DNA of 64,000 nucleotides, from assembly GCF_027533845.1 (NCBI RefSeq), contig NZ_JAPZVN010000006.1, positions 1 to 64,000 on the forward strand, in the 5' to 3' direction. A model generated the notes under the pieces. It worked only from the letters and a program-made list of their open reading frames with translations. It did not search any database and had not been told where the DNA came from. Source of the DNA: Streptomyces sp. RPT161. Lineage in GTDB: Bacteria; Actinomycetota; Actinomycetes; Streptomycetales; Streptomycetaceae. The position numbers and the translations under genes were made by a program. The first letter of the stretch is position 1, and each line of letters starts with the position of its first letter. Below, one piece after another: positions 1-64,000 of the stretch.

Positions 1-2
1 TG

Positions 3-230
3 GCCGTCCTCGGCGCCGGATACGGCCTTACCCGGCACCGCACGGTCGCCAAGGAGGACCCCGTCGACCGGGTCGGCCGGGACACCTGGCGGATGCCGCC
101 GCTGGCGACGCTCACCCGGCCCACCATGTCCACCGCCCGCAGGATCGGTATGGGCGCGCTGCGTTCCTACCTGTTCGTCGCGATGGTCCTGATGGTCATC
201 AAGATCGTCCAGGTCGCCCTCGGCCACTGA
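3..230 (+). CDS. C-terminal end of a membrane protein (partial, cut by window edge)
   Basis: An open frame runs from the window edge to a TGA at 228-230 and gives the last 75 residues of a protein. The tail has a basic soluble stretch followed by one hydrophobic segment (about RSYLFVAMVLMVIKIVQVAL) that ends almost at the stop. This looks like the last transmembrane helix of a polytopic transporter. The ending resembles what I recall of Nramp-type divalent metal transporters in actinomycetes, but that is only an impression. The beginning lies outside the window, so the family cannot be settled here. Confidence 0.5.
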   Translation, partial: AVLGAGYGLTRHRTVAKEDPVDRVGRDTWRMPPLATLTRPTMSTARRIGMGALRSYLFVAMVLMVIKIVQVALGH

Positions 231-441
231 ACTCTGAGAGCGGCCGGGCGGTGGTTTCCCAGCCCGCCCCGAGTGCGCGGCGGGCAGCCGTCCGCGAAGC
301 GTGGTCCGCCGCCAGCGGGTCTCGTCGCTGACCGCGATGGGGCCGTCGGCCGCGGCCAGCCCGGCGGCCCTCGCCGCTTACGCCGAGCCGCGCCCGAAGG
401 TTCGGACACTGTTTACGGCATCACGCCGTCGTGGCTGGCTG

Positions 442-849
442 TCAGCCCAACTCGTACTCGAAGGTGTAGGCGACCGACGGCTCGCCGTGGTGGGCCGTGA
501 AACCGCCGGTGCCGGTCAGCCCGACCAACTCTCCGGTGCCTGTTCCCGGTACAACCTCGAACGTGCAGTGCACGGTGCCGTCGGCGTCGAACGAGCCGCG
601 CTGCTCGACGACGAAGGCCCCGTCCCGCCCGTCCAGTTGGCCGGTCAGCGCCTCCATGCCGGTGAACGTACCGGTCTTCTCGGTGACGTAGACGATGGTG
701 TACTCACATGTGGTGTCCGCTGCCTTGATGCCACCGGAGAACGCGTTGGTGACGGAGGCATGAGCGAGTCTGGGAATCACATCGCTCGAACTGACCGCCT
801 GCTCATCCCAGTTGGCGAACGTGAAGTGGCCGGTGGTCTGCGTGGGCAT
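442..849 (-). CDS. DUF3224 family protein
   Basis: A 135-residue cytoplasmic protein that starts MPTQTTGHFTFANWDEQ and has the pattern of DUF3224: a small beta-rich fold with a T-G-x-F-x-G-M-E turn and a terminal FEYEL. The function of the family is not established. It starts at ATG 847-849 behind a GAGAGGAC ribosome binding site. It is divergent from the WYL regulator at 960, and a perfect palindrome lies in the 110-bp gap between them. The regulator therefore probably controls this gene; that is inferred from gene order. No signal peptide or membrane segment is visible. Confidence 0.85.
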   Translation of the reverse strand: MPTQTTGHFTFANWDEQAVSSSDVIPRLAHASVTNAFSGGIKAADTTCEYTIVYVTEKTGTFTGMEALTGQLDGRDGAFVVEQRGSFDADGTVHCTFEVVPGTGTGELVGLTGTGGFTAHHGEPSVAYTFEYELG

Positions 850-917
850 GGGAAGTCCTCTCGCTCTCGGTCCGCCACACGCGTTCCTGCGTGCGGTGTG
901 TGACCAGCGTGACCGCC

Positions 918-942
918 ATACCTGACACCCTCTGTCAGGTAT
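918..942. promoter_or_regulatory. perfect inverted repeat, candidate operator of the WYL regulator
   Basis: ATACCTGACA (918-927) and TGTCAGGTAT (933-942) are exact reverse complements separated by 5 bases. The repeat sits 17 bases before the regulator ATG (960) and 75 bases before the DUF3224 ATG (849), so a bound dimer would cover the promoter of the regulator and could act on both genes. Binding by the neighbouring regulator is inferred. Confidence 0.7.
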
Positions 943-959
943 GGCGGGACACTGTTTCC

Positions 960-1931
960 ATGCGCGCTGACCGGCTTGTCTCCCTCCTCCTGCTGCTCCA
1001 GAACCGTGGGCGGATGACCGCTCCTGAACTGGCTGCCGAGCTGGAGGTGTCGGTCCGTACGGTGTACCGGGACATCGAGGCGCTCAGCGCGTCGGGCGTC
1101 CCGGTCCGCGCCGACCGCGGCCCTGCCGGCGGCTACCGCCTGATGGACGGCTACCGCACACGACTGACCGGCCTCACCGAGGCCGAGGCCCACGCCCTCT
1201 TCCTCGCCGGAGCACCCGGCCCGGCGCGTGAACTGGGGCTGGGCGCCGTGCTGACGACCGCGCAGCTGAAGGTGCAAGCGGCCCTCCCGGCCGAACTGGC
1301 GGAGCGGACCCGGCGCATCCAGGACCGGTTCCATCTGGACGCGCGGGCATGGTTCCGTGACGCGGACCCGGTCGCGCATCTGGCGCAGGTCGCGCAGGCG
1401 GTGTGGGAACAGCGGGTGCTGCGCACGCACTACCGGCGCTGGGGCGGTGAGGTGCGCCGGGAGATACGTCCGCTGGGCATCGTCCTCAAAGGTGGAATCT
1501 GGTACCTGGTGGCGTTCGCCCACGATTCGGTACGCACTTACCGGATATCGAGGTTCCTCGCGGTGGACACCACAGAAGAGGTCTTCGAACGCCCGACGGG
1601 GTTCGATCTGGCCGCCTACTGGCAGGAGTCGTCCCGCAGCCTGGAAGCCGCGCTCCACCAGGGAACCGCCAAACTGCGCATCTCGCCACGGGCACAGCGG
1701 CTGTTGCCCATGCAGTTCGGCGCGGTGGGTACCCGAGCCCTGGAGGGCGCCGGGCCGCCGGACGCGGAGGGCTGGGTGCAAGTGGAAGTGCCGGTCGAGG
1801 GAGAGACGGTCGCGGTCAGCGACCTGCTCAGACTCGGCGCGGAGGCGGAGGTACTCGGCCCTCCCGAACTCCGGCAGGCCATCGCCAAGGCCGTCGCCAT
1901 ACTGGCGGGCCGATACGGAGTGGCACCGTGA
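960..1931 (+). CDS. YafY-type HTH / WYL-domain transcriptional regulator
   Basis: A 323-residue regulator. Residues about 1-60 form a DeoR-like winged helix (MRADRLVSLLLLLQNRGRMT, then ELAAELEVSVRTVYRDIEAL). The middle and C-terminal parts form a WYL ligand-sensing domain, with the residues GGIWYLVAFAHDS and a C-terminal extension. Family members act as homodimeric repressors or activators that sense small ligands or DNA damage. The ATG at 960 is preferred over upstream alternatives because it begins exactly at the conserved MRADRL start and lies just downstream of the palindrome at 918-942. No good ribosome binding site precedes it, so the mRNA may be nearly leaderless. The divergent DUF3224 gene is the most likely target. 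Confidence 0.88.
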   Translation: MRADRLVSLLLLLQNRGRMTAPELAAELEVSVRTVYRDIEALSASGVPVRADRGPAGGYRLMDGYRTRLTGLTEAEAHALFLAGAPGPARELGLGAVLTTAQLKVQAALPAELAERTRRIQDRFHLDARAWFRDADPVAHLAQVAQAVWEQRVLRTHYRRWGGEVRREIRPLGIVLKGGIWYLVAFAHDSVRTYRISRFLAVDTTEEVFERPTGFDLAAYWQESSRSLEAALHQGTAKLRISPRAQRLLPMQFGAVGTRALEGAGPPDAEGWVQVEVPVEGETVAVSDLLRLGAEAEVLGPPELRQAIAKAVAILAGRYGVAP

Positions 1932-1992
1932 CCCCACGGCATCTGGAGACGGCCGTCGGGATGGATCGCCATGGAGGAGTAACTGTGAAGAC

Positions 1993-2034
1993 ATGGCCGG
2001 GGGCCGCCGCGAACGCGGCGGCCCCCGGCCATGT
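1993..2034. terminator. bidirectional terminator hairpin, 20-bp perfect stem
   Basis: Bases 1993-2012 and 2015-2034 are perfect reverse complements with only AA between them. The hairpin lies between the convergent WYL regulator and csbD genes, so it can stop both transcripts. There is no U-tract, as is common in actinomycetes. Confidence 0.85.
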
Positions 2035-2076
2035 GCCCGCAGACGCGGACAGCTGTGCCCCCAGGATCGGCGATGC

Positions 2077-2250
2077 TCAGTGCTTGAAGGCGTCCTTCAC
2101 CTTTTCGGCAGCCTGTTTGAGATCGCCCCTGGCCTGGTCGACCTTGCCCTGGGTCTCCAGCTCCTCGTCCTCGGTCATCCGACCGACCGTCTCCTTCGCC
2201 TTGCCCCGGAGCTGGTCCTTGGCGTTGCTGGCCTTGTCCTCGGCACCCAT
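2077..2250 (-). CDS. CsbD family stress protein (first copy)
   Basis: A 57-residue, highly charged, helical protein: MGAEDKASNAKDQLRGKAKE at the start and KVKDAFKH at the end. This matches the CsbD family, small proteins made under general stress and controlled by SigB in Bacillus. The start is ATG 2248-2250, preceded by GGAGG (GTGGAGGCAGGAC on the minus strand). An upstream extension of the frame is possible but has no protein-like character. A second CsbD copy lies at 24574-24747. Its 3' end faces the terminator at 1993-2034. Confidence 0.9.
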   Translation of the reverse strand: MGAEDKASNAKDQLRGKAKETVGRMTEDEELETQGKVDQARGDLKQAAEKVKDAFKH

Positions 2251-2494
2251 GTCCTGCCTCCACATCACATTGACGTCTCTGCTTGACGAACAGGCGCTTG
2301 CCCAGGGCCCGATGACGTACACATCCATTCCGCCGGACACCCGCAGAAGGCTGCTGGGACCCCTCCGGACGGGGTGTGGCGACGTACGGCCGGTGTGACA
2401 GGAGTACCTGGTGGGAAGGCGCGGGACGAATGGTGTGTGCACCCTCGCGGTGCCAGCGACGGTACGACCACCGGTCGACAGCGGATGCGGAGTC

Positions 2495-4123
2495 ATGAAG
2501 CCAGGAAACAAGTCACCTCGCGATGTGGGACGCAAGTTCGGAAAGGGTACCGGCAGCGCTGGTACCGAGCGCATGGTGCGCGTGCTGCTGCGCGGTCGTA
2601 AGAAGCGGCTGAGTGAGGAAGACATCACCGTCGTCGACCGTCTTCAGGTGCGGCGAGCCGTCTCGGCGGCGGCGCTCGGCAACATGATGGAGTGGTTCGA
2701 CTTCGGGGTGTACGCCTACCTGGCCGCCACCTTGGGGAAGGTGTTCTTTCCGGCCAGCTCGCCGGGAGTGCAGGTCATTTCCGCCTTCGCGACGTTCGCC
2801 GCGGCGTTCATCGTGCGCCCGCTCGGCGGGTTTGTCTTCGGGCCGCTCGGCGACCGTATCGGCAGGCAGCGCGTACTGGCGGCGACCATGATCATGATGG
2901 CTGTCAGCACCTTCGCCGTGGGCATCCTGCCGACATACGGGACGGTTGGCATGGCCGCGCCCCTGTTGCTGCTGGTGTGCCGGCTCGTGCAGGGCTTCTC
3001 CACCGGCGGCGAGTACGCCGGAGCCACCACCTACATCGCCGAGTACTCGCCAGACCGCAAGCGGGGGTTTCTCGGCAGCTGGCTCGACTTCGGCACGTTC
3101 GTCGGCTACTCCCTGGGCTCCGCCCTGGTGACGGTCCTGACCGGCGTCCTCAGCGACGCGGACATGGCCTCCTGGGGCTGGCGCGTCCCGTTCTACGTGG
3201 CTGGGCCGCTCGGCCTGATCGGGCTCTACATGCGGCTGCGTCTCAAGGAGACACCGGCGTTCCAGCGGGTCGAGGAGGCCCGGCGCGAGGGTACGGCGCA
3301 GACGCCTCCAGACGAGGACCCTGTCGAGCAGTCACGCATGTCCGGCCGAGGACGTCTGAAGGAGCTGGCCACCCGGCACTGGAAGGCCATGGTCATCTGC
3401 ATGGGCCTGGTTCTGGTCTACAACGTCACCAACTACATGGTGACCTCCTACCTGCCGACCTATATGACGGCGACGCTCGGCGCCCCCGCGCTGACCAGTC
3501 AGTTGCTGGTGCTCGGCACGATGCTGCTGGTGGTACTCACCATCACCGTGGTGGGCCGGTCCTCCGACCGCATCGGCCGTCGTCCGGTGCTGCTGTCCGG
3601 TGCGATGGCGATGGTCGCCTTGGCGATTCCCGCGTTCTGGATGATCCGGCAAGGAGGCCTGCTCTGGCCCTCGGCAGGATGTGTGCTGCTCGGGTTGCTG
3701 CTGGTGACGTTCGCGGGGGTCAGCGCCTCAACGCTGCCCGCCCTCTTCCCCACGCATCTGCGTTACGGCGGGCTGTCCGTCGCCTACAACATCTCCGTGT
3801 CCCTCTTCGGCGGTACCACCCCGCTGTTGGCCTCGTTCCTCGTCAACAGCACGCACAACGCCATGGTGCCCGCCTACTACTTGATGGTCGCGGGCCTCAT
3901 CGGTACCGGGGCGGCCCTCGTCCTGAGGGAGACCGCGGGCAAGCCGCTGCGCGGGTCCGCGCACACGGTGGAGACCGAGGAGGAGGCACGGAAACTGGTG
4001 GCCGCCCACCGCACGCACGAGGCGCGTCGGGCCCGCAAGGTGTGGATTGCCCTACGCCACAGGGCGGTTGGAAATCGAGGCGGTAAGCGGCCGGGTAAGG
4101 CCGCCGCACGGTCGCCCCGCTGA
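2495..4123 (+). CDS. MFS transporter of the MHS (metabolite:H+ symporter) type
   Basis: An integral membrane symporter of about 542 residues with 12 predicted helices. It carries the MFS loop motif GDRIGRQRVL after helix 2 and the RLVQGFSTGGEYAGA signature typical of the ProP/KgtP/ShiA branch (proton-coupled uptake of betaine, proline or carboxylates). A cytoplasmic tail rich in Arg, Lys and Glu follows the last helix (about residue 490 onward). A basic stretch of about 60 residues precedes helix 1. The start is uncertain: ATG 2495 is chosen, GTG 2411 has an upstream GGAG, and ATG 2573 would also keep all helices. Given the surrounding stress genes, an osmolyte is a reasonable substrate guess. 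Confidence 0.85.
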   Translation: MKPGNKSPRDVGRKFGKGTGSAGTERMVRVLLRGRKKRLSEEDITVVDRLQVRRAVSAAALGNMMEWFDFGVYAYLAATLGKVFFPASSPGVQVISAFATFAAAFIVRPLGGFVFGPLGDRIGRQRVLAATMIMMAVSTFAVGILPTYGTVGMAAPLLLLVCRLVQGFSTGGEYAGATTYIAEYSPDRKRGFLGSWLDFGTFVGYSLGSALVTVLTGVLSDADMASWGWRVPFYVAGPLGLIGLYMRLRLKETPAFQRVEEARREGTAQTPPDEDPVEQSRMSGRGRLKELATRHWKAMVICMGLVLVYNVTNYMVTSYLPTYMTATLGAPALTSQLLVLGTMLLVVLTITVVGRSSDRIGRRPVLLSGAMAMVALAIPAFWMIRQGGLLWPSAGCVLLGLLLVTFAGVSASTLPALFPTHLRYGGLSVAYNISVSLFGGTTPLLASFLVNSTHNAMVPAYYLMVAGLIGTGAALVLRETAGKPLRGSAHTVETEEEARKLVAAHRTHEARRARKVWIALRHRAVGNRGGKRPGKAAARSPR

Positions 4124-4243
4124 CGTACGCCTCAACTCGGCTACCTCTTCGTGCCGGTGACCCGGACTGGTGTCACCCGGTCAGGCCGGGGCACCCGTCC
4201 CCCACGGGCAAACGACGGCTGACATCACGGAAAGAGGGGCGGA

Positions 4244-4456
4244 GTGGGAACGAACAACGGCGCGCGAGCGCTGGACGCGACTCAACAAGCACTCGTCGTC
4301 GCTGAGACGATCGAGGAACCCGGTTCGAAGGCGGTCGCCTTGGCGCTCTTGGCGGTGGAGGCTCGTCTCGACGACATCGCGGCGGTGGCCAGGAGCGTGG
4401 ATCACCGCCTGGAGCAACTCAACCAGTACCTCGGTGCCATCGCGAACAAGCCGTAG
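4244..4456 (+). CDS. small hypothetical protein
   Basis: A 70-residue soluble protein starting at GTG 4244, with an AGAGGGG ribosome binding site 5 bases upstream. It is predicted to be mostly helical, rich in Ala, Glu and Leu, with a C-terminal segment VDHRLEQLNQYLGAIANKP that could pack as a coiled coil. I do not recognise the family. It stands alone between the MFS gene and the STAS gene in the same direction. Codon use is typical of the region. Confidence 0.55.
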   Translation: MGTNNGARALDATQQALVVAETIEEPGSKAVALALLAVEARLDDIAAVARSVDHRLEQLNQYLGAIANKP

Positions 4457-4944
4457 CGCAGTATTCCGAGCGGCTCGTGCTGGCCGCCGCCGGGCCGAAC
4501 ACCTGTCGGTCGCATGCCGGTTGGCACGTGAGGTCCCGTAGCGGCGCTGCCGACGGGAAGCTCACCCGATTGGGCGCGTGTGGTTCCGCTGGCTTGAGGC
4601 AGGCGTACCCCAACGTTTCGAGGAGAGCACAGAAGGGAGACCGAGGAGGTCGTCGCGAACCCCCCCACCGATGGGAGGTGGTTGACCAGGACACAACGTG
4701 GTGCTTCGCCCGTTCTGCTGCTCTGTCACACGGCGAAGCATGGCTCTGGGCGGGGACACGAGCGGGTCCCGGGACACATTCACAAGTCCCGCTCGGTCCC
4801 CGCCAACCTGTGTCCCGGGACGACAGTACGGGCGAGGAGGACGCCGGCACCGCGAGGACAAGGACTTCGGACAACCGTGGTGGATGAATCCCCGTGGCCG
4901 GGGTAGCCGCCGTTGCACAGATCCAGAACTTCGGAGGTGCCGAC
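4457..4944. other. 488-bp gene-free stretch before the STAS gene
   Basis: No convincing coding frame. It holds two copies of the 10-bp palindrome GTCCCGGGAC (4766-4775 and 4812-4821), annotated separately. The rest is probably the 5' region of the STAS gene. Confidence 0.5.
4766..4821. repeat. paired GTCCCGGGAC palindromes forming a 13-bp inverted repeat
   Basis: GTCCCGGGACACA at 4766-4778 is the exact reverse complement of TGTGTCCCGGGAC at 4809-4821, with a 30-base spacer. Each arm also contains the self-complementary GTCCCGGGAC. It may be a two-site operator or an RNA stem about 125 bases before the STAS gene. Confidence 0.5.
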
Positions 4945-5370
4945 TTGTCATCCGAAACCGCGCCGCTGTCCATCGATGTGGCCGTGCGTCAGCCTGATGT
5001 GGCGGTGGTGTCAGTCGGTGGTGATCTCGACGTCGATACCGCGACCGAACTGCACTACCAGTTGGCCAACCAAATCGCCCACGGCCGCAGGAATCTGGTG
5101 CTCGACCTTTCGGCGGTTCCCTTCATGGACTCCTCGGGCCTCAACATCATCCTGCGCACCTTGCAGGAGGCGCGGCGGATCGGGGGGAGTGTGCAGGTGG
5201 CGGCACCGACGTCGGCGGTGCGCAGGATCCTGGAACTGACCGGAGTGGGTCTGGCCACGCCGATCCGCGAAACGGTCGACGAGGCGATGCGTGGGGTCGC
5301 GGACGCGGTCGAGACCGCCAAGCGCGGCAGGCAGGACGACGAGCCCGCGGTGGACCGTGCGGAAGACTAA
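4945..5370 (+). CDS. STAS-domain anti-sigma factor antagonist (RsbV/SpoIIAA-like)
   Basis: A 141-residue protein with one STAS domain (about residues 10-105). The key segment is LVLDLSAVPFMDSSGLNIIL, in which the first Ser of D-S-S-G is the expected phosphorylation site. RsbV-type proteins bind an RsbW-type kinase when unphosphorylated and so free the sigma factor. The TTG start at 4945 is chosen because a perfect GGAGGT sits 6 bases upstream; GTG 4894 would add 17 residues without a good ribosome binding site. It probably works with the RsbW-like kinase at 22814-23254 and the SigB-family sigma factors, although no kinase gene is adjacent. An acidic tail (DDEPAVDRAED) ends the protein. Confidence 0.88.
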   Translation: MSSETAPLSIDVAVRQPDVAVVSVGGDLDVDTATELHYQLANQIAHGRRNLVLDLSAVPFMDSSGLNIILRTLQEARRIGGSVQVAAPTSAVRRILELTGVGLATPIRETVDEAMRGVADAVETAKRGRQDDEPAVDRAED

Positions 5371-5458
5371 GTGCGGGTCAGGGGAGAGCCGCGCAGGAAA
5401 AGTCACCCAGGGGTACATACCCGTGCGTACCGCTCCACAGACCGGGTAAACGACCGCC

Positions 5459-6934
5459 ATGAAACGACGTCCCGCCAGAGCAAGGCGACTCATTTGCGTT
5501 GACCAGATCGTGTTCGGCCGGATCGCCGCCCGGACCTGGCCGTTCGCCGAATCGACACTGCCACGGCTCAGCCGGGCCGCCGACCATGGTGTGCTCTGGA
5601 TCGGAACGGCCGCCGTGATCGCGGGTCTCGGTGGTAAGTCCGGGCGGCGAGCGGCCGGGCGCGGGCTCGCGTCGCTGGCGTTGGCATCGGCGGTGGTGAA
5701 CACCGTGGGCAAGCGGCTGGTGCGCCGACCGCGTCCGCTGCGGGACGCGGTCCCGGCCATCCGGCAGCTGCGACGGCAGCCGTTCACCACTTCCTTCCCG
5801 TCCGGGCACGCCGCCTCGGCCGCTGCCTTCGCGGCCGGAGTGGGTCTCCAATCCCCGCGCTGGGGTGCGCTGGTGGCGCCGGTGGCGGCGTCCGTGGCGT
5901 TCTCCAGGGTGTACACCGGCGTCCACTACCCGAGTGACGTGCTGGCGGGTGCGGCCATCGGAGTGGGCGCCGCCGCCGTGGTGCGTGCGCTGGGCGCCGA
6001 CCGACGGGAGTCGAAACCACCGCGCGTGGCGGCCCCGGCGCTGGACGCCGGTGAGGGCCTGGTCGTCGTGGTCAACAACACCTCGGGTGTGCCGCCCCTT
6101 CTGGTACCGCCCGCGGAGCGGCTGCGGGCCGCTCTGCCGAAGGCACAGGTGATCGAGGCGACCGAGGACGACGACTTTCCGGGACTCATGGAGAAGGCGG
6201 TCCGCCTTGCCGCTGAGTGCGGCGGCGCTCTGGGCGTCTACGGCGGTGACGGAACCGTCAACACCGCGGCGGCGATCGCCTCCCGAGAGAACGTACCGCT
6301 CGCGGTCTTCCCCGGCGGTACGCGTAACCACCTCGCGATGAACCTCGGCGTGGAGGAGATCGAGGACACCGCCCGCGCCGTGCGGAACGGCCAAGCCACC
6401 GCGATCGATCTGGCGTACTTCGACGGAGCCGACGGTGAGCGCGTTCCGTTCGTCAACACCTTCAGCATCGGTGCCTATCCGGAGCTGGTACGCGTCAGGG
6501 AACGCTGGTCCCGCCGACTGGGTAGCTGGCCCGCCAGCGTGCTCGCGGCGCTCCACGTGTTGCGCACCGCCGATCCGGTGCCGGTGGTCCTCGGCGGCCA
6601 ACGGCGCCTGGTGTGGCTGGTCTTCGTGGGGAACTGCACCTATCGCGGCAACGGGGTGGCACCCCTGCGCCGAAGCGACCTGGCGGACGGCGTGCTGGAC
6701 GTCCGCGTAGTGGAGGCTGGCCCCTTCGCCCGCGCGCGGCTGATGGCGGCGGCCGTCACCGGAGCGTTGGGGCGTTCCCCGGTCTACTCCGAGAAGAAGC
6801 TGCGCGCCCTGCGCATCGAAGGACTCGGCGAGGACGCACACCTCGCCTACGACGGTGAGGTCAGCCGTGCCCCCAGCACGGTGAGCATCGCCAAGGCGTA
6901 CAAGGCGCTCGTCGTCTACCGCCCCGGAGTGTGA
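5459..6934 (+). CDS. PAP2 phosphatase - diacylglycerol kinase fusion protein
   Basis: A 491-residue two-domain lipid enzyme. The N-terminal half is a membrane PAP2 phosphatase with all three signatures: K85-x6-RP (KRLVRRPRP), PSGH at 114-117, and SR-x5-H-x3-D at 149-160. Residues about 200-490 form a DagK/sphingosine-kinase-like domain with GGDGTVN (262-268) and PGGTRN (285-290). PAP2 removes phosphate from phosphatidate-type lipids, and DagK adds it to diacylglycerol or a related lipid, so the two halves could run opposite or sequential steps at the membrane. ATG 5459 is the first start that precedes the first helix. The YihY/BrkB gene follows after 49 bases and is probably co-transcribed. 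Confidence 0.9.
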   Translation: MKRRPARARRLICVDQIVFGRIAARTWPFAESTLPRLSRAADHGVLWIGTAAVIAGLGGKSGRRAAGRGLASLALASAVVNTVGKRLVRRPRPLRDAVPAIRQLRRQPFTTSFPSGHAASAAAFAAGVGLQSPRWGALVAPVAASVAFSRVYTGVHYPSDVLAGAAIGVGAAAVVRALGADRRESKPPRVAAPALDAGEGLVVVVNNTSGVPPLLVPPAERLRAALPKAQVIEATEDDDFPGLMEKAVRLAAECGGALGVYGGDGTVNTAAAIASRENVPLAVFPGGTRNHLAMNLGVEEIEDTARAVRNGQATAIDLAYFDGADGERVPFVNTFSIGAYPELVRVRERWSRRLGSWPASVLAALHVLRTADPVPVVLGGQRRLVWLVFVGNCTYRGNGVAPLRRSDLADGVLDVRVVEAGPFARARLMAAAVTGALGRSPVYSEKKLRALRIEGLGEDAHLAYDGEVSRAPSTVSIAKAYKALVVYRPGV

Positions 6935-6983
6935 GTTACCGCGGGGCCGGTCGCCCCGGGGAGAGCACAGGTGGGAAGGGGGA

Positions 6984-7829
6984 GTGGTGTTCACCGGGAA
7001 CACCCGCGCCTGGGCCACGGCGCTGCGGCAGACGCCCGTCATGGCCTGGAACGAGGACCTCACCGACTGGGCCGCGGCGCTCACGTACTACGCCGTGCTG
7101 GCGCTGTTCCCGGTGCTGCTCGTCGTCCTGTCGGTACTCGGGCTGTCCATTCCGGGTGCCGCACCGGGGGCCATCGACCACATCACCCAGGTCGTGCCCG
7201 CCGCCTCCCGTGGGCTGCTTCGGCGGAGCCTGCTGGAGATGTCCCAACAGCCGAGCACCACATGGACGTTGGCTGCCCTGGGTATGACGGGCTCACTGTG
7301 GTCGGGGTCCAGCTATCTGAGTGTCTTCCGTCGCGCCCTGCACGCCATGTACGGCGTGGACAGCCACCGTCCGGTCTGGCGCACGGCTCTGCGTATCCTG
7401 CTCACCGCGCTGCTCGTCATCCTGCTTCTCGTGGCGAGCGCCGTGACCCTCGTGGCGACGGGCGGAACCGCCCGGCGGCTGGGCCGGTTGCTGGACCTGG
7501 CCAGTGCCACGCTCGCCGCGTGGGAGGTGCTGCGGTGGCCCGCCATGCTGTGCCTGGCCGTCGTGCTGACGCTGGTGGTGTTCCGTACCGGGCCGGCGGC
7601 TTCCCGACCACTGCGCCGGATGGCGCCGGGCGGGGTGGTGGCGGTGCTGCTGTGGTTGACCGCGTCGGCCGGCTTTGCCACCTACGCTTCCCATGTCAGC
7701 ACCTATCAGCGGGTCTACGGCTCGCTCTCGGGCGTCGCGGTGTTCCTCATCTGGTTGTGGTTCTCCAATCTCTCCCTGCTGCTGGGTGCCCAGTTCAACG
7801 CCCAACTGGCGAAGGCGGAGGCCAAGTGA
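6984..7829 (+). CDS. YihY/virulence factor BrkB family membrane protein
   Basis: A 281-residue integral membrane protein with about six helices. It has the BrkB/YihY pattern: W-x-D-x-x-DWAAALTYYAVLALFP near the N-terminus and FLIWLWFSNLSLLLGAQFNA at the end. The biochemical role of the family is still debated (once annotated as RNase BN, now seen as a membrane protein, possibly a transporter). It starts at GTG 6984 with AAGGGGGAG directly before; GTG 6987 is also possible. Only 49 bases separate it from the PAP2-DagK gene, so a shared envelope-lipid role is plausible. Confidence 0.88.
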   Translation: MVFTGNTRAWATALRQTPVMAWNEDLTDWAAALTYYAVLALFPVLLVVLSVLGLSIPGAAPGAIDHITQVVPAASRGLLRRSLLEMSQQPSTTWTLAALGMTGSLWSGSSYLSVFRRALHAMYGVDSHRPVWRTALRILLTALLVILLLVASAVTLVATGGTARRLGRLLDLASATLAAWEVLRWPAMLCLAVVLTLVVFRTGPAASRPLRRMAPGGVVAVLLWLTASAGFATYASHVSTYQRVYGSLSGVAVFLIWLWFSNLSLLLGAQFNAQLAKAEAK

Positions 7830-7940
7830 CCGCGGTACGGAAGACCAGCCGGTGAAGTGGTGGCGCATGCGCCGACTGTGGCCGGGTAGGCGCAGCCGCG
7901 GTTAGACGGGGTGTCGAAGGGCGTGAAACGAAGGGGAGAG

Positions 7941-8204
7941 ATGGCCTTGCTGAAGCCTCATCCGCTGGTGCTGCGCAACCTGTTGGAGCGGTACGAATCG
8001 CTGGCCGGGCGGTCGGTGAACACCGCCGAGCCGACCGAGTTGCGGCGTGAACTGGAGGACGTCACATACACGTTGTGCGTGTCGACGGGTACGCGGGACG
8101 TGCAGTCCGCGGTGGCGGCGGCCCGGGGGATGCTGGAGGAGGCGTTCGCGGCCAGCGTGGCGCCTGGCGAAGCCCGAACGCCCTCGATAACCACGGCCGC
8201 TTGA
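7941..8204 (+). CDS. DUF5133-like small protein
   Basis: An 87-residue soluble protein beginning MALLKPHPLVLRNLLERYES and containing LEDVTYTLCVSTGTRDVQSA. The stretch YTLCVSTGTR is the hallmark I associate with the streptomycete DUF5133 family, whose function is unknown. Start ATG 7941 has AAGGGGAG 2-9 bases upstream. A weak SigB-like element (GCAT at 7865-7868, 15 bases, GGGTAG at 7884-7889) lies upstream but could be chance. A strong terminator follows at 8247-8282. Confidence 0.75.
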   Translation: MALLKPHPLVLRNLLERYESLAGRSVNTAEPTELRRELEDVTYTLCVSTGTRDVQSAVAAARGMLEEAFAASVAPGEARTPSITTAA

Positions 8205-8246
8205 CGTTCCCGCGCTGGTGGCCGCGGGGGGACACGGCGCGGAACC

Positions 8247-8282
8247 TCAGCCCGAGCCCGGCATCGTCCGGGCTCGGGCTGA
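8247..8282 (+). terminator. terminator hairpin, 15-bp perfect stem
   Basis: TCAGCCCGAGCCCGG (8247-8261) pairs exactly with CCGGGCTCGGGCTGA (8268-8282) across a CATCGT loop, 43 bases after the stop of the DUF5133-like gene. Confidence 0.85.
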
Positions 8283-8360
8283 TCGCTGTCGGGCCACCGC
8301 GCTTGCTCCGGGGAATCCCGGGAACAAGTCCCTCCACGGCCACTGGAAGGATGGCAGCCC

Positions 8361-8471
8361 ATGTGGATGGCAGCGCCCACCGCCCCCACGCACGTAGCCG
8401 TGGTGATCATCGTGGTCTTCGTCGTAGCCGGAATCGTCGGAATGATCACCAGCCACAGGGACAAGCGATAG
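8361..8471 (+). CDS. 36-residue single-helix membrane peptide
   Basis: ATG 8361 to TAG 8469-8471 encodes a short peptide with a hydrophobic core (VAVVIIVVFVVAGIVGMI) and a charged tail (TSHRDKR), so it would be a single-pass membrane peptide. GGAAGG lies about 10 bases upstream. The region contains other very small membrane proteins, which makes it credible. Its size gives little statistical support and no function can be named. Confidence 0.45.
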   Translation: MWMAAPTAPTHVAVVIIVVFVVAGIVGMITSHRDKR

Positions 8472-8647
8472 CCGCCGAACGACGGTGGAAACCGAAAACG
8501 GGTGGATGGCTGGGAGCTTGTGTGCCCGCTTTCACCGAAAACACATGACAAACCGTCGGACTGCTTTTGTGATATTGAGGTTTGCTGCTCCCCGAGGTGG
8601 GGATTCGTTGTGGCGGGTGCATTTCTCGCAGTAGGGAGGACTCGACT

Positions 8648-8842
8648 GTGCGTGCGATCGGTACGGCGAACGTCGGAGCGGACCGGGCGAGCGGTAACCT
8701 GGCCGAGGTGGTCGAACACCCGCCAGCTGACGCGGAGTTGACGACTGACGAGCAGGTGGAGCGGGCTTGTGCGGACCTGCGCGCGGCGGTGGAGGAGTTC
8801 CACCAGGAGCTGGCCGACTTCGAGGGCGCCCTCAGGAGGTAG
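8648..8842 (+). CDS. small hypothetical protein, acidic and helical
   Basis: A 64-residue protein from GTG 8648, chosen because GGGAGGA lies 7 bases upstream. The C-terminal half (DEQVERACADLRAAVEEFHQ and onward) is predicted to be one long amphipathic helix. No family is recognised. It lies between two other small genes in the same direction. Confidence 0.55.
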   Translation: MRAIGTANVGADRASGNLAEVVEHPPADAELTTDEQVERACADLRAAVEEFHQELADFEGALRR

Positions 8843-8905
8843 CCCGGAACGGCAGCGGCCCGTGCGAAATCGGGTCGGTTTATAGGGCGGTGCTGTCCGC
8901 CGCGC

Positions 8906-9220
8906 ATGGCGGTTTCCGCTGACAGAAATGGGGCGAGCCAGGTGGTCGCGGATCACGATGGGGCGTCAGTGGTGGAAAGGCTGCGGCACCGGGCGGCAGC
9001 ATTCGTGGACGGCCACGCCGAGCTGTTCGTCACCGTGGAGGACGACGGCACGTTGATGTTCGGCGGAGACGACCAGGCCGGGCTGTTCCGGGCCGCGGCG
9101 GAGTGGCTGGAGGAGGACCCCGCCTGCACCGTCGCGGGCGTCGCCTGGGGCCCGGCGGCGACGGAGCCGCCCTGGACGTTGGCCCTCCACCTGCGACACC
9201 CCGGCCCGCCGGGCGACTGA
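8906..9220 (+). CDS. small hypothetical protein
   Basis: A 104-residue soluble protein with a well-formed core: HAELFVTVEDDGTLMFGGDD followed by FRAAAEWLEEDPACTVAGVAW. It looks like an alpha/beta fold, and the core reads like a conserved streptomycete family that I cannot name. The start is unsure; ATG 8906 is used but lacks a clear ribosome binding site, and GTG 8942 would still keep the core. Nothing indicates export or membrane location. Confidence 0.6.
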   Translation: MAVSADRNGASQVVADHDGASVVERLRHRAAAFVDGHAELFVTVEDDGTLMFGGDDQAGLFRAAAEWLEEDPACTVAGVAWGPAATEPPWTLALHLRHPGPPGD

Positions 9221-9360
9221 GTAGGCGGCGTGGGCGTCCCGGCCGGGCGAAGGCATCTGCGCGCTGTCGCGGTACCTGCCCGACCGGGCGTTCGTACTCC
9301 GGTAGGCCAGCGGATCGGCCCAGTACGCATCGCACCGGAGAATCCGGATATCCGAGAGGT

Positions 9361-9705
9361 ATGACTGAATTTCCCACACCCACCCACCCCCAACTGATCG
9401 GCGCCCGGCCCCGCTCCCTCGTCGAGAGTGCGTACCAGAACCTGCGGAAGCGGAGCGTGCGGGCCGATCAGTTCACGTACGGTGCGTTGGACGCCTACCG
9501 GTGGACGATGGGCAGTGGCGTCAGCGCTCCGCTCACCGGTGCCCAGACCGCCGGGGTGCCCGATCTGGAACGGTTGACCTCCGAGATCGACGCGGCGGTC
9601 GTCCAGTTGGAGGACGTCACCCAGCGCGCGGGCACCCGTGACTTCACACAAGGGGTGCATGACGCGTTGGCGTGGGTGTGCGGGCTCAGCGACGAGAAGC
9701 CCTGA
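9361..9705 (+). CDS. hypothetical protein, helical
   Basis: A 114-residue soluble protein beginning MTEFPTPTHPQLIGARPRSL. ATG 9361 directly follows a GAGAGGT stretch. It contains YQNLRKRSVRADQFTYGALD and a helical C-terminal half (LERLTSEIDAAVVQLEDVTQ). No family is recognised. It is transcribed alone and followed 15 bases later by a strong hairpin terminator. Confidence 0.6.
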   Translation: MTEFPTPTHPQLIGARPRSLVESAYQNLRKRSVRADQFTYGALDAYRWTMGSGVSAPLTGAQTAGVPDLERLTSEIDAAVVQLEDVTQRAGTRDFTQGVHDALAWVCGLSDEKP

Positions 9706-9720
9706 GCGCTTGTGTCGGGC

Positions 9721-9753
9721 GCCTGGACGGTGGCTCAAGGCCACCGTCCAGGC
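9721..9753. terminator. terminator hairpin, 14-bp perfect stem
   Basis: GCCTGGACGGTGGC (9721-9734) pairs exactly with GCCACCGTCCAGGC (9740-9753) over a 5-base loop. It lies between the convergent genes ending at 9705 (plus) and 9790 (minus) and can serve both. Confidence 0.85.
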
Positions 9754-9789
9754 CGCGGTGTGTGGGTGGAGGTGTGGGAACCGCCGTGG

Positions 9790-10467
9790 CTACGGCTCAC
9801 TGATGACGCGGACGGACTCGATGGGGCTGCCCGCGGTCCGCGCGGCCTCGTTCCTTACGGCGTCGAGGTCATGCGTGGTGAGCTTGGCCCCTTCCAGGTG
9901 CACGTAGACCACGTCCGGCTGGGGGTCGACCGTCGCCTGGACGTCCGGCAGCCGGGCGACCAGGCGGCCCAGAGCGGCTGTGTCGCCGTGGGCGGCGGGG
10001 GAGCCGGGCTTGACGGGCGCGAGTACGCCCGCGCTGTAGATGTCGCGGCCCTGGCTCGCGAACCGCAGGGCGGGGACGACGTCGTCGCGCACCGCACGTA
10101 CCTGCTGTGCGTCGGCCTTCCACAGCCGCAGCACGATCGCCGGCCGTCCCGGGTCCTCCTTGCCGACGACCGTCCAGTCGGTCACCCCGGCGCGGCTGAG
10201 ATCGTGGTACACGCCGTCGAGCCGCTGCCCGAGCGGTGAACCGTCCGGGGTGCTGATCGTGAGGTCCTGGACGTGGTGGCGCAGCGCCGTGAGCGCGGTC
10301 GCCCCGGAGGGTGTGGCTGATGTGGTCTGTGGGGTTGGTGTTGCGGCTCCCGCCGGAGCGGCGGCGCCGGCCATCAGGCCGGTGAGCAGCGCCGATCCGA
10401 CAGCGGCCGACGCGGCGGTCCTCCTCCGCGAAGTGTGTTTGCGGGTTCGTTCGTGCCGCGCAGTCAT
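9790..10467 (-). CDS. secreted hypothetical protein
   Basis: A 225-residue protein. The N-terminus is basic (ARHERTRKHTSRRRT), followed by a hydrophobic core and an AGAATP cleavage region near residue 42, which is a Sec-type signal peptide with two adjacent arginines. The mature part alternates beta and alpha segments (for example RPAIVLRLWKADAQQVRAVR), and the C-terminus repeats the same theme (DVVYVHLEGAKLTTHDLDAV). It may therefore be an internal duplication of a small fold acting outside the membrane. Start ATG 10465-10467 has GAAGGGA upstream. The family is not recognised. Confidence 0.7.
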   Translation of the reverse strand: MTARHERTRKHTSRRRTAASAAVGSALLTGLMAGAAAPAGAATPTPQTTSATPSGATALTALRHHVQDLTISTPDGSPLGQRLDGVYHDLSRAGVTDWTVVGKEDPGRPAIVLRLWKADAQQVRAVRDDVVPALRFASQGRDIYSAGVLAPVKPGSPAAHGDTAALGRLVARLPDVQATVDPQPDVVYVHLEGAKLTTHDLDAVRNEAARTAGSPIESVRVISEP

Positions 10468-10566
10468 GCTCGTCCCTTCCGTGGACAACGTTCTCGTGGG
10501 TGCGCGGCTACCCCGGATGCGAACACCTACACGGCCGCCATCGGGGGAGGACGCGGCAGGGGCTGG

Positions 10567-11721
10567 TCAGCCTGCTTCGATCCGCGGGAAGACGAACTCG
10601 TCGAGGAACAGTCCCAGCGCCATGGCGGCCGGGATGGCGACCAGCGCGCCGATGATGCCGAGCAGGGCCCCACCGACGAGAACGGCGACGACGGTGACGA
10701 TGGGATGGACGTCGACGGCGAACCTCATCACCCGCGGCACGATCAGGTAGTCCTCGGCCAGCCGGAAGAGTACGTAGAACACCGCGGTGGCGATGGCGAT
10801 CGGCAGTGAGACCGAGAGCGCCACCAGGCTGACGGCGATTCCGCCGATGGTGGATCCCACCATCGGCACCAGGTCCATCAGGGCCACGAGGACACCAAGG
10901 GCCGCCGAGTAGGGGATCTGCGTCCCCGCACACCAGGCGAACGTGGCCAGTCCGGCGATTCCGGAGGTGGCCAGGTTGCCCAGCATGTACCGCCCGGTGC
11001 GGACGACGATCTCCTCGGTGAGCGCGGCCACGCGTTCACGGTGGCTGCCGGGGACGAACCGGTAGCAGAAGTCCTTGATACGTGGCAGTCCGACCATGAA
11101 GTAGAGCGAGACCACCACGACCACGACGGTTGCCGTCACGGTGCTGACCACCAGTTGGCCGGCGCCGAGCAAGCCGTCGAGGATGTCGGATCCTCCGCTC
11201 GACAGCTGTTGCTTCGCCTTGTTGATGAGGTGGTAGCGGTCCTCCAGCCGGCCCAGGGTCGAGTGGTGGTCGTGGAGTTGCTGGAGCCAGCCCGGCACGG
11301 CGTGGACGAAGGCGGTGACTTCTTCCATGACGGGGGGAACCACCAGCGCCACGAAGCCCGCCAGGACCGCCGCGAAGGCGACCACCACCAACGCGACGGC
11401 CCACCCCCTGCGCAGCCGGTGCCGCACCAGCCAGCGCACGATGGGATCGAGACTGATCGCCACGAACAGCGACAGGAGCAGCATCACCAGCAGCTCGCTG
11501 ATGCGGATGACCTCCTGTGCCAGGAAGTAGGCCAGCACCCCGCCGAGGGTGAGGCTGAAGCCCATCCCGAACCAGGACCCGGCCCCGCCGCCGGAACGGC
11601 GCAGGCGGGCGCCCGGCGCCCCGGGAGGTGCGGCGAACGTGTTCCGGGATCCTTGGCCCCCGGAGCTGGCGGGGGAACGCCCGTTGACGGGTGGCCCGCT
11701 CTGGGCGCGCTCATGCCTCAT
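10567..11721 (-). CDS. AI-2E family transporter (permease)
   Basis: A 384-residue integral membrane protein with about eight helices and the AI-2E/PerM/TqsA layout. A helix pair near residue 65 (LAYFLAQEVIRISELLVMLL) and a large soluble loop around residues 145-185 are followed by the conserved C-terminal helices (LGVLVALMDLVPMVGSTIGG and IVPRVMRFAVDVHPIVTVVA). Members export small molecules or ions; a quorum-signal role cannot be assumed for an actinomycete. An N-terminal stretch of about 50 residues rich in Gly, Pro and Arg is soluble. The gene lies downstream of the sigma factor on the same strand but 169 bases away. Confidence 0.88.
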   Translation of the reverse strand: MRHERAQSGPPVNGRSPASSGGQGSRNTFAAPPGAPGARLRRSGGGAGSWFGMGFSLTLGGVLAYFLAQEVIRISELLVMLLLSLFVAISLDPIVRWLVRHRLRRGWAVALVVVAFAAVLAGFVALVVPPVMEEVTAFVHAVPGWLQQLHDHHSTLGRLEDRYHLINKAKQQLSSGGSDILDGLLGAGQLVVSTVTATVVVVVVSLYFMVGLPRIKDFCYRFVPGSHRERVAALTEEIVVRTGRYMLGNLATSGIAGLATFAWCAGTQIPYSAALGVLVALMDLVPMVGSTIGGIAVSLVALSVSLPIAIATAVFYVLFRLAEDYLIVPRVMRFAVDVHPIVTVVAVLVGGALLGIIGALVAIPAAMALGLFLDEFVFPRIEAG

Positions 11722-11890
11722 CAGGGTGTCCTGGTTGTCGAGGAGCTCGGCACGCGCTCGGCGTACACCGCTCAGTCACCGTAATCGTCCTAAACGTGGA
11801 GCGGGTTGACCGGCAGAACCGTACCGCTGGAGACCGCCCCGCACGGCGGGGGCGTTGGCGGGCGTGTCCTACGCCCGCGCCCGGCAACCG

Positions 11891-12757
11891 TCAGGCGCCC
11901 GCCAGTAGTTGGCTGCGCAGCATCTTGAGGGTCCGGGCCAGCAGACGTGAGATGTGCATCTGGGACAGGCCGAGTTCGGCGCCTATCGCGGCCTGGGTCA
12001 TGTCAGCGCCGAAGCGCATGGCGAGGATCGTGCGTTCCCGCTCGGGAAGTCGGGCGATGAGCGGCTTGAGAGCGGTGAGGTTCTCCACGCCTTCGAGCGC
12101 GGGGTCCTCATAGCCGAGGCGGTGGACCCAGGAGGTGCCCTCGTCCTCCTCGGCCGAGGCTTCGGCGTCGATGGAGCTCGCGGTGTAGGCGTTGGCCGCG
12201 ATCTGGGCTTCGAGTACCTCCTCCTCGGTGATCCCCAGCCGCTCGGCCAGTTCGGCGACGGTGGGCGTCCGGTCGAGTTGCGCGGCCAGGGCGTCACTGG
12301 CCTTCGCCATGTCGATGCGCAGTTCCTGGAGCCGACGCGGCACCCGAACCGACCAACTGGTGTCGCGGAAGAAGCGCTTCATCTCACCGACGATGGTGGG
12401 CAGGGCGAAGGTGATGAATTCCACGCCGTAGTCGGGATCGAATCGGTCGACCGCCTTGATCAACCCGATCGTGCCGACCTGCAGGATGTCCTCCATCTGG
12501 TCGGCCCGGTTGGAAAAGCGCTTCGCGGCGAACCGTACCAACGCCATGTTCAGCTCGATGAGGGAGTTGCGCACGTACTGGTACTCCTGGGTGCCTTCTT
12601 CAAGCACCGCCAAACGGGCGAACATCACCCGCGAGACCTCTCGCAACTCCGAGGGGTCCGCCTTGCCTTCGGCCAGCAGGGTGGTCAGTTGCTCAGGAGT
12701 TGACTCCCTTTCCACCGCGGTTTCAGGAACGGCCTTCTCAGCGAGCTGCCCCGACAT
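11891..12757 (-). CDS. SigB/SigF-family RNA polymerase sigma factor (first copy)
   Basis: A 288-residue sigma factor. Region 2 contains DQMEDILQVGTIGLIKAVDR and FFRDTSWSVRVPRRLQELR. Region 3 follows, and the region 4 HTH is SQMHISRLLARTLKMLR. It belongs to the general-stress/sporulation group that is held by RsbW-type kinases and released through STAS antagonists. Start ATG 12755-12757 is preceded by GATGGGAGGGCGATC, a good ribosome binding site. A GTTT-N14-GGGTAG element lies 43-66 bases upstream on the same strand. It is closely similar to the second copy at 33656 (identical stretches such as SWSVRVPRRLQELRIDMAKA). Confidence 0.95.
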   Translation of the reverse strand: MSGQLAEKAVPETAVERESTPEQLTTLLAEGKADPSELREVSRVMFARLAVLEEGTQEYQYVRNSLIELNMALVRFAAKRFSNRADQMEDILQVGTIGLIKAVDRFDPDYGVEFITFALPTIVGEMKRFFRDTSWSVRVPRRLQELRIDMAKASDALAAQLDRTPTVAELAERLGITEEEVLEAQIAANAYTASSIDAEASAEEDEGTSWVHRLGYEDPALEGVENLTALKPLIARLPERERTILAMRFGADMTQAAIGAELGLSQMHISRLLARTLKMLRSQLLAGA

Positions 12758-12799
12758 GATCGCCCTCCCATCGATCCGAAGTCTTTGACGCCTCAGCGC

Positions 12800-12823
12800 C
12801 TACCCGCCTCCGCAGCTCCAAAC
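12800..12823 (-). promoter_or_regulatory. SigB-type promoter-like element of the first sigma gene
   Basis: On the minus strand GTTT (12820-12823), 14 bases, then GGGTAG (12800-12805). The streptomycete SigB consensus, as I recall it, is GNNT-N14-16-GGGTAC/T. The -10 ends 43 bases before the sigma ATG. The same element with the same spacing precedes the second sigma gene. Confidence 0.65.
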
Positions 12824-12867
12824 CACGGCCATTTCCCGAAGTTTGGCGCAGCGCCCTTGCCACGACA

Positions 12868-12898
12868 GTGGGCCCCACCGGATTCCGGTGGGGCCCAC
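12868..12898 (-). terminator. terminator hairpin, 14-bp perfect stem
   Basis: GTGGGCCCCACCGG (12868-12881) and CCGGTGGGGCCCAC (12885-12898) pair exactly over an ATT loop, 29 bases beyond the stop of the small hydrophobic gene at 12927 (minus) and upstream of the sigma promoter. It insulates the two minus-strand genes. Confidence 0.85.
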
Positions 12899-12926
12899 CC
12901 TCAAAAGCTCTCATGACGGCCGTCGG

Positions 12927-13103
12927 TCACCATCGGTACCAACGGCCCCGTGCGCCGGCCGAGTCGGTGGAGCGCACGAGGAAGCCCAAGAGCCAGATGA
13001 CCAGCACCGCCACCGCGACCCACCAAAGGATCTTGATGGCGAAGCCGGCACCGAACAGCAGTAGTGCGAGGAGCAGAACGAGTAGCAGGGGAACCATAGT
13101 CAT
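12927..13103 (-). CDS. small hydrophobic membrane protein
   Basis: A 58-residue protein with two membrane helices (VPLLLVLLLALLLFGAGFAI and LWWVAVAVLVIWLLGFLV) and a short basic tail ending GRWYRW. It is of the type usually labelled hydrophobic protein in Streptomyces and is often found near stress genes. Start ATG 13101-13103 has AGGAGGTCG directly upstream, so longer frames are rejected. A similar two-helix gene lies at 35556-35738. The function is unknown; both ends would lie on the same side of the membrane. Confidence 0.8.
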   Translation of the reverse strand: MTMVPLLLVLLLALLLFGAGFAIKILWWVAVAVLVIWLLGFLVRSTDSAGARGRWYRW

Positions 13104-13163
13104 CGACCTCCTGCGGCCACGCCTGCCCTGCGCTCCGGCGTTCAATCGAGCGGCGGCCACCTG

Positions 13164-13529
13164 TTACGAGTTGGGCCTGGGAGGCTGCGGTGGCTTGTGG
13201 CGCTCCGGGAGCGGGCGGGGCGTGATGGCGTCCTCGCCTTGCTGTTCCGCGCGCATCCGCTTTCCGGTCTCGCTTTCGCCGATGCGCGGCCCGGCCGGCG
13301 TCTGCGGTCCGTCGAAACCGGGCGAGGAGAAGCCGGGGGAGGTGTAGCCGGGCGAGAACGATGAGTCGTCCTCGCCGGTCGACTCCGCCGCTGGTGGTGC
13401 GGCGGCCGGCTTCCGGTCCCCGGGCTGGCCGTGTTCGCGGGCCGCCCGCTGATCGGCGTCTTCGGGAGCCGCGGTCCTCCGTGACCGGGCCGCGGTCGGG
13501 GACGGCTGTTGACGTGGTGTTCTGCGCAC
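13164..13529 (-). CDS. hypothetical disordered protein
   Basis: A 121-residue low-complexity protein, rich in Pro, Ser, Arg and Ala. The only ordered-looking segment is TPAGPRIGESETGKRMRAEQ after a Ser-Pro-Gly-Phe repeat zone (SPGYTSPGFSSPGF). The repeated SPG[FY] motif suggests a real, probably disordered protein. The GTG start at 13527-13529 has GAGGAG about 11 bases upstream, which is a little far. No membrane segment is visible and the family is unknown. It lies upstream of the small hydrophobic gene on the same strand with a 60-base gap. Confidence 0.5.
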   Translation of the reverse strand: MRRTPRQQPSPTAARSRRTAAPEDADQRAAREHGQPGDRKPAAAPPAAESTGEDDSSFSPGYTSPGFSSPGFDGPQTPAGPRIGESETGKRMRAEQQGEDAITPRPLPERHKPPQPPRPNS

Positions 13530-13975
13530 TTGGCACCAGGCTCCTCTCCGGACGCTCCGGCGATGGCACCTCGTTGTGTGCTGGCTTGGGAGCGTTCAAT
13601 GGACGTCCTCGGAACGTCTTCCCGTGTGCTCCGGATGTACAACGGCCTTTTGAGCGGCTCCGGTTGGCCGTCGCGATCGCGCGAGTGAGTGACGAACCGA
13701 ACAAAGTCGTCCGGCGGTGCGAGGTGTTCTGCGCGGTATTCCGACCGAGGTTCGCAAACCTGTTCCCCGAATCCATGTTGTCAATTCGGGGCGCATCTGC
13801 GGCTCGTTGGCGGTAGTGCGGTGCCAAGGAAACACACCACGCGTCTCTGTAGTGCGATGCCGGAGCCCTGCGGGCATGGCGGATTCCGCAGCGGAAAGGC
13901 GCACATGTGCGAGCCCGCCGCTGTGTTGTGCCGCGGCTGGGAGAAGTCAACCTGTGAGGTGAAAGGAGGCGCGGC
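13530..13975. other. 446-bp gene-free divergent region
   Basis: No convincing gene. It contains the upstream regions of the disordered protein (minus) and the general stress protein (plus). A 12-bp palindrome CGCACATGTGCG at 13900-13911 lies 65 bases before the stress-protein ATG and may be an operator. Confidence 0.45.
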
Positions 13976-14509
13976 ATGAGCCAAGTGAACGGTGTCGTCG
14001 GTGTGTACGGTTCGATGAGGGAAGCCGAGGACGCGGTGCGGATTCTGCTCCGGCAGGGAATCCCGGCCGATCAACTGTCCGTCATCGGACAGGACTTGCG
14101 GAGCGAGACACGGGTGCACGGTTTCGTCACCACCGGAGACGTGGCCAGGTCGGGTGCGACCACGGGGGCGTGGGTGGGCGGTCTGTTCGGACTGCTGTCC
14201 GGCACCGCGCTGTTGCTGGTGCCCGGTGTCGGCCCGCTGCTGGTGCTCGGCCCGCTGGCCGCGGGCGCGGTCTCCGCGGCGGAGGGCGCCGCGACGGGGG
14301 GCGGACTGGGAGCGGTCATGGGGCACTTCATCGCCAAGCGGCACGTGCCCAAGTACACCCGGCACGTGGAGGCGGGCGGCTACCTGCTGATCCGCCAGGG
14401 CCCCGGTGCCCAGGCCGGAGTTGACCTGATGCGCGAGGTGACGGACGCCGCACACGTCGAGCACCACGACGACCTGGTTCCCGCCCACCTCGCCAGCGTC
14501 GTCCGCTAG
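13976..14509 (+). CDS. general stress protein with YflT-like N-terminal domain
   Basis: A 177-residue protein. Residues 1-50 match the YflT/general-stress pattern (VVGVYGSMREAEDAVRILLR, then QGIPADQLSVIGQDL). A Gly/Ala-rich hydrophobic segment (about 60-115) follows, which could span the membrane twice, and then a soluble tail. The role of the family is unclear beyond induction by stress. The start is ATG 13976, with AAAGGAGG 8 bases upstream. It stands between the disordered-protein gene and a convergent MarR gene. Control by one of the SigB-family factors is expected from the family, but no clear SigB -10 was seen upstream. Confidence 0.82.
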   Translation: MSQVNGVVGVYGSMREAEDAVRILLRQGIPADQLSVIGQDLRSETRVHGFVTTGDVARSGATTGAWVGGLFGLLSGTALLLVPGVGPLLVLGPLAAGAVSAAEGAATGGGLGAVMGHFIAKRHVPKYTRHVEAGGYLLIRQGPGAQAGVDLMREVTDAAHVEHHDDLVPAHLASVVR

Positions 14510-14596
14510 TTCCCCGAGCAGCCGGGTGTCGAAAGCGGCCCGCTCCGCCGGGCCGTCGGCGATGGGAACGGGTAGCACCTTGCCACCGGAAGACAG

Positions 14597-14610
14597 TTGC
14601 CGTTTGACAA
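14597..14610. promoter_or_regulatory. TTGCCGTTTGACAA motif (first copy)
   Basis: This 14-mer differs by one base from TTGCCGTATGACAA at 16655-16668 upstream of rsbR. It contains a TTGACA -35-like hexamer and lies inside a longer inverted repeat, GTTGCC at 14596-14601 and GGCAAC at 14623-14628, in the gap between the convergent stress-protein and MarR genes. Confidence 0.35.
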
Positions 14611-14756
14611 CTATGGCAGTCAGGCAACAGAGTTACGACGTCACAGGTGTGCAGGGAAGGATCTTGAATGTTCCGGTGGGCGAGGGAGAGTCCTCGCGCC
14701 GGTCGGCCGCGGAGCGCGGACGTGCGCCGGGTGGTGGCGGACTGCGGTCCCGCTGG

Positions 14757-15236
14757 TCAGGCGGAGTGTGCGTCAGCGGTGTCGTCGTGGATCTGCGTGG
14801 CGGCGGCGGCGCAGAACGCCTCCAGACCCTCCAGTAGCGCGGTCCGCTTTCGGGCGGGCATCTGCGCCAGGACGGCCTGCAGTTCACGCTCGCGGCGGGA
14901 GCGTAGATCGGCCAGGAAGGCCCGGCCCCGACTGCTGAGGTGCAGCCGCAGTTCGCGGCGGCTGGTGCTGTGGGGCGCGCGCTCGACGAAGCCCACCGCC
15001 TGGAGGCGGTCACACAGCCGGCTCGTCGACGGGGGAGTGGAGCTCAGGGCGTCGGCGAGGGTGCGGAGGTTGATCCCCTCGTTGTGTTCGAGGATGAACA
15101 GCACGCGGAGCTGGGACACCGACACCGGGGCGGTCGACGCCCGGCCCCACAGGACCTCCAGCAGTTCGGCGGCCTCTGAGGCCACGCGCGCCACCTCGTC
15201 GGGCTGTCGGCGTGAAGGGGAGGCAGTCACGGTCAT
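14757..15236 (-). CDS. MarR family transcriptional regulator (first copy)
   Basis: A 159-residue winged-helix regulator. It has LRVLFILEHNEGINLRTLAD, the recognition helix STPPSTSRLCDRLQAVGF, and a wing (RRELRLHLSSRG). It resembles the MarR at 23500-23985 in these parts and in its C-terminal helices, so the two are paralogues. Both lie beside partner-switching genes. It is divergent from the SpoIIE phosphatase at 15384, and the 147-base gap contains three GGCTA repeats (15268-15290) that may be binding sites. No sensing cysteine is obvious in the DNA-binding domain. Confidence 0.88.
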   Translation of the reverse strand: MTVTASPSRRQPDEVARVASEAAELLEVLWGRASTAPVSVSQLRVLFILEHNEGINLRTLADALSSTPPSTSRLCDRLQAVGFVERAPHSTSRRELRLHLSSRGRAFLADLRSRRERELQAVLAQMPARKRTALLEGLEAFCAAAATQIHDDTADAHSA

Positions 15237-15383
15237 ACTCTCGCAGGCTCATCGGGTGCTGTCAGTCGGCTAAGGGCGGCTAGCTGGCTACACCACAGTA
15301 AATACCGGCGAGGCCGGATCAAACGACAAGGCTCCGCTTGCGGGTGCGATGCTCTCCTGGCAAAGAATGGCTTATCCAACATC

Positions 15384-16547
15384 GTGAACAGATTCGAGGC
15401 CGCCGAGCGGGCTCTGCGTAAGGCGGCCCCCCACCAGTTGGTGGACGCCCTCGGCGCGGTGCTGACCGACCGGTACGCGGCGAAGTCCGTCGAGCTTCTC
15501 CTGGTGGACTACGGGCTGACCGTACTCCAGCCGGTGACCGCCCTGCCACACACCGGGGAACCCGTGCCGGTGCACAACAGTCCCGCCGGGCGGGCGTTCG
15601 TGGTGCAGCAGTCCGTCGTCGAGGGCGTCGGCGAGGGGATGGCGAAGGTCCACTGCCCGGTGACCGTGCGCGGGGATCGGCTGGGCGTGCTGTGCCTGGT
15701 GGTGCCGACCGACGTCTGCACTCCGGAACGGCTCGCCGAACTCGCGGACGTCGCCGAGGTCCTGGGACACGAGGTCGTCGTCGCGGAGCGGGACACGGAC
15801 CTGTATCTACGGGCGCGCCGCAAGGACCGGTTGACACTCGCGGCCGAGATACAGTGGCAGCTTCTGCCAGGCCGCTCCTGCGCCCGGCCCGAGTACGAAC
15901 TGGGTGCCCACCTGGAACCGGCGTACGCGATCTTCGGCGACAACTTCGACTGGTCGGCGACCGAGGACCGGCTGATGCTGTACGTCACCAACGGCATGGG
16001 CGAGGGGATAGAGGCCGCGCTCCTGACCAGCCTGGCGATCAACGCGCTGCGCAACGCCCGGCGTGCCGGTCTGTCGATCGCCGACCAGGCCGCGCTGGCC
16101 GATCAGGCAGTCTACGCCCATTACCGCGGGGCGTCGTACCTGTCGGTGCTCATGGTGGACTTCGACCTCGCCACCGGCCGGGCGCGGGTCGTCGACGCCG
16201 GATCGCCGCGGATGTGGCGTTTGCGGCGCGGCGGTGCCGTGCAGCCCATCACCTTCGAGGCACAGCTGCCGTTGGGCATGTTCGAGGAGACCGACTACGT
16301 CGCGGAGGACTTCCAGGTGGAACCCGGCGACCGGCTCGTGTTCGTCAGCGACGGGGTGTACGAGGCCGCCTCACCCTCGGGCGAACGCTACGGTGAGCGG
16401 GCACTGGCCCGAGCCATCGCCGCCACCCAGCTGCTGCCGGCGGCCGAGGTGCCGCGCGAGGTGCTCAGACAACTGGCAGCTCACCGCGGTAGACCGGTGC
16501 CGCACGACGACGCTCTCGTGGTGTGTCTCGACTGGCACGGACGGTAG
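15384..16547 (+). CDS. GAF-SpoIIE phosphatase paralogue with altered active site (D to N)
   Basis: A 387-residue protein with an N-terminal sensor region of GAF type (about 1-135) and a C-terminal PPM/SpoIIE phosphatase domain (about 150-385). The metal motifs present are GDNFDWS (185-191), SDGVYEA (322-328) and HDDALVV (374-380). The motif normally written D-x-x-GHG reads TNGMGEG, so the metal-binding Asp is Asn203 and the His of GHG is Glu. Such phosphatases dephosphorylate STAS antagonists; this one may be weak or act as a binding protein. The GTG start has no clear ribosome binding site but agrees with the paralogue at 21441-22658. It is divergent from a MarR gene. Confidence 0.85.
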   Translation: MNRFEAAERALRKAAPHQLVDALGAVLTDRYAAKSVELLLVDYGLTVLQPVTALPHTGEPVPVHNSPAGRAFVVQQSVVEGVGEGMAKVHCPVTVRGDRLGVLCLVVPTDVCTPERLAELADVAEVLGHEVVVAERDTDLYLRARRKDRLTLAAEIQWQLLPGRSCARPEYELGAHLEPAYAIFGDNFDWSATEDRLMLYVTNGMGEGIEAALLTSLAINALRNARRAGLSIADQAALADQAVYAHYRGASYLSVLMVDFDLATGRARVVDAGSPRMWRLRRGGAVQPITFEAQLPLGMFEETDYVAEDFQVEPGDRLVFVSDGVYEAASPSGERYGERALARAIAATQLLPAAEVPREVLRQLAAHRGRPVPHDDALVVCLDWHGR

Positions 16548-16612
16548 GCCGGCGAAGCCGAAGCACGGACGCGGGGCACGACCTTGGGCCTGAGCCGTGG
16601 GAGCACTTCGCG

Positions 16613-16637
16613 GCATAGCGATTGCCAAACGGGGTAC
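16613..16637 (+). promoter_or_regulatory. candidate SigB-type promoter of the stressosome cassette
   Basis: GCAT (16613-16616), 15 bases, GGGTAC (16632-16637). This fits GNNT-N14-16-GGGTAC/T. The -10 lies 85 bases before the rsbR ATG. The -35 consensus is loose, so chance is possible. Confidence 0.45.
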
Positions 16638-16654
16638 GACACCGACGCCGAAGT

Positions 16655-16668
16655 TTGCCGTATGACAA
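16655..16668. promoter_or_regulatory. TTGCCGTATGACAA motif (second copy)
   Basis: A one-base variant of the motif at 14597-14610, placed 55 bases before the rsbR start and just downstream of the candidate SigB promoter. It could be an operator shared by genes of this block. Confidence 0.35.
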
Positions 16669-16722
16669 GGAAGCGCACGACGTTCCCACGGCGGGTGCCG
16701 GGAACGGTGGTACGGATTGGAG

Positions 16723-17625
16723 ATGCGGGTGCCGGAACACGAGACGGAAGCGCAGTGGTCGCCGTCCAGGGAGGTCGGGGACTTCCTGCGGCGCTTCCGT
16801 GAGCAGATCGCCCAGCGGTGGGCGGACGCGACGCTGTTTCGGACGGTGTTCACCGTCTCCCGGGACGAGGCGGTGGAGGCGTGCAAGGTCGTGATCGACG
16901 CGCTGTCCGTGGTCGCCGCCTCGGAGCGTATCGAGGACATCGAGGCACCGGGCTTCGCGGTCGTGCGCGAGCAACTGGGTCGCATGTCCGCGTCGCATGT
17001 CCGAATGGGGCGCACTCCGGCACAGATCGCCAACGAAGTGGCCGCGCTACGGGTTCCGGTTACCGAACTGCTGGCTGCGGAGTCGCGCGACCTGCCGACC
17101 GAGCGGGTCCAGCGGACCACGTTGGCCCTGACGGTCCTGATGGGCACCCTGCGCCTGGCGGTGATGGAGACCACGCTCACCGAGGGCGAGGAACTCATCG
17201 ACCGTCAGCGCCAGCAGCTCCTTGAGTTCGCCACTCCGGTGATCAAGCTGTGGGACGGGATCGTGGCCGTTCCGCTCATCGGCACGCTGGACAGCGCGCG
17301 CAGCCAGGTGGTGATGGAAAGCCTCCTGGAGGCCGTCGTCGCCCAGCAGGCGCGCTTCGCGATCCTGGACATCACCGGCGTGCCGACCGTCGACACCCTC
17401 GTCGCCCAGCATCTGATGAAGACGGTGGCGGCAGCGCGGCTCATGGGCGCGGAGTGCATCGTCTCCGGTATACGGCCGGCGATCGCCCAGACGATCGTGC
17501 ACCTCGGCATCGACCTGGGATCGGTCGTCACCCGCGCCACCCTGGCCGACGCCTTGGCGTTCACTCTGCAGCGACAGGGCACGGGCGCCGCGGTCGGCGT
17601 GTCCGCGGAGGTCGATCCGACGTGA
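16723..17625 (+). CDS. rsbR: RsbR-type stressosome sensor (STAS)
   Basis: A 300-residue protein with an N-terminal all-helical, globin-like sensor region (about 1-165), a linker helix and a C-terminal STAS domain (about 175-285). The STAS core reads FAILDITGVPTVDTLVAQHL; T225 in V-D-T corresponds to the RsbT-phosphorylated Thr of Bacillus RsbRA, and further Thr residues (T270, T273) lie where the second site is expected. RsbR and RsbS assemble the stressosome that traps RsbT. ATG 16723 is used; GTG 16729 has a better spaced GGAG and would remove two residues. Its stop overlaps the rsbS start, the first link in a tightly coupled operon. Confidence 0.93.
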   Translation: MRVPEHETEAQWSPSREVGDFLRRFREQIAQRWADATLFRTVFTVSRDEAVEACKVVIDALSVVAASERIEDIEAPGFAVVREQLGRMSASHVRMGRTPAQIANEVAALRVPVTELLAAESRDLPTERVQRTTLALTVLMGTLRLAVMETTLTEGEELIDRQRQQLLEFATPVIKLWDGIVAVPLIGTLDSARSQVVMESLLEAVVAQQARFAILDITGVPTVDTLVAQHLMKTVAAARLMGAECIVSGIRPAIAQTIVHLGIDLGSVVTRATLADALAFTLQRQGTGAAVGVSAEVDPT

Positions 17626-18041
17626 CGTGCCCTCGTACGGAGGTGATTGGGGCGCACGTCCCGGTACTCACCCTGGGCGACGTACTGTTGGTGACCGTCC
17701 AGGGGGACCTGGACGACCAGACCGCCGAGTACCTGCGCCAGGACATCACCCGGGCGGTCGCGGAGACCACCGCCACCGGCGTGGTGATCGACGTCTCCGG
17801 AGTGGAGGTCGTCGACTCCTTTCTGGGACGGGTCCTCGCCGACATCGCCGCCACCGTCAAACTGCTGGCGGCACGGACCGTGGTCGCCGGAATCCGTCCC
17901 GCGGTGGCGATCACGCTGGTGGAACTCGGCCTGACGCTGCCCGGGCTGTGCACCGCCCTCCACGTCGAGCAGGCCCTGCGACTGCTGCGGGAGCCGTCCG
18001 GAACGCACCGTGGCGCGCATCCACGGCAAGGGGGCGTGTGA
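17622..18041 (+). CDS. rsbS: RsbS-type stressosome scaffold (STAS)
   Basis: A 139-residue single STAS domain. GVVIDVSGVEVVDSFLGRVL contains S66 in V-D-S, the position of the RsbT-phosphorylated Ser of Bacillus RsbS. RTVVAGIRPAVAITLVELGL matches the RsbS family well. RsbS is the minimal stressosome scaffold that binds RsbT. The GTG start at 17622 overlaps the rsbR stop by four bases (GTGA) and has GGAGG 10 bases upstream. The tail beyond residue 125 is basic and probably disordered. Order and overlap with rsbR and rsbT are the same as in Bacillus. Confidence 0.93.
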   Translation: MTCPRTEVIGAHVPVLTLGDVLLVTVQGDLDDQTAEYLRQDITRAVAETTATGVVIDVSGVEVVDSFLGRVLADIAATVKLLAARTVVAGIRPAVAITLVELGLTLPGLCTALHVEQALRLLREPSGTHRGAHPRQGGV

Positions 18042-18481
18042 TGCACGTGCCCAGTACCGTCGCCGCGAGGTTGCCGATCGGCTCGGACATGGACCTGACC
18101 TGGATCAGGCAACACGTCCGACAGGCCGCCGCCGAACTCGGCTTCGGACTGGTCCAGCAGACGAAACTGGTCACCGCGGCCAGTGAGCTGGCGCGTAACA
18201 CCCTTGTACACGGTGGAGGCGGTCACATGGAGTGCACACCGGTGGCGCGCGGCCGGATCCATGGCCTGCGCCTCGTGTTCACCGATTCCGGGCCGGGGAT
18301 TCCCGACACGGAACTCGCCTTGTCCGACGGTTACACCTCCGGCGGCGGGCTGGGCATGGGCCTGGGCGGTGCCCGGCGGCTGGTGCACGAGTTCACTCTC
18401 GACAGCCGGCCGGGAGAGGGCACCACCGTCACCATCACCGCCTGGGCCTCCGGGCCTCCCTACCCCCGCAGGGCGTTGTGA
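18041..18481 (+). CDS. rsbT: RsbT-type switch kinase
   Basis: A 146-residue GHKL-type Ser/Thr kinase. N-box: ASELARNTLVHGG. G1: FTDSGPGIPD. G2: GGGLGMGLGGARRLV. The domain fills nearly the whole protein, as in RsbT. In the known pathway RsbT phosphorylates RsbR and RsbS under stress, leaves the stressosome and activates a SpoIIE-type phosphatase. The ATG at 18041 shares one base with the rsbS stop, and the stop (18479-18481) shares one base with the next ATG. Such coupling suggests fixed stoichiometry. The SpoIIE phosphatases at 19521, 15384 and 21441 are candidate targets. Confidence 0.93.
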   Translation: MHVPSTVAARLPIGSDMDLTWIRQHVRQAAAELGFGLVQQTKLVTAASELARNTLVHGGGGHMECTPVARGRIHGLRLVFTDSGPGIPDTELALSDGYTSGGGLGMGLGGARRLVHEFTLDSRPGEGTTVTITAWASGPPYPRRAL

Positions 18482-19524
18482 TGACCCGGGTATGGGACGT
18501 TCCGGTGCACGATTCCACCCGTGTGCGCGATGTCCGCGTCGCCGTGGAGGCGGCGTGCGGCCACACCGGGCTGACCGCCGACCGCACCGCCGACGCGGAC
18601 CTCGTGGCCACCGAACTCGCCACCAACCTGCTCAGACACGCCGGTGGTGGACGAGTCCTGATCGACACGCCCAACGACGGGCAGCCCGTGGTGCAGATCC
18701 TGGCCGTGGACCACGGGCCGGGCATCCCCGACGTCCTCGCCGCACTGCGTGACGGCTACTCGACCAGCACCTCGCTGGGCGCGGGCCTGGGCACCTGCCG
18801 TCGTGTCGCGGACGCCTTCGACCTGCACACCGTCCTCGGTCGCGGCACGGTCGTGCTGGCCCGGCTCGCCGATCGCGGCGCCGCTCGGGCGGGCGCCGCG
18901 AGACCGGCCGAGGAACTGCCCCGGGTCGGCGGGGTCCATGTGGCGCTGGAGGCGGAACACAGCGGCGACGCATGGGCATACGTACGTGGCGAGAACCGGC
19001 TGACCCTGATGCTCGCCGACGGCCTCGGCCATGGCCCCGAAGCCGCGCGGGCCTCCACCACAGCCGTGGACGAACTGCGCCGCATGCCCGATCTGACACC
19101 GGCGGAGATGCTCCGGCGCCTTGACAGCGCGCTGCGCCGGACCCGCGGAGCCGCGATCGCGCTGGTCCAACTCGCCCACGGCACCGACCGCCTGGTGGTC
19201 GCCGGTGTCGGCAACATCGGCGCGCGGCTGCGCACGGACGGCACCTGGCATTCGCTGCTCTCCCGGCCGGGCATTGTCGGCGCCTACCTCCCCGCCCTCA
19301 TCCCCGAGCGCCAAGTGCCCTGGAACCAGGACAGCCTGCTGGTCCTGCACAGTGACGGCCTGCCCAGCCGCTGGATCCCGCCCCAGGACGCGCGCCTGGA
19401 CGCCCATGACCCAGCTGTGATCGCCGCGGTCGTGCTGCGCGACGCCAGCAGCTCGGCGCGCCCGGCGCGTGACGACACCACAGTGGCCGTAATGACCCCT
19501 GCACCGCTGGACCGCCCGCTATGA
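18481..19524 (+). CDS. GHKL kinase - SpoIIE phosphatase fusion (RsbX-like)
   Basis: A 347-residue fusion. Residues 1-130 form a second RsbT-like kinase domain (ATELATNLLRHAGGG, AVDHGPGIPD, LGAGLGTCRRV). Residues about 150-340 form a compact PPM phosphatase of RsbX type (SGDAWAYV, LADGLGHGPEAA, HSDGLPSRW, RDDTTVAVM), with all metal-binding aspartates present. In Bacillus, RsbX removes phosphate from RsbS and RsbR to reset the stressosome. Here kinase and reset phosphatase are joined in one chain, so this protein may both add and remove the phosphate. It overlaps rsbT by one base and the next gene by four (ATGA). Confidence 0.9.
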   Translation: MTRVWDVPVHDSTRVRDVRVAVEAACGHTGLTADRTADADLVATELATNLLRHAGGGRVLIDTPNDGQPVVQILAVDHGPGIPDVLAALRDGYSTSTSLGAGLGTCRRVADAFDLHTVLGRGTVVLARLADRGAARAGAARPAEELPRVGGVHVALEAEHSGDAWAYVRGENRLTLMLADGLGHGPEAARASTTAVDELRRMPDLTPAEMLRRLDSALRRTRGAAIALVQLAHGTDRLVVAGVGNIGARLRTDGTWHSLLSRPGIVGAYLPALIPERQVPWNQDSLLVLHSDGLPSRWIPPQDARLDAHDPAVIAAVVLRDASSSARPARDDTTVAVMTPAPLDRPL

Positions 19525-21386
19525 CCCGCACCCACGCCTGGCCCGTCGCCAGTGTCTCCGACGCGGCACACGCCCGTATCGCCGTGGCGCGCCTCGCGGC
19601 GGCCGGAGGCGTGCCCGCCGTCGAACGTGCCCGGCTGCTGACGACGCTGACCGCCCGGTTGAGAAGGTGTCTGGAGGAGCCCGGATCCTGGCAGTTGGTC
19701 TTCGAGGCGCTCGACGCACCAGCGGACGGCGAACCCGGATGTCTCCGGCTCGCCCTGCGTCGCATCGGCCGGTCCTCAGCAGAGCCTTCCTGGCAGAGGA
19801 CCGTCGTGTGCCCCGACCCCGAGCGCGCGGCTCGTCAGGCCGCCGAGCCGCCCACTCCGCTCGCCGAGGCGTTGCTCCTCGGGGACGACGACACCGCGGC
19901 GCTCCTGGGCCGCCTGGACGAGCAGGAGCGACTCGTCCGGCTCCACCGGGAGGAACTCCACCACACCAACCAGGGTGTCCTCGCCCTCCACGCCGAACTG
20001 GACGCGGCCGACCGCACGCAGCGCGAGTTGCTCGCCGCGGAGAAGGCGGCCCGCGCGGAGGCGGAAGGCGCCCGCCACCGGCTCACCTTCCTGGCCGACG
20101 CCAGCGCTGCCCTGACCGCCTCGCTCAGCCACCGGGAGATCCTCCGCCGCCTTCCTGAGCTCCTCGTGCCGCAACACGCGCGCAGCGCCGACGTCTGGCT
20201 GCTGGAGGGCGACGACGCCCAGACGCGGGCCCCGCATCCCGCGGCCGCCGTCGTCGCCGCGCGCAGCGGGCGCCCGCAGTACGCCGCGGACCATCCGGGA
20301 AACCTGCCCGGCGTCGGCGATCTGCCGCCCTCGGCACTGGCCCCGGGAGTGCCCCTGCTCTGTCTGCCGCTCACCGCCCGGCGCTCCACGCTGGGGGTGC
20401 TGACCCTCACCCCTCCCGGTGACCGTTTCGACACCGACAACACCGTCATGCTCATCGAACTCGCCCGCCGGGCCGGGATCGCGATCGACCACGCCCTGCG
20501 GTACGAGCACAACCGCGACATCGCCGAAACACTCCAGCGCACGCTGCTCACCGACCTGCCGGTCACCCCGGGACTCCAGCTCGCCGCCCGCTATCTGCCC
20601 GCCACCCACGGCCTGAACATCGGCGGAGACTGGTACGACGCCTTCGCCCAGCCGGACGGCAGCCTGATCGCCGTCATCGGCGATGTGACCGGGCACGGAC
20701 TCCACGCGGCGGTCATGATGGGCCAGCTGCGCAACGCGCTGCGCGCCTACGCCGTGGACGGCGACTCCCCGGGGCGGTTGCTCACCCGCCTCCATGCCTT
20801 CCTCCACCACCTGGAGCCGGACCTGTACGCCACAGCGGCCATCGCCCGCTTCCGCCCCGGCGACCCCACCGTCACCTGGGCCGCGGCGGGCCACCCGCCG
20901 CCCGTGGTACGCACCTCGGAAGGGCGGGTTCGGATCCTGGACGTCAAGCCGGGGGCCATGCTCGGCATTCCGCTCAGCCAGGGCATCAGGGACCACACCG
21001 TGGAACTCCCACCAGGCTCCACCCTCGCGCTGTACACCGACGGCCTGGTCGAACGGCGCAGGGAGGGGCTGGACCCGGGCATCGCCCGCCTCGGCACGGC
21101 GCTGGCCGAGATCGACGCGGCGGACCTGGCCCAGGACCTGGACGGCGTGGCCGAGACCGTGCTGGGGCGCATGCTGCGCGACTCCGAGCGTGAGGACGAC
21201 GTGTGCCTGCTGCTCTGCCACACCGGCACCGAACCCCTGGGTGCCCCTGGCGCGCCGCGGCTGCGCAGGCGCCCGCACCAGCCGGCAGCGTGCGCGCCAG
21301 GCTCCGCCAAGCCGATCACGTCGCCCCCGCCGAGCGGCGCACAGGTCCCACCACCACCGTTGGTCACGGACAATGCACAGGACTGA
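19521..21386 (+). CDS. GAF-SpoIIE phosphatase with long coiled-coil linker (RsbU/RsbP-like)
   Basis: A 621-residue protein. The N-terminal part (1-120) is unassigned. A coiled coil spans about 130-200 (EQERLVRLHREELHHTNQGV and onward). A GAF-like domain follows (about 190-335), then a complete SpoIIE phosphatase domain with GGDWYDA near 368, IGDVTGHGLHAA near 388, YTDGLVERR and a terminal EDDVCLLL. A Pro-rich tail of about 50 residues closes it. It is the only phosphatase in this cassette with all catalytic motifs intact, so it is the best candidate for the RsbT-activated RsbV phosphatase. Its ATG overlaps the preceding stop (ATGA). Confidence 0.9.
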   Translation: MTRTHAWPVASVSDAAHARIAVARLAAAGGVPAVERARLLTTLTARLRRCLEEPGSWQLVFEALDAPADGEPGCLRLALRRIGRSSAEPSWQRTVVCPDPERAARQAAEPPTPLAEALLLGDDDTAALLGRLDEQERLVRLHREELHHTNQGVLALHAELDAADRTQRELLAAEKAARAEAEGARHRLTFLADASAALTASLSHREILRRLPELLVPQHARSADVWLLEGDDAQTRAPHPAAAVVAARSGRPQYAADHPGNLPGVGDLPPSALAPGVPLLCLPLTARRSTLGVLTLTPPGDRFDTDNTVMLIELARRAGIAIDHALRYEHNRDIAETLQRTLLTDLPVTPGLQLAARYLPATHGLNIGGDWYDAFAQPDGSLIAVIGDVTGHGLHAAVMMGQLRNALRAYAVDGDSPGRLLTRLHAFLHHLEPDLYATAAIARFRPGDPTVTWAAAGHPPPVVRTSEGRVRILDVKPGAMLGIPLSQGIRDHTVELPPGSTLALYTDGLVERRREGLDPGIARLGTALAEIDAADLAQDLDGVAETVLGRMLRDSEREDDVCLLLCHTGTEPLGAPGAPRLRRRPHQPAACAPGSAKPITSPPPSGAQVPPPPLVTDNAQD

Positions 21387-21440
21387 CCGACCGAGCACAC
21401 GACTACGGGCCCAACACGCCCCGAACAGGACGTGGACGCT

Positions 21441-22658
21441 GTGACCAACGACGATAGACGCAGGACCGCCGAGGCCGTCCTGCGCGAGGCTGCGCCGCAC
21501 GCGCTGATCCCCGCCGCCCAAAGGCTGCTGGCGGACCGAGTGGGGGCGCGGTCCGTCACGTTGCTGATGGCCGACTACGGTTCGGCGGTGCTGCAACCAG
21601 TGCCGCAGCCGCCGCACGGTGCCGAGGCGGTACCAGCTCACCACGGCCCTCCCGGTCGCTCCTACTCCACACAGGTCCCCGTGGTGGAGCGGACCGACGA
21701 CCCGGCTGCCGTCCTGGCCCACCTGCCGATCACCGTGCGCGGCGACCGGTTGGGAGTGCTCTGCGTCGAGCTGCCCGCAGCCGACGCAGACGCGGCCACG
21801 GTGTCCGAACTGGCCGAGTTCGCCACCGCGTTGGGCCACGAGCTGCTCGCCGCGGACCGGGACACGGACCTGTACCTGCAAGCCCGCCGCCGCAAGCGCC
21901 TGACCCTCGCGGCCGAGATGCAGTGGCAACTGCTGCCCGGTCGCGGCTGTGCCCGGGACGAGTACGTCCTCGGCGCCCATCTGGAGCCCGCCTACGCCAT
22001 CGGCGGCGACAACTTCGACTGGTCCACCAGCGCCGAACACCTCACGGTCACCGTCACCGACGGTATGGGCCACGGGATCGAGGCGTCGCTCCTGACCAAC
22101 CTGACCGTCAACGCGCTACGCAACGCGCGCCGCGCGGGGGTCGGCATCGCGGACCAGGCCAGCCTTGCTGACCAGGCGGTCTACGCCCAATACGGGGGCA
22201 GGGTCTACGCGTCCACCCTGCTGCTGCGGTTCCACCTCGACACGGGTCTCGTGGATGTCGTCGACGCCGGTTCCCCGCAGTTGTTCCGCCAGCGTGATGG
22301 CACCGTCGAACTCATCGAACTGGAAGGCCAGTTGCCGCTGGGCATGTTCGAGGAGACCCAGTACGAGGAGCAGACCTTCCATGTCGCCCCGGGTGACCGG
22401 CTGGTCATCGTCAGCACCGGTGTGCACGGGGCGCGTTCGCCGGACGGCGGATTGTACGGCGAACGTACACTGCGGCGCACCATCAGCGCCTCGCGGCTCG
22501 CCACGCCGCACGAGACCGCCCGGGCCGTGGTCCACGGCCTCATCGAGCACTTCGGCAGCGACGATCTCGCCGCCGACGCCGCGGTGGTGTGCCTGGACTG
22601 GAAGGGCCGCCCCGGCGCCCCGCGCACCGATGAACCGCCTCCGTCCACCCGCACATGA
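21441..22658 (+). CDS. GAF-SpoIIE phosphatase paralogue with lost C-terminal aspartates
   Basis: A 405-residue paralogue of the protein at 15384-16547 with the same layout: GAF-like part about 1-145, SpoIIE domain about 160-390. Here the first half of the active site is intact (GGDNFDWS at 188-195, TDGMGHG at 206-212). The later motif SDG reads STG (T326 for Asp), and the final D-D pair reads A-D (A378). Two metal or water ligands are therefore missing, and catalytic activity is doubtful. It may act as a decoy or scaffold for a STAS partner. GTG 21441 is used; GTG 21432 is also in frame. It follows the intact phosphatase after 54 bases. Confidence 0.85.
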   Translation: MTNDDRRRTAEAVLREAAPHALIPAAQRLLADRVGARSVTLLMADYGSAVLQPVPQPPHGAEAVPAHHGPPGRSYSTQVPVVERTDDPAAVLAHLPITVRGDRLGVLCVELPAADADAATVSELAEFATALGHELLAADRDTDLYLQARRRKRLTLAAEMQWQLLPGRGCARDEYVLGAHLEPAYAIGGDNFDWSTSAEHLTVTVTDGMGHGIEASLLTNLTVNALRNARRAGVGIADQASLADQAVYAQYGGRVYASTLLLRFHLDTGLVDVVDAGSPQLFRQRDGTVELIELEGQLPLGMFEETQYEEQTFHVAPGDRLVIVSTGVHGARSPDGGLYGERTLRRTISASRLATPHETARAVVHGLIEHFGSDDLAADAAVVCLDWKGRPGAPRTDEPPPSTRT

Positions 22659-22813
22659 GCGCTTCACGTCGCCGAACCGTGGCCCCCGCCACATGAAGAC
22701 AACGCATTACGGATTGACGAGAGCACATTGCGAAGTGAAAAGTGCGACGTAGCCGGGTAGACGCACACGTACGAGGCCGCCGGATGCCACTAGGAGGAGC
22801 GAGAGAGGGGCGG

Positions 22814-23254
22814 GTGTCTACCATGACCACGATCGGGGTAGTCGACAACCGTATGTCGTCGCTGCGTTGGGACAGAGCCTATGAAGCCCGTGATCCGAAC
22901 GTCATCGCCGCCGCGCGGGACTTCGCCACGGAGTTCCTGGAGCATGCCCAGCGCACCATGCGGACGCGGCTCGACGATCGGGTCATCCAGGACGCCCAAC
23001 TCGTCGTGAGCGAGCTGGTGACCAACACCAGCAAGTACGCCCCTGGTCCGTGTGAGCTGAGCCTGGAGCTGGCACCCGGGGGAATCGAAGTCACTGTCTG
23101 CGACAGCAACCCCATCGCGCCTCGGCCCGCTCCGCAGGACCCGGACCGCGTGGGTCGGCACGGCCTGGAGATCGCGGCCGCGCTCTCCGAGTACCTGTAC
23201 ACGCGGCGTCACGAGGGCGGCAAGTCCGTCCACGCCCGCATAGCCTTGAGTTGA
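22814..23254 (+). CDS. RsbW-like anti-sigma kinase (HATPase)
   Basis: A 146-residue GHKL-type kinase domain. The N-box is VVSELVTNTSKYAPGP. The G1 region reads VCDSNPIAPRPAP, the D-S-x-P-x-x-P form common in the many streptomycete RsbW-like proteins, followed by GRHGLEIAAALSE. Such proteins bind a sigma factor or phosphorylate a STAS antagonist. It is the only stand-alone RsbW-type kinase in the window, so it may pair with the STAS protein at 4945-5370 and one or both sigma factors. GTG 22814 follows GAGAGGGGCGG; ATG 22823 is an alternative. It lies 155 bases after the phosphatase cassette. Confidence 0.85.
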   Translation: MSTMTTIGVVDNRMSSLRWDRAYEARDPNVIAAARDFATEFLEHAQRTMRTRLDDRVIQDAQLVVSELVTNTSKYAPGPCELSLELAPGGIEVTVCDSNPIAPRPAPQDPDRVGRHGLEIAAALSEYLYTRRHEGGKSVHARIALS

Positions 23255-23318
23255 CGCACACCGGAGGCGGGCATGCACCGGTCGTACGCCACCACGGGTC
23301 GGCGAACAACGCCGGCCC

Positions 23319-23343
23319 GCTTACCTCGCGGGTCTTTGGGTAC
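23319..23343 (+). promoter_or_regulatory. candidate SigB-type promoter
   Basis: GCTT (23319-23322), 15 bases, GGGTAC (23338-23343), a fit to GNNT-N14-16-GGGTAC/T. It lies 156 bases before the second MarR gene. The long leader makes it uncertain. Confidence 0.35.
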
Positions 23344-23499
23344 GGCGCTAGGACGAACAACTGCCCGTACCGACCCCAGCGGAGAGATTTCCCGTGCCGT
23401 ACCGTGATGGCGTCGTCCGCCGTGGGATAGCAGCGGTCCCGATGCGGACCGCCCCGATTCGCCGCGTGACGAACAGCCCTTGTGGAGGTTGAGTGGCCC

Positions 23500-23985
23500 A
23501 TGGGCTTTGGCCAGAGTGCCGGGCCGCGTCCGGATGAATCCGCCGAGCGGATGTCCGGTCCCGTGCAGGAACTCGTCGCGGTGTGGTCAAGAGCCTTCCA
23601 TCTCGCGGCGCCCCACGTGTCCACGTTGCAACTGCGCGCCCTGGAGGCCTTGGAGGACCGGCGCAAGCTCAATCTGACCGGTCTGGCGGCGGAGTTGGAC
23701 ATCGGCATGCCCACCGCGAGTCGGCTGTGCGACCGTCTGGAGGCGGCCGGTTTCCTTGAACGGTCCGTTCAGCCGCGCAACCGGCGGGAGGTTCTGCTGG
23801 CGGTCACCGCGCAAGGCAGGCGGCTGCTTGATGACATAGCTGCGCGGCGACGTCGGGCGCTGGCCGCTGTACTGACGGCGATGGACCCCGAAGAACGCGC
23901 CGCACTGGTGCGGGCGTTGCAGGCATTCCTGGCCGCCTCCGTGACGGCGCGAACGTACGGATCGCGCGGCACCGGGAGCGAGTAG
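23500..23985 (+). CDS. MarR family transcriptional regulator (second copy)
   Basis: A 161-residue winged-helix regulator with LQLRALEALEDRRKLNLTGL, the recognition helix IGMPTASRLCDRLEAAGFLE and the wing NRREVLLAVTAQG. It is a paralogue of the MarR at 14757-15236; SRLCDRL is shared, and the C-terminal helices match in length and pattern. ATG 23500 is chosen; GGAGG lies 11 bases upstream, and GTG 23482 would be inside the ribosome binding site. The two copies bracket the stressosome cassette, which suggests a common origin and possibly cross-control. No co-transcribed gene follows directly. Confidence 0.88.
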   Translation: MGFGQSAGPRPDESAERMSGPVQELVAVWSRAFHLAAPHVSTLQLRALEALEDRRKLNLTGLAAELDIGMPTASRLCDRLEAAGFLERSVQPRNRREVLLAVTAQGRRLLDDIAARRRRALAAVLTAMDPEERAALVRALQAFLAASVTARTYGSRGTGSE

Positions 23986-24026
23986 GCACGCTGGCCGGGG
24001 CCAAACACCTGTGGCGCACAGCGGAT

Positions 24027-24461
24027 TCACTCGCGGAGCAGAGCGTCCAGGACGCGGTCGAAGACCCGATTCGCGATCCAGCGAACGGGCCGGTCGAACA
24101 CCGAAGGCAGCCACCGCACCCGTAGGTCTTCGCGCCACTGGATCCAGCAGCCGGTGCCGCGCGGGCGCACCTCGATCGTGGCCCAGCCCGACACCACGGA
24201 ACCCCGCTTCTCCAGACGGCAGAGGCCGCAGGTGCCACCAGCCGGTGGGTCCCACAGCACGACCTCCATGGGATCGTCGAACCCGATGGCGCCGACGCCG
24301 GTGCGGGCGGCGAACCTGGTGCCCACGCGGGTCGGCGGGGATGTCGTCACGACGACCCTGGTGAGCGGCACGTGCGCACCGTGGCGCTCCCAACGGGTCA
24401 GTCGGCTCCAGGCCTCGCCGGTCGGCAGCGCCGAGCAGCGCTGGATCTGGAAGAGAACCAC
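24027..24461 (-). CDS. SRPBCC (START-like) family protein
   Basis: A 144-residue single-domain protein with the SRPBCC/polyketide-cyclase pattern: a short N-terminal strand, the segment GEAWSRLTRWERHGAHVPLT, a central beta sheet (GTRFAARTGVGAIGFDDPME) and a long C-terminal helix (FDRPVRWIANRVFDRVLDAL). Such proteins bind hydrophobic ligands in a deep cavity; the ligand cannot be told. The GTG start at 24459-24461 leads directly into the fold. The terminator of the upstream csbD gene lies just before it, so it has its own promoter. Confidence 0.82.
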   Translation of the reverse strand: MVLFQIQRCSALPTGEAWSRLTRWERHGAHVPLTRVVVTTSPPTRVGTRFAARTGVGAIGFDDPMEVVLWDPPAGGTCGLCRLEKRGSVVSGWATIEVRPRGTGCWIQWREDLRVRWLPSVFDRPVRWIANRVFDRVLDALLRE

Positions 24462-24496
24462 TGCACAGAGGATAGGCGCGCTGCGGCCCTACGGCG

Positions 24497-24537
24497 ACGC
24501 GGGCCCGCACGGTCGACACGGCCGTGCGGGCCCGCGT
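24497..24537 (-). terminator. terminator hairpin, 16-bp perfect stem
   Basis: Bases 24497-24512 and 24522-24537 are exact reverse complements around a 9-base loop. It lies 37 bases beyond the stop of the csbD gene (minus strand) and separates it from the SRPBCC gene. Confidence 0.85.
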
Positions 24538-24573
24538 ACCCGGCCGCCGAGAGGGCGTCGGCGGGCAGACCCG

Positions 24574-24747
24574 TCAGCGCTTGAACGCGTCCTTGATGTT
24601 CTGCCCGGCCTGTTTGAGTCCGCCCTCCATCTGCTCGCCCTTGCCTTCGCTCTCCAGGTAAGGATCATCGATGGCCTTGCCGGTGTCCTTCTTGACCTTG
24701 CCCTTGGCCTTCTTGACCGCGTGCTCGGCCTTCTTGCCAGCACTCAT
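24574..24747 (-). CDS. CsbD family stress protein (second copy)
   Basis: A 57-residue, Lys-rich helical protein, MSAGKKAEHAVKKAKGKVKK at the start and QAGQNIKDAFKR at the end. It has the same length as the first CsbD (2077-2250) and the same ending pattern (LKQA...KDAFK). Start ATG 24745-24747 has AAGGAG 7 bases upstream. A weak SigB-like element lies upstream on the minus strand: GTTT (24823-24826), 14 bases, GGGCAG (24803-24808); the -10 deviates at one or two positions. CsbD proteins are general-stress products of unknown mechanism. Confidence 0.9.
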   Translation of the reverse strand: MSAGKKAEHAVKKAKGKVKKDTGKAIDDPYLESEGKGEQMEGGLKQAGQNIKDAFKR

Positions 24748-24906
24748 GGCCAGCTCCTTCCACGGCTTCCTTGGATCCCTCTACGGGCTCTCCAAGCCAC
24801 GTCTGCCCGTATGGCACCTTTTAAACAAAACTTCACATGTTTGATGTGTTTTGCCGCAGGGAAGCCGACCATTCGGTGACTGCCTGCAACGCAAGGGGTG
24901 AACCCG

Positions 24907-25464
24907 ATGTCAACAGGGACCCTCATCGCCATCATCGTTCCCGTGGCGGCTGTGATCGTCATCGCCGCCTTGGCCACATCGCTCGTCATGCGTCGCCGTC
25001 GGCTACGGGAACGCTTCGGACCGGAGTACGAGCGGACGGTCGAGACCACTGACAGCCGCCGGGCCGCCGAACGCGACCTGAGCGCACGCGAGAAGCGCCA
25101 CGACGCGCTGGACATCAAGCCCCTGGCTCCGGCGGCACGGGACCGGTACAGCGACAACTGGGTGCACGTTCAGGAGGAGTTCGTCGACCGGCCCGAGGAC
25201 GCGGTACACGACGCTGATCGACTCGTGACGTCGCTGATGCACGACCGCGGCTACCCGACCGAGGGCTACGAGCAGCAGCTCAAGGACCTCTCCGTCGAAC
25301 ACGGCCGCACCCTGGAGCACTACAGGGCCGCCCACGAGATCGACGAGCGCAGCACTCGCCACCAGGCGACCACGGAGGAACTGCGAGGCGCCATGGTCCA
25401 CTACCGGGCGCTGTTCGAGGAACTCCTCGGCGATGGCGGCCAGCAGCGTCCCGTCCGGGCATAG
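24907..25464 (+). CDS. membrane-anchored protein with unnamed FVDxPxDAVH domain (tandem copy 1)
   Basis: A 185-residue protein. One N-terminal membrane helix (LIAIIVPVAAVIVIAALATS, about 5-26) is followed by a basic stop-transfer stretch (MRRRRLRERFG) and a soluble, mostly helical region. Residues about 80-180 form a domain with RYSDNWVHVQEEFVDRPEDA and ELRGAMVHYRALFEELLG. The same domain ends the next gene. I recognise it as a recurring actinomycete family but know no function; the charged soluble part would face the cytoplasm. ATG 24907 is preferred (AAGGGG 8 bases upstream) over GTG 24898. The next gene starts 81 bases later. Confidence 0.75.
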   Translation: MSTGTLIAIIVPVAAVIVIAALATSLVMRRRRLRERFGPEYERTVETTDSRRAAERDLSAREKRHDALDIKPLAPAARDRYSDNWVHVQEEFVDRPEDAVHDADRLVTSLMHDRGYPTEGYEQQLKDLSVEHGRTLEHYRAAHEIDERSTRHQATTEELRGAMVHYRALFEELLGDGGQQRPVRA

Positions 25465-25545
25465 CGGGGGACCCCGCCTGGTACGGAGAAGCCAGGAAGG
25501 CCGGACGTGGACGGAACGAGCACGGACCAGGAAAGAGCACAGACC

Positions 25546-26043
25546 ATGCGACACGAAACAGACCCAGGTCAAAGCGGCCTCTCAACCGAGGACATCGCCG
25601 GAACGCAGGAAGACACTGAGGACGTAGCCGCGTCGCCGACCGAGCAGCCCACCTACCCGGGTGAAGGCACCGAAGTCGAGACGGGACGGGACGCGGAGGC
25701 CGGATCCGCCGCCCCCGAGAGGGCGGAAGCCGGAACCGCCGCCTCCGAGAAGGAGGAGCCCGCGACGGAGGATCTGCCCCAACTGCTCAACGAAGAGGAC
25801 CAGGAGACCTTCCGGTCCCAGTGGAAGGAGATCCAGAACCGGTTCGTCGACGACCCCCGTGACGCCGTGCACTCGGCCGATGCCCTCGTCGCCGAAGTCA
25901 TGCAGACTCTGGCGACGACCTTCGCCGAGTACAAGCAGGACCTCGAAGGGCAGTGGAACCGGGGCGAACAGGTCAGCACCGAGGACCTGCGCACCGCGCT
26001 GCAACGCTACCGCTCGTTCTTCAACCGGCTGCTCAGCGCCTGA
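25546..26043 (+). CDS. cytoplasmic protein with unnamed FVDxPxDAVH domain (tandem copy 2)
   Basis: A 165-residue acidic protein. The first about 80 residues are low-complexity (Glu, Ala, Thr, Gly) and probably disordered. The last about 80 form the same domain as the neighbour: FRSQWKEIQNRFVDDPRDAV, then DLRTALQRYRSFFNRLLS. The conserved pattern is W-x2-(V/I)-Q-x2-FVD-x-P-x-DAVH-x-AD-x-LV plus a terminal helix ending in Y-R-x-x-F-x-x-L-L. Unlike copy 1 it has no membrane helix. ATG 25546 follows GGAAAGAG at 8 bases. The pair probably arose by duplication and may interact at the membrane. Confidence 0.72.
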   Translation: MRHETDPGQSGLSTEDIAGTQEDTEDVAASPTEQPTYPGEGTEVETGRDAEAGSAAPERAEAGTAASEKEEPATEDLPQLLNEEDQETFRSQWKEIQNRFVDDPRDAVHSADALVAEVMQTLATTFAEYKQDLEGQWNRGEQVSTEDLRTALQRYRSFFNRLLSA

Positions 26044-26168
26044 GTTGGGACGGCCCGGACGAGTACCCGGACGCCTCCTCCCGGCTCCGGCGGGAGCCAT
26101 CCCTGCCAGACGATCACGCGTGGAGGCGTCGCGTCGCTGCATCTCCGAACACGGCAGGTGACGGAAGG

Positions 26169-27440
26169 ATGGATGACGCGGGATTCGGCGCCTTGCTCGG
26201 CGAGTTGCTGGAGGAGTCGCACCACCTGCCGATGGAGGGTATACCCGCCCTGGTGGCGCGGGCGGCCAAGGAACTGGGGCTGGACGAGGCCACCGTGTAC
26301 CTGGCCGACGTGCAGCAGGAGCGGCTCGTGCCGCTGGGGACGGTACCGGACAGCAGCCAGGGCGGCCTGCCGGTGGACGCAACGCTGGCCGGCTGGGCCT
26401 ACCGCACGGTCTCGTTGCGGGTGGCCGAGGACGGCCAGGGGGGACTCGCGGCCTGGCTGCCGATGATGGACGGAATCGAGCGGATCGGTGTCTTGGGCCT
26501 GCACGCCCGATCGCTGGACGGCACCCTGCTGGGCCGCTGCCGGGCGCTGGCGTCGTTGACGACCCTGCTGCTGCTCTCCAGGAGCATGTACAGCGACACC
26601 TACCTGCAGGCGACACGCGCTCGGCCGATGCATCTGCCGGCGGAGATGGTGTGGGCCTTCCTCCCGCCACGGACCGTGGGCACCCGGCAGGTCACCTCCA
26701 GCGCCGTCATGGAACCGGCCTACGACATCGGCGGCGACGCCTTCGACCATTCGCTGTCCGACAAGGCGCTGGACGCCACGGTCATCGACGCGATGGGCCA
26801 TGACCTGGCCTCGGGCCTGGCGGCGGCCGTCGGCCTCGCGGGCTGCCGGGTCGCCCGCCGCGCCGGCGGTGATCTGAAGGACATCGTGGAGACCATCGAC
26901 CACGCCTTGGCACAGTGGCTCCCGCACCGCTACCTCACCGCGGTCTTCGCCCACCTCGACCTGGCCAGCGGTCAGCTCAGGTGGGCCAACTGCGGTCACC
27001 CGCCGCCGCTGCTCATCCGCGGCCAGCACGTCATCTCCGGCGCCCTGGAACACCACGCCGAACTGCCACTCGGCCTGGGACCCGGCTACCCCGACGTACC
27101 CCGCCGCATCCATCACGCCCAGTTGGAGCCCGGCGACCGCGTGCTGTTGCACACCGACGGCGTCACCGAAGCACGCTCCGGCACTGGCGAGGTGTTCGGG
27201 GAACGGCGCTTCACCGACTTCGTGATCCGCGCCATCGCCGCCGGTGAACCAACGCCCGAGGCGCTGCGCCGACTGCTTCACGCGGTCCTCGACCACCGGC
27301 GGGGGCAGCTCGACGACGACGCCACCATCCTGCTCTTCGAATGGCACCCGCCGTCGGCGGAACCCACGGACGCATCAGGGATCCAGACCGCAACCCACCT
27401 ACCCGGCAAGGGCGTCAGGGCCGCACCCGCGAACGGCTAG
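26169..27440 (+). CDS. GAF-SpoIIE phosphatase
   Basis: A 423-residue protein with a GAF-like N-terminal half (about 1-150; LGLDEATVYLADVQQERLVP) and a SpoIIE phosphatase domain (about 170-395). The motifs are GGDAFD, VIDAMGHDLASG (GHD in place of GHG), HTDGVTEARSG and DDDATILLF, so all metal-binding aspartates are present and activity is likely. A disordered tail of about 30 residues follows. It resembles the SpoIIE paralogues at 15384 and 21441 in layout. The ATG at 26169 directly follows GGAAGG, closer than ideal. It probably acts on a STAS antagonist of this block, but which one cannot be told. Confidence 0.88.
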   Translation: MDDAGFGALLGELLEESHHLPMEGIPALVARAAKELGLDEATVYLADVQQERLVPLGTVPDSSQGGLPVDATLAGWAYRTVSLRVAEDGQGGLAAWLPMMDGIERIGVLGLHARSLDGTLLGRCRALASLTTLLLLSRSMYSDTYLQATRARPMHLPAEMVWAFLPPRTVGTRQVTSSAVMEPAYDIGGDAFDHSLSDKALDATVIDAMGHDLASGLAAAVGLAGCRVARRAGGDLKDIVETIDHALAQWLPHRYLTAVFAHLDLASGQLRWANCGHPPPLLIRGQHVISGALEHHAELPLGLGPGYPDVPRRIHHAQLEPGDRVLLHTDGVTEARSGTGEVFGERRFTDFVIRAIAAGEPTPEALRRLLHAVLDHRRGQLDDDATILLFEWHPPSAEPTDASGIQTATHLPGKGVRAAPANG

Positions 27441-27625
27441 CGGTGTCGGCGCGGGTGCCGTCGTGCGGCGAGCCCGATCACGAGCGCCACCACGAACAGC
27501 AGCGCGGCTGACACCCCCGCGTCCGGCCACGGCCTGCCGTCCGACCAGTGCTGGACAAGCAGCGCGAGCGCGCCGCCCGCCACCGCGAGTCCGAGTAACC
27601 GTATCCACCACGTGAACTTCGACAT
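27437..27625 (-). CDS. small two-helix membrane protein
   Basis: A 62-residue protein with two hydrophobic helices (WWIRLLGLAVAGGALALLVQ and VSAALLFVVALVIGLAA) and a basic end (RRHPRRHR). Start ATG 27623-27625 has a GCGGGGC stretch upstream but no classical ribosome binding site. Its 3' end overlaps the end of the convergent SpoIIE gene by four bases. The family is unknown; length and layout resemble other tiny membrane proteins in this window. Confidence 0.55.
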   Translation of the reverse strand: MSKFTWWIRLLGLAVAGGALALLVQHWSDGRPWPDAGVSAALLFVVALVIGLAARRHPRRHR

Positions 27626-27791
27626 GCCCCGCGCCTACCCGGCTCGAAGTCGTCGAGTCAGCTCGCGAACCATCCTGCCCTCGGAGGACATAGGTCATCG
27701 ACTGGCGGGAAGGCTGCAGCACACGGGGTATGCATCGTGTCACCCTGTGCGAGCTGGTGCTGTGATCCGTCCGACCTGGAGGTTTGCGAAC

Positions 27792-29930
<2,139 letters not shown>

Positions 29931-29983
29931 GTACCACGCCGCTCCAGCGCCGGGTCCCGAGCGCGTTCCGCCCCGCTCTTGCC

Positions 29984-30011
29984 GAGCAGTGGGTGTGGCG
30001 CCACACTGCTC
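29984..30011 (+). terminator. terminator hairpin after glgX
   Basis: GAGCAGTG (29984-29991) pairs with CACTGCTC (30004-30011), with an inner perfect palindrome GTGTGGCGCCACAC (29993-30006) offering an alternative pairing. It begins 53 bases after the glgX stop. Confidence 0.7.
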
Positions 30012-30174
30012 AGCAACAGTCCGCACTTCCGAAGCTCCATCCGTCGTCGAACTCGGGCGCCCGCTGAGCCCGTTGGACAAACCGTCCTGCGCGCGGCGCT
30101 CGCCACGAACCGTGCTGGGAACCAGGTTTCGAACCCATGTCGCAGATGCCCGAGCCGCGCAGAGGAGCCGCACG

Positions 30175-31755
30175 GTGACGACGCCACGTGTCGCTGGTGA
30201 CGAGCACACCAAGGGTCAAGACCAGCGGCTGCGCCGCCGACTGGGGTTCTGGCAACTCACCGCCATAGCCTTCGGCGGCGTGATCGGCTCGGGCTGGCTG
30301 CTCAGCCCGATGCATGCCGCCCGCATCGCCGGCCCCGCGGCGCTGCTCACCTGGATCGTGGGCGGCCTCGCCCTCGTTCTGATCGCGCTGGTCATGGTCG
30401 AGTTGGCCGCCTCGATCCCGGAGACCGGCGGGCTGGTGCGGTGGCCCCTCTACACCTCAGGACGGCTCGTCGCGACACTGGTCGGTTGGGGCATCTGGGT
30501 TTCCTACGCCACCAACCCGCCGAGCGAGTCGGCCGCGGTGCTGCAGTACGCCAGCCACTACATCCCGAACCTGTACCGTGACGGCCACCTCACACCACTC
30601 GGCATAGTGGCCGGACTGGCGCTCATGGCGGCCTTCGTCGCGGTGAACTGGTTCGGCGTACAACTCTTCGCCCACGTCAACCTCGCTGTCACCGTGGCCA
30701 AGTTCGCCATTCCCGTGCTGACCGTGGTGGCACTGCTCGCGTCCGGTTTCGACGGCCACAACTTCACCGGACACGGCGGCTTCGCGCCGTACGGGTATGC
30801 CGCACCGCTGTCCGCGATCGCCACCGCCGGAGTCATCTACGCCTACACCGGCTTCCAGGGCCCCATCGACCTGGCCGGAGAGGCCCGCAACCCGCGCCGC
30901 GACATCCCACGCGCGGTGATCACGGCACTGCTGCTCTCCATGGCCCTCTACCTCGTCCTGCAGATGGTCTTCATCGCCGCCGTGCCCGCCGGGAAGTTGG
31001 GCGATGGCTGGCACGGCGTAAACTTCAACTCCCCGTTCGCCGAACTCGCCACCTCACTCAACCTGACCTGGCTGACCTGGGTCCTCTACGCCGATGCCAT
31101 CGCCTCGCCGGTCGGTTCCGCACTCGTCTTCACCGCGGAGACCAGCCGGGAGGCCTACGCGCTGGGCAAGAACCGGCTGTTGCCCGCCGCCGTGGCCAGA
31201 GTGCACGCGGGCTCCGGTGTGCCGCGACGCGCACTCTTGGTGAACTTCGCCATCGGCGTCGCCTTCCTGCTCCCCTTCGGCAACTGGCAGTCCATCGTGG
31301 CGGCCACCAGCGTGCTGGGCCTCTTCGCCTACTCCATCAGCGTCGTCGCCGAGGCCTCGGTACGGCGAGTGGACCCCGGACGAATGGCCAACTGGGTACG
31401 CGGCACCCGCTGGTTCGCCCCCGCGGCCTTCGTGATCGCCACCCTCATCTTCTACTGGGCGGGCTGGCACGAACTGCGCGTCGCCCTTCCCGTACTCTTC
31501 CTGTCCGCGCTGCTGTACGCGTACCAGCAGATCCGCCGGGAGCGCGACCTCGCCGACCTGACCGCCGGGCTCTGGCTGGTCGGCTACCTGGTGGCGCTGC
31601 TGCTGTTCTCCTGCCTCGGCAGCTTCGGAGGCTCGCGGGTGATTTCGGCACCGTGGGACTCCGTCGCGGTGGCAGCCGTCGGGCTGGCGGCGTATGTGCG
31701 GGCGCTGCACGATTCGGCGCGCCACCTCGCCGTGCATCCGCTACCGCACGGATAG
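30175..31755 (+). CDS. APC superfamily amino acid/polyamine permease
   Basis: A 526-residue integral membrane protein with 12 or more helices. The APC start motif is present after a basic N-terminus: FWQLTAIAFGGVIGSGWLLS (helix 1 with the unwound G-V-I-G-S-G). Further on are FQGPIDLAGEARNPRRDIPR and the conserved helix 8 region. It should exchange or import amino acids or related amines with protons. The GTG start at 30175 has GAGGAG 7 bases upstream; longer frames are rejected. It is not coupled to glgX, whose terminator intervenes. The substrate cannot be read from the sequence. Confidence 0.9.
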   Translation: MTTPRVAGDEHTKGQDQRLRRRLGFWQLTAIAFGGVIGSGWLLSPMHAARIAGPAALLTWIVGGLALVLIALVMVELAASIPETGGLVRWPLYTSGRLVATLVGWGIWVSYATNPPSESAAVLQYASHYIPNLYRDGHLTPLGIVAGLALMAAFVAVNWFGVQLFAHVNLAVTVAKFAIPVLTVVALLASGFDGHNFTGHGGFAPYGYAAPLSAIATAGVIYAYTGFQGPIDLAGEARNPRRDIPRAVITALLLSMALYLVLQMVFIAAVPAGKLGDGWHGVNFNSPFAELATSLNLTWLTWVLYADAIASPVGSALVFTAETSREAYALGKNRLLPAAVARVHAGSGVPRRALLVNFAIGVAFLLPFGNWQSIVAATSVLGLFAYSISVVAEASVRRVDPGRMANWVRGTRWFAPAAFVIATLIFYWAGWHELRVALPVLFLSALLYAYQQIRRERDLADLTAGLWLVGYLVALLLFSCLGSFGGSRVISAPWDSVAVAAVGLAAYVRALHDSARHLAVHPLPHG

Positions 31756-31959
31756 CCGGGGCCACGGTTCCGCGACAGTCAGGCGGGGACGGACTCCCGG
31801 GCATGGCCGTGCGCCCGCTGGGCGAAGGTACGAGCCGGTGTGCCGGTGGCATCCTCCGCGGTCGGCATCGGGCCGGCCGCCGTCGCGACGAGGATGACAG
31901 GCGGCCGAGAAGCGGCGCTGGTATCCGCGCCGAACACATCTGAACGGCCGAGGAGTCGA

Positions 31960-33315
31960 TCACCCGCGGTGGAGGCAACGCTCCAGTTCTGCGAGGTCGT
32001 AGAAGTAACTGCCCCTGGCCATGGGCCTGCAGGAAGCCTTGAACGCGGTTTCCCTCTCGTTGTAGAGCATCCGCACGAGGTGTTCCGTGCCGCCGCCGTC
32101 TCGGGGCCCCGCGTACACATCCCACTGCACGTTCGCGGCCATCGGCGCCACTCTCGCGCCACGCCAGGGGTTGTTCCGGTAGGTATACGGCCGAGACGGG
32201 TCCGCTGCCCTGGTGCTGCCGGGTAGGCCCAGCAGCACGGCCAGGGGCTCGATCTCCTCGGCGTGGGTGAACCGCAGCACCGCGCCTTTGCCACTGGTGC
32301 CGCTCGCCTTCGCCTCTGCCTGCGTGAAGAGGTCGTCGAGCAGGACGTTCGCCATCTTGTAGGTGATCGTGCGCCCGCGGAAGGCGGGCCCCTTCTCGTA
32401 GAACTCCTCGGCGTCGTCCAGGTACGCGAACCACTCGGCGTCCCGTGCCGGGAGGAAGGCGTCGAGGTCCGCGTTCGGGGCCTCGATGCGCAGATCGGGC
32501 GCGACGCTGTACAGCTCGTACAGCGAACGGGAGAAGTCGATCTGGTCCGCCGTGGTGGTCGCCGCCACGAAGTCCGGGCCGAACAGCCGCGAGAACACGT
32601 CCTTGGCCGCTCGGGCCGTGCGTGGCTCGCCGTCGATACGGGTGAGGGTGGCCCCAAGCTCCGGGTCATGGGACAGGTAGGCCTGGTAGTCGGCGTTCTG
32701 CGGCTGTTTGTGGAAGTACAGCAGATCCTTGTCGACGACCGGCTTGCGTATCAGCCCGACCAGGCCCGGATCACCCTGGACCAGACCGCTGGTGAAGGCG
32801 TTGGCGCTGGCCACGGTACGGGGAACGCCGGAGGTCTCCACCTCGATCGGCTCTCGCCGGTTGCGGATCGTGCGGAAGAGCGAAGGCAGGCGGCGCTCCA
32901 TGCGCAGCGCGGTCTGCCGCTGCTCCCGGGCACCGAGCCCGGAGAGGTTGCCGTAGCCGATCGAAGCGGCGCCAGTCAGCAGCGAGCGTATTCGCGGCGC
33001 GAGTTGGGCGCCGAGTGGGGTCAACGCGCCCTGCCTCGCGGCACTGTTCAACACCGCGACCACCGAATCGCCGTCATCGCTGTCGGTCATCGCGCGGGAA
33101 CCATGGCGTGAGACGGTCTCGGTGAAGATCGGGGTGAAGCCGTGGGGCGGGCGCTGGTAGTCGTCGACTCCCTCCTGCGGAGCGTACGGCGTCTTCGTGG
33201 AGAGGAACTGCCGCTCGGCGCGTGCGTGGCGGACATCCTGGGCGAAGGCGTTGCCACTTACGAGGGCGACGGACGCCAGTAGGGCTACGGCGGTGGCGGC
33301 AGCGGAGCGCTTCAC
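31960..33315 (-). CDS. secreted histidine acid phosphatase (phytase/MINPP-like)
   Basis: A 451-residue protein with a Sec signal peptide (KRSAAATAVALLASVALVSG, cleavage near AFA-Q at 25-26). The branch-2 histidine phosphatase motif is SRHGSRA (R70, H71 nucleophile, R74), and a later HAE motif FTHAEEIEPL supplies the proton donor. These enzymes hydrolyse phosphate monoesters, often inositol phosphates, outside the cell. The GTG start at 33313-33315 with GAAGGAA upstream is preferred because it begins the signal peptide; an 18-residue longer frame is rejected. It is expressed away from the sigma factor gene; no pho box was identified. Confidence 0.9.
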   Translation of the reverse strand: MKRSAAATAVALLASVALVSGNAFAQDVRHARAERQFLSTKTPYAPQEGVDDYQRPPHGFTPIFTETVSRHGSRAMTDSDDGDSVVAVLNSAARQGALTPLGAQLAPRIRSLLTGAASIGYGNLSGLGAREQRQTALRMERRLPSLFRTIRNRREPIEVETSGVPRTVASANAFTSGLVQGDPGLVGLIRKPVVDKDLLYFHKQPQNADYQAYLSHDPELGATLTRIDGEPRTARAAKDVFSRLFGPDFVAATTTADQIDFSRSLYELYSVAPDLRIEAPNADLDAFLPARDAEWFAYLDDAEEFYEKGPAFRGRTITYKMANVLLDDLFTQAEAKASGTSGKGAVLRFTHAEEIEPLAVLLGLPGSTRAADPSRPYTYRNNPWRGARVAPMAANVQWDVYAGPRDGGGTEHLVRMLYNERETAFKASCRPMARGSYFYDLAELERCLHRG

Positions 33316-33655
33316 GACGGGTTCCTTCGAGGAGGCGAGGAGCGGTGGACCTGACAACCTCACAGGCAACTCATAGGAGCTTCACAGCCGTGTTCGAACC
33401 CGCCCTGACTTCAAACGGAGCTACGGATGAGGTGTGGGTGAACTCGGGAGCCGTCCCGGGCGCCCGGACGGTCCTGGTGCGTCCGCGAGCAGCCGCGCGC
33501 CTGACGGCTGAGTGGCGCCGGTCAACGCACCTGCGAACCTCGTGGCATTAACAGGACGTTGGGGGCGACGGCGATGTTTAGCGTCCGCCAGATGGGTAGG
33601 AGGCTACTCAATTGTCGAACAACAACTGTTCATCGACTAGCAGGAGGCAAGGAGA
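33316..33655. other. 340-bp divergent promoter region
   Basis: Gene-free region between the phosphatase (minus) and the second sigma factor (plus). It holds the SigB-type element at 33576-33599; nothing else was recognised. Confidence 0.55.
33576..33599 (+). promoter_or_regulatory. SigB-type promoter-like element of the second sigma gene
   Basis: GTTT (33576-33579), 14 bases, GGGTAG (33594-33599). The -10 ends 56 bases before the sigma ATG. Spacing and both boxes are identical to the element upstream of the first sigma gene (12800-12823, minus). Confidence 0.68.
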
Positions 33656-34534
33656 ATGTCGGTCCAGCTCGCTCACCAGCAGGTCGGCGCCAAGGGTGAC
33701 GATGTCGTGGACAGTTCCAGTAGCGAGGACGCGTACTGTCTCGACGCGCTCGTCGAGGGACGGGCGACCACTGCGGAGGTTCGGCAGGTCAGCAAGGCGA
33801 TGTTCGAGCGTCTCGAGGTCCTGGAGGAGGGGACCGAGGAGTACCAGTACGTTCGCAACACGCTCATCGAGTCGAACATGACGCTGGTGCGGTTCGCGGC
33901 CAGGCGGTTCTCCCACCGCGCGGACCAGATGGAGGACATCCTCCAGGTCGGGACGATCGGACTGATCAAGGCCGTCGACCGGTTCGATCCCGCCTACGGC
34001 GTCGAGTTCCCCACGTTCGCCATGCCGACGATCATCGGGGAGATGAAGCGGTTCTTCCGTGACACGAGCTGGTCGGTGCGGGTACCGCGTCGTCTGCAGG
34101 AACTGCGGATCGACATGGCCAAGGCGACCGACGCCCTCGCCGCGGAGCTCGACCGCGCGCCCACCGTCGCCGAACTCGCCGAGCGCCTGGGCATCAGCGA
34201 GGAGGAGGTGCTTGAGGCCCAGGTCGCGGCCAACGCCTACACAGCCTCGTCCATCGATGCCCAGTCCGACGATGAGGACGAGGAGGGCACCTCGTGGATC
34301 CAGCGTCTTGGCGTGGAGGACCCCGCGCTGGAAGGGGTGGAGAACCTCACGGCCCTCAAGCCGCTCATCGCCGAACTCCCCGATCGCGAACGCGCCATCC
34401 TGTCGATGCGGTTCGGCTCCGACATGACCCAGAAGGAGATCGGCGAAAAGCTGGGTATCTCCCAGATGCACATCTCCAGGCTGCTGTCCCGGACACTGAC
34501 CCGGCTGCGCACCCGGCTCCTCAGCGAGGTCTGA
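33656..34534 (+). CDS. SigB/SigF-family RNA polymerase sigma factor (second copy)
   Basis: A 292-residue sigma factor of the same group as 11891-12757. Region 2 has DQMEDILQVGTIGLIKAVDR and the -10 recognition helix (SWSVRVPRRLQELR). Region 4 has SDMTQKEIGEKLGISQMHIS, with its HTH ending SRLLSRTL. The N-terminal about 30 residues differ from the first copy; the rest is closely similar. ATG 33656 has AAGGAGA just upstream. A SigB-type promoter precedes it and a 16-bp hairpin follows. No anti-sigma gene is adjacent; the RsbW-like protein at 22814 is the nearest candidate. Confidence 0.95.
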   Translation: MSVQLAHQQVGAKGDDVVDSSSSEDAYCLDALVEGRATTAEVRQVSKAMFERLEVLEEGTEEYQYVRNTLIESNMTLVRFAARRFSHRADQMEDILQVGTIGLIKAVDRFDPAYGVEFPTFAMPTIIGEMKRFFRDTSWSVRVPRRLQELRIDMAKATDALAAELDRAPTVAELAERLGISEEEVLEAQVAANAYTASSIDAQSDDEDEEGTSWIQRLGVEDPALEGVENLTALKPLIAELPDRERAILSMRFGSDMTQKEIGEKLGISQMHISRLLSRTLTRLRTRLLSEV

Positions 34535-34667
34535 ACTGAGCCGGAACAACGGCACCACCCGGATGGGGGGGTGCCTGCGCTCGGCTGGAGAAGTCCGCAG
34601 CCCGAGAGGAGAAGGGGCGGCGGAAACCGGGCGAACGGCACCGGTGAACACCGACCGGGAGTACCCA

Positions 34668-34706
34668 GCCGGGCGCGGCGGCATCAGCGGTGCCGCCGCG
34701 CCCGGC
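34668..34706. terminator. terminator hairpin, 16-bp perfect stem
   Basis: GCCGGGCGCGGCGGCA (34668-34683) pairs exactly with TGCCGCCGCGCCCGGC (34691-34706) over TCAGCGG. It lies between the convergent sigma factor and DUF5701 genes and serves both. Confidence 0.88.
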
Positions 34707-34735
34707 CGAAGGCGGCCTCACGTGTTCACGGCTCC

Positions 34736-35416
34736 TTACAGGTCCTGGACCCGGCGGCCCGTCGCGGAGGCGAAGCCCAGCCAAGTGTGCCGGTTGCCCG
34801 CCCAGCACCAGCCGATCTTGGGGGCGTTGCGGCGCTCGCGGCCGTCCCGTCCGGTGCCGTTGCTGATCCAGATCGCAGGGGTGCGGGCGTCCAGGGCGCC
34901 GTTGGCTTTGCGCAGTCGGGAGCCGATGGTCATGAAGCAGTGGTTGCGCTCCAGGACGGCGGGCTGCTGCATCACCCAGTGGACACCCTCAGTGAGCAGC
35001 AACGGGGTGCGGTCCTCTGCGGTGAGGGCGGGTAGCGCCTCGTTCGGGCTCCAGTTGGCCATTTGCTCGCCGCGGTCGAGGCCGGTGAGGAGGTAGAGCG
35101 GGGCGTCGGGCAGCGAGACGGTGTCGAGTGGGGCGAAGAGGTCGACGTCGGGCATGTCGGTGACCACGAAGCCCGGCTTGCCGTCGTGGCGGAGCAGGGG
35201 CGCGAGGGCAGAAGCAGGAGCGTGGTCCGGGTGCACAGCGAGCAGGGCGCTGTCGCCGCCCGCAGGGGCCTCGGCGGCCGCGGCGAAGGAAAGAAGTTCG
35301 GTAGCGGGCAGCCCGGCGATCTCGTGCACTCCCAGGTCGATCAGTCGCTCGGCCTGCACGCTCAGGGCCGGGAGTACGGGAAGAACGCTGGAGGTGGCGG
35401 ACGTGGTCTCGGACAC
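34736..35416 (-). CDS. DUF5701 family protein
   Basis: A 226-residue soluble protein. It matches what I know of DUF5701: an N-terminal part with ERLIDLGVHEIAGLPATELL, a middle with DAPLYLLTGLDRGEQMANWS, and the signature C-terminus KIGWCWAGNRHTWLGFASAT. The function is unknown. The GTG start at 35414-35416 has TGGAGC upstream and begins where the helical region starts; a 40-residue longer frame is rejected for its composition. It is monocistronic and convergent with the second sigma factor. Confidence 0.8.
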   Translation of the reverse strand: MSETTSATSSVLPVLPALSVQAERLIDLGVHEIAGLPATELLSFAAAAEAPAGGDSALLAVHPDHAPASALAPLLRHDGKPGFVVTDMPDVDLFAPLDTVSLPDAPLYLLTGLDRGEQMANWSPNEALPALTAEDRTPLLLTEGVHWVMQQPAVLERNHCFMTIGSRLRKANGALDARTPAIWISNGTGRDGRERRNAPKIGWCWAGNRHTWLGFASATGRRVQDL

Positions 35417-35555
35417 GATGCTCCAGGGGTAGCGACGTGGACGGGCCCAGAGGCAACGAGGCGCCCCGTCGGAACATTCCCGCCGCCGCCCCCTCGCCGA
35501 GGCACAACGACATATGCAGGGTGGACCCGCGCGCATCGGAAACTCCTGGCAGCGC

Positions 35556-35738
35556 TCACTGCCTGATGATGCGATTCCGCTTCACCATGCGCCCTACCGC
35601 GAGAAGGAGAGCGGAGGCGGCGGTCACCAGGAACACGGCGCACGCCACCGCGAGGAGCCAGAGCAGGCCCTTGACCATGAAGCCGATGAGACCTGCCACG
35701 ACGCAGGCCAGAACCACTGCGAGAACCGCCGTACGCAT
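35556..35738 (-). CDS. small hydrophobic membrane protein
   Basis: A 60-residue protein with two membrane helices (TAVLAVVLACVVAGLIGFMV and LLWLLAVACAVFLVTAASAL) and a basic end (GRMVKRNRIIRQ). ATG 35736-35738 follows AGGAGGTGGGGCAAGA. The layout matches the small hydrophobic protein at 12927-13103. It lies just 36 bases downstream of the PRC-barrel gene on the same strand, so the two are probably one transcript. Confidence 0.78.
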   Translation of the reverse strand: MRTAVLAVVLACVVAGLIGFMVKGLLWLLAVACAVFLVTAASALLLAVGRMVKRNRIIRQ

Positions 35739-35774
35739 TCTTGCCCCACCTCCTGGTATCGCTCGTGCCCAGCC

Positions 35775-36137
35775 CTACCGGCGTGCCAGACGCCGACCGC
35801 CCGGGGTCTCGGCTGGTGTGTACTCCAGCCCGTAGTGGTTGTACACATCCACCTCGGCCTCAACCGGAAGCACTCCACCTGGCTCAAGTGCCGGCGCCTT
35901 CCGCACCAACGCCGCGGAGTAGGCGACCCTCACGTGCCGGGGAGCCACTGTCGCGCCGCGCAGTGGTACGAAGGCGTGCCGCTGGCTGGTGAGTAGGCCG
36001 AGTTTGACCACCGCGAACACCGGTTCGTCCGAGGAGGTGTCGACGTAGACGTCCTCGAGGCGCCCCACCCGGTGCCCCTCGGGGTCGACGACCTCTTCGC
36101 CCAACCAGTCGATGATCGACTCCGCGTTGACGCTCAT
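35775..36137 (-). CDS. PRC-barrel domain protein
   Basis: A 120-residue protein. The N-terminal about 75 residues form a PRC-barrel: IIDWLGEEVVDPEGHRVGRL, then VYVDTSSDEPVFAVVKLGL. The family is a small beta barrel also used by RimM and photosynthetic reaction centres; stand-alone forms in actinomycetes occur with stress genes. The second half ends in EAEVDVYNHYGLEYTP. The ATG at 36135-36137 lies downstream of GGGTGGGCGGG, a weak ribosome binding site. The small hydrophobic gene follows in the same direction. Confidence 0.82.
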   Translation of the reverse strand: MSVNAESIIDWLGEEVVDPEGHRVGRLEDVYVDTSSDEPVFAVVKLGLLTSQRHAFVPLRGATVAPRHVRVAYSAALVRKAPALEPGGVLPVEAEVDVYNHYGLEYTPAETPGGRRLARR

Positions 36138-36560
36138 CTGCCCGCCCACCCTTCGCCCGGCACGCGACTCACCGTGTCGGCGTCCTTCCCGCACGGATCC
36201 CTACGGCAGCGCCTGCCCGATATCTCGCGACCGACACCATGCCCTGCACCTGATGCTGGTGACGCAAGGGCGTGCGGGCCGTCCTCGAACTGGGTTCAGT
36301 CCGCGGGAGGTTGAGCGATGGGGACCCGGGTCGGCCACCCATACGCGGACAAGTACGCATGGCCAACTGGCCATGAACAGCAAGTGAATGCCGATGGCTT
36401 CGCGGCCTCCGCTCAGCGGCGGCCCCTGCTCGTGGTGGTCCCCGCGCGCCGTGAAGTGCCGTGTGACGAGTTGACTTTGCCGCGACGTTGGTATGTCGGG
36501 CGGCAACACGGGCAGCAGTGCTCCCATCGCGGACGGACTCGGAATTCCAGGGAGATGCTG
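36138..36560. other. 423-bp stretch without a convincing gene
   Basis: The frame of the oxidase gene stays open upstream to ATG 36318, which has a GGGAGG nearby. The added 81 residues look random, and the Tat signal would then be internal. It is treated as non-coding promoter region. Confidence 0.45.
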
Positions 36561-38213
36561 ATGGGCCGAACGGATGACTGCTCGCTGAATCGCCGTGGGC
36601 TGCTCGCCAAGGCCGGCGCCGTGGCGGCCGGTGGCGTTGCCGCGGGGCTGGCGGGCCCGCTGGCCGCAGCGCCCACCGCGACCGCCGCCGCGGCCGGACC
36701 GCAGGCCACGGCGTTCGGGCCGGTGGCCGTCCGGCCTGGCGACCGGCGGTACGCCAGCTTGTTGCTCGGCGACAACTTCCGGTTCGTTGGCCGCCCGGAG
36801 GAGATCCGTGTGGCCGGGTCCACGGATCAGGTGTTGCGTGCCGTGTCGGACGCGGTGCGTTCCGGGCGGCGGATCGCGGCGCGTAGTGGCGGGCACTGTT
36901 TTGAGAACTTCACCGCCGATCCCGCGGTGCGGTTGTTGTTGGATCTCTCGCCGATGGACGCGGTCGGATACGACGCCGAGCGGGGCGCGTTCGCGGTGCA
37001 GCCGGGGGCCACGCTCGGGCATGTGTATCGGACGTTGTTCAAGGGCTGGGGCGTGACGATTCCGGCGGGTGGTTGCCCTGAGGTGGGTGCTGGCGGGCAC
37101 TTCGCGGGTGGCGGATACGGGCCGCTGTCGCGGCGGTACGGCTCGGTGGTGGATCACCTGTACGGGGTGGAGGTGGTGGTCGTCGACCGTGACGGTACCG
37201 CCCGTGTGGTGGTGGCCACCCGCGAGCCGGACGACCCGAACCGTGACCTGTGGTGGGCGCACACCGGCGGTGGCGGCGGGAACTTCGGCGTGGTCACCCG
37301 ATACTGGCTGCGCTCGCCCGGCACCACCGGCACTGACCCGTCACGGCTGCTGCCGCCAGCACCACGCAACGTGCTGGAGTGCGTGGTCGTCTGGAACTGG
37401 GACCGGCGCATGACCGAGCGGGCCTTCACCAGACTGCTGCGCAACTTCGGTGACTGGCACGAGCACAACAGTGCGCCCGGCTCGCGGTACACGGGCCTGT
37501 ACGCGATCCTGATGCCGATGCACCGGGTCTCCGGAAGCATGCAGATGACCGTGCAGATCGACGCGGACATCCCGAACGCCAACGACCTGGTGACCGAGTT
37601 CCTCTCCGCGGTCACCGCCGGTACCGGTCTGAGCCCGACGCTCAACACGCGGCAGACCGCGCCGTGGCTGCACCCGACGACCTGGCCGGGCACGGGGGAG
37701 GCCGGTGACGTGGCCACTCGCCGCTACAAGCTCAAGGCAGGCTATCTGCGCCGCTCGTTCACCGACCGCCAACTCGGCGCGATATACCGCCACTTGACCG
37801 ACTCGTCGAAGAACTCCACTAGGGGAATGCTGCTCATCGGGTACGGCGGCCGGGTCGGCGCGGTGCCTTCAACGGCCACGGCGGTCGCCCAGCGGGACGT
37901 GGTCATGAAGGCCGTGTACCAGACGATCTGGTCCGACCAGGCCGACGACGCGGCCAACCTGGCCTGGATCCGTGACTTCTACCGCGACGTGTACGCCGAC
38001 ACCGGCGGGGTTCCGGTGCCCAACGAGGTCAGCGACGGCTCGTACATCAACTACCCGGACGTCGACCTGGCCGACCCGGCGTGGAACACCTCGGGCGTGT
38101 CGTGGCACACGCTCTACTACAAGGGCAACTACCCACGCCTGCAACGGATCAAGGCTCGTTGGGACCCGCGCAACGTGTTCCACCACGCCCTGGCGATCGA
38201 ACCGGCCAAGTAG
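36561..38213 (+). CDS. Tat-exported FAD-linked oxidase (berberine-bridge type)
   Basis: A 550-residue secreted oxidoreductase. The N-terminus LNRRGLLAKAGAVAAGGVAA is a twin-arginine signal ending in an Ala-rich stretch near residue 45. The FAD-binding PCMH domain follows. It has SGGH in IAARSGGHCFENF (covalent His) and GGCPEVGAGGHFAGGGYGPL, whose Cys would give the second flavin bond, so a bicovalent flavin is likely. The C-terminal BBE segment has YPDVDLADPAW and KARWDPRNVFHHALAI. Such enzymes oxidise sugars or secondary-metabolite alcohols. ATG 36561 has GGGAG 6 bases upstream. It is monocistronic; the following fragment is unrelated. Confidence 0.92.
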   Translation: MGRTDDCSLNRRGLLAKAGAVAAGGVAAGLAGPLAAAPTATAAAAGPQATAFGPVAVRPGDRRYASLLLGDNFRFVGRPEEIRVAGSTDQVLRAVSDAVRSGRRIAARSGGHCFENFTADPAVRLLLDLSPMDAVGYDAERGAFAVQPGATLGHVYRTLFKGWGVTIPAGGCPEVGAGGHFAGGGYGPLSRRYGSVVDHLYGVEVVVVDRDGTARVVVATREPDDPNRDLWWAHTGGGGGNFGVVTRYWLRSPGTTGTDPSRLLPPAPRNVLECVVVWNWDRRMTERAFTRLLRNFGDWHEHNSAPGSRYTGLYAILMPMHRVSGSMQMTVQIDADIPNANDLVTEFLSAVTAGTGLSPTLNTRQTAPWLHPTTWPGTGEAGDVATRRYKLKAGYLRRSFTDRQLGAIYRHLTDSSKNSTRGMLLIGYGGRVGAVPSTATAVAQRDVVMKAVYQTIWSDQADDAANLAWIRDFYRDVYADTGGVPVPNEVSDGSYINYPDVDLADPAWNTSGVSWHTLYYKGNYPRLQRIKARWDPRNVFHHALAIEPAK

Positions 38214-38251
38214 CCGATCGGCGGTAGTACAGGGGCTGGCAGACCCCCGAC

Positions 38252-38575
38252 GTGCCGCCGCTCATGTCACGACTCGGCGATGTCACTTCGGATTGGTCGT
38301 CTCTGTGCGCGGTGCGGGACCGGGACCGGGGTGAGACGAGGGGCGCGAGCCGCCTGTCGGCGGGTATGGAGCCGGAGAACGGGAAGCGGTGCGAGCCGGC
38401 GTCAGCGTTGTTGTGCCGTCTCGGCGGAACCTGGCCCACCTGGTGTACCGGGGTGCGCACCACTCCGTTCCGCGCCCACGCGTGGGTCGAGGTCGGTGGC
38501 GTACCCATCGGGGAACCCGTCCCGGCTGGCTACTACACCCCGACCCTCAAGGTTCCGCCTCGTACACAGCCATGA
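38252..38575 (+). pseudogene. truncated lasso-peptide B2 protease (PF13471-type) remnant
   Basis: The last about 60 codons (from about 38390 to TGA 38573-38575) read RCEPASALLCRLGGTWPTWC, then GVRTTPFRAHAWVEVGGVPI and GEPVPAGYYTPTLKVPP. This is the C-terminal core of lasso peptide B2 proteins, the transglutaminase-like cysteine proteases that remove the leader peptide. The catalytic His of HAWVE and a candidate Cys in R-C are kept. The normal N-terminal about 60 residues are replaced by unrelated sequence, and there is no ribosome binding site. No precursor, B1 or C gene is nearby. It therefore looks like a relic of a lasso cluster. Confidence 0.72.
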
Positions 38576-38602
38576 CAGCGGCCGTCCTTCGCTGCGCCGA
38601 CT

Positions 38603-39583
38603 TCAGGCGGGCAGGCTGCCGAGCCAGTCGGTCAGGAGCCGGTTGACCTCGGTTGGGCGCTCCTGCTGGATCCAGTGGCCGCAGTTGTCGAGGATGTGGG
38701 AGGAGACAAGGCCAGGCAGCGTGACGGGATAGGCGTTGATCGCCTCGGCCATCCACGTGGTGGAGGCATCCAGGCCGCCGCCGATGAACAGCGACGGCTG
38801 CGTGATGGGGGCACCGTCGAAGTCAGCGAGGTCCTCCCAGTCACGGTCCATGTTCCGGTAGCGGTTCAGCGCGCCGGACAGCCCCGTACGCTCGAACTCT
38901 CCGGCGTAGAAGTCGAGATCGTCCTCGCCGAGCCAGTTGGGCAGCCGGTCTACGGGAAAGCGGTCGCGTAGCGTCCCGCCCGCGCTGACGAAGTGCGGGT
39001 CCGCGGCGCTCGTTGGGGGCATCGTGTCGGCGGACAGGGCCGCGTAGAAGCTAGCGAGCCAGCCGCGCACATCGGGCTCGACCTCGGCCTCGGCGCGACC
39101 GGGCTGCTGGAAGTAGGAGACGTAGAACTCTTCGTCCCCGCCCATCCGCTCGAAGATCTGACTGGGCCGCGGGCCGCCGCGCGGAGCGTAGGGAACGCTC
39201 AGCAGTCCGACCGCACGGAAGACCTCCGGCCTGAGCAGAGCGGAGTTCGCGGCGATCGTCGCGCCCCAGTCGTGGCCGACAATCACCGCCGCCTCCTCGC
39301 CCAGTGCGTGCACCACCGCGGCGTTGTCATCCACCAGATCGAGCATCCGGTACGCGGCCGTCCCGCCAGGCTTGGAAGAACGGCCGTATCCGCGGACATC
39401 AATGGCGACGGCGCGATACCCGGCCGCAGCCAGTACCGGAAGCTGATGGCGCCAGGAGTACCAAGACTCCGGGAAGCCGTGCACGAGCAGCACCATTGGC
39501 CCGTCTCCCTGCTCCACCAGGTGGATCCGGCCTGCCGGCGAGGCGACCAGGCGGTGCGTGGCATCCGTAAGCTGCTTCGGCAT
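38603..39583 (-). CDS. alpha/beta hydrolase, epoxide hydrolase type
   Basis: A 326-residue protein of the soluble epoxide hydrolase branch. The oxyanion motif is HGFPESWYSWR (from 35), the nucleophile elbow is GHDWG with Asp105, and cap-domain tyrosines such as Y156 region (FYVSYFQQPG) are present. The C-terminal catalytic His is in DNCGHWIQQERP. The enzyme opens an epoxide via an alkyl-enzyme ester with Asp105 and releases a diol; the natural substrate is unknown. Start ATG 39581-39583 follows GGAGG (GTCCTGGAGGACC). No signal peptide is visible. It is monocistronic. Confidence 0.92.
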   Translation of the reverse strand: MPKQLTDATHRLVASPAGRIHLVEQGDGPMVLLVHGFPESWYSWRHQLPVLAAAGYRAVAIDVRGYGRSSKPGGTAAYRMLDLVDDNAAVVHALGEEAAVIVGHDWGATIAANSALLRPEVFRAVGLLSVPYAPRGGPRPSQIFERMGGDEEFYVSYFQQPGRAEAEVEPDVRGWLASFYAALSADTMPPTSAADPHFVSAGGTLRDRFPVDRLPNWLGEDDLDFYAGEFERTGLSGALNRYRNMDRDWEDLADFDGAPITQPSLFIGGGLDASTTWMAEAINAYPVTLPGLVSSHILDNCGHWIQQERPTEVNRLLTDWLGSLPA

Positions 39584-40078
39584 GGGTCCTCCAGGACTGT
39601 TGGTCGGCTGCGGGCCACACCGCAGCGACTCGCTGGTGCATGGCTCAGCGCCGATCATGCGACGTACGAGTAGGTGACGACGAGACTCCTTGCCGGTTCA
39701 GCAAGAAACTGCACGACGCACGCCCACGGGCTTGGTCAGGCGGTTTGGTGCAGTGCCTGATCACGCACAGCCGCAATCGGCCCTCCCCGGTGCCTTGTTC
39801 GAGCCAGCCTGCCATCTCCTGCGGAGCCGCGAGCTGGTCGTCGCTACCGCCGGAAGCAGTCAAGCGGTCAAGCCGCGCTGCTCTGTGCGGTTCGCAGCAG
39901 TCCTTGAGGGCGTGTGCGGGGAGTTGCTCGTCCCTTTTTCCGAAGGTGCCCTGGGGGCTCATGAACTGGCCGCCGAACGGGTGTAATTCCCCGAACGGGG
40001 CATTTTCAGCAGGGCGGGAGGCGTCTACCCGCATACCGTGGCGGATCAGTCGTTTGTGACCCCCATGAGGAGCGTGGC
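39584..40078. other. 495-bp gene-free stretch upstream of the chaplin
   Basis: No coding frame with protein-like composition. Near its end CCCCG-AA-CGGGG (39989-40000) followed by CATTTT forms a small hairpin, 80 bases before the chaplin start. It may be a terminator-like or regulatory element in the chaplin leader. Confidence 0.45.
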
Positions 40079-40318
40079 GTGAAGAAGTTGCAGAAAGCTG
40101 TCGTTGTGACCGCCGTTGCCGGAGGAGTCCTGGCCAGTGGCAGCGGCCTGGCATTCGCTGACTCCGTTGCGAGCGGAGCGGCGGTCGGATCGCCGGGCGT
40201 CATCTCCGGTAACGTCATCCAGGTCCCGATCAACCTCCCGATCAACCTGTGCGGCAACAGCATCGACATCATCGGGCTCCTCAACCCGACGTTCGGGAAC
40301 ACCTGCATCAACTCGTGA
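40079..40318 (+). CDS. short chaplin, hydrophobic surface protein
   Basis: A 79-residue protein. Residues 1-28 are a Sec signal (KKLQKAVVVTAVAGGVLASG, cleavage after AFA). The mature chaplin domain begins ADSVASGAAVGSPGVISGN and has NVIQVPINLPINLCGNSIDI with the two conserved cysteines (C58 and C76 region) ending GNTCINS. Short chaplins self-assemble into amyloid fibres that coat aerial hyphae and lower surface tension. The GTG start at 40079 has GAGGAG 6-7 bases upstream. There is no sortase signal, as expected for short chaplins. A rho-independent-like terminator follows. Confidence 0.95.
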   Translation: MKKLQKAVVVTAVAGGVLASGSGLAFADSVASGAAVGSPGVISGNVIQVPINLPINLCGNSIDIIGLLNPTFGNTCINS

Positions 40319-40352
40319 TCAGTCGCTGACCACCGAGCTGCGGCATCACGAC

Positions 40353-40385
40353 GACCGGTTCCGGGCAGCCGCGCCGGAACCGGTC
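40353..40385 (+). terminator. terminator hairpin with U-tract
   Basis: GACCGGTTCCGG (40353-40364) and CCGGAACCGGTC (40374-40385) pair exactly over a 9-base loop and are followed by TTTT, 35 bases after the chaplin stop. Confidence 0.88.
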
Positions 40386-40577
40386 TTTTCGCTTGTCCAG
40401 CTCGCTCGTACGGACGTCGGGGCTCGGCCTCCGGCGGCCGCCGCGGCGCGGACGGCATCGTTGAGCGGCGCCCCGACGCGGAGCCGGTGCACGAGTCGGG
40501 GCTGGCGATGAAAAGCGTCCCGGACGAGAGGATGTCGGCCAACCTCTCGCCCACCAGGCGCAGTTGGCGGGGCAGCC

Positions 40578-41591
40578 TTACGTGGGGATCAGCGAGGCCG
40601 TTTCACGCAGTTGGCGGTGCAGCTCGCGATGGGTGGTCCCCGCAGGCAGCCATTGTTTGCGCAGCTTCGCGACGCATGTGTAGTTCGTGTCGCAGACGTT
40701 CGCCAGCGGCGACTCCGCGGCCTGCGTCACCAGTTGGTACGCATCGAGGCGGGACAGCCCGAAGTCGCGGTTGAGCCAGTCAACCAAGTCGAGTTGGGCG
40801 ATCCGGAAGGCGTCTTCGAGCGGACGGGCGGAGCCGGTGGAGATGATGTGGGTGTCGGATTCCAGCCGGGGCCAGGGCGTGTTGACGCCCTTGAGGAGTT
40901 CGACGATCACCACGGTGTTCATCGCGCACTCCACCGCCACCCCGCACGTCTCGCCCTCGCCCTGCCGCGCATGCCCGTCGCCCAGACTCAGCAGCGCGCC
41001 CGCCACGTTGACGCCGAGGAAACACGTCACGCCAGACCGCATCTCGGGGGTGTCCATGTTGCCGCCGTGCGCGTCGGGGACAAGGGCGGAACGCACTTCC
41101 AGTCCGGCGGGTGCGACCCCGACCGTGCCGTGCATGGGATCCATCGGCAGTTCGATCTCGATGCCGCTGTCGCGGGCGCTGAACAGGCAGGTACGACGTG
41201 CACGGTCAAGTTCCCACATCCAGACGACCTCGGGCAGCGGCTCCTGCAGTGATGCGGTGGTGTGGGTCGAGGTGAGCGCACCGAACAGCGGCACGGTGGT
41301 GGAGGCGGCCCAGTCGCGCGCGGGTTCGATGGACACGAAGTGCACGGCCACCGTGTCTCCCGGCTCGGCGCCTTCCACGTAGAACGGGCCGGTCTGCGGG
41401 TTGAGGAACGGGAACTCGCACACACGCGAGACCAGATCCTTCTCCGACCGAACGCGCCCGGCGAAGCAGTCTTCGGTGTACAGCCGCAGTACCGTCCCCG
41501 GCGTGATGTGCGTCAGCGGCGGTACGCCGCCGAACGTCCAGGCGAACTGGTCCGGTTCGGGCCGCACGGTCACGATCTTCGGATCGCTCAT
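40578..41591 (-). CDS. acetamidase/formamidase family amidohydrolase
   Basis: A 337-residue soluble enzyme of the FmdA/AmdA family. It has the layout of alternating beta strands with FPFLNPQTGPFYVEGAEPGD near 65-85, GIEIELPMDPMHGTVGVAPA in the middle, and GDGHARQGEGETCGVAVECA. These are conserved blocks around the metal-dependent active site that cleaves short amides to ammonia and acid. The ATG at 41589-41591 overlaps the stop of the upstream permease gene by four bases, so the two are translated together. The likely role is import and hydrolysis of an amide as nitrogen source; the substrate is inferred only. Confidence 0.9.
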   Translation of the reverse strand: MSDPKIVTVRPEPDQFAWTFGGVPPLTHITPGTVLRLYTEDCFAGRVRSEKDLVSRVCEFPFLNPQTGPFYVEGAEPGDTVAVHFVSIEPARDWAASTTVPLFGALTSTHTTASLQEPLPEVVWMWELDRARRTCLFSARDSGIEIELPMDPMHGTVGVAPAGLEVRSALVPDAHGGNMDTPEMRSGVTCFLGVNVAGALLSLGDGHARQGEGETCGVAVECAMNTVVIVELLKGVNTPWPRLESDTHIISTGSARPLEDAFRIAQLDLVDWLNRDFGLSRLDAYQLVTQAAESPLANVCDTNYTCVAKLRKQWLPAGTTHRELHRQLRETASLIPT

Positions 41592-43084
41592 TCGGGTGCC
41601 GCTCCACTTCTGTGAGGGGTTCGCTGTTCCTCGTCCTGGGCATGGACCCGCCCGACCAAGGCCAGCCGCCGCGGATGGCGCCGCCACAACACGAGCAGCA
41701 CGCCCGTACCCAGCAGCATCCACACTCCCACCACCGCACCCGCGTACGACACGGGCGCGGCCAGCTTGGCTACGAACCGGAAGACGGGAAGTCCAGCCGC
41801 TGTCAGCAGGGCCGGTACGAACGCGGCGATGCCCAGGACCGGGAACAGCAAGTGCGGTACGAGGCGGAACTGAGCGCGTCGCCTACGTAGGAAGAAGCCC
41901 GCACAGGCGAGGTTCACCACGATGTAGACACCGATGACGACCGTCACGATGATGGTCGCGACAAGGTAGAAGGCCGTGGTGGGGCCGTATCCGAACCCCA
42001 GGCCCAACGACACCGCCAGTGCGACAGCGCACTGGGCACCGACGGCCACCACGGGGGAGCGGTGCCGGGGGTGCACGACGGCCAGGGCGCGAGGCAGTGC
42101 CCCGATGCGCCCGAACGCGAAGGCCGTACGTGTCGCGGTGGTTACGCCAGCGTTGGCATTGCCCACACAGGAGTTGACGACGGCGAGGAACACCAGCACC
42201 CACATCAGCCCGAACGACGCCCGCGCCACCCCGCCCCAGGATGCCGCCCCCTCTGCCCCGAACGAGGCGAACCGGTCGGGCCCGTAGAAGACGGCCATGG
42301 CATACGTGGTGAACACATAGATGCCTCCGACTCCCAATGCGGCGAAAAGCACCGCCAGGCGCACGGTGTGACGTGGCCGGTGGGCTTCCTCGGCAAGTGG
42401 GGCGGCGGACTCGAAGCCCGCGAAGGCGAGGATGCAGTAGACCGAGCCGGCCAGGACGCCACCGGCGCCGGAGAACCCTGGCGCGGTGTGCGCGGTGGTG
42501 AAGACGGACCATGTGTTGTGGGCTCCGGCGCGTACGGTGAGCAGGACCGCGAGGAGAAGGAAGACGGCGATCTCGAAGAGGCCCAGGGCGGTGCCGAGCC
42601 GGGCGGCGACCCGGATGCCGTACACCCCTGCCACGGTGATGACCGCCACCCCGGCCAACGCCCATGGCCACCACAACTGGGCCGGGTAGCCAGCCCATTG
42701 GCCATGGAGGCTCCCGGCCATCGTGAAGCCGAGTTGAAGCAGCAGCAACGGGGCGACCAGTGCCTCCACGAACACATAGGCCCAGGCGACCAGGAACCCT
42801 ACTGCGGGGTGCAGGCCCTGGGCGCTGTACGTGGCCACCGAACCGGCGTCGGGAAGGTGGCGGGCCAACTCGCCCACACACGAGGCGGTCAGCAGACAGC
42901 CGATGAGCGCGACCAGCACGGACAGCGGAAGGCTGCCGCCGGCGAAGGCCGCGCCACCGGGGATCGAGGCCACGACGGCGGCTCCCGGGGCCATGGCGGT
43001 GATGCTCTGGAACAACACCTCGCGCACGCCCACCGCGTCACGCCGCAGCCCGGCTTCGCCACCATCCTGCCGGTCCGTCACCAT
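41588..43084 (-). CDS. APC family permease, partner of the amidase
   Basis: A 498-residue integral membrane protein with about 12 helices. After a soluble N-terminus of about 20 residues, VLFQSITAMAPGAAVVASIP gives the helix 1 motif of the APC superfamily. FAGFESAAPLAEEAHRPRHT is the conserved F-x-G-F-E segment of helix 6 and its loop. The start is ATG 43082-43084. It overlaps the amidase by ATGA. Co-translation suggests import of the substrate of the amidase. Confidence 0.9.
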   Translation of the reverse strand: MVTDRQDGGEAGLRRDAVGVREVLFQSITAMAPGAAVVASIPGGAAFAGGSLPLSVLVALIGCLLTASCVGELARHLPDAGSVATYSAQGLHPAVGFLVAWAYVFVEALVAPLLLLQLGFTMAGSLHGQWAGYPAQLWWPWALAGVAVITVAGVYGIRVAARLGTALGLFEIAVFLLLAVLLTVRAGAHNTWSVFTTAHTAPGFSGAGGVLAGSVYCILAFAGFESAAPLAEEAHRPRHTVRLAVLFAALGVGGIYVFTTYAMAVFYGPDRFASFGAEGAASWGGVARASFGLMWVLVFLAVVNSCVGNANAGVTTATRTAFAFGRIGALPRALAVVHPRHRSPVVAVGAQCAVALAVSLGLGFGYGPTTAFYLVATIIVTVVIGVYIVVNLACAGFFLRRRRAQFRLVPHLLFPVLGIAAFVPALLTAAGLPVFRFVAKLAAPVSYAGAVVGVWMLLGTGVLLVLWRRHPRRLALVGRVHAQDEEQRTPHRSGAAPE

Positions 43085-43254
43085 CCGTTGCTCCTCAGGC
43101 GTTGCCCGCAGTGGTGATCGCGTGTCGCGGAGGCCAGGGTAGGTGCGTGAACGGTGTGGTGGAAGAGGGCGAGATGACGATGGCCTGAGCGGTCCGCGTG
43201 CCCGGGGTTCCGCTTGTCGCTTGAATTCAACTCCCCGGAATTACTGGCAGTTTT

Positions 43255-44047
43255 ATGGCTGAAAAGCTTCGACTCACGTCCGAAAGATTCCTCGGTTTTG
43301 TCTTGGATTCGACAGGATTTTGCACGCCCATGGTTGTTCAGGCAAGATCAATCCGGAGCCTGGGCAACGTCTTTGTCGGCATGATGAACGGCAACGTCAT
43401 GGTGGTGGGCTTCGCTCTCGGGGGGAGCGCCGCACTTATCCGATCCCGCTCCGTTGCTGGCCGTCGCCGGGTTTGCGGCGGGTGTCGCTACGGCAGGTGC
43501 CGCTTTCCGTGTCGCGCCGGGTTGCCGACGTTGGCTGTTTTCCGCTCTGGCGGTTGAGATTTCCCTGCTCGCGGTGACCACGGCAGTGGCGTTCCTCGCT
43601 CCCGACTCGCGGATGGGCCGCAACGCTTGCGTCGTGCTCTTGTCGACGACCATGGGCATCCGTTGTGCCGTCATTCGCCGCATCGGCGTCCCCGAACTCC
43701 GTGCGACCTTCGCGTTCACCGGTGCCCTTGTCGCGCTGGTGCACGACGCCTGCGCTGGCACCGGCGCCCACGCCTCCCGCCGGTTCGGCATCATCGCCGC
43801 CATGACCTTCGGCGCTGCTGTCGGTGCGGCAACCGTCATTCGTCGGGGCGTCCGGCGCGGCCGAGCGGAACCATGGTCGCGGGCTCTGGACGTGCACGCA
43901 GGGGCCAGCGTGATGGAAGTTGCCCCCGGTCAGTTCAGACCGGCCACCGCCCGTGCCGGTGGGCTGGCCAGTAGTCTTCTGGGCAGACTGCCGTCATCTG
44001 GCAGGCCCGCGCGCAGCCAGCGGGAGACTGCTGTGGCGTCGGTGTGA
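43255..44047 (+). pseudogene. DUF1275 (YoaK-like) membrane protein gene, frameshifted in a G6 run
   Basis: The first frame from ATG 43255 gives SLGNVFVGMMNGNVMVVGFA and then LGG. The second frame continues as GGAPHLSDPAPLLAVAGFAA. Together they read like the conserved DUF1275 start (GHVFV-x-N-M-T-GNV-x-x-x-GFALGG). The switch falls in the run of six G at 43420-43425; removing one G restores the family sequence without a gap. The rest (to TGA 44045-44047) keeps several hydrophobic helices but has an odd tail and overlaps a minus-strand gene (43930-44352). A sequencing error in the G run would give the same picture. Confidence 0.7.
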
Positions 44048-44352
44048 TCGGTGAGGGGGCCGAGGCGGGTCGGCCTGCCCGTGGGTCGGCGGCGGGTATC
44101 GCAGGGCTGGACCACGGCGAAGATGCCGCGGACGCTGCTCCGGTGCGGAGTGAGCGCATCGCACTGGAGGATGCCGCCCAGGCATCCGGTGGTGACCAGG
44201 ACGCCGTGCGGGCAGCTTCGTACGGCGTCCCTGAGCCGCTCCAGGACCGCCGCGGCCTGCGGTGCGTCGCATCCGGCCCGGCAGACGACGAGGGTGAAGG
44301 GCCGGGACGGTGTGCTCGGTCCTCTGTTGCGGGGGTTCGTGCGGCGCGTCAT
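43930..44352 (-). CDS. cysteine-containing ferredoxin-like protein
   Basis: A 140-residue soluble protein. The fold pattern, FTLVVCRAGCDAPQ at about 18-31, VLVTTGCLGGILQCDA near 51-66, and IFAVVQPCDTRR later, resembles (2Fe-2S) thioredoxin-like ferredoxin proteins. C-x3-C at the first position and later single cysteines could bind a cluster, but the spacing is not classical. The ending ATAVSRWLRAGLPDD fits the same family of small streptomycete proteins. The start at 44350-44352 has GAGGAGGGA upstream. Its 3' end overlaps the DUF1275 pseudogene by 118 bases; this frame looks the more protein-like there. Confidence 0.6.
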   Translation of the reverse strand: MTRRTNPRNRGPSTPSRPFTLVVCRAGCDAPQAAAVLERLRDAVRSCPHGVLVTTGCLGGILQCDALTPHRSSVRGIFAVVQPCDTRRRPTGRPTRLGPLTDHTDATAVSRWLRAGLPDDGSLPRRLLASPPARAVAGLN

Positions 44353-44699
44353 GGTCCTGAGTCCCTCCTCTCAGGGGCAGGCTATATGAACATGGAACCC
44401 ATTGTCATGTAGCGTTGCAAGCTGACCGCCCCCAGCTTGTTGAAAGGAGCTCTCATTGGGCTCCGGGGTGGCGCTGTCGACGCCCGCCGCATCTGGTCAA
44501 GGCCACGACGACCCGTCACTGTCGTCGGCCCCTGCCTGCCCGGACATCCCATGGCCTGCGGCTGGCTGACTGCGGTACATGCCGCTCCACGGCTTGCTCC
44601 CCCGGCAGTACTCCGAAACCCCGACCGAACAGGGGAGTTGGTGGTTCACTCACAGTGCGGAGCGCGGCCAAGGGGCGGCTGCGCAGGAGGGGGATCGCG
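44353..44699. other. 347-bp stretch with an imperfect palindrome
   Basis: No gene recognised. ATGAACATGG (44386-44395) and CCATTGTCAT (44399-44408) form an imperfect inverted repeat (8 of 10 matching) in a locally AT-richer patch 34 bases before the minus-strand start at 44352. It is a possible operator or promoter. Confidence 0.45.
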
Positions 44700-45230
44700 A
44701 TGCGCGATGCAAGGGAAGCTGCTCGGCAGGAGTTCGTCTCAAGTGTTGCCCGGCAGGCCGTTGCCACCGTGGCACCCGAGGAGTTGGCGTTCTTCGCCCC
44801 ACTTGCGGCGGAGTTCGCCAGGCGTGGCGAGGTGCGGTGCGATCACCGGTACTCGGACGGGATCATCGAGTCGGGCTGGGACGCGGCGGTGGCGCTGGTC
44901 ACCCCTGTGGCGCTGACCTTGGCCAGCTCGCTCTACAACCGGCTCACGGACAACGTCAGCGACGAGATCATCAAGCGTGGCAGCCGTGAACTGGGCCGCG
45001 CCTGGAGCCGGTTGCGCGGACGACGACGAGCCGATGCCAACGCGGCGACCGCGCCTGAAGCCGAGCACGGTTCAGCGACCGCCGCGGATCTGCGTGACCA
45101 ACTTCTCCAGCGCGCAGGGCACTTCCAGTTGCCACCGGAGAGTGCCACGGCGCTGGTGGACGCTTTGCTTGCGGTGGTTGCCAAGAGCGCAACGGGCGAG
45201 GACGGGTCGACGGGGAACGGCCTGAGATGA
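44700..45230 (+). CDS. hypothetical protein coupled to the M48 protease
   Basis: A 176-residue protein. A helical N-terminal half (ARQEFVSSVARQAVATVAPE, then ELAFFAPLAAEFARRGEV) leads to a moderately hydrophobic segment (WDAAVALVTPVALTLASSLY) and the NRLTDNVSDEIIKRGSRELG region. A disordered linker and a C-terminal helical part follow (LRDQLLQRAGHFQLPPESAT). No family is recognised. ATG 44700 follows AGGAGGGGG by about 7 bases. Its stop overlaps the start of the M48 protease gene (ATGA), so the two products are made together and probably interact; it might be a regulator, adaptor or substrate. Confidence 0.7.
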   Translation: MRDAREAARQEFVSSVARQAVATVAPEELAFFAPLAAEFARRGEVRCDHRYSDGIIESGWDAAVALVTPVALTLASSLYNRLTDNVSDEIIKRGSRELGRAWSRLRGRRRADANAATAPEAEHGSATAADLRDQLLQRAGHFQLPPESATALVDALLAVVAKSATGEDGSTGNGLR

Positions 45231-47995
45231 CGCGTTCCGCCGACGGCCCGTTCAGTGCTCCGGCCAGCACAACGTTACGTTTCGGCACGCTCATCCTGCT
45301 GTCCGCGAGCGCGACCGCGATGTGGTACTGGCTGTTCAGCACCATCTGGCGCCCGATCGACGGCGTCGCCGCCCAGGCACGGTGCGAGGTGCGCAGCGGC
45401 TACTACCTGGCGATGGGCAAGTGGCTGCCGCCCGACGAGCAGGCGCGATACAACCAGTACCACCGGTGCATGGCGAACGTGACGCCCAACAGCGTTCTGT
45501 GGGTGGCGGTTTCACTCGCATTGCTGGCCGTGGTGACGCTGGCGCTGTTCGCCCTACAGCCGGTGTGGCGCAGGCGGCGCAAGCGGTTGATACCGATCGA
45601 GGCGCTGCCGGCGGCGGACACCACGGCCCTGCGGGAGGAGTTGCGGGCGCTGGTCCGCACCGCGGGTCTGGCCCGGACACCGAGGTTCCTCATCGAGTCG
45701 GCCAATCCGCGTCCCGCAGGACGGGCGTTCGGGGGGCTCGGGCGGCGCGAGGTGTCGTTGAGCGCGGGTTTGGTGGTGCAGCTCCGGCATTCTCCGGAGA
45801 AGTTCCGCGCCGTGGTGCTGCACGAGCTGGCCCACGTCCGCAACGGAGACGTGACCATCACGTATGTGACACTCGCGGCCTGGCGCGCGTTCGTGCTGGT
45901 GACGGTGATCCCGGCGCTGGCCTCCCTGGTGGACCCGGCCTTGGCCACGGCCCAGCCGTGGCGCAACCCGTTCCGGGTCGGATGGTCGCTGTGGAGTGCC
46001 CAACTAACCACCTTGGGCTGGTTCTTCCTGGTGCTGACGGCCCTGGTCTACGTCTCACGCATCGCGGTGCTCCGGGTACGGGAGGGCTACGCCGACGCGC
46101 GGGCCGCGCAGTGGCTGGCACCGGCGGTGTTGCGTGAGGTCTTCACGGCGGCCGCTGCGCAGGACGGTACTCGGTGGTGGCACACCCATCCGAGGTTGGC
46201 AGCTCGTGTCCGCCTGCTCGGGGAGCCTGAGCGCCTGTTGCGGCCCGGGTTCTGGGAGAACTTCACGGCTGGCTTCGCCGTGCAGATCGCGGGCATCTAC
46301 GCCTATCTGGCGCTGGACTCAAGCTGGGACGGCTCGTCCGACTCACTCATCAACCAGGGTTCGCACGAGGCCACGACGCTGGTCACGGCCATGGTGGTGG
46401 GCATCGCCGGCTGGCGCGGTGTCAGCTTCATTGGATCCGGACAAGGCGGGCGCGGTGTCTACACTCGCGCGGGGCTCGGACTCGGCCTCGGCCTTGCCTC
46501 GTCGTACGGCCTGGTCATGCTGCGCGAGGGCCTGCTGTTGCACAACTCCCCTGCTCTCTCGGTCAATTCGTTCACGCTGGCCGGCCTGGGACGGGATCTG
46601 GTGCTCGTCGCGCTCATGCTGGTGTGCACCGTGCTGCTGTGCCACTGGGCCGGCCACTGTTCGCAGTTGGTGGGTGCGACGAGCCGGTGGCCGTGCGGTC
46701 TACTTGCCGCAGTCGCCGTGCTGGCCGGAGCTTGGGCCTGTCTGCGCTGGTGGAACAACCTCAACTACGGCATGCCACCGATAGCGGACACGTTGGCGGG
46801 CGACGCGTCGATGTGGCGGCAGAGTGTGCTGGAGGCTCACTGGACCGTGCTGGACCCGGCCGTGGTGAAGGGCGTCCTGTACCCCTTCGTGCTGTTGCCC
46901 GTTCTCGGGCCGGTCACCAGCTTCGCCGCGCCACTGCTCTGGCTGGTCCCGTTGCTGCTCGGCGCGGCCCGGCGGGGGACTGTGCGGTCCGCCGCACGCA
47001 GCGGTGTCGTCGCGGCGCTGGTGTGGCTGGTGATCGAGCTCAGCCTGCGCGCGGTGGCCCATGCCACCGTGCCATCCGGGACCCGTGCGGGAGGTGGGTT
47101 CGCCGTGGTGTTCGTCTGCTGGGAGATCGCTGCCGTCCTGGTGGTCCAACTGGGCACCGGTCTGGTGCTCGGCGCCCGGCGGATGAGACTGATGCCAAGT
47201 CTGTTCGCAACCACCGTCACCGGCCTGCTGTGTTGCCTTGCCCTGTGGGCAGCCCATGTCACCGACTCCTGCGTGCCCGGTCTGCAGATCTCGACGGCCG
47301 GTTGCCCAAGTCACGGCGATGTCTTCGTCGCCTTCCAGGCCTTGCGGGACGTCGGCTTCCTCGGGTCTGCCATGACGGTCGGCGGTGTCCTGCTCGGGCG
47401 GGCACTGCGCCGCTGGCCCCGGCCACGTCCCGCGCTGGGGCACTTCTCGGGGACGGCACCGCGCCTCGGCCTGGTGGCCTTGGCCTGCGTCTTCATAGGA
47501 CTGGCCGCCTGGCCACCGCCGCACCATGAGAAGGTCGACAGCGTGGGTGTGGACTACGTGGCGCCGCACTTCGACCCCGCGGAAGTCGCCCGAGAGAGCT
47601 ATCCGGATTGGCTGAGGGGCGGTGGGATCGCCCAGGCCCTCACGGCGCAGAGCGCCCTCACCAATCTGTTCAAGGCAGCCGAGCCCGCACTTCGCCAGCA
47701 GGCCAGCTGGGCCGCGATCTCCCACGACTCGCGATTCCGACTCGCCTGCCAGACCCTCGCCCACGTCGCACCGCAAACCGGGGCCTTCCCGCCACCGCCG
47801 GGAACGGCGACCAGCGCCCACTGGGCCGCCTACGTCCAGTTGATCGCCGGCTTCGCCGAAAGGTGCACCGCAGCCACCGAATCCGCGGATCCCGCCACCG
47901 AGACGGCAGATCTGACGGCCGCCATGAGAACCTCGCTGCAACCCGCGGACGACATGACCGCGGACATCGTGGCGGCCGGGAAGTCGATGCGCTGA
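45227..47995 (+). CDS. M48-type membrane zinc metalloprotease, long C-terminal membrane region
   Basis: A 922-residue membrane protease. Two helices (about 20-40 and 90-115) flank an extracytoplasmic loop with two cysteines. The catalytic domain has HELAHVRNGD (H199, E200, H203) and the third-ligand segment EGYADARAA near 286, so the zinc site is complete. After about residue 340 come at least ten more hydrophobic helices and a soluble C-terminal domain (about 760-922) with several cysteines, far longer than HtpX (about 290) or typical M48 proteins. It probably cleaves membrane or surface proteins. The ATG overlaps the upstream partner by four bases. Confidence 0.88.
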   Translation: MTRSADGPFSAPASTTLRFGTLILLSASATAMWYWLFSTIWRPIDGVAAQARCEVRSGYYLAMGKWLPPDEQARYNQYHRCMANVTPNSVLWVAVSLALLAVVTLALFALQPVWRRRRKRLIPIEALPAADTTALREELRALVRTAGLARTPRFLIESANPRPAGRAFGGLGRREVSLSAGLVVQLRHSPEKFRAVVLHELAHVRNGDVTITYVTLAAWRAFVLVTVIPALASLVDPALATAQPWRNPFRVGWSLWSAQLTTLGWFFLVLTALVYVSRIAVLRVREGYADARAAQWLAPAVLREVFTAAAAQDGTRWWHTHPRLAARVRLLGEPERLLRPGFWENFTAGFAVQIAGIYAYLALDSSWDGSSDSLINQGSHEATTLVTAMVVGIAGWRGVSFIGSGQGGRGVYTRAGLGLGLGLASSYGLVMLREGLLLHNSPALSVNSFTLAGLGRDLVLVALMLVCTVLLCHWAGHCSQLVGATSRWPCGLLAAVAVLAGAWACLRWWNNLNYGMPPIADTLAGDASMWRQSVLEAHWTVLDPAVVKGVLYPFVLLPVLGPVTSFAAPLLWLVPLLLGAARRGTVRSAARSGVVAALVWLVIELSLRAVAHATVPSGTRAGGGFAVVFVCWEIAAVLVVQLGTGLVLGARRMRLMPSLFATTVTGLLCCLALWAAHVTDSCVPGLQISTAGCPSHGDVFVAFQALRDVGFLGSAMTVGGVLLGRALRRWPRPRPALGHFSGTAPRLGLVALACVFIGLAAWPPPHHEKVDSVGVDYVAPHFDPAEVARESYPDWLRGGGIAQALTAQSALTNLFKAAEPALRQQASWAAISHDSRFRLACQTLAHVAPQTGAFPPPPGTATSAHWAAYVQLIAGFAERCTAATESADPATETADLTAAMRTSLQPADDMTADIVAAGKSMR

Positions 47996-48094
47996 CACCC
48001 GGCGGACGGTGGGGCCGCTGCGCCTTGGTGCTACGTCGCGCGGCGTTGCTCACGTCCCACGTGGCCCCGCGGTGATCGATGCGGGCGTCTGTGC

Positions 48095-49168
48095 TCAGGA
48101 TGCCCCTTCATCGAGAAGGAACCGCCCGCCTGCCTTCTTGGCGAGTTCGGGGCCGAAGAGCGCGCCGGGCGTGTAGGCGCCCGGGCGGCCCTCGTCGCGT
48201 GCGAGACGGCTCGCGACCTCGGCCGCCACCGAGGCTGTGAACGCCATGCCCTCACCCGCCCGCAGCCACCCCTCCCGGATGCTGCCGTCGGGGCCCTGAA
48301 CCCGGGCCCGCGCCCAGGAGAACTGCCTGCTCTGCTCGCGCGGTTCGACGCGGACACGTGCGAGCCGACGCTTCGCGGCGTTGCCGAGCGCTGGCAGCGA
48401 CAGCAACGCCGCCGCTGCCGGCAGGACCGCCCGGACCGCCCGCCCGGTTGGTACCGCGCCCGACGCGGCGACCACGAACGGTGCTCCGCTGGCACGGCGG
48501 GCGGCCTCCAGCTCACCGCTCGGACCCCCGACAGTCTGGGCCGTCGAGCCGTCAGGCAGGGTGAAGCGCTCGAAGTCACCGCCAAGCCTGGCGCGCACGA
48601 GTTGGCCGTGTTCGTAGCGGCGTCCACCGACCGCGAGGGCGTCCACGATCGACCCGGCCAGGGCGGAGCCGAGGCGGCCGGGCTTGGCCTCGACCATCGC
48701 CAGCGCGTCGACTCTCACCCGCGTCGGAACAGGCCGTTCCTCACACATCTTCAGCACCACGCTCTCGGTGGCCAGCACACCGAACCCCGCACCCGTCACC
48801 AGACAGCGGTCGCTGGAGGCGGCCTCGTCATGCAGTCCCAGCAGCCCGGTGACGGCGAGGAGTTCGTTCGCGACATCGACGTAATGGGTGCCCGGCGGGC
48901 ACGCGCGGGCGATGAGCGGCGCGGTCTCCGTGAACGGACCGATCGTGTTGACCACCACGGCGGGCCGGTTTGCCGCCAGTTGCGAGACGACAGCGTCGAC
49001 CGAGCCGGTCACCACGGTTCGCGACGTGCCGCCGATCGTCGTGGCCAACTGGCGTAGGCGCGCGGCATCGCGTCCCACCAGCACCGGCGACCCGTGGCTC
49101 GCCGCCAGCTCGGCGGCGACCGCGCGGCCAGTCCAGCCCGTAGCGCCCAAGATCCAGATCTCGTTCAT
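48095..49168 (-). CDS. saccharopine dehydrogenase-like NAD(P)-binding reductase
   Basis: A 357-residue protein. It begins with a Rossmann fold, IWILGATGWTGRAVAAELAA, the G-A-T-G-x-x-G nucleotide motif of the saccharopine-dehydrogenase-like/trans-acting enoyl reductase group. VVVNTIGPFTETAPLIARAC and TGAGFGVLATESVV are further family blocks. The substrate is not known; classical saccharopine dehydrogenation is unlikely. ATG 49166-49168 is chosen over a much longer frame because the Rossmann motif follows directly. It is divergent from a headless LysR remnant, a common regulator-enzyme arrangement that is broken here. Confidence 0.85.
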   Translation of the reverse strand: MNEIWILGATGWTGRAVAAELAASHGSPVLVGRDAARLRQLATTIGGTSRTVVTGSVDAVVSQLAANRPAVVVNTIGPFTETAPLIARACPPGTHYVDVANELLAVTGLLGLHDEAASSDRCLVTGAGFGVLATESVVLKMCEERPVPTRVRVDALAMVEAKPGRLGSALAGSIVDALAVGGRRYEHGQLVRARLGGDFERFTLPDGSTAQTVGGPSGELEAARRASGAPFVVAASGAVPTGRAVRAVLPAAAALLSLPALGNAAKRRLARVRVEPREQSRQFSWARARVQGPDGSIREGWLRAGEGMAFTASVAAEVASRLARDEGRPGAYTPGALFGPELAKKAGGRFLLDEGAS

Positions 49169-49177
49169 CTCTCGCCC

Positions 49178-49651
49178 ATCCTGCTCCACCGCGTGGACGC
49201 TGCGGTCGCCCGGCTGCCGTTCCCCACCGACCAGTTGCACGTGAGTGTCCTCTACGACGAGCCCCGCGTGCTGCTGGTCCCGCTCGACCACCGTCTGGCC
49301 GGCAAGGATTCGGTCACCGTGGACGACATCGCCGACGAACCCCTGCCCCGGGCGTCCGACCCGGCCTGGAACGCCTTCTGGCGAATCGACCCCCGGCCCG
49401 ATGGCAGCCGAGCACCTGGCGGCCCGCTCATCGACGCCGTTGAGGACAAGATCGAACTCATCGCCGCCGGACAGGCCGTAGCCATCATTCCGGCTGGTTC
49501 CGGCGTCAGTGGGATCCGCCCCGACCCCACCACGATCCCCTTCGAAGGGGTCGAGCCGAGCCACGTCGTCCTGGCGACCCGCGCCGATGACCGCAACCCA
49601 CTGGTGAAGGCCTTCCGTACTTACGCTCAAGCGCTGCGGCGACACCTCTGA
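49178..49651 (+). pseudogene. LysR-family regulator, N-terminal HTH lost
   Basis: The frame from about 49178 to TGA 49649-49651 reads as the effector-binding domain of a LysR protein: RVLLVPLDHRLAGKDSVTVD, then KIELIAAGQAVAIIPAGSGV and PLVKAFRTYAQALRRHL. The DNA-binding HTH and linker (about 140 residues) are missing. Their place is taken by the start region of the divergent reductase gene. A deletion must have joined the two, so the regulator cannot bind DNA. Confidence 0.7.
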
Positions 49652-49699
49652 CGCTCACCCGCGTCGACCGAGTCGACTCTGCTGCGGAGTTCATCGACC

Positions 49700-49800
49700 G
49701 CCTCGGGCCTCGCCCGGCGTTCAGCCCGGCACGCTGGTCCGCAAGGACATCGTGTTCATCGTCGACGGAACCCTGGTGCCTGCCGATCCTGTACGGGGCA
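49700..49800 (+). pseudogene. possible transposase scrap (IS5-like)
   Basis: A short frame, VRKDIVFIVDGTLVPADPVR, resembles the segment around the first catalytic Asp of IS5-type DDE transposases (V-x-DGTL-x-P). No start, no remaining catalytic residues and no terminal repeats were found. It overlaps the 3' end of the SulP gene on the other strand and lies next to the LysR deletion. Confidence 0.35.
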
Positions 49801-51516
49801 GCCGTCAGCAGGCTTACGTGGTCCAGGCGGACCGACAGGGGGGCAGGCTTCGGTACCACCCGTGTCGGCGACGGGATGCTTGCTGGCCCGTGCTTCGTTC
49901 GCCAGGCCGACAGCGCGCACGGCCTTTGTGTAGTCCGGGCCGACACCACGTAGCAGCACGTGGGTTCCGCGACGCGCGAACGCATCAACGACCGCCCGCA
50001 ACGCCATCAGGGCGGTGGCATCGACCGAGGTCACCCGAGACATGTCCAAGATGATCAGGCGGGCCGGGGATCGTCTGACGGGGCGCAGGAGACGGTCGGC
50101 GGTGGCGAAGAACAGCGCCCCTTCGAGGCTGAACCTGTCCGTTTGCTCCTCTGGGAGTCCTGCGCTCGGATTCCATCTGACGGGAAGCGATTCGAAGAAC
50201 ACCGGTCTCCCTGGTGCGGGCACCAACTCGACGTGTGCTGTACGGGCGATTTGCCGCAAGGCCAGTGATGCCGCCAGCGCGGATCCCGCGGCAAGAGCGA
50301 TCGCGAAGTTGAAGACAAGCGGAGTGGCCGCTGTGACTGCCACGACGACGGTTTGGCTTCGGTCAACACGGGCGAGCGTGAGCAGTGCTTTGACGTCGAT
50401 CGACCGGACCATGGTGGCGATGACGACCCCTGACAGGGCTACGCGAGGAATCTGGGCGATCAACGGTGCGGCGGTCAAGGAGATGAGGGCCAAGGTCGAG
50501 CAACCCACAAGGGAGGCGACGCGGGACGTGGCGCCAGCACGAACGTTCACGGCCGTGCGCGCGGCGCTGCCTGTGGCGGCTATACCTCCGAAGAGAGGAG
50601 CGGTGAGGTTGGCTACTCCCTGGCCGAACAACTCCCTGTCTTCGAGACGTTGGTCCTCCGCGTTGATCGGTTGTGTCGAGATGACGGCCCGCAGCGACTC
50701 AAGAGTCACCAGCAGCGCCAACAGTGCGGCGGAAGGCATAAGGGCCGGCACCGAGGAAGCTTCCAGGAACCTCACCGAGGGCAGGGGGACCCCGCCGGTG
50801 CCGTATCCGATGTGGTGCAGTGCCAGATGCAGTCGGAGGGTCAGCGCGGTGACAGCGGCGATTGTCACCGCAGTGAGGAGTCCAGGCAGGCGCGACCGGC
50901 GGTCGACCAGACGCACCGTCATCGTCACGCTGGCCACAATCACGGTATGCCAGTGCGGATGTGTCATAAATGCCGTGAGCGCCCTGGCCGCTGTGAAGGC
51001 GACAGGGCCACCGTGCCTGCCGGACGGTCCCAGAATGACGGTGAGTTGCCGAAGCACGATTACCAGTACGCCACCGATGGTGAACCCTTGGATCACTGAC
51101 ACGGGCATATGGCGCACGACGCGACTGGCGCCGATGAGGGACGCAATGATCAGGAGAAAGCCGGCCAGCAGTCCTACGGTAAGGGAGCCGGCGGGCCCGT
51201 AGGTACGTGTCACGGGAGCCAGAACCGCGACGAGCACTCCCGTGGGAGCGGTGACTTGTAGAGGAACTCCGCCAAGCAGGGCCGCGATCGCTCCACCCAG
51301 CACTGCGCTGATCACCGCGGAGGCGGCCCCAAGTCCGGAGGCGACTCCAAGTCCGAGTACTGAGGGCAGCATTGACACTGCCGCGAGCGCTCCCGCTCTG
51401 ACGTCCCTGCGCAGCGAGCGGCGCATGGCACCCAGGTCTTTCTGGGTCGAATGGACCGAGCGCGAATCGCGGACTGCCGTGCGAAGGCGCGCACCGGAAC
51501 TACCAATGTGACTCAA
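49756..51516 (-). CDS. SulP family anion transporter with C-terminal STAS domain
   Basis: A 586-residue integral membrane protein with about 11-12 helices of the SulP type (SVISAVLGGAIAALLGGVPL, then QVTAPTGVLVAVLAP). NAEDQRLEDRELFGQGVANL and APLFGGIAATGSAARTAVNV form the conserved central block. A STAS domain follows (about 480-560, LIILDMSRVTSVDATALMAL). SulP proteins carry sulfate, bicarbonate or carboxylates. The TTG at 51516 is the longest start; ATG 51426 lacks a good ribosome binding site but is plausible. The last about 25 residues are Pro/Arg-rich and overlap a transposase-like scrap, so the natural end may have been altered. Confidence 0.82.
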   Translation of the reverse strand: MSHIGSSGARLRTAVRDSRSVHSTQKDLGAMRRSLRRDVRAGALAAVSMLPSVLGLGVASGLGAASAVISAVLGGAIAALLGGVPLQVTAPTGVLVAVLAPVTRTYGPAGSLTVGLLAGFLLIIASLIGASRVVRHMPVSVIQGFTIGGVLVIVLRQLTVILGPSGRHGGPVAFTAARALTAFMTHPHWHTVIVASVTMTVRLVDRRSRLPGLLTAVTIAAVTALTLRLHLALHHIGYGTGGVPLPSVRFLEASSVPALMPSAALLALLVTLESLRAVISTQPINAEDQRLEDRELFGQGVANLTAPLFGGIAATGSAARTAVNVRAGATSRVASLVGCSTLALISLTAAPLIAQIPRVALSGVVIATMVRSIDVKALLTLARVDRSQTVVVAVTAATPLVFNFAIALAAGSALAASLALRQIARTAHVELVPAPGRPVFFESLPVRWNPSAGLPEEQTDRFSLEGALFFATADRLLRPVRRSPARLIILDMSRVTSVDATALMALRAVVDAFARRGTHVLLRGVGPDYTKAVRAVGLANEARASKHPVADTGGTEACPPVGPPGPRKPADGCPVQDRQAPGFRRR

Positions 51517-52065
51517 TCAGAGCCACCGCCTTCACACCGACGTGAGCAGGGGATGGAGCGCGGGTTACGGCGGGCGTGTCTCCTTTTTGCCGAGCGACGC
51601 CCTGTGAACCAGTGCTGCGGTAAGACCAGAAGGTCTTGTGATGAACGGTTTGGATTGAGGTGTGACGTCAGCCGTCCAGAAGTCTGGCGCGGCAATCGCG
51701 GCCTCGGTTGGTAAATTGCTTCGAAGCGGCGTCATTTGTCGCTGAGTCAAAGTCAAGTGCAGTGTCACACTTTCTGCGTGGCCCACGCAAGCAGTCTGCG
51801 ACTATCAATCTCATATAACTGGCTGGACTGGAAATCAAATGCGTGGCGCCGACTTCCGGGGGCGCGGTGGTGTCGCAGGTCTTACGCATCGGCCCTCGCG
51901 TACCGAGGAGGTCGCCGTGCGACGCTCGGTGGCTTCGCGGTGACTGCGGCCAGGCGAGGTGGCAGCCCTCGTTACATAGCCTACTAATTGCAGGCGCGGT
52001 ATATTGTGAAAGTGTGATCGATGCTGGGCTGTGGGGGAGCCCCAGCTGCAAGTGGAGGAGGAGCC
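51517..52065. other. 549-bp gene-free, AT-richer stretch
   Basis: No coding frame is convincing. The segment about 51600-51850 is visibly richer in A and T than its neighbours and has a small inverted repeat AAGACC-AGAA-GGTCTT (51622-51637). It could be a decayed mobile element. The right end carries the promoter and operator of the MarR gene. Confidence 0.45.
51988..52005. promoter_or_regulatory. candidate MarR operator upstream of marR
   Basis: TTGCAGGCGC (51988-51997) followed by GGTATATT. The same 10-mer occurs in reverse orientation (GCGCCTGCAA, 52841-52850) upstream of the MFS gene, again next to a TATA-like stretch. It lies 61-78 bases before the marR ATG. Confidence 0.55.
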
Positions 52066-52530
52066 ATGACTGCCACGGACGCCACGGCGACCGGTCTCGC
52101 TCACGGCTGGTATGCCCTCTCCCTCCTGCACGGTCGGATCGAGGCGCACATCGAGCGTGCCCTGCAGGGTGGGCATGACCTCAGCGTGCGGGAGTACTCC
52201 CTGCTCGACGTTCTCAGTCATCAGCACAACGGCGAGGGCGGCCATCTGCGCATGAACCAGGTCGCAGACGCGGTGGTGCTCAGCCAGAGTGCGACCACCC
52301 GGCTTGTCACACGCCTGGAGGACCGCGGGCTGCTCGCCCGATATCTGTGCCCGACCGACCGCAGGGGCATCTACACCGATGTCACCGAGGCTGGGCTCGC
52401 CCTGCTCGCCGAGGCGCGCCCGACCCATGACGCGGCGCTGCGCGAGGCCCTTGACCGTGCCGGCCAAGATCCCCGACTGACGTCGCTCGTGGCGGCTGTC
52501 GAGACGCTGGACGGTCCCGCGGCTACCTGA
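52066..52530 (+). CDS. MarR family transcriptional regulator (third)
   Basis: A 154-residue winged-helix regulator. VREYSLLDVLSHQHNGEGGH, the recognition helix VLSQSATTRLVTRLEDRGLL and the wing CPTDRRGIYTDVTEAG are clear. It is not close to the two MarR proteins in the stress block. The ATG at 52066 follows GGAGGAGGAG. The MFS exporter gene 373 bases downstream is the natural target, supported by a shared 10-bp motif in the two promoters. Such MarR-MFS pairs usually respond to aromatic or antibiotic-like ligands that the pump exports. Confidence 0.9.
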   Translation: MTATDATATGLAHGWYALSLLHGRIEAHIERALQGGHDLSVREYSLLDVLSHQHNGEGGHLRMNQVADAVVLSQSATTRLVTRLEDRGLLARYLCPTDRRGIYTDVTEAGLALLAEARPTHDAALREALDRAGQDPRLTSLVAAVETLDGPAAT

Positions 52531-52903
52531 CGCCGCGCGCCGACCCCCCCGGTCGAGTTTCGTGGGCGCCTTCGTGGCGTTGATCTCCGCCTTGCGCGGG
52601 TCGGGCTGCTTTGCCGGGCGCCGACCGGCGCAGTCCCTGCGGTAGCGATGGCCGTAGGGCGCCCGGAGTGCTTGGTGCGCGCCCTGATTGCTGACTGCAT
52701 GGCTCCTGGTTTGCCTGGTCGCCCTCCTCGCGCGGGTTTGTGTACGTCGGCGCAGTCGGCGGCTGTGGGTGCTTCGGCGCTGTAGGGGCCCTCCTCACTG
52801 CCTCCGCACCTCTTCGTATAGATGCGCTTGCAAGTATAAGGCGCCTGCAACTATTGTGAGAGCATGCTAAGGGCTCGCTCAAGCAACACGGAAGGTTGAG
52901 TCA
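52531..52903. other. 373-bp stretch between marR and the MFS gene
   Basis: No gene seen in most of it. The last 80 bases are AT-richer and carry the promoter and operator-like sequences of the MFS gene (52828-52854). Confidence 0.5.
52828..52854. promoter_or_regulatory. candidate MarR operator upstream of the MFS gene
   Basis: TTGCAAGTAT (52828-52837) and CTGCAACTAT (52845-52854) are near direct repeats 17 bases apart. TTGCA (52828-52832) and TGCAA (52846-52850) also form an inverted pair. GCGCCTGCAA (52841-52850) is the exact reverse complement of the motif upstream of marR. Confidence 0.5.
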
Positions 52904-54106
52904 ATGCCTCTCGCGCTTCTCGCTCTCGCCATCGGTGCCTTTGGTATCGGCACCACCGAATTCGTGGTGATGGGTCTGCTGCCTCAGGTCGCTGCCGACT
53001 TCCACGTCACCATCCCCACCGCAGGACTGCTTGTCACCGGCTACGCGCTCGGCGTGCTGTTCGGTGCGCCGCTGATGACCGTGCTCGGCACGAAGGTCCC
53101 CCGCAAGCGGATGCTCATGCTGCTGATGGGCCTGTTCATCGCGGGCAACCTGCTGTCCGCACTGGCGCCCACCTTCGGGTTGATGCTCGCCGGGCGCCTT
53201 GTCACCTCGCTCGCGCACGGTGCCTTCTTCGGGATCGGCTCGGTCGTCGCCGCCGAGCTGGTCGCCCCCGAGAAGAAGGCCGGGGCCATCGCCACCATGT
53301 TCACCGGCCTGACCGTCGCCAACGTCGTCGGAGTGCCACTCGGCACCTACATCGGCCAGGCCGCGGGCTGGCGGACCACCTTCGCCATCGTCGCGGGACT
53401 CGGCGTGGTGGGCCTGCTCGGGATAGCCAAGCTTGTCCCCGTCCTGCCCCGCCCCGAAGGCGTCCATCTGCGTCATGAGGCCGCCGCCCTGCGCAACCCC
53501 CAGGTCCTGCTCGCCATGGCCATGACGGTGCTCGGCTTCGGCGGTGTCTTCGCCGCGATCACCTACATCGCGCCGATGATGACCCGCGTCGCAGGCTACT
53601 CGGACAGCGCGGTCACCTGGCTGCTGGTCCTGTTCGGCGTCGGCATGGTCATCGGCAACCTCGTCGGGGGGCGGTTCGCCGACCGCGCGCTGATGCCGAT
53701 GCTCTACACCACCCTCGGCGGCCTGGCCCTCGTGCTGGGTCTGTTCACACTGACCGCGCACAGCAAGGTGCTGGCCGCGATCACCGTGCTGCTGGTCGGG
53801 GCGCTCGGCTTCGCGACCGTACCCCCGTTGCAGAAGCGGGTTCTCGACCAGGCGCACGGCGCCCCCACTCTGGCCTCCGCGGTGAACATCGGTGCCTTCA
53901 ACCTGGGCAACGCCCTGTCAGCGTGGCTCGGCGGCATCGTCATCGCCGCAGGCCTCGGCTACACCTCGCCGAACTCGGTCGGCGCGATCCTGGCGGGCTC
54001 TGCCCTCGGGCTCGCCTTCTGGTCCGCGGCCCTTGAGCGCCGCGACCAGCCGAGCGCGCCGCGCGCCGCCGCCAGCCCGGTTCACGGCGAGTTCGTTTCC
54101 CGCTGA
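52904..54106 (+). CDS. MFS transporter, DHA1 family (AraJ/YdhP-like)
   Basis: A 400-residue 12-helix exporter. It starts LALLALAIGAFGIGTTEFVV, the DHA1 opening seen in AraJ-type and chloramphenicol-resistance-type pumps. The loop motif GTKVPRKRML follows helix 2, and GWRTTFAIVAGLGVVGLLGI carries the conserved G-W-R between helices 5 and 6. It should export a drug-like compound or sugar derivative by proton antiport. ATG 52904 follows GGAAGG at a spacing of about 8. The upstream marR is the likely repressor. The HbpS-like gene follows after 59 bases and may share the transcript. Confidence 0.92.
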   Translation: MPLALLALAIGAFGIGTTEFVVMGLLPQVAADFHVTIPTAGLLVTGYALGVLFGAPLMTVLGTKVPRKRMLMLLMGLFIAGNLLSALAPTFGLMLAGRLVTSLAHGAFFGIGSVVAAELVAPEKKAGAIATMFTGLTVANVVGVPLGTYIGQAAGWRTTFAIVAGLGVVGLLGIAKLVPVLPRPEGVHLRHEAAALRNPQVLLAMAMTVLGFGGVFAAITYIAPMMTRVAGYSDSAVTWLLVLFGVGMVIGNLVGGRFADRALMPMLYTTLGGLALVLGLFTLTAHSKVLAAITVLLVGALGFATVPPLQKRVLDQAHGAPTLASAVNIGAFNLGNALSAWLGGIVIAAGLGYTSPNSVGAILAGSALGLAFWSAALERRDQPSAPRAAASPVHGEFVSR

Positions 54107-54165
54107 ACTGCGGCCCGTTCACCGTCTCATTCCCACGCTTGTCCACCACCGTCTGAGGAGTCACC

Positions 54166-54582
54166 TTGAACGCCCACGCCTCGCTCACCACCACCGACGC
54201 CGAGACCCTGGTCGGTGCCGCCCGCACCGCCGCAGAGAACGCAGGTGTCCCGGTCAGCGTCACTGTCCTGGACGCCGGCGGACACCTGCTCGCCTTCCGC
54301 CGCGACGACCGCGCCGTGCTGATCTCGGGGGAGACCAGCACCCGCAAGGCCTACACCGCTCTACAGTTGGACTCCGCCACGGCCGACCTGGTCGACGCCG
54401 TCCAGCCCGGTGGCCTCTTCCACACCCTGCCCACCGCCCTCGACCGCCCGTTGCTTTTCATCGCCGGTGGCGTCCCGATCCACCAGGACGGCCGACTCAT
54501 CGGCGCCCTCGGCGTTGGCGGCGGCGCCCCTGAGCAGGACCACGCCTTCGCCACCGCCGCGCTGAGGGAACTGGCTGCCTGA
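54166..54582 (+). CDS. GlcG/HbpS family haem-binding-type protein
   Basis: A 138-residue single-domain protein with the GlcG/HbpS pattern: AARTAAENAGVPVSVTVLDA, then GGHLLAFRRDDRAVLISGET, STRKAYTAL and FIAGGVPIHQDGRLIGALGV. In Streptomyces HbpS binds haem and senses redox stress; other members have no known ligand. There is no signal peptide here, so it would stay in the cytoplasm, unlike exported HbpS. The TTG start at 54166 is supported by GAGGAG 7 bases upstream. It probably shares the MFS transcript, ended by the hairpin at 54606-54630. Confidence 0.85.
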   Translation: MNAHASLTTTDAETLVGAARTAAENAGVPVSVTVLDAGGHLLAFRRDDRAVLISGETSTRKAYTALQLDSATADLVDAVQPGGLFHTLPTALDRPLLFIAGGVPIHQDGRLIGALGVGGGAPEQDHAFATAALRELAA

Positions 54583-54958
54583 CCGCAGAAGGCCATCCCT
54601 GCGACGGCCGCCGCCAGGCGGTCGGCGGCCTCGATGCCCCCATGAGGCAGGCACCGGTTGCCTGTTGGAGTCGCGCCGCGGATACCGGCAACTCACCTCG
54701 TGAAGCCAGAGGCTATCCGCGCCGCCGGGTCATGGCTGTCCCGGCGTCCAGGTCGACGCCCATGCGCGGCGGCGCGGCGCCCTGCGCGTCGTCTCGCAGT
54801 GCCAGCGGTCATGAACAGCAGGGCCTCCAGCACCGCGTCGCCCTCAGCGCGACTACCACGTGGTCCCTCCGCCGGGTCCAATGCGGCTTTGTCATCAGCC
54901 CGTTGACCCAGAACAGCTGGGTCCCGGTGTCCAGGACATCGACGGGGTACGTTCTCAC
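54583..54958. other. 376-bp stretch without a recognised gene
   Basis: It holds the hbpS-like terminator. On the minus strand a short frame near 54860-54960 (VDVLDTGTQLFWVNGLMTKP) looks somewhat protein-like but has no recognisable family and soon breaks. It may be decayed coding DNA next to the NUDIX relic. Confidence 0.4.
54606..54630 (+). terminator. terminator hairpin
   Basis: GGCCGCCG (54606-54613) pairs with CGGCGGCC (54623-54630) over 9 bases, 23 bases after the stop of the GlcG/HbpS-like gene. Confidence 0.65.
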
Positions 54959-55174
54959 ATGACAAGCGTCCCAGAGGCTGCGGCACCCTTCTCACACATC
55001 AAAGTCCGCACCAGCGCGCTGGTGTTCTGCGGCGACCACGTCGCGCTCATCCGCCGTGACCGCGCTGACTCGACGCACTACGCGACGATCGGCGGCAACG
55101 TCGAGACGCGGAGCCGTTGCGCGGGGACCTGTGTGGATCCGCCGATCGGTCCGTCTCTCGCCGCGGATGTATGA
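54959..55174 (+). pseudogene. NUDIX hydrolase relic
   Basis: From ATG 54959 the product reads IKVRTSALVFCGDHVALIRR and then DSTHYATIGGNVE, the start of a NUDIX domain up to the G-G-N-V-E of the NUDIX box. The expected R-E-x-x-E-E-x-G-x is absent; the frame passes into unrelated sequence and stops at 55172-55174. Another frame further on (about 55165-55300, SVRERGEQFVGIRRASTLVV) may be scrambled remainder. The catalytic glutamates are lost. Confidence 0.5.
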
Positions 55175-55686
55175 CGCGAAGCTCGCCGTCGCGTCCGTGC
55201 GGGAGCGCGGTGAACAGTTCGTGGGCATCCGCCGGGCCAGCACGCTGGTGGTCGAGGGGCGGGAAGCAGGATTCGGGCTGGCGCCTTCGGCCACCCACGG
55301 GGAGGGGGCGCGCCAGGCTCCTCACGGTGCGGGCGTCCTTTGCTGTGGGGCCTGGGGTAACCATCGGGCAGCCCACCACTATCTATCACTGCTAAAGGCA
55401 ATCTGTTAGCATCGATTTATCGGTGCTAACGCCACAGCGTTAGCGATGATGATCGCCCTCGCGGTCGCGGGGTACGCAGGAGTAGGAGGCGTGAAGTTGA
55501 TCTTTATGGCGAGGTCGCCCGGGAAGGCCCTCGCCGACAGCGTTCCGCTGGGCTCGCTGGCCACTGCCGAGGGTGTGGCGGAGTATCCGCCACACCAGTT
55601 GCCCCGGAATCCCTGACTTCCCGGCTCTCTGAAGCGTCCTAGGCCTTTCAGCCTCATCAAGTTCTTGTCTGCAGCAATAAGGAGAA
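55175..55686. other. 512-bp stretch with palindromes upstream of the alcohol dehydrogenase
   Basis: No secure gene. A 56-codon frame (55446-55616) begins MMIALAVAGYAGVGGVKLIF and could encode a tiny membrane peptide or be a gene fragment; support is weak. Palindromes at 55405-55444 are listed separately. Confidence 0.4.
55405..55444. repeat. nested GTTAGC/GCTAAC palindromes, candidate TetR operators
   Basis: A 26-bp near-palindrome (55405-55430) has GTTAGCA and TGCTAAC arms. It overlaps a perfect stem, GCTAACGC (55425-55432) with GCGTTAGC (55437-55444). GCTAAC recurs at 56836-56841 upstream of tetR. The sites lie about 250 bases before the alcohol dehydrogenase start. Confidence 0.5.
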
Positions 55687-55692
55687 ATGGTT

Positions 55693-56703
55693 ATGGCGTC
55701 CTCGACGATGCGTGCCGCGCAGGCGGTTACGGCGGGTGGCGAGTTCGTGATGGCGACTGTTCCGGTGCCGGAGCCCGGGCCGGGTCAGGTGCGGATCAAG
55801 GTGCACGCATGCGGTGTGTGCGCGGGGGAGAACATCGTGCGCCTCGGTCTGTTCGGTGCGCAGCTTCCGCGGGTTCCCGGCCATGAGGTGGCCGGTGTGG
55901 TGGACGCGTTGGGGCCTGGTGTGACCGCCTGGCAGGCGGGGGACCGCGTCGGTATCGGCTGGCATGGCGGGAGCTGCTTCGTCTGTGACCCCTGCCGTGA
56001 GGGTGACTTCACCAACTGCGTCGACCGCAAGATCGTCGGACTGCACTACGACGGTGGTTACGCGGAGTACATGGTGGCACCCCAGGACGCCCTCGCCCGT
56101 ATTCCGGACGCGTTGTCGTTCGAGGAGGCGGGGCCGTTGATGTGTGCGGGAATCACCACGTTCAACTCCCTGCGCAACTCCGGCGCGCGCCCGGGCGAGA
56201 CGGTGGCGGTTCACGGTATTGGCGGTCTGGGGCATCTGGCGGTGCAGTTCGCCGACAAGATGGGCTTTCGGACGGTAGCCATCAACCGTGGCCGTGCCAA
56301 GGAGGAACTGGCGCGTCAGTTGGGAGCTGATGAGTACATCGACAGCAACGAGGGCAGCGCGGGTGAGGCACTGGCGCGCCTCGGCGGCGCGGCCGTCATC
56401 TTGTCGACCGTCGGTTCCAGCCCGGCACAGTCGGACCTGGTGCAGGGGTTGAAGCCCAACGGTCGGCTGCTGATCGTCGCCGCTGACCACCAGCCGATCG
56501 ATGTCTCGCCGGACGCGCTGGTCTTCGGTCGGCGTTCGGTTGGTGGCTGGTACAGCGGCAACGCCAAGGACAGTGAGGAGACGATGGCATTCGCAGCGCT
56601 CAAGGGGGTGCGCCCGATGGTAGAGACGCACCCGTTGGAGCAGGCCGAGGCAGTCTTCCAGTCCATGGGCAAGGCGCAGTTCCGAGCCGTGCTCGTGCCG
56701 TAG
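55693..56703 (+). CDS. zinc-dependent alcohol dehydrogenase
   Basis: A 336-residue medium-chain dehydrogenase. The catalytic zinc ligands are C40 in HACGVC and the GHE motif (H64, E65). The structural zinc site is C-x2-C-x2-C-x7-C in GGSCFVCDPCREGDFTNC. The NAD(P) fold has GETVAVHGIGGLGHLAVQFA (from about 166). It should oxidise an alcohol or reduce an aldehyde in the cytoplasm; the real substrate is open. ATG 55693 is chosen because AAGGAG lies 8 bases before it; ATG 55687 would be too close. A hairpin terminator follows and a TetR gene in the same direction is next. Confidence 0.92.
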   Translation: MASSTMRAAQAVTAGGEFVMATVPVPEPGPGQVRIKVHACGVCAGENIVRLGLFGAQLPRVPGHEVAGVVDALGPGVTAWQAGDRVGIGWHGGSCFVCDPCREGDFTNCVDRKIVGLHYDGGYAEYMVAPQDALARIPDALSFEEAGPLMCAGITTFNSLRNSGARPGETVAVHGIGGLGHLAVQFADKMGFRTVAINRGRAKEELARQLGADEYIDSNEGSAGEALARLGGAAVILSTVGSSPAQSDLVQGLKPNGRLLIVAADHQPIDVSPDALVFGRRSVGGWYSGNAKDSEETMAFAALKGVRPMVETHPLEQAEAVFQSMGKAQFRAVLVP

Positions 56704-56743
56704 CCGGTAGCCGGTTGCCGAAAGGCATTCTTCGGCGCGCAGC

Positions 56744-56783
56744 GCGAGGGAGGGAGCGCGGGTGGTACGGCTTCCTCCCTCGC
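56744..56783 (+). terminator. terminator hairpin after the alcohol dehydrogenase
   Basis: GCGAGGGAGG (56744-56753) pairs exactly with CCTCCCTCGC (56774-56783) over a 20-base loop, 41 bases after the stop. Confidence 0.6.
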
Positions 56784-56864
56784 ATGCCGTCGTGCGCCTT
56801 GGCATAGGTCCGGTGCCAACGTCGTGCGTATCGTCGCTAACAGTGGTCATCTAGCATTGGTTCT

Positions 56865-57569
56865 ATGGTGGGTTGTGAGGCTGTGGACACGCGTGAACGC
56901 ATTCTGATCGCTGCGGCGGACCTGCTGGCCGAGGGTGGTGCTGATGCTGTCTCCACTCGTGCGGTCAGTGCGGCGGCCGGGGTCCAGGCGCCCACGCTCT
57001 ACCGCCTGTTCGGGGACAAACAGGGTCTGCTGGATGCGGTGACCGCCTATGGCTTCGAGCGCTATCTGGCTGACAAGCAGGCGATGGCGGCGACCGAGGA
57101 TCCGGTGGAGGATCTGCGGCGTGGGTGGGACCTGCACGTGGAGTTCGGCCTGACACATCCGTCGTTCTACGTGTTGATGTACGGGGCGGTGCGTCCTGGC
57201 GAGCGTCCAAGCGCGGCGGGGGAGACGTACCGGGTGCTGTTGGGCATGCTGGGGCGGGTGGCGCGGGCGGGGCGTTTGCGGGTGCCGGTGGAGCAGGCTG
57301 CGGAGATGATCCAGGCCACCTGTGCCGGCGTCGCCCTCGCCCTGATCTCCGCCCCGGCTGATGCACGCGACATGGGTCTGTCGACACGGACCCGGGATGC
57401 GGTGCTGGCCACCTTGACCACCCAAAGCGCCCCAGCCAACGAGGAGGTATCGGTCTCTTCGCGGGCCATCGCGTTGGACGCGGTGCTGTCGCGTTCCTCT
57501 GATGCGTTCACGGCGGCCGAGTTCGCGTTGTTGCGTGAGTGGCTCGCCCGGCTTGCGTCCAGGCCGTAG
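56865..57569 (+). CDS. TetR family transcriptional regulator
   Basis: A 234-residue regulator. Its N-terminal HTH is complete: DTRERILIAAADLLAEGGAD, then VSAAAGVQAPTLYRLFGDKQ. The C-terminal ligand-binding region is all helical (HVEFGLTHPSFYVLMYGAVR onward), of the group with a TetR_C33-like shape. The start is ATG 56865; GTG 56883 would also keep the HTH. GCTAAC and CTAGCA half-sites (56836-56856) stand in its promoter and recur before the alcohol dehydrogenase, so it probably represses both. Convergent with the SDR gene; a 16-bp hairpin separates them. Confidence 0.92.
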   Translation: MVGCEAVDTRERILIAAADLLAEGGADAVSTRAVSAAAGVQAPTLYRLFGDKQGLLDAVTAYGFERYLADKQAMAATEDPVEDLRRGWDLHVEFGLTHPSFYVLMYGAVRPGERPSAAGETYRVLLGMLGRVARAGRLRVPVEQAAEMIQATCAGVALALISAPADARDMGLSTRTRDAVLATLTTQSAPANEEVSVSSRAIALDAVLSRSSDAFTAAEFALLREWLARLASRP

Positions 57570-57572
57570 CGC

Positions 57573-57612
57573 CCCGTGCGGCCCTTGCTTTCGACGGCAA
57601 GGGTCGCACGGG
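57573..57612. terminator. bidirectional terminator hairpin
   Basis: Bases 57573-57588 pair with 57597-57612 (16 pairs including one G-T) around an 8-base loop, just after the TetR stop and 65 bases beyond the convergent SDR stop. Confidence 0.8.
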
Positions 57613-57676
57613 CGAACATGACGCCGGACGTCCCGCAGCCCCTGGTCGGCCGGTCAGGACGTCAGCGGCGTCGCCG

Positions 57677-59191
57677 TCACCACGGGGTGGGGGCGTAGTC
57701 CTTGAGGAAGCACCCGTAGAGGTCTTCGCCCTGTTCGCCGCGGACGATGGGGTCGTAGACCCGCGCCGCGCCGTCGACCAGGTCCAAAGGAGCGTGGAAG
57801 CCCGCGTCGGCCAGACGGATCTTGTCGGGGTGCGGGCGTTCGTCGGTGATCCAGCCGGTGTCCACCGCGGTCATCAGAATGCCGTCGGCCTGGAACATCT
57901 CCTGCGCGCTGGTGCGGGTGAGCATGTTGAGCGCGGCCTTGGCCATGTTGGTGTGGGGATGCCCGGCGCCCTTGTAGCCTCGGCTGAACTTGCCTTCCAT
58001 CGCTGAGACGTTGACCACGTACGTACGTCGGGCCGGGGAGGCCGCGAGCGCCGGACGCAGTCGGCTGATCAGGATGAACGGCGCGATGGAGTTGCACAGT
58101 TGGACTTCGAGCATCTCGACCGGCTCGACTTCGGAGACGGTCTGCACCCAGCTGTTGGAGGCGGCCAGGTCGGGGACGAGCCCGCCCGCGTCGATCGCCG
58201 TACCAGCCGCGATCCGGGCTGGCGAGGCCGAGCCCGTGACCAGTGCCAGCGAGGTGACCTCCTGCGCGCCGAGTGCCTCGTGTTCCCCGCCGGCCTGACC
58301 GGGCAGCGCCGGGTGGTCGACGCTCCCGCTGCCGAAACGGCCGATCACCTCGCTCGTGGGCAGTTCTCCGGCGGGCAGGGGCGCGGACTCGGCCGCGACC
58401 AGCTCGGAGTAGGCGGCGGGGGAGCGGCGCACGGTCTGCGCGGCGTTGTTGATCAGGATGTCCAGCGGGCCGGCGGCGGCCACCGAGTCGGCGAGCGCGA
58501 CCACCTGGGCCGGGTCGCGCAGATCGATCCCGACGATCTTGAGACGGTGTAGCCACTCGGCGCTGTCCGGCATCGCTTTGAAGCGGCGGATCGCGTCGTT
58601 GGGGAAGCGGGTGGTGATGGTGGTGTGCGCGCCGTCACGTAGCAGCCGCAGGGCTATGTACATGCCGATCTTGGCTCGGCCGCCGGTGAGCAGTGCGCGG
58701 CGGCCGGTCAGGTCGGTTCGCGCGTCGCGCCGAGCCCGGTTCTTCGCGGCGCAGTCCCGGCAGAGCTGGTGGTAGAAGGCATCCACTTCTACGTAGCGAG
58801 CCTTGCAGGTGTAGCAGGAGCGCGGGCGCTGAAGGATGCCGGCTATCTCGGTGGTGGTGGGGGTGGTGAGCCCGAAGACGCCCGCGGTCTCGTCGTCGAT
58901 CCGGCCAGGCGCGCCGGTGGCGGTTGCGGCCGTCACCGCGCGGTCATGGGCAGTCTTGCGCGCCCGGTTCTCCTGGCGGCGGCGCTGTTTGACGGTGCGG
59001 AAGATGTGGGCCACGGCCTTGCGGACGGTGATCGCGTCCGGGTGGTCGATCGGCAGGTCGTCCAGTTCGGCGAGGACGTCGAGGCACAGCTGCAGGCGCT
59101 CCGGGGCCAGGCCCGGCCCGAACTCGGGTGCGGTGCCGTCCACGGCGTCCGGTTGGTCGTTGGTGTGCTGGTGTTCCGTGGTCGCCGTCAT
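57677..59191 (-). CDS. SDR family oxidoreductase with zinc-ribbon-like N-terminal extension
   Basis: A 504-residue protein. Residues about 1-125 are helical and unassigned. C126-x2-C129-x14-C144-x2-C147 (SCYTCKARYVEVDAFYHQLC) looks like a zinc ribbon. From about 160 an SDR Rossmann domain follows: TGGRAKIG (169-176), INNAAQT near 248, and a catalytic Ser in VSAMEGKF (S396). The Tyr of the usual Y-x3-K is replaced by Thr414 in HTNMAKAAL (K418). Normal SDRs are about 250 residues, so this is double length, with a long insert around 255-345. It is co-translated with the upstream DUF3626 gene (ATGA overlap). The substrate is unknown. Confidence 0.85.
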   Translation of the reverse strand: MTATTEHQHTNDQPDAVDGTAPEFGPGLAPERLQLCLDVLAELDDLPIDHPDAITVRKAVAHIFRTVKQRRRQENRARKTAHDRAVTAATATGAPGRIDDETAGVFGLTTPTTTEIAGILQRPRSCYTCKARYVEVDAFYHQLCRDCAAKNRARRDARTDLTGRRALLTGGRAKIGMYIALRLLRDGAHTTITTRFPNDAIRRFKAMPDSAEWLHRLKIVGIDLRDPAQVVALADSVAAAGPLDILINNAAQTVRRSPAAYSELVAAESAPLPAGELPTSEVIGRFGSGSVDHPALPGQAGGEHEALGAQEVTSLALVTGSASPARIAAGTAIDAGGLVPDLAASNSWVQTVSEVEPVEMLEVQLCNSIAPFILISRLRPALAASPARRTYVVNVSAMEGKFSRGYKGAGHPHTNMAKAALNMLTRTSAQEMFQADGILMTAVDTGWITDERPHPDKIRLADAGFHAPLDLVDGAARVYDPIVRGEQGEDLYGCFLKDYAPTPW

Positions 59192-60159
59192 GGCCGTGTG
59201 CTGCTCTCTCTTTCGCTGGTTCCCACCCGATTATCCGTGAACTGTACGGAGTGGTCGGGCGGCCGCCCCACTGGGCCCGCGTCCAGCGGCGGAGGGCCGA
59301 AGCGCGCCAGGCAGTGCCAGACCTTCTTCAGGTCCTGCGGGTCGTAGCGGCCTGTCCGTACGGCATCTCCGATGATCTTCGGGTCGATCCGGCCGTCGAC
59401 CGCGATCTCGGCTCCCAGGTCGACGTACCGCTGTCCGCGGTAGCCCGGGTGGCGGCGCAGACGGTCCACGCTGAGCCGGAAACCGGGATGCCACTCGATG
59501 GGGCACGGGAGTCGGCGGGCTGCGTCCTCCACGGTCGTGCCGCGGTAGCTGGGATCGAGAACCAGCGCCTCGACGTGGCGGTCGAGCCTGACCGGCCCGT
59601 GGATCTGCGCCTCGATGTGACCGTCCATGGCATCCAGGCCACCGGCCTCAGCCAACTCGATGAGCGAGAAACGAGCCGCGACGCCGAAGTCGGACGGCTC
59701 GGTGGAGCTGTCGGGGTAGCAGAACGTGGTTCGGGCCAGGGTGTCGCCGGTGAGCCGGAAGTGGGAGGAGCCGAATCGCGGTGCCCCACCCGCGGGGTCG
59801 CGCCGGAAGTTCAACGCACCGTAGACAGGGCGTTCGTCGGCGGCCACATGGTCGTAGGCGCCCGCGAAGATGCGGCTCTCCCAGCGCCATCGGTCCCCGC
59901 CCGGGTGAGCGGTCAGACCACCGTTGCTGGTGCCCGTTACGAACTGGGAGCGATAGACACGGTCCGCCGCCATCTTGAGCAGGATCGGCTGGCCGTCCGC
60001 TGCCCGGTCGGGGTGAAAGTTCATCGTCAGCCGCAGCCGAGGGTCGAGCGGATCTCCCGAGGACAGGGCCGTGACGTGGTGCAAAGCCCTCTTCTGCGGA
60101 GACCAGCCGGTGCCGGTTCCCATCGGTGAAGTGTGCAGGAACACAGTCCGCCACCACAT
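59188..60159 (-). CDS. DUF3626 family protein
   Basis: A protein of about 323 residues with the family blocks LRLTMNFHPDRAADGQPILL, KMAADRVYRSQFVTGTSNGG, PGGDRWRWESRIFAGAYDHV, AADERPVYGALNFRRDPAGG and APRFGSSHFRLTGDTLARTT. DUF3626 is widespread but unassigned; the many conserved H, D, R and G positions suggest an enzyme. The start is uncertain: ATG 60157-60159 is used, and ATG 60121-60123 is possible; neither has a strong ribosome binding site. Its stop overlaps the ATG of the SDR gene by four bases, so the two probably act in one pathway. Confidence 0.82.
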   Translation of the reverse strand: MWWRTVFLHTSPMGTGTGWSPQKRALHHVTALSSGDPLDPRLRLTMNFHPDRAADGQPILLKMAADRVYRSQFVTGTSNGGLTAHPGGDRWRWESRIFAGAYDHVAADERPVYGALNFRRDPAGGAPRFGSSHFRLTGDTLARTTFCYPDSSTEPSDFGVAARFSLIELAEAGGLDAMDGHIEAQIHGPVRLDRHVEALVLDPSYRGTTVEDAARRLPCPIEWHPGFRLSVDRLRRHPGYRGQRYVDLGAEIAVDGRIDPKIIGDAVRTGRYDPQDLKKVWHCLARFGPPPLDAGPVGRPPDHSVQFTDNRVGTSERESSTRP

Positions 60160-60225
60160 CTCAATTAGCCTGCGCACGGTCCCCGAATCAGGGGCCTGAA
60201 AGGACGTGTGCGGGGAGCATGCCGG

Positions 60226-60259
60226 ACCGCCCGCCGTCAGCTTCGCTGCGGCGGGCGGT
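60226..60259 (-). terminator. terminator hairpin after the ABC permease
   Basis: ACCGCCCGCCG (60226-60236) pairs exactly with CGGCGGGCGGT (60249-60259) over 12 bases, 11 bases beyond the permease stop (minus strand). Confidence 0.8.
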
Positions 60260-60269
60260 TGCCGCGGCC

Positions 60270-62834
60270 CTACAGCTCCGTGGCTGCTCGCAGCGGACTG
60301 AGCGCGGCTGCGCGGCGGGCCGGGAGGGCCGCTGCGACCGCGCCGAGCGCGAGAGACATCAGGCATACGAGCGCCAGCGTTCCCCAGGGGAGTGCGAGCG
60401 AGTACTGCGTGATCGCGCCGTTGGCCAGCGCGCCGACCGCCCAGGCCCCGAACAGTCCGCCGAGCAGGCCGAGCAGTGTGCCGAAGGCGGCGACGGTCAC
60501 CGCCTCCAGGCGGATCATTCGTCGGATGCCGACACGATCCATGCCGATGGCGCGCAGCACGCCGATCTCGCGAGTGCGCTCCGAAACCGACATCGCCAGG
60601 GTGTTGACGATTCCGAGCGCGGCGATCACGACGCCGATGACGAGCAACCCGTACATCAGCGTGAGCAGGTTCCCCACGGTTCCGGCGGCCTCGTGGACGA
60701 GTTGCCCCCGGTCCTGGACCTTCAGCAGCGGGTTGTTGCCCACGGCGGCGCGCAGCCGGCTCTCCGTGTCCTTCGACACGGCGTTGTTGTCGGTGCGGAC
60801 CAGGAGGCGTTGGACGGAGCCGGGCATGAAGCTGTTGTTCTGGACTTCGGGGCGGTAGCCCAGCGCGTCGCGGGCCACCGGGTTGTCCTCGTAGACGCCC
60901 ACAACGCTGTACTGCTTGAAGTCCTGGCCCCGGCCGATGCTCGCGTTGAGTCGGCTGCCCGCGCTCAGGCCGCCTTGCTCGGCGAGGGTGCGGGACACGG
61001 CGATTCGGCCTGGTCCGAGATTCTTGGCGGAACCGCTGACGAAGTGGAGCTTCATGACGCTGTTCACGGTTTCCGGGTCGACGCCGGAGATCTGCTGGGA
61101 CTTGCCGCCGGTGAACAGGGTGGAGTCCGCGATGGCGCTGGCGGTCCGCACTCCGGAGGTGTCGGCCACCCGCCGTACGGCGGCCGTGTCGATGGCGGTC
61201 GTGGTGTCACGGGTGCTGATCACGTAGTCGGCCCCGAGGCCGGACGCCGCTTGACGGTCGAGGGCCTGCCCGGTGGAGTTGCCGATGACGGCGAGCCCGG
61301 CGACCAGCGCGGTGGTGATCATCAGGGCGGAGGCGGTGGCCGCGGTACGCCGCGGGTCGCGCAGGGCGTTCTCCCGTGCGAGGTGGCCGATGACGCCGAA
61401 GCGGGTGGTCAGTCGTCCGATGAGCCGGACCACCGGGTCGGCGAGCAGTGGCGCCAGCACGATCAGGGCGGCGCCTAGGAGAGCGCAGCCGAGCATCGCG
61501 CTGTCCAGGTTTCCCTCTGAGGCGTCCTTCGCCCCGGCGAGCGACACCAGCAGCCCGGCGCCCAGCACCAGCAGGACCAGCCCTACCAGCCCGCGGATCC
61601 GGGAACGGGCGGCGGAGGGTGGCTGCTCGGCCGAGCGCATGGCCTCCACCGGTGCGATCCTCGCCGCCCGGCGGGACGGCAGCCACGCGGCGAGCACCGT
61701 GACCCCCACGCCAACGGCGAGCGCCGCCACGACGGGCTGGGCACTGATGACCAGAGGGCCGCTGGGCAGCACCTCCTGTGAGGTGTTCAGGATGTCGGGC
61801 AGCACCGAGGCGACGCCCAGACCGAGCGGGAACCCGACCGCGGACGCGGCGAGGCCGACCAGTGCGGCCTCCAGAAGGACGGAGCGGACCACCTGGCGGC
61901 GCGACGCGCCGATCGCCCGCAGCAGGGCGATCTCACGGGTGCGCCGCGTCACGAGCATCGTGAAGGTGTTGACGATGAGGAACGAGCCGATGAACAGCGA
62001 GACGCCGGCGAAGATCATGGGCATCTTCTCGTAGCCCCGAGTCAACACGTCGACGTTGACGGCCTGTTGGGCGGCCTGGGCGGTGGCCGTGCTGACCTCG
62101 GCACGGTCGGCCGGAAGCACGGCGGTGACCCGGTCGGAGAGTTCGGACTGGGCGGTACCGGGCGCGGCGGCCAGGTCGATGCCGGTGTAGTGGCCGGGAG
62201 AGGCGAACAGCCGCTGGGCGGTCGCCTTGTCGAACAGGGCGAGAGTACCGCCGGCCGTCACCCGGGGGTCCTTGGTGGAGACGATGCCGACGAGCCGCTT
62301 GGTCATGACCGGACCGTTGGTGGCCATCGTGACCATGTCACCGATGCCGAACCCGCCGGCCGCGGCGGTTCCGCTGTCCACGGCCACCTCGTCACTGTTG
62401 TGCGGGGCGCGGCCGTTCACGAGCGGGTAGCGGCTGTCCCTGCCTCCCTCGCCGGGTACGTAGGCGGCTGCCAGGTTCGCCCATGTCTTGCCGGCACGCA
62501 GCGGGCTCCCGTCCTTGGCGGACAGGGTGGCAGTGCCGTCGGCCAAGGGGCGCGCGGTGGTGACACCCGGCAGCTTGGCGAGTTTCCGCACGAGCGCGTC
62601 GTCGAGCACGGTGGTGCGCTGGTCCTCCGCGGTGGCCGACGGGGCGAACTTCGGCGTCACGCTGACCGCGATGTCCGCGAAGTTCCTGGATACGGCGGCG
62701 CGGTAGGCGGCGGAGGAGGAGTCCGCGAAAACGAGCGTGCCGGAGACGAAGGCGACACCGAGACAGACCGCGAGCACGGTCATGAGCAGACGGGCTTTGT
62801 GCGCAAGGACGTTGCGCAGGGCTGTTCGCAGCAT
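60270..62834 (-). CDS. FtsX/MacB-type ABC transporter permease
   Basis: An 854-residue membrane protein with two FtsX repeats. The N-terminal helix (ARLLMTVLAVCLGVAFVSGT) is followed by an extracytoplasmic domain (about 45-245). Then come three helices (from about 265; TREIALLRAIGASRRQVVRS is the coupling segment), a central double helix (about 430-470), a second extracytoplasmic domain, and the last helices with TREIGVLRAIGMDRVGIRRM. It matches the large LolC/FtsX-type actinobacterial permeases that export lipids or peptides or act as mechanotransmitters. The ATG at 62832-62834 begins the usual MLRTALRNVLAHK. Its ATPase lies 120 bases upstream on the same strand. Confidence 0.93.
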   Translation of the reverse strand: MLRTALRNVLAHKARLLMTVLAVCLGVAFVSGTLVFADSSSAAYRAAVSRNFADIAVSVTPKFAPSATAEDQRTTVLDDALVRKLAKLPGVTTARPLADGTATLSAKDGSPLRAGKTWANLAAAYVPGEGGRDSRYPLVNGRAPHNSDEVAVDSGTAAAGGFGIGDMVTMATNGPVMTKRLVGIVSTKDPRVTAGGTLALFDKATAQRLFASPGHYTGIDLAAAPGTAQSELSDRVTAVLPADRAEVSTATAQAAQQAVNVDVLTRGYEKMPMIFAGVSLFIGSFLIVNTFTMLVTRRTREIALLRAIGASRRQVVRSVLLEAALVGLAASAVGFPLGLGVASVLPDILNTSQEVLPSGPLVISAQPVVAALAVGVGVTVLAAWLPSRRAARIAPVEAMRSAEQPPSAARSRIRGLVGLVLLVLGAGLLVSLAGAKDASEGNLDSAMLGCALLGAALIVLAPLLADPVVRLIGRLTTRFGVIGHLARENALRDPRRTAATASALMITTALVAGLAVIGNSTGQALDRQAASGLGADYVISTRDTTTAIDTAAVRRVADTSGVRTASAIADSTLFTGGKSQQISGVDPETVNSVMKLHFVSGSAKNLGPGRIAVSRTLAEQGGLSAGSRLNASIGRGQDFKQYSVVGVYEDNPVARDALGYRPEVQNNSFMPGSVQRLLVRTDNNAVSKDTESRLRAAVGNNPLLKVQDRGQLVHEAAGTVGNLLTLMYGLLVIGVVIAALGIVNTLAMSVSERTREIGVLRAIGMDRVGIRRMIRLEAVTVAAFGTLLGLLGGLFGAWAVGALANGAITQYSLALPWGTLALVCLMSLALGAVAAALPARRAAALSPLRAATEL

Positions 62835-62954
62835 GGGGGCGATTCCAGGGGAGTGCGGAGTACGGAGAAAACAAAGAGCTGCCAGGTGCTGTGGGGGGCC
62901 CGAAACGCGGGTGACTGTGCGAGGCGCGTGGCGGGCGCCCGCCACCTGGCCGGG

Positions 62955-63737
62955 TCAGCGCGTGCGGCTCTGGGCCTCGAACCGGAGCATCCGGTCGAGG
63001 ACCGCGTCAGCGGTCGGCTCGTGCAGCTCGTCCACGAGCAGGCCGTCGGCGAGGAACACCACCCGGTCCGCGTGTGCGGCGGCCACCGGGTCGTGGGTCA
63101 CCATCACCACCGTCTGCCCCAACTCCCGTACCGAGTCGCCCAGAAAGCCAAGGATCTCGGCGCCGGAGCGGGAGTCGAGGTTGCCAGTCGGCTCGTCGGC
63201 GAACACGATCTCGGGACGCGAGACCAGAGCGCGGGCAGCCGCGACCCGCTGCTGCTGGCCGCCGGACAGCTCAGTGGGCCGATGGGCGAGCCGACCCGCC
63301 AGGCCCACGGTGGTGACAACCGTCTCCAGCCAGGCCGGGTCCGGCTGACGTCCGGCGAGCCGCAGCGGCAGCGTGATGTTCTCCAGCGCGGTGAGCGTGG
63401 GCAGCAGGTTGAAGCCCTGGAAGACGAATCCCACCTTGTCCCGCCGCAGCGCGGTGAGCTGCTTGTCCGAAAGGGAGGCAAGCTCGGTTCCGCCGATGCG
63501 CGCCGAGCCGGAGGTGACCCGGTCCAGCCCGGCCATGCAGTGCATCAGCGTGGACTTGCCGGAACCGGAGGGACCCATGACGGCGGTGAACCGGCCCCGT
63601 GCGAACTCGACGAACACCGAGTCCAGCGCGGTGACCCGCGTCTCACCCTTCCCGTACACCTTGGTCAGACCCGTTGCGCGGGCAGCCGGTTCGGTGACGG
63701 GGGAGCCGGGTGCGGGGGTGGGGAACATCTGGGACAT
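62955..63737 (-). CDS. ABC transporter ATP-binding protein (MacB/LolD-type)
   Basis: A 260-residue ATPase. Walker A is GPSGSGKST (55-63), the Q-loop is VFQGFNLLP, the signature is LSGGQQQR, Walker B is EIVFADEP with catalytic Glu, and the H-loop is VTHD. The short C-terminus and the Q-loop context are typical of MacB/LolD family ATPases, which drive FtsX-type permeases mechanically. ATG 63735-63737 follows GGAG (CCCAGGCGGAGTACTC). It is first in a two-gene operon with the permease at 60270-62834. No regulator or response-system gene is visible within the window. Confidence 0.94.
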   Translation of the reverse strand: MSQMFPTPAPGSPVTEPAARATGLTKVYGKGETRVTALDSVFVEFARGRFTAVMGPSGSGKSTLMHCMAGLDRVTSGSARIGGTELASLSDKQLTALRRDKVGFVFQGFNLLPTLTALENITLPLRLAGRQPDPAWLETVVTTVGLAGRLAHRPTELSGGQQQRVAAARALVSRPEIVFADEPTGNLDSRSGAEILGFLGDSVRELGQTVVMVTHDPVAAAHADRVVFLADGLLVDELHEPTADAVLDRMLRFEAQSRTR

Positions 63738-64000
63738 GAGTACTCCGCCTGGGATTCGACGGTCCGCACAGAGCGCGGCGGGCCGGAGGGACACTCCCAT
63801 CCTCACCGCCTCCACCTGCGCAAACATCGCTCTACGGGCGGGAGTTGGGCTCTGTCCGAGGGAGGAGCCGAACGGTCCGCCTCCGCCCTCGGGCAGACCC
63901 TCAGGGGGAGGGGCCTATGCCGTTGGGGAGAGGAGGGCCTGCCCGCGCGGGACCACACCTCGTGCCACGGCCTCAGACCGTTCACACAGCAGGGAACCCG
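63738..64000. other. end of window, upstream region of the ABC operon
   Basis: No gene seen in the last 263 bases. It should contain the promoter of the ABC operon; no operator was recognised. Confidence 0.5.

Follow-up and report, generated by a model that had tools for sequence, protein, structure and literature searches.

Gene content of the locus

The window, that is, the entire 64,000 nt stretch of DNA that was analyzed, contains two paralogous SpoIIE genes, denoted here A and B, that flank a stressosome cassette (Table 1). The reading frames of both genes are open between the coordinates given there, in agreement with the initial annotation of the locus, and the encoded proteins are 58% identical. 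The cassette itself includes complete phosphatase domains, namely, those of the GAF-SpoIIE protein and of the HATPase-SpoIIE fusion; the latter, with its RsbX-like SpoIIE part, is a single ORF located immediately 3′ of the RsbT-like gene. MarR-family matches are present in the window at positions 14757-15236 and 23482-23985. A divergent MarR-family match lies upstream of A in most of the related loci listed (by inspection), and a second one, convergently oriented, often lies 3′ of B; the window differs in that this second match and B share a strand.

Table 1. Genes and metal-ligand motifs of the locus (positions within the window).
Feature	Position	Strand	Remarks
Protein A	15384..16547	+	387 aa; N-terminal alpha/beta domain, helical linker and SpoIIE/PPM domain; N-D-D type
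A motif 2, NGMGEG	15990..16007	+	N203 at the SpoIIE D628 position; phmmer alignment
A SDG (S322-D323-G), retained	16347..16355	+	D323 equivalent to D746
A DD (D375-D376), retained	16506..16511	+	D375 equivalent to D795 by family alignment
RsbRD-type STAS protein, stressosome scaffold-like	16717..17625	+	Pfam RsbRD_N and STAS
RsbS-like STAS protein	17604..18041 (start tentative)	+	Pfam STAS
RsbT-like ATPase	18038..18481	+	Pfam HATPase_c
HATPase-SpoIIE (RsbX-like) fusion	18478..19524	+	All three Asps present
GAF-SpoIIE phosphatase	19521..21386	+	Canonical site GGDWYD/DVTGHG/TDG/DD
Protein B	21441..22658	+	405 aa; paralogue of A; D-T-A type
B motif 2, DGMGHG, retained (D207)	22059..22076	+	
B STG replacing SDG (S325-T326-G)	22413..22421	+	
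B A378-D379 replacing DD	22572..22577	+	
RsbW-like protein adjoining B	22814..23254	+	HATPase_c_2 (Pfam)
Paralogue C, third and distant	26157..27440	+	DAMGHD/TDG/DD, all three Asps; 31% identical to A

Domains and metal ligands of A and B

The Pfam SpoIIE domain (PF07228) spans residues 194-384 of A (E 7.3e-42) and 199-387 of B (E 2.9e-39), with scores of 143.9 and 135.5 bits, respectively, compared with the curated cut-off of 25. SpoIIE was the only Pfam domain identified in either protein at E 0.001; in particular, this search found no N-terminal RsbT-binding dimerization domain of the RsbU type. The N-terminal domains of A and B are without any Pfam name, and that of A is putatively GAF-like. 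AlphaFold single-chain models have mean pLDDT values of 81.7 (A) and 80.5 (B), with a low-confidence linker in both. The models match SpoIIE 5ucg, Rv1364c (3ke6), 3pu9 and RsbX, and the PPM fold is thus predicted to be retained in both proteins.

The Mn ligands of SpoIIE are D628, D746 and D795 (PMC3517971). The numbering of the first two positions in A and B follows that paper, and the match to D795 rests on our own family alignment. In phmmer alignments with the solved SpoIIE of Bacillus subtilis, N203 of A is paired with the SDGMGNG Asp and D323 of A with that of the downstream SDG; B aligns in the same manner. Every residue named in the initial annotation was confirmed: in A, N203 replaces the motif-2 Asp, with SDG and DD retained; in B, D-G-M-G-H-G is retained, with SDG replaced by STG (T326) and DD by AD (A378). 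The change from His to Glu in the GHG of A is not a ligand loss. Thus, neither chain carries all three Asp ligands, as an active PPM phosphatase would, A lacking the first, and B the second and third. With the shared ligand missing from A and the two remaining ones from B, neither protein would be able to assemble the usual binuclear center by itself.

There are 51 SpoIIE matches in the genome to which the window belongs; for S. coelicolor, PMC8346170 gives 44 RsbU/RsbP homologues. All three Asps are retained in 43 of the 48 complete SpoIIE domains (5 within the window and 43 from elsewhere in the genome; L286 and L287, which contain partial domains, were set aside). The five exceptions are A, B, L264, L279 and L281, and two ligands are missing in B alone. 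Single ligands are replaced in L264, where the SDG Asp is Val (YTVG), in L279, where the first Asp of DD is His (EHD), and in L281, where the motif-2 Asp is Ser (SVTGSG).

Conservation of the ligand losses

Relatives were taken from 76 loci around B-like matches, from loci and stretches of further genomes, and from the window. Altogether, 227 distinct rows were aligned, of which 211 scored 300 bits or more against A or B. Collection of the rows relied largely on similarity to B, and they are therefore not a random sample. Apart from L076 and L208, which are N-type outgroups, 69 rows are nearest to B and make up the B set.

The N-D-D combination was found in 133 of the 140 distinct A-like rows (per site, motif-2 N in 134, the Asp of SDG in 139 and the first Asp of DD in 137). 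Motif 2 itself, NGMGEG, is nearly fixed, with N in 134 and E in 129 of the 140 rows. The seven rows that deviate from N-D-D are L099 (S-D-A), L126, L192 and L194 (all D-D-D), L193 (G-D-D), L195 (cut short) and L202 (D-C-E). The N-type extends to sequences with 45-50% identity in other families of the class. Among the B-like rows, the motif-2 Asp is present in 69 of 69, as are GGD and DG, and an Asp is never found at the SDG position (T in 35, S in 33 and R in 1) or at the first position of DD (A in 40, S in 16, T in 5, H in 3, one each of N, M, V and E, and a gap in 1). The residue preceding the motif-1 GD is mostly F, H, Y or R in A, and G in all 69 B rows. Twenty later stretches, some of which contain genes already represented in the alignment, agree with these counts: all 16 A-like genes are N-D-D and all five full B-like genes have Asp, then Ser or Thr, then a residue other than Asp; one further B is truncated.

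As the relatives retain the same two losses, the changes look selected rather than random. Canonical residues in the orthologs, which the initial annotation named as the outcome that would speak for random changes, were thus not what the alignment revealed. In a comparison of the window with Streptantibioticus rubrisoli (L008), dN/dS was 0.18 for A, 0.25 for B and 0.30 for the canonical phosphatase of the cassette, values that come from one close pair only. A and B thus show conserved ligand loss in orthologs combined with purifying selection, the latter as judged from this one pair, as would be expected of PPM pseudophosphatases.

Several loci deviate from the common organization. In L192 (G216) and L194 (G153), a gene of the A clade with DGMGTG/SDG/DD takes B's position behind the cassette, and an N-type A lies on the other side. 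In L202 (G091), a strongly degenerate paralogue at 4531-6357 lies directly behind an N-type A; motif 2 is retained as DGTGPG, SDG and DD are lost, and the motif-1 Asp is changed. The A of L099 (G017), which adjoins a B, is S-D-A and hence has lost two ligands. In L223 (G016), a B-like gene on the minus strand (1778-2902) that adjoins A breaks off immediately behind motif 2 and continues into unrelated sequence, so that only the N-terminal domain and the N-half are retained. This truncation is probably a rearrangement; G016 also has another, full B-like gene.

Co-occurrence and linkage of A and B

The distribution of the two genes was surveyed in 80 genomes that were hand-picked, mainly for contiguity, and are therefore not a random sample (family threshold, E 1e-55 or better). 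In this survey, motif 2 together with identity served to distinguish A-like from B-like genes; the residue counts given above come from the alignments. Family members were present in 50 of the 80 genomes; B was found in 9, and A in all 9 of these (Fisher p = 0.023 for the 80 picked genomes, ignoring kinship). In the other 41 of these 50 A-bearing genomes, A-like genes occur but B does not. Among a further 20 genomes, 18 have both genes (the handles G161 and G654 have the same hits). In the other two of these 20, G655 and G660, draft genomes of which the completeness is not stated, B was found without A. Three more genomes, G233, G661 and G662, have B together with an A-like sequence, which is incomplete in G233 and fragmented in G661; a fourth, G663, duplicates G016. 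Altogether, an A-like sequence is present in 30 of the 32 distinct B-bearing genomes that were searched whole, A having been read residue by residue in part of these and judged by identity in the rest. Thus, mutual dependence of the two genes is not seen in this sample: A occurs without B in the 41 genomes mentioned, and B without A in the two drafts.

The arrangement of the genes was compared across 59 loci that carry a gene nearest to B, including the window (and L076, which is really N-type). RsbR/RsbT matches lie between A and B in 27 loci, 14 loci are A-B tandems separated by less than 500 nt, and 5 have other arrangements. In the remaining 13, the stretch holds no A-like match over 250 bits; 7 of these 13 end at a contig end, and in another of the 13 loci, L044, A adjoins B with a broken frame. 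A broken A frame beside B is also present in the genome of L028. In 13 of the 14 tandems, the exception being L063, there is no RsbR/RsbT match in the stretch, which indicates that the A-B pair can stand without an adjoining cassette. The linkage of A and B thus survives rearrangement, with or without adjoining stressosome genes. In G249, A and B are both present, 5.6 Mb apart. No fusion of A with B was noticed.

Origin of B and evolutionary rates

B forms a single clade, with SH-aLRT values of 99 for 107 rows and 100/99 for 43 rows; identity-based thinning of the 107 gave the 43, and every row from seven loci (L216, L213, L202, L215, L195, L115 and L061) was omitted as too long, incomplete or otherwise odd. 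When the tree is rooted on canonical outgroups, some N-type sequences diverge earlier than the B clade and others later, so that the motif-2 Asp of B is most simply explained as regained from Asn. An early-branching B was not rejected by the AU test on the 43 rows (p = 0.0535 when L212 is part of the constrained group and 0.101 when it is not), and the regain of the Asp, although probable from these sequences, is therefore not proven.

Distance correlations and rates of the domain halves were calculated for 26 pairs, thinned from 44. Correlations between A and B were highest for the two N-terminal domains (partial 0.42) and for the two C-halves (partial 0.56); shared species history can be the source of such correlations. 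For the C-half of A and the N-half of B, the partial correlation was 0.01, with power limited by shared history and by the 38-residue length of the N-half. The 26 thinned pairs gave no half-specific rate shift in what is a weak test (N/C ratio 0.717 versus 0.715): a column bootstrap on the first 14 of the 26 pairs placed the N/C difference between -0.44 and 0.68. A shift would be predicted if the N-half were the sole contribution of B and the C-half that of A. Relative to the N-terminal domain, the PPM domain evolves more slowly in A than in B.

Discussion

The co-occurrence of A and B and a linkage that persists through rearrangement support the view that they form a functional pair. The initial annotation had proposed that the complementary losses reflect either a heteromer or two pseudophosphatases that hold a STAS protein. 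This proposal is supported in part; however, the prevalence of A-like genes without B means that A cannot always need B, and the term module is not apt for A everywhere. Of the two alternatives, the second accounts for a larger share of the evidence, provided that the pseudophosphatases operate as a pair. On the other hand, SDG, DD and the N and E of motif 2 are strictly conserved in A, as would rather be expected of a functional site than of a simple scaffold.

The structural precedent for a site shared between chains is SpoIIE itself. In its crystal dimer, strands beta1-3 are exchanged and D628 is donated by the partner chain, so that in SpoIIE 590-827 (3T91/3T9Q) motifs 1-2 and SDG/DD come from different chains (PMC3517971), the same split as between A and B. 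The losses fall exactly on either side of the exchanged segment, and an A:B pair swapped in this way would hold one complete site. An obligate A:B heterodimer exchanging beta1-3 with motifs 1-2 would combine the motif-1 and motif-2 Asps of B with the SDG and DD Asps of A, the site made of the Asn of A and the Thr and Ala of B would be dead, and activity would need both proteins, as in an AND gate. Consistent with such an arrangement, GGD and DG of B are invariant while its C-terminal ligand positions vary, A retains SDG and DD, the ligand halves of the two chains are complementary with the exception of L099, and the position of B among N-type rows makes its Asp look regained while the other two ligands were lost. 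In addition, other neighbors of N-type genes have a motif-2 Asp, namely, L192/L194 (D-D-D) and L202 (D-C-E). However, the SpoIIE dimer is a homodimer, unlike the heterodimer required here. Moreover, its PP2C domain is mainly monomeric in solution, the swap was later described as arising on crystallization, and the A624I variant crystallized unswapped (PMC3517971, PMC5468089). Bulky side chains occupy the A624 position in both families (L 125, V 10, I 3, M 1 and F 1 in the 140 A-like rows; L 49, V 16, I 5 and M 1 in the 71 B-like rows, here including L076 and L208). Furthermore, neither a tie between the C-half of A and the N-half of B nor a half-specific rate shift was detected in the comparisons above, which are of limited power, A lives without B in most A-bearing genomes, no complete composite site would exist in L099, where A is S-D-A, and the AU test leaves room for an early-branching B. 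We therefore consider an exchanged, shared site unlikely.

It is somewhat more plausible, but still doubtful, that A is catalytically active through an altered metal site, in which N203 and E207 take over part of the Asp/His chemistry, and that B is its dead regulatory paralogue. The near fixation of NGMGEG, the N-type in sequences of 45-50% identity, the retention of the other ligands in A, the many genomes with A and without B, and the slower evolution of the PPM domain of A all agree with this possibility. However, loss of a metal ligand usually abolishes the activity of PPM enzymes, and N was reverted to D at least twice within the A clade (L126; L192/L194), which suggests that Asn is not simply equivalent to Asp. 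Furthermore, the counterpart of N203, D628, coordinates M1 in the SpoIIE crystal (PMC3517971, PMC5468089). Together with the carbonyl of G629, a residue that the switch helices move, D628 is also predicted to coordinate M2 (PMC5468089). A and B could also be substrate traps, each binding a phosphorylated STAS protein without hydrolysis and linked only by a common pathway. The fold retained in the predictions and the RsbR/RsbT matches that separate A from B at 27 of the 59 loci would fit such a role, but the 14 tandems, 13 of them in stretches without an RsbR/RsbT match, do not, and we regard it as improbable. Finally, B, and perhaps A, might be duplicates in relaxed decay, as could be suspected from the PPM domain of B, which, relative to the N-terminal domain, evolves faster than that of A, from the truncated B beside A in L223, and from the disrupted reading frames of A that adjoin B in L044 and in the L028 genome. 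Decay is already disfavored by the dN/dS values of 0.18 and 0.25 and by the invariant motif-2 Asp of B, and appears highly improbable.

The explanation that we favor, to which we assign about an even chance, is that A and B are conserved non-canonical SpoIIE/PPM proteins that form a paired regulatory, adaptor-like module in the partner switching of Streptomycetaceae and are not ordinary phosphatases. Judging from the ligand positions, each protein is probably inactive alone: with no full binuclear metal center in either, each by itself would be inactive or nearly so. A might hold one metal via its retained SDG and DD Asps, and B none, or only weakly. The two proteins may meet via the N-terminal domain and the helical linker, in the style of an RsbU-type dimer, to form an A:B heteromer, within which B would modulate A or hold a partner. 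From the gene neighborhood, this partner might be a STAS protein or an activator from the cassette. The non-enzymatic pair as a whole, with the contact between A and B included, could equally well turn out right or wrong.

Among known systems, A and B resemble RsbU, RsbP and SpoIIE of B. subtilis in the SpoIIE/PPM fold, in the combination of an N-terminal domain with a helical linker and in the stress-signaling neighborhood, but differ in their incomplete metal ligands and, by Pfam, in having no RsbU N-terminal domain. E. coli RssB is described as a truncated, inactive PPM adaptor under RsbU-like linker control (PMC12143880). By analogy, it would share with A and B a PPM domain without catalysis and an adaptor role in stress signaling; however, RssB is truncated at the C-terminus and has a receiver domain, whereas A and B are full-length proteins with point losses of ligands. 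PHLPP2 and TAB1 have a PPM fold with a single metal and are described as PPM pseudophosphatases (PMC12002173), but these are animal proteins from an unrelated context and, unlike A and B, do not form a complementary pair. Among the titles and abstract openings listed in searches of an open-licence library, none names the A/B pair or any pair of SpoIIE pseudophosphatases from Streptomyces.

Streptomyces species possess dozens of SpoIIE-type phosphatases. Should A and B, against our expectation, constitute a split-site PPM phosphatase, with one complete site per A:B heterodimer and none in either homodimer, dephosphorylation would require both sensors at once. Such a split phosphatase, with one site restored by the pair, would be a two-input gate, the domain swap of SpoIIE would gain a biological role, and the Asp apparently regained in B while the other ligands were lost would be its evolutionary trace. 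A conserved pair with reciprocal ligand losses is a directly testable case of the evolution from enzyme to regulator in partner switching.
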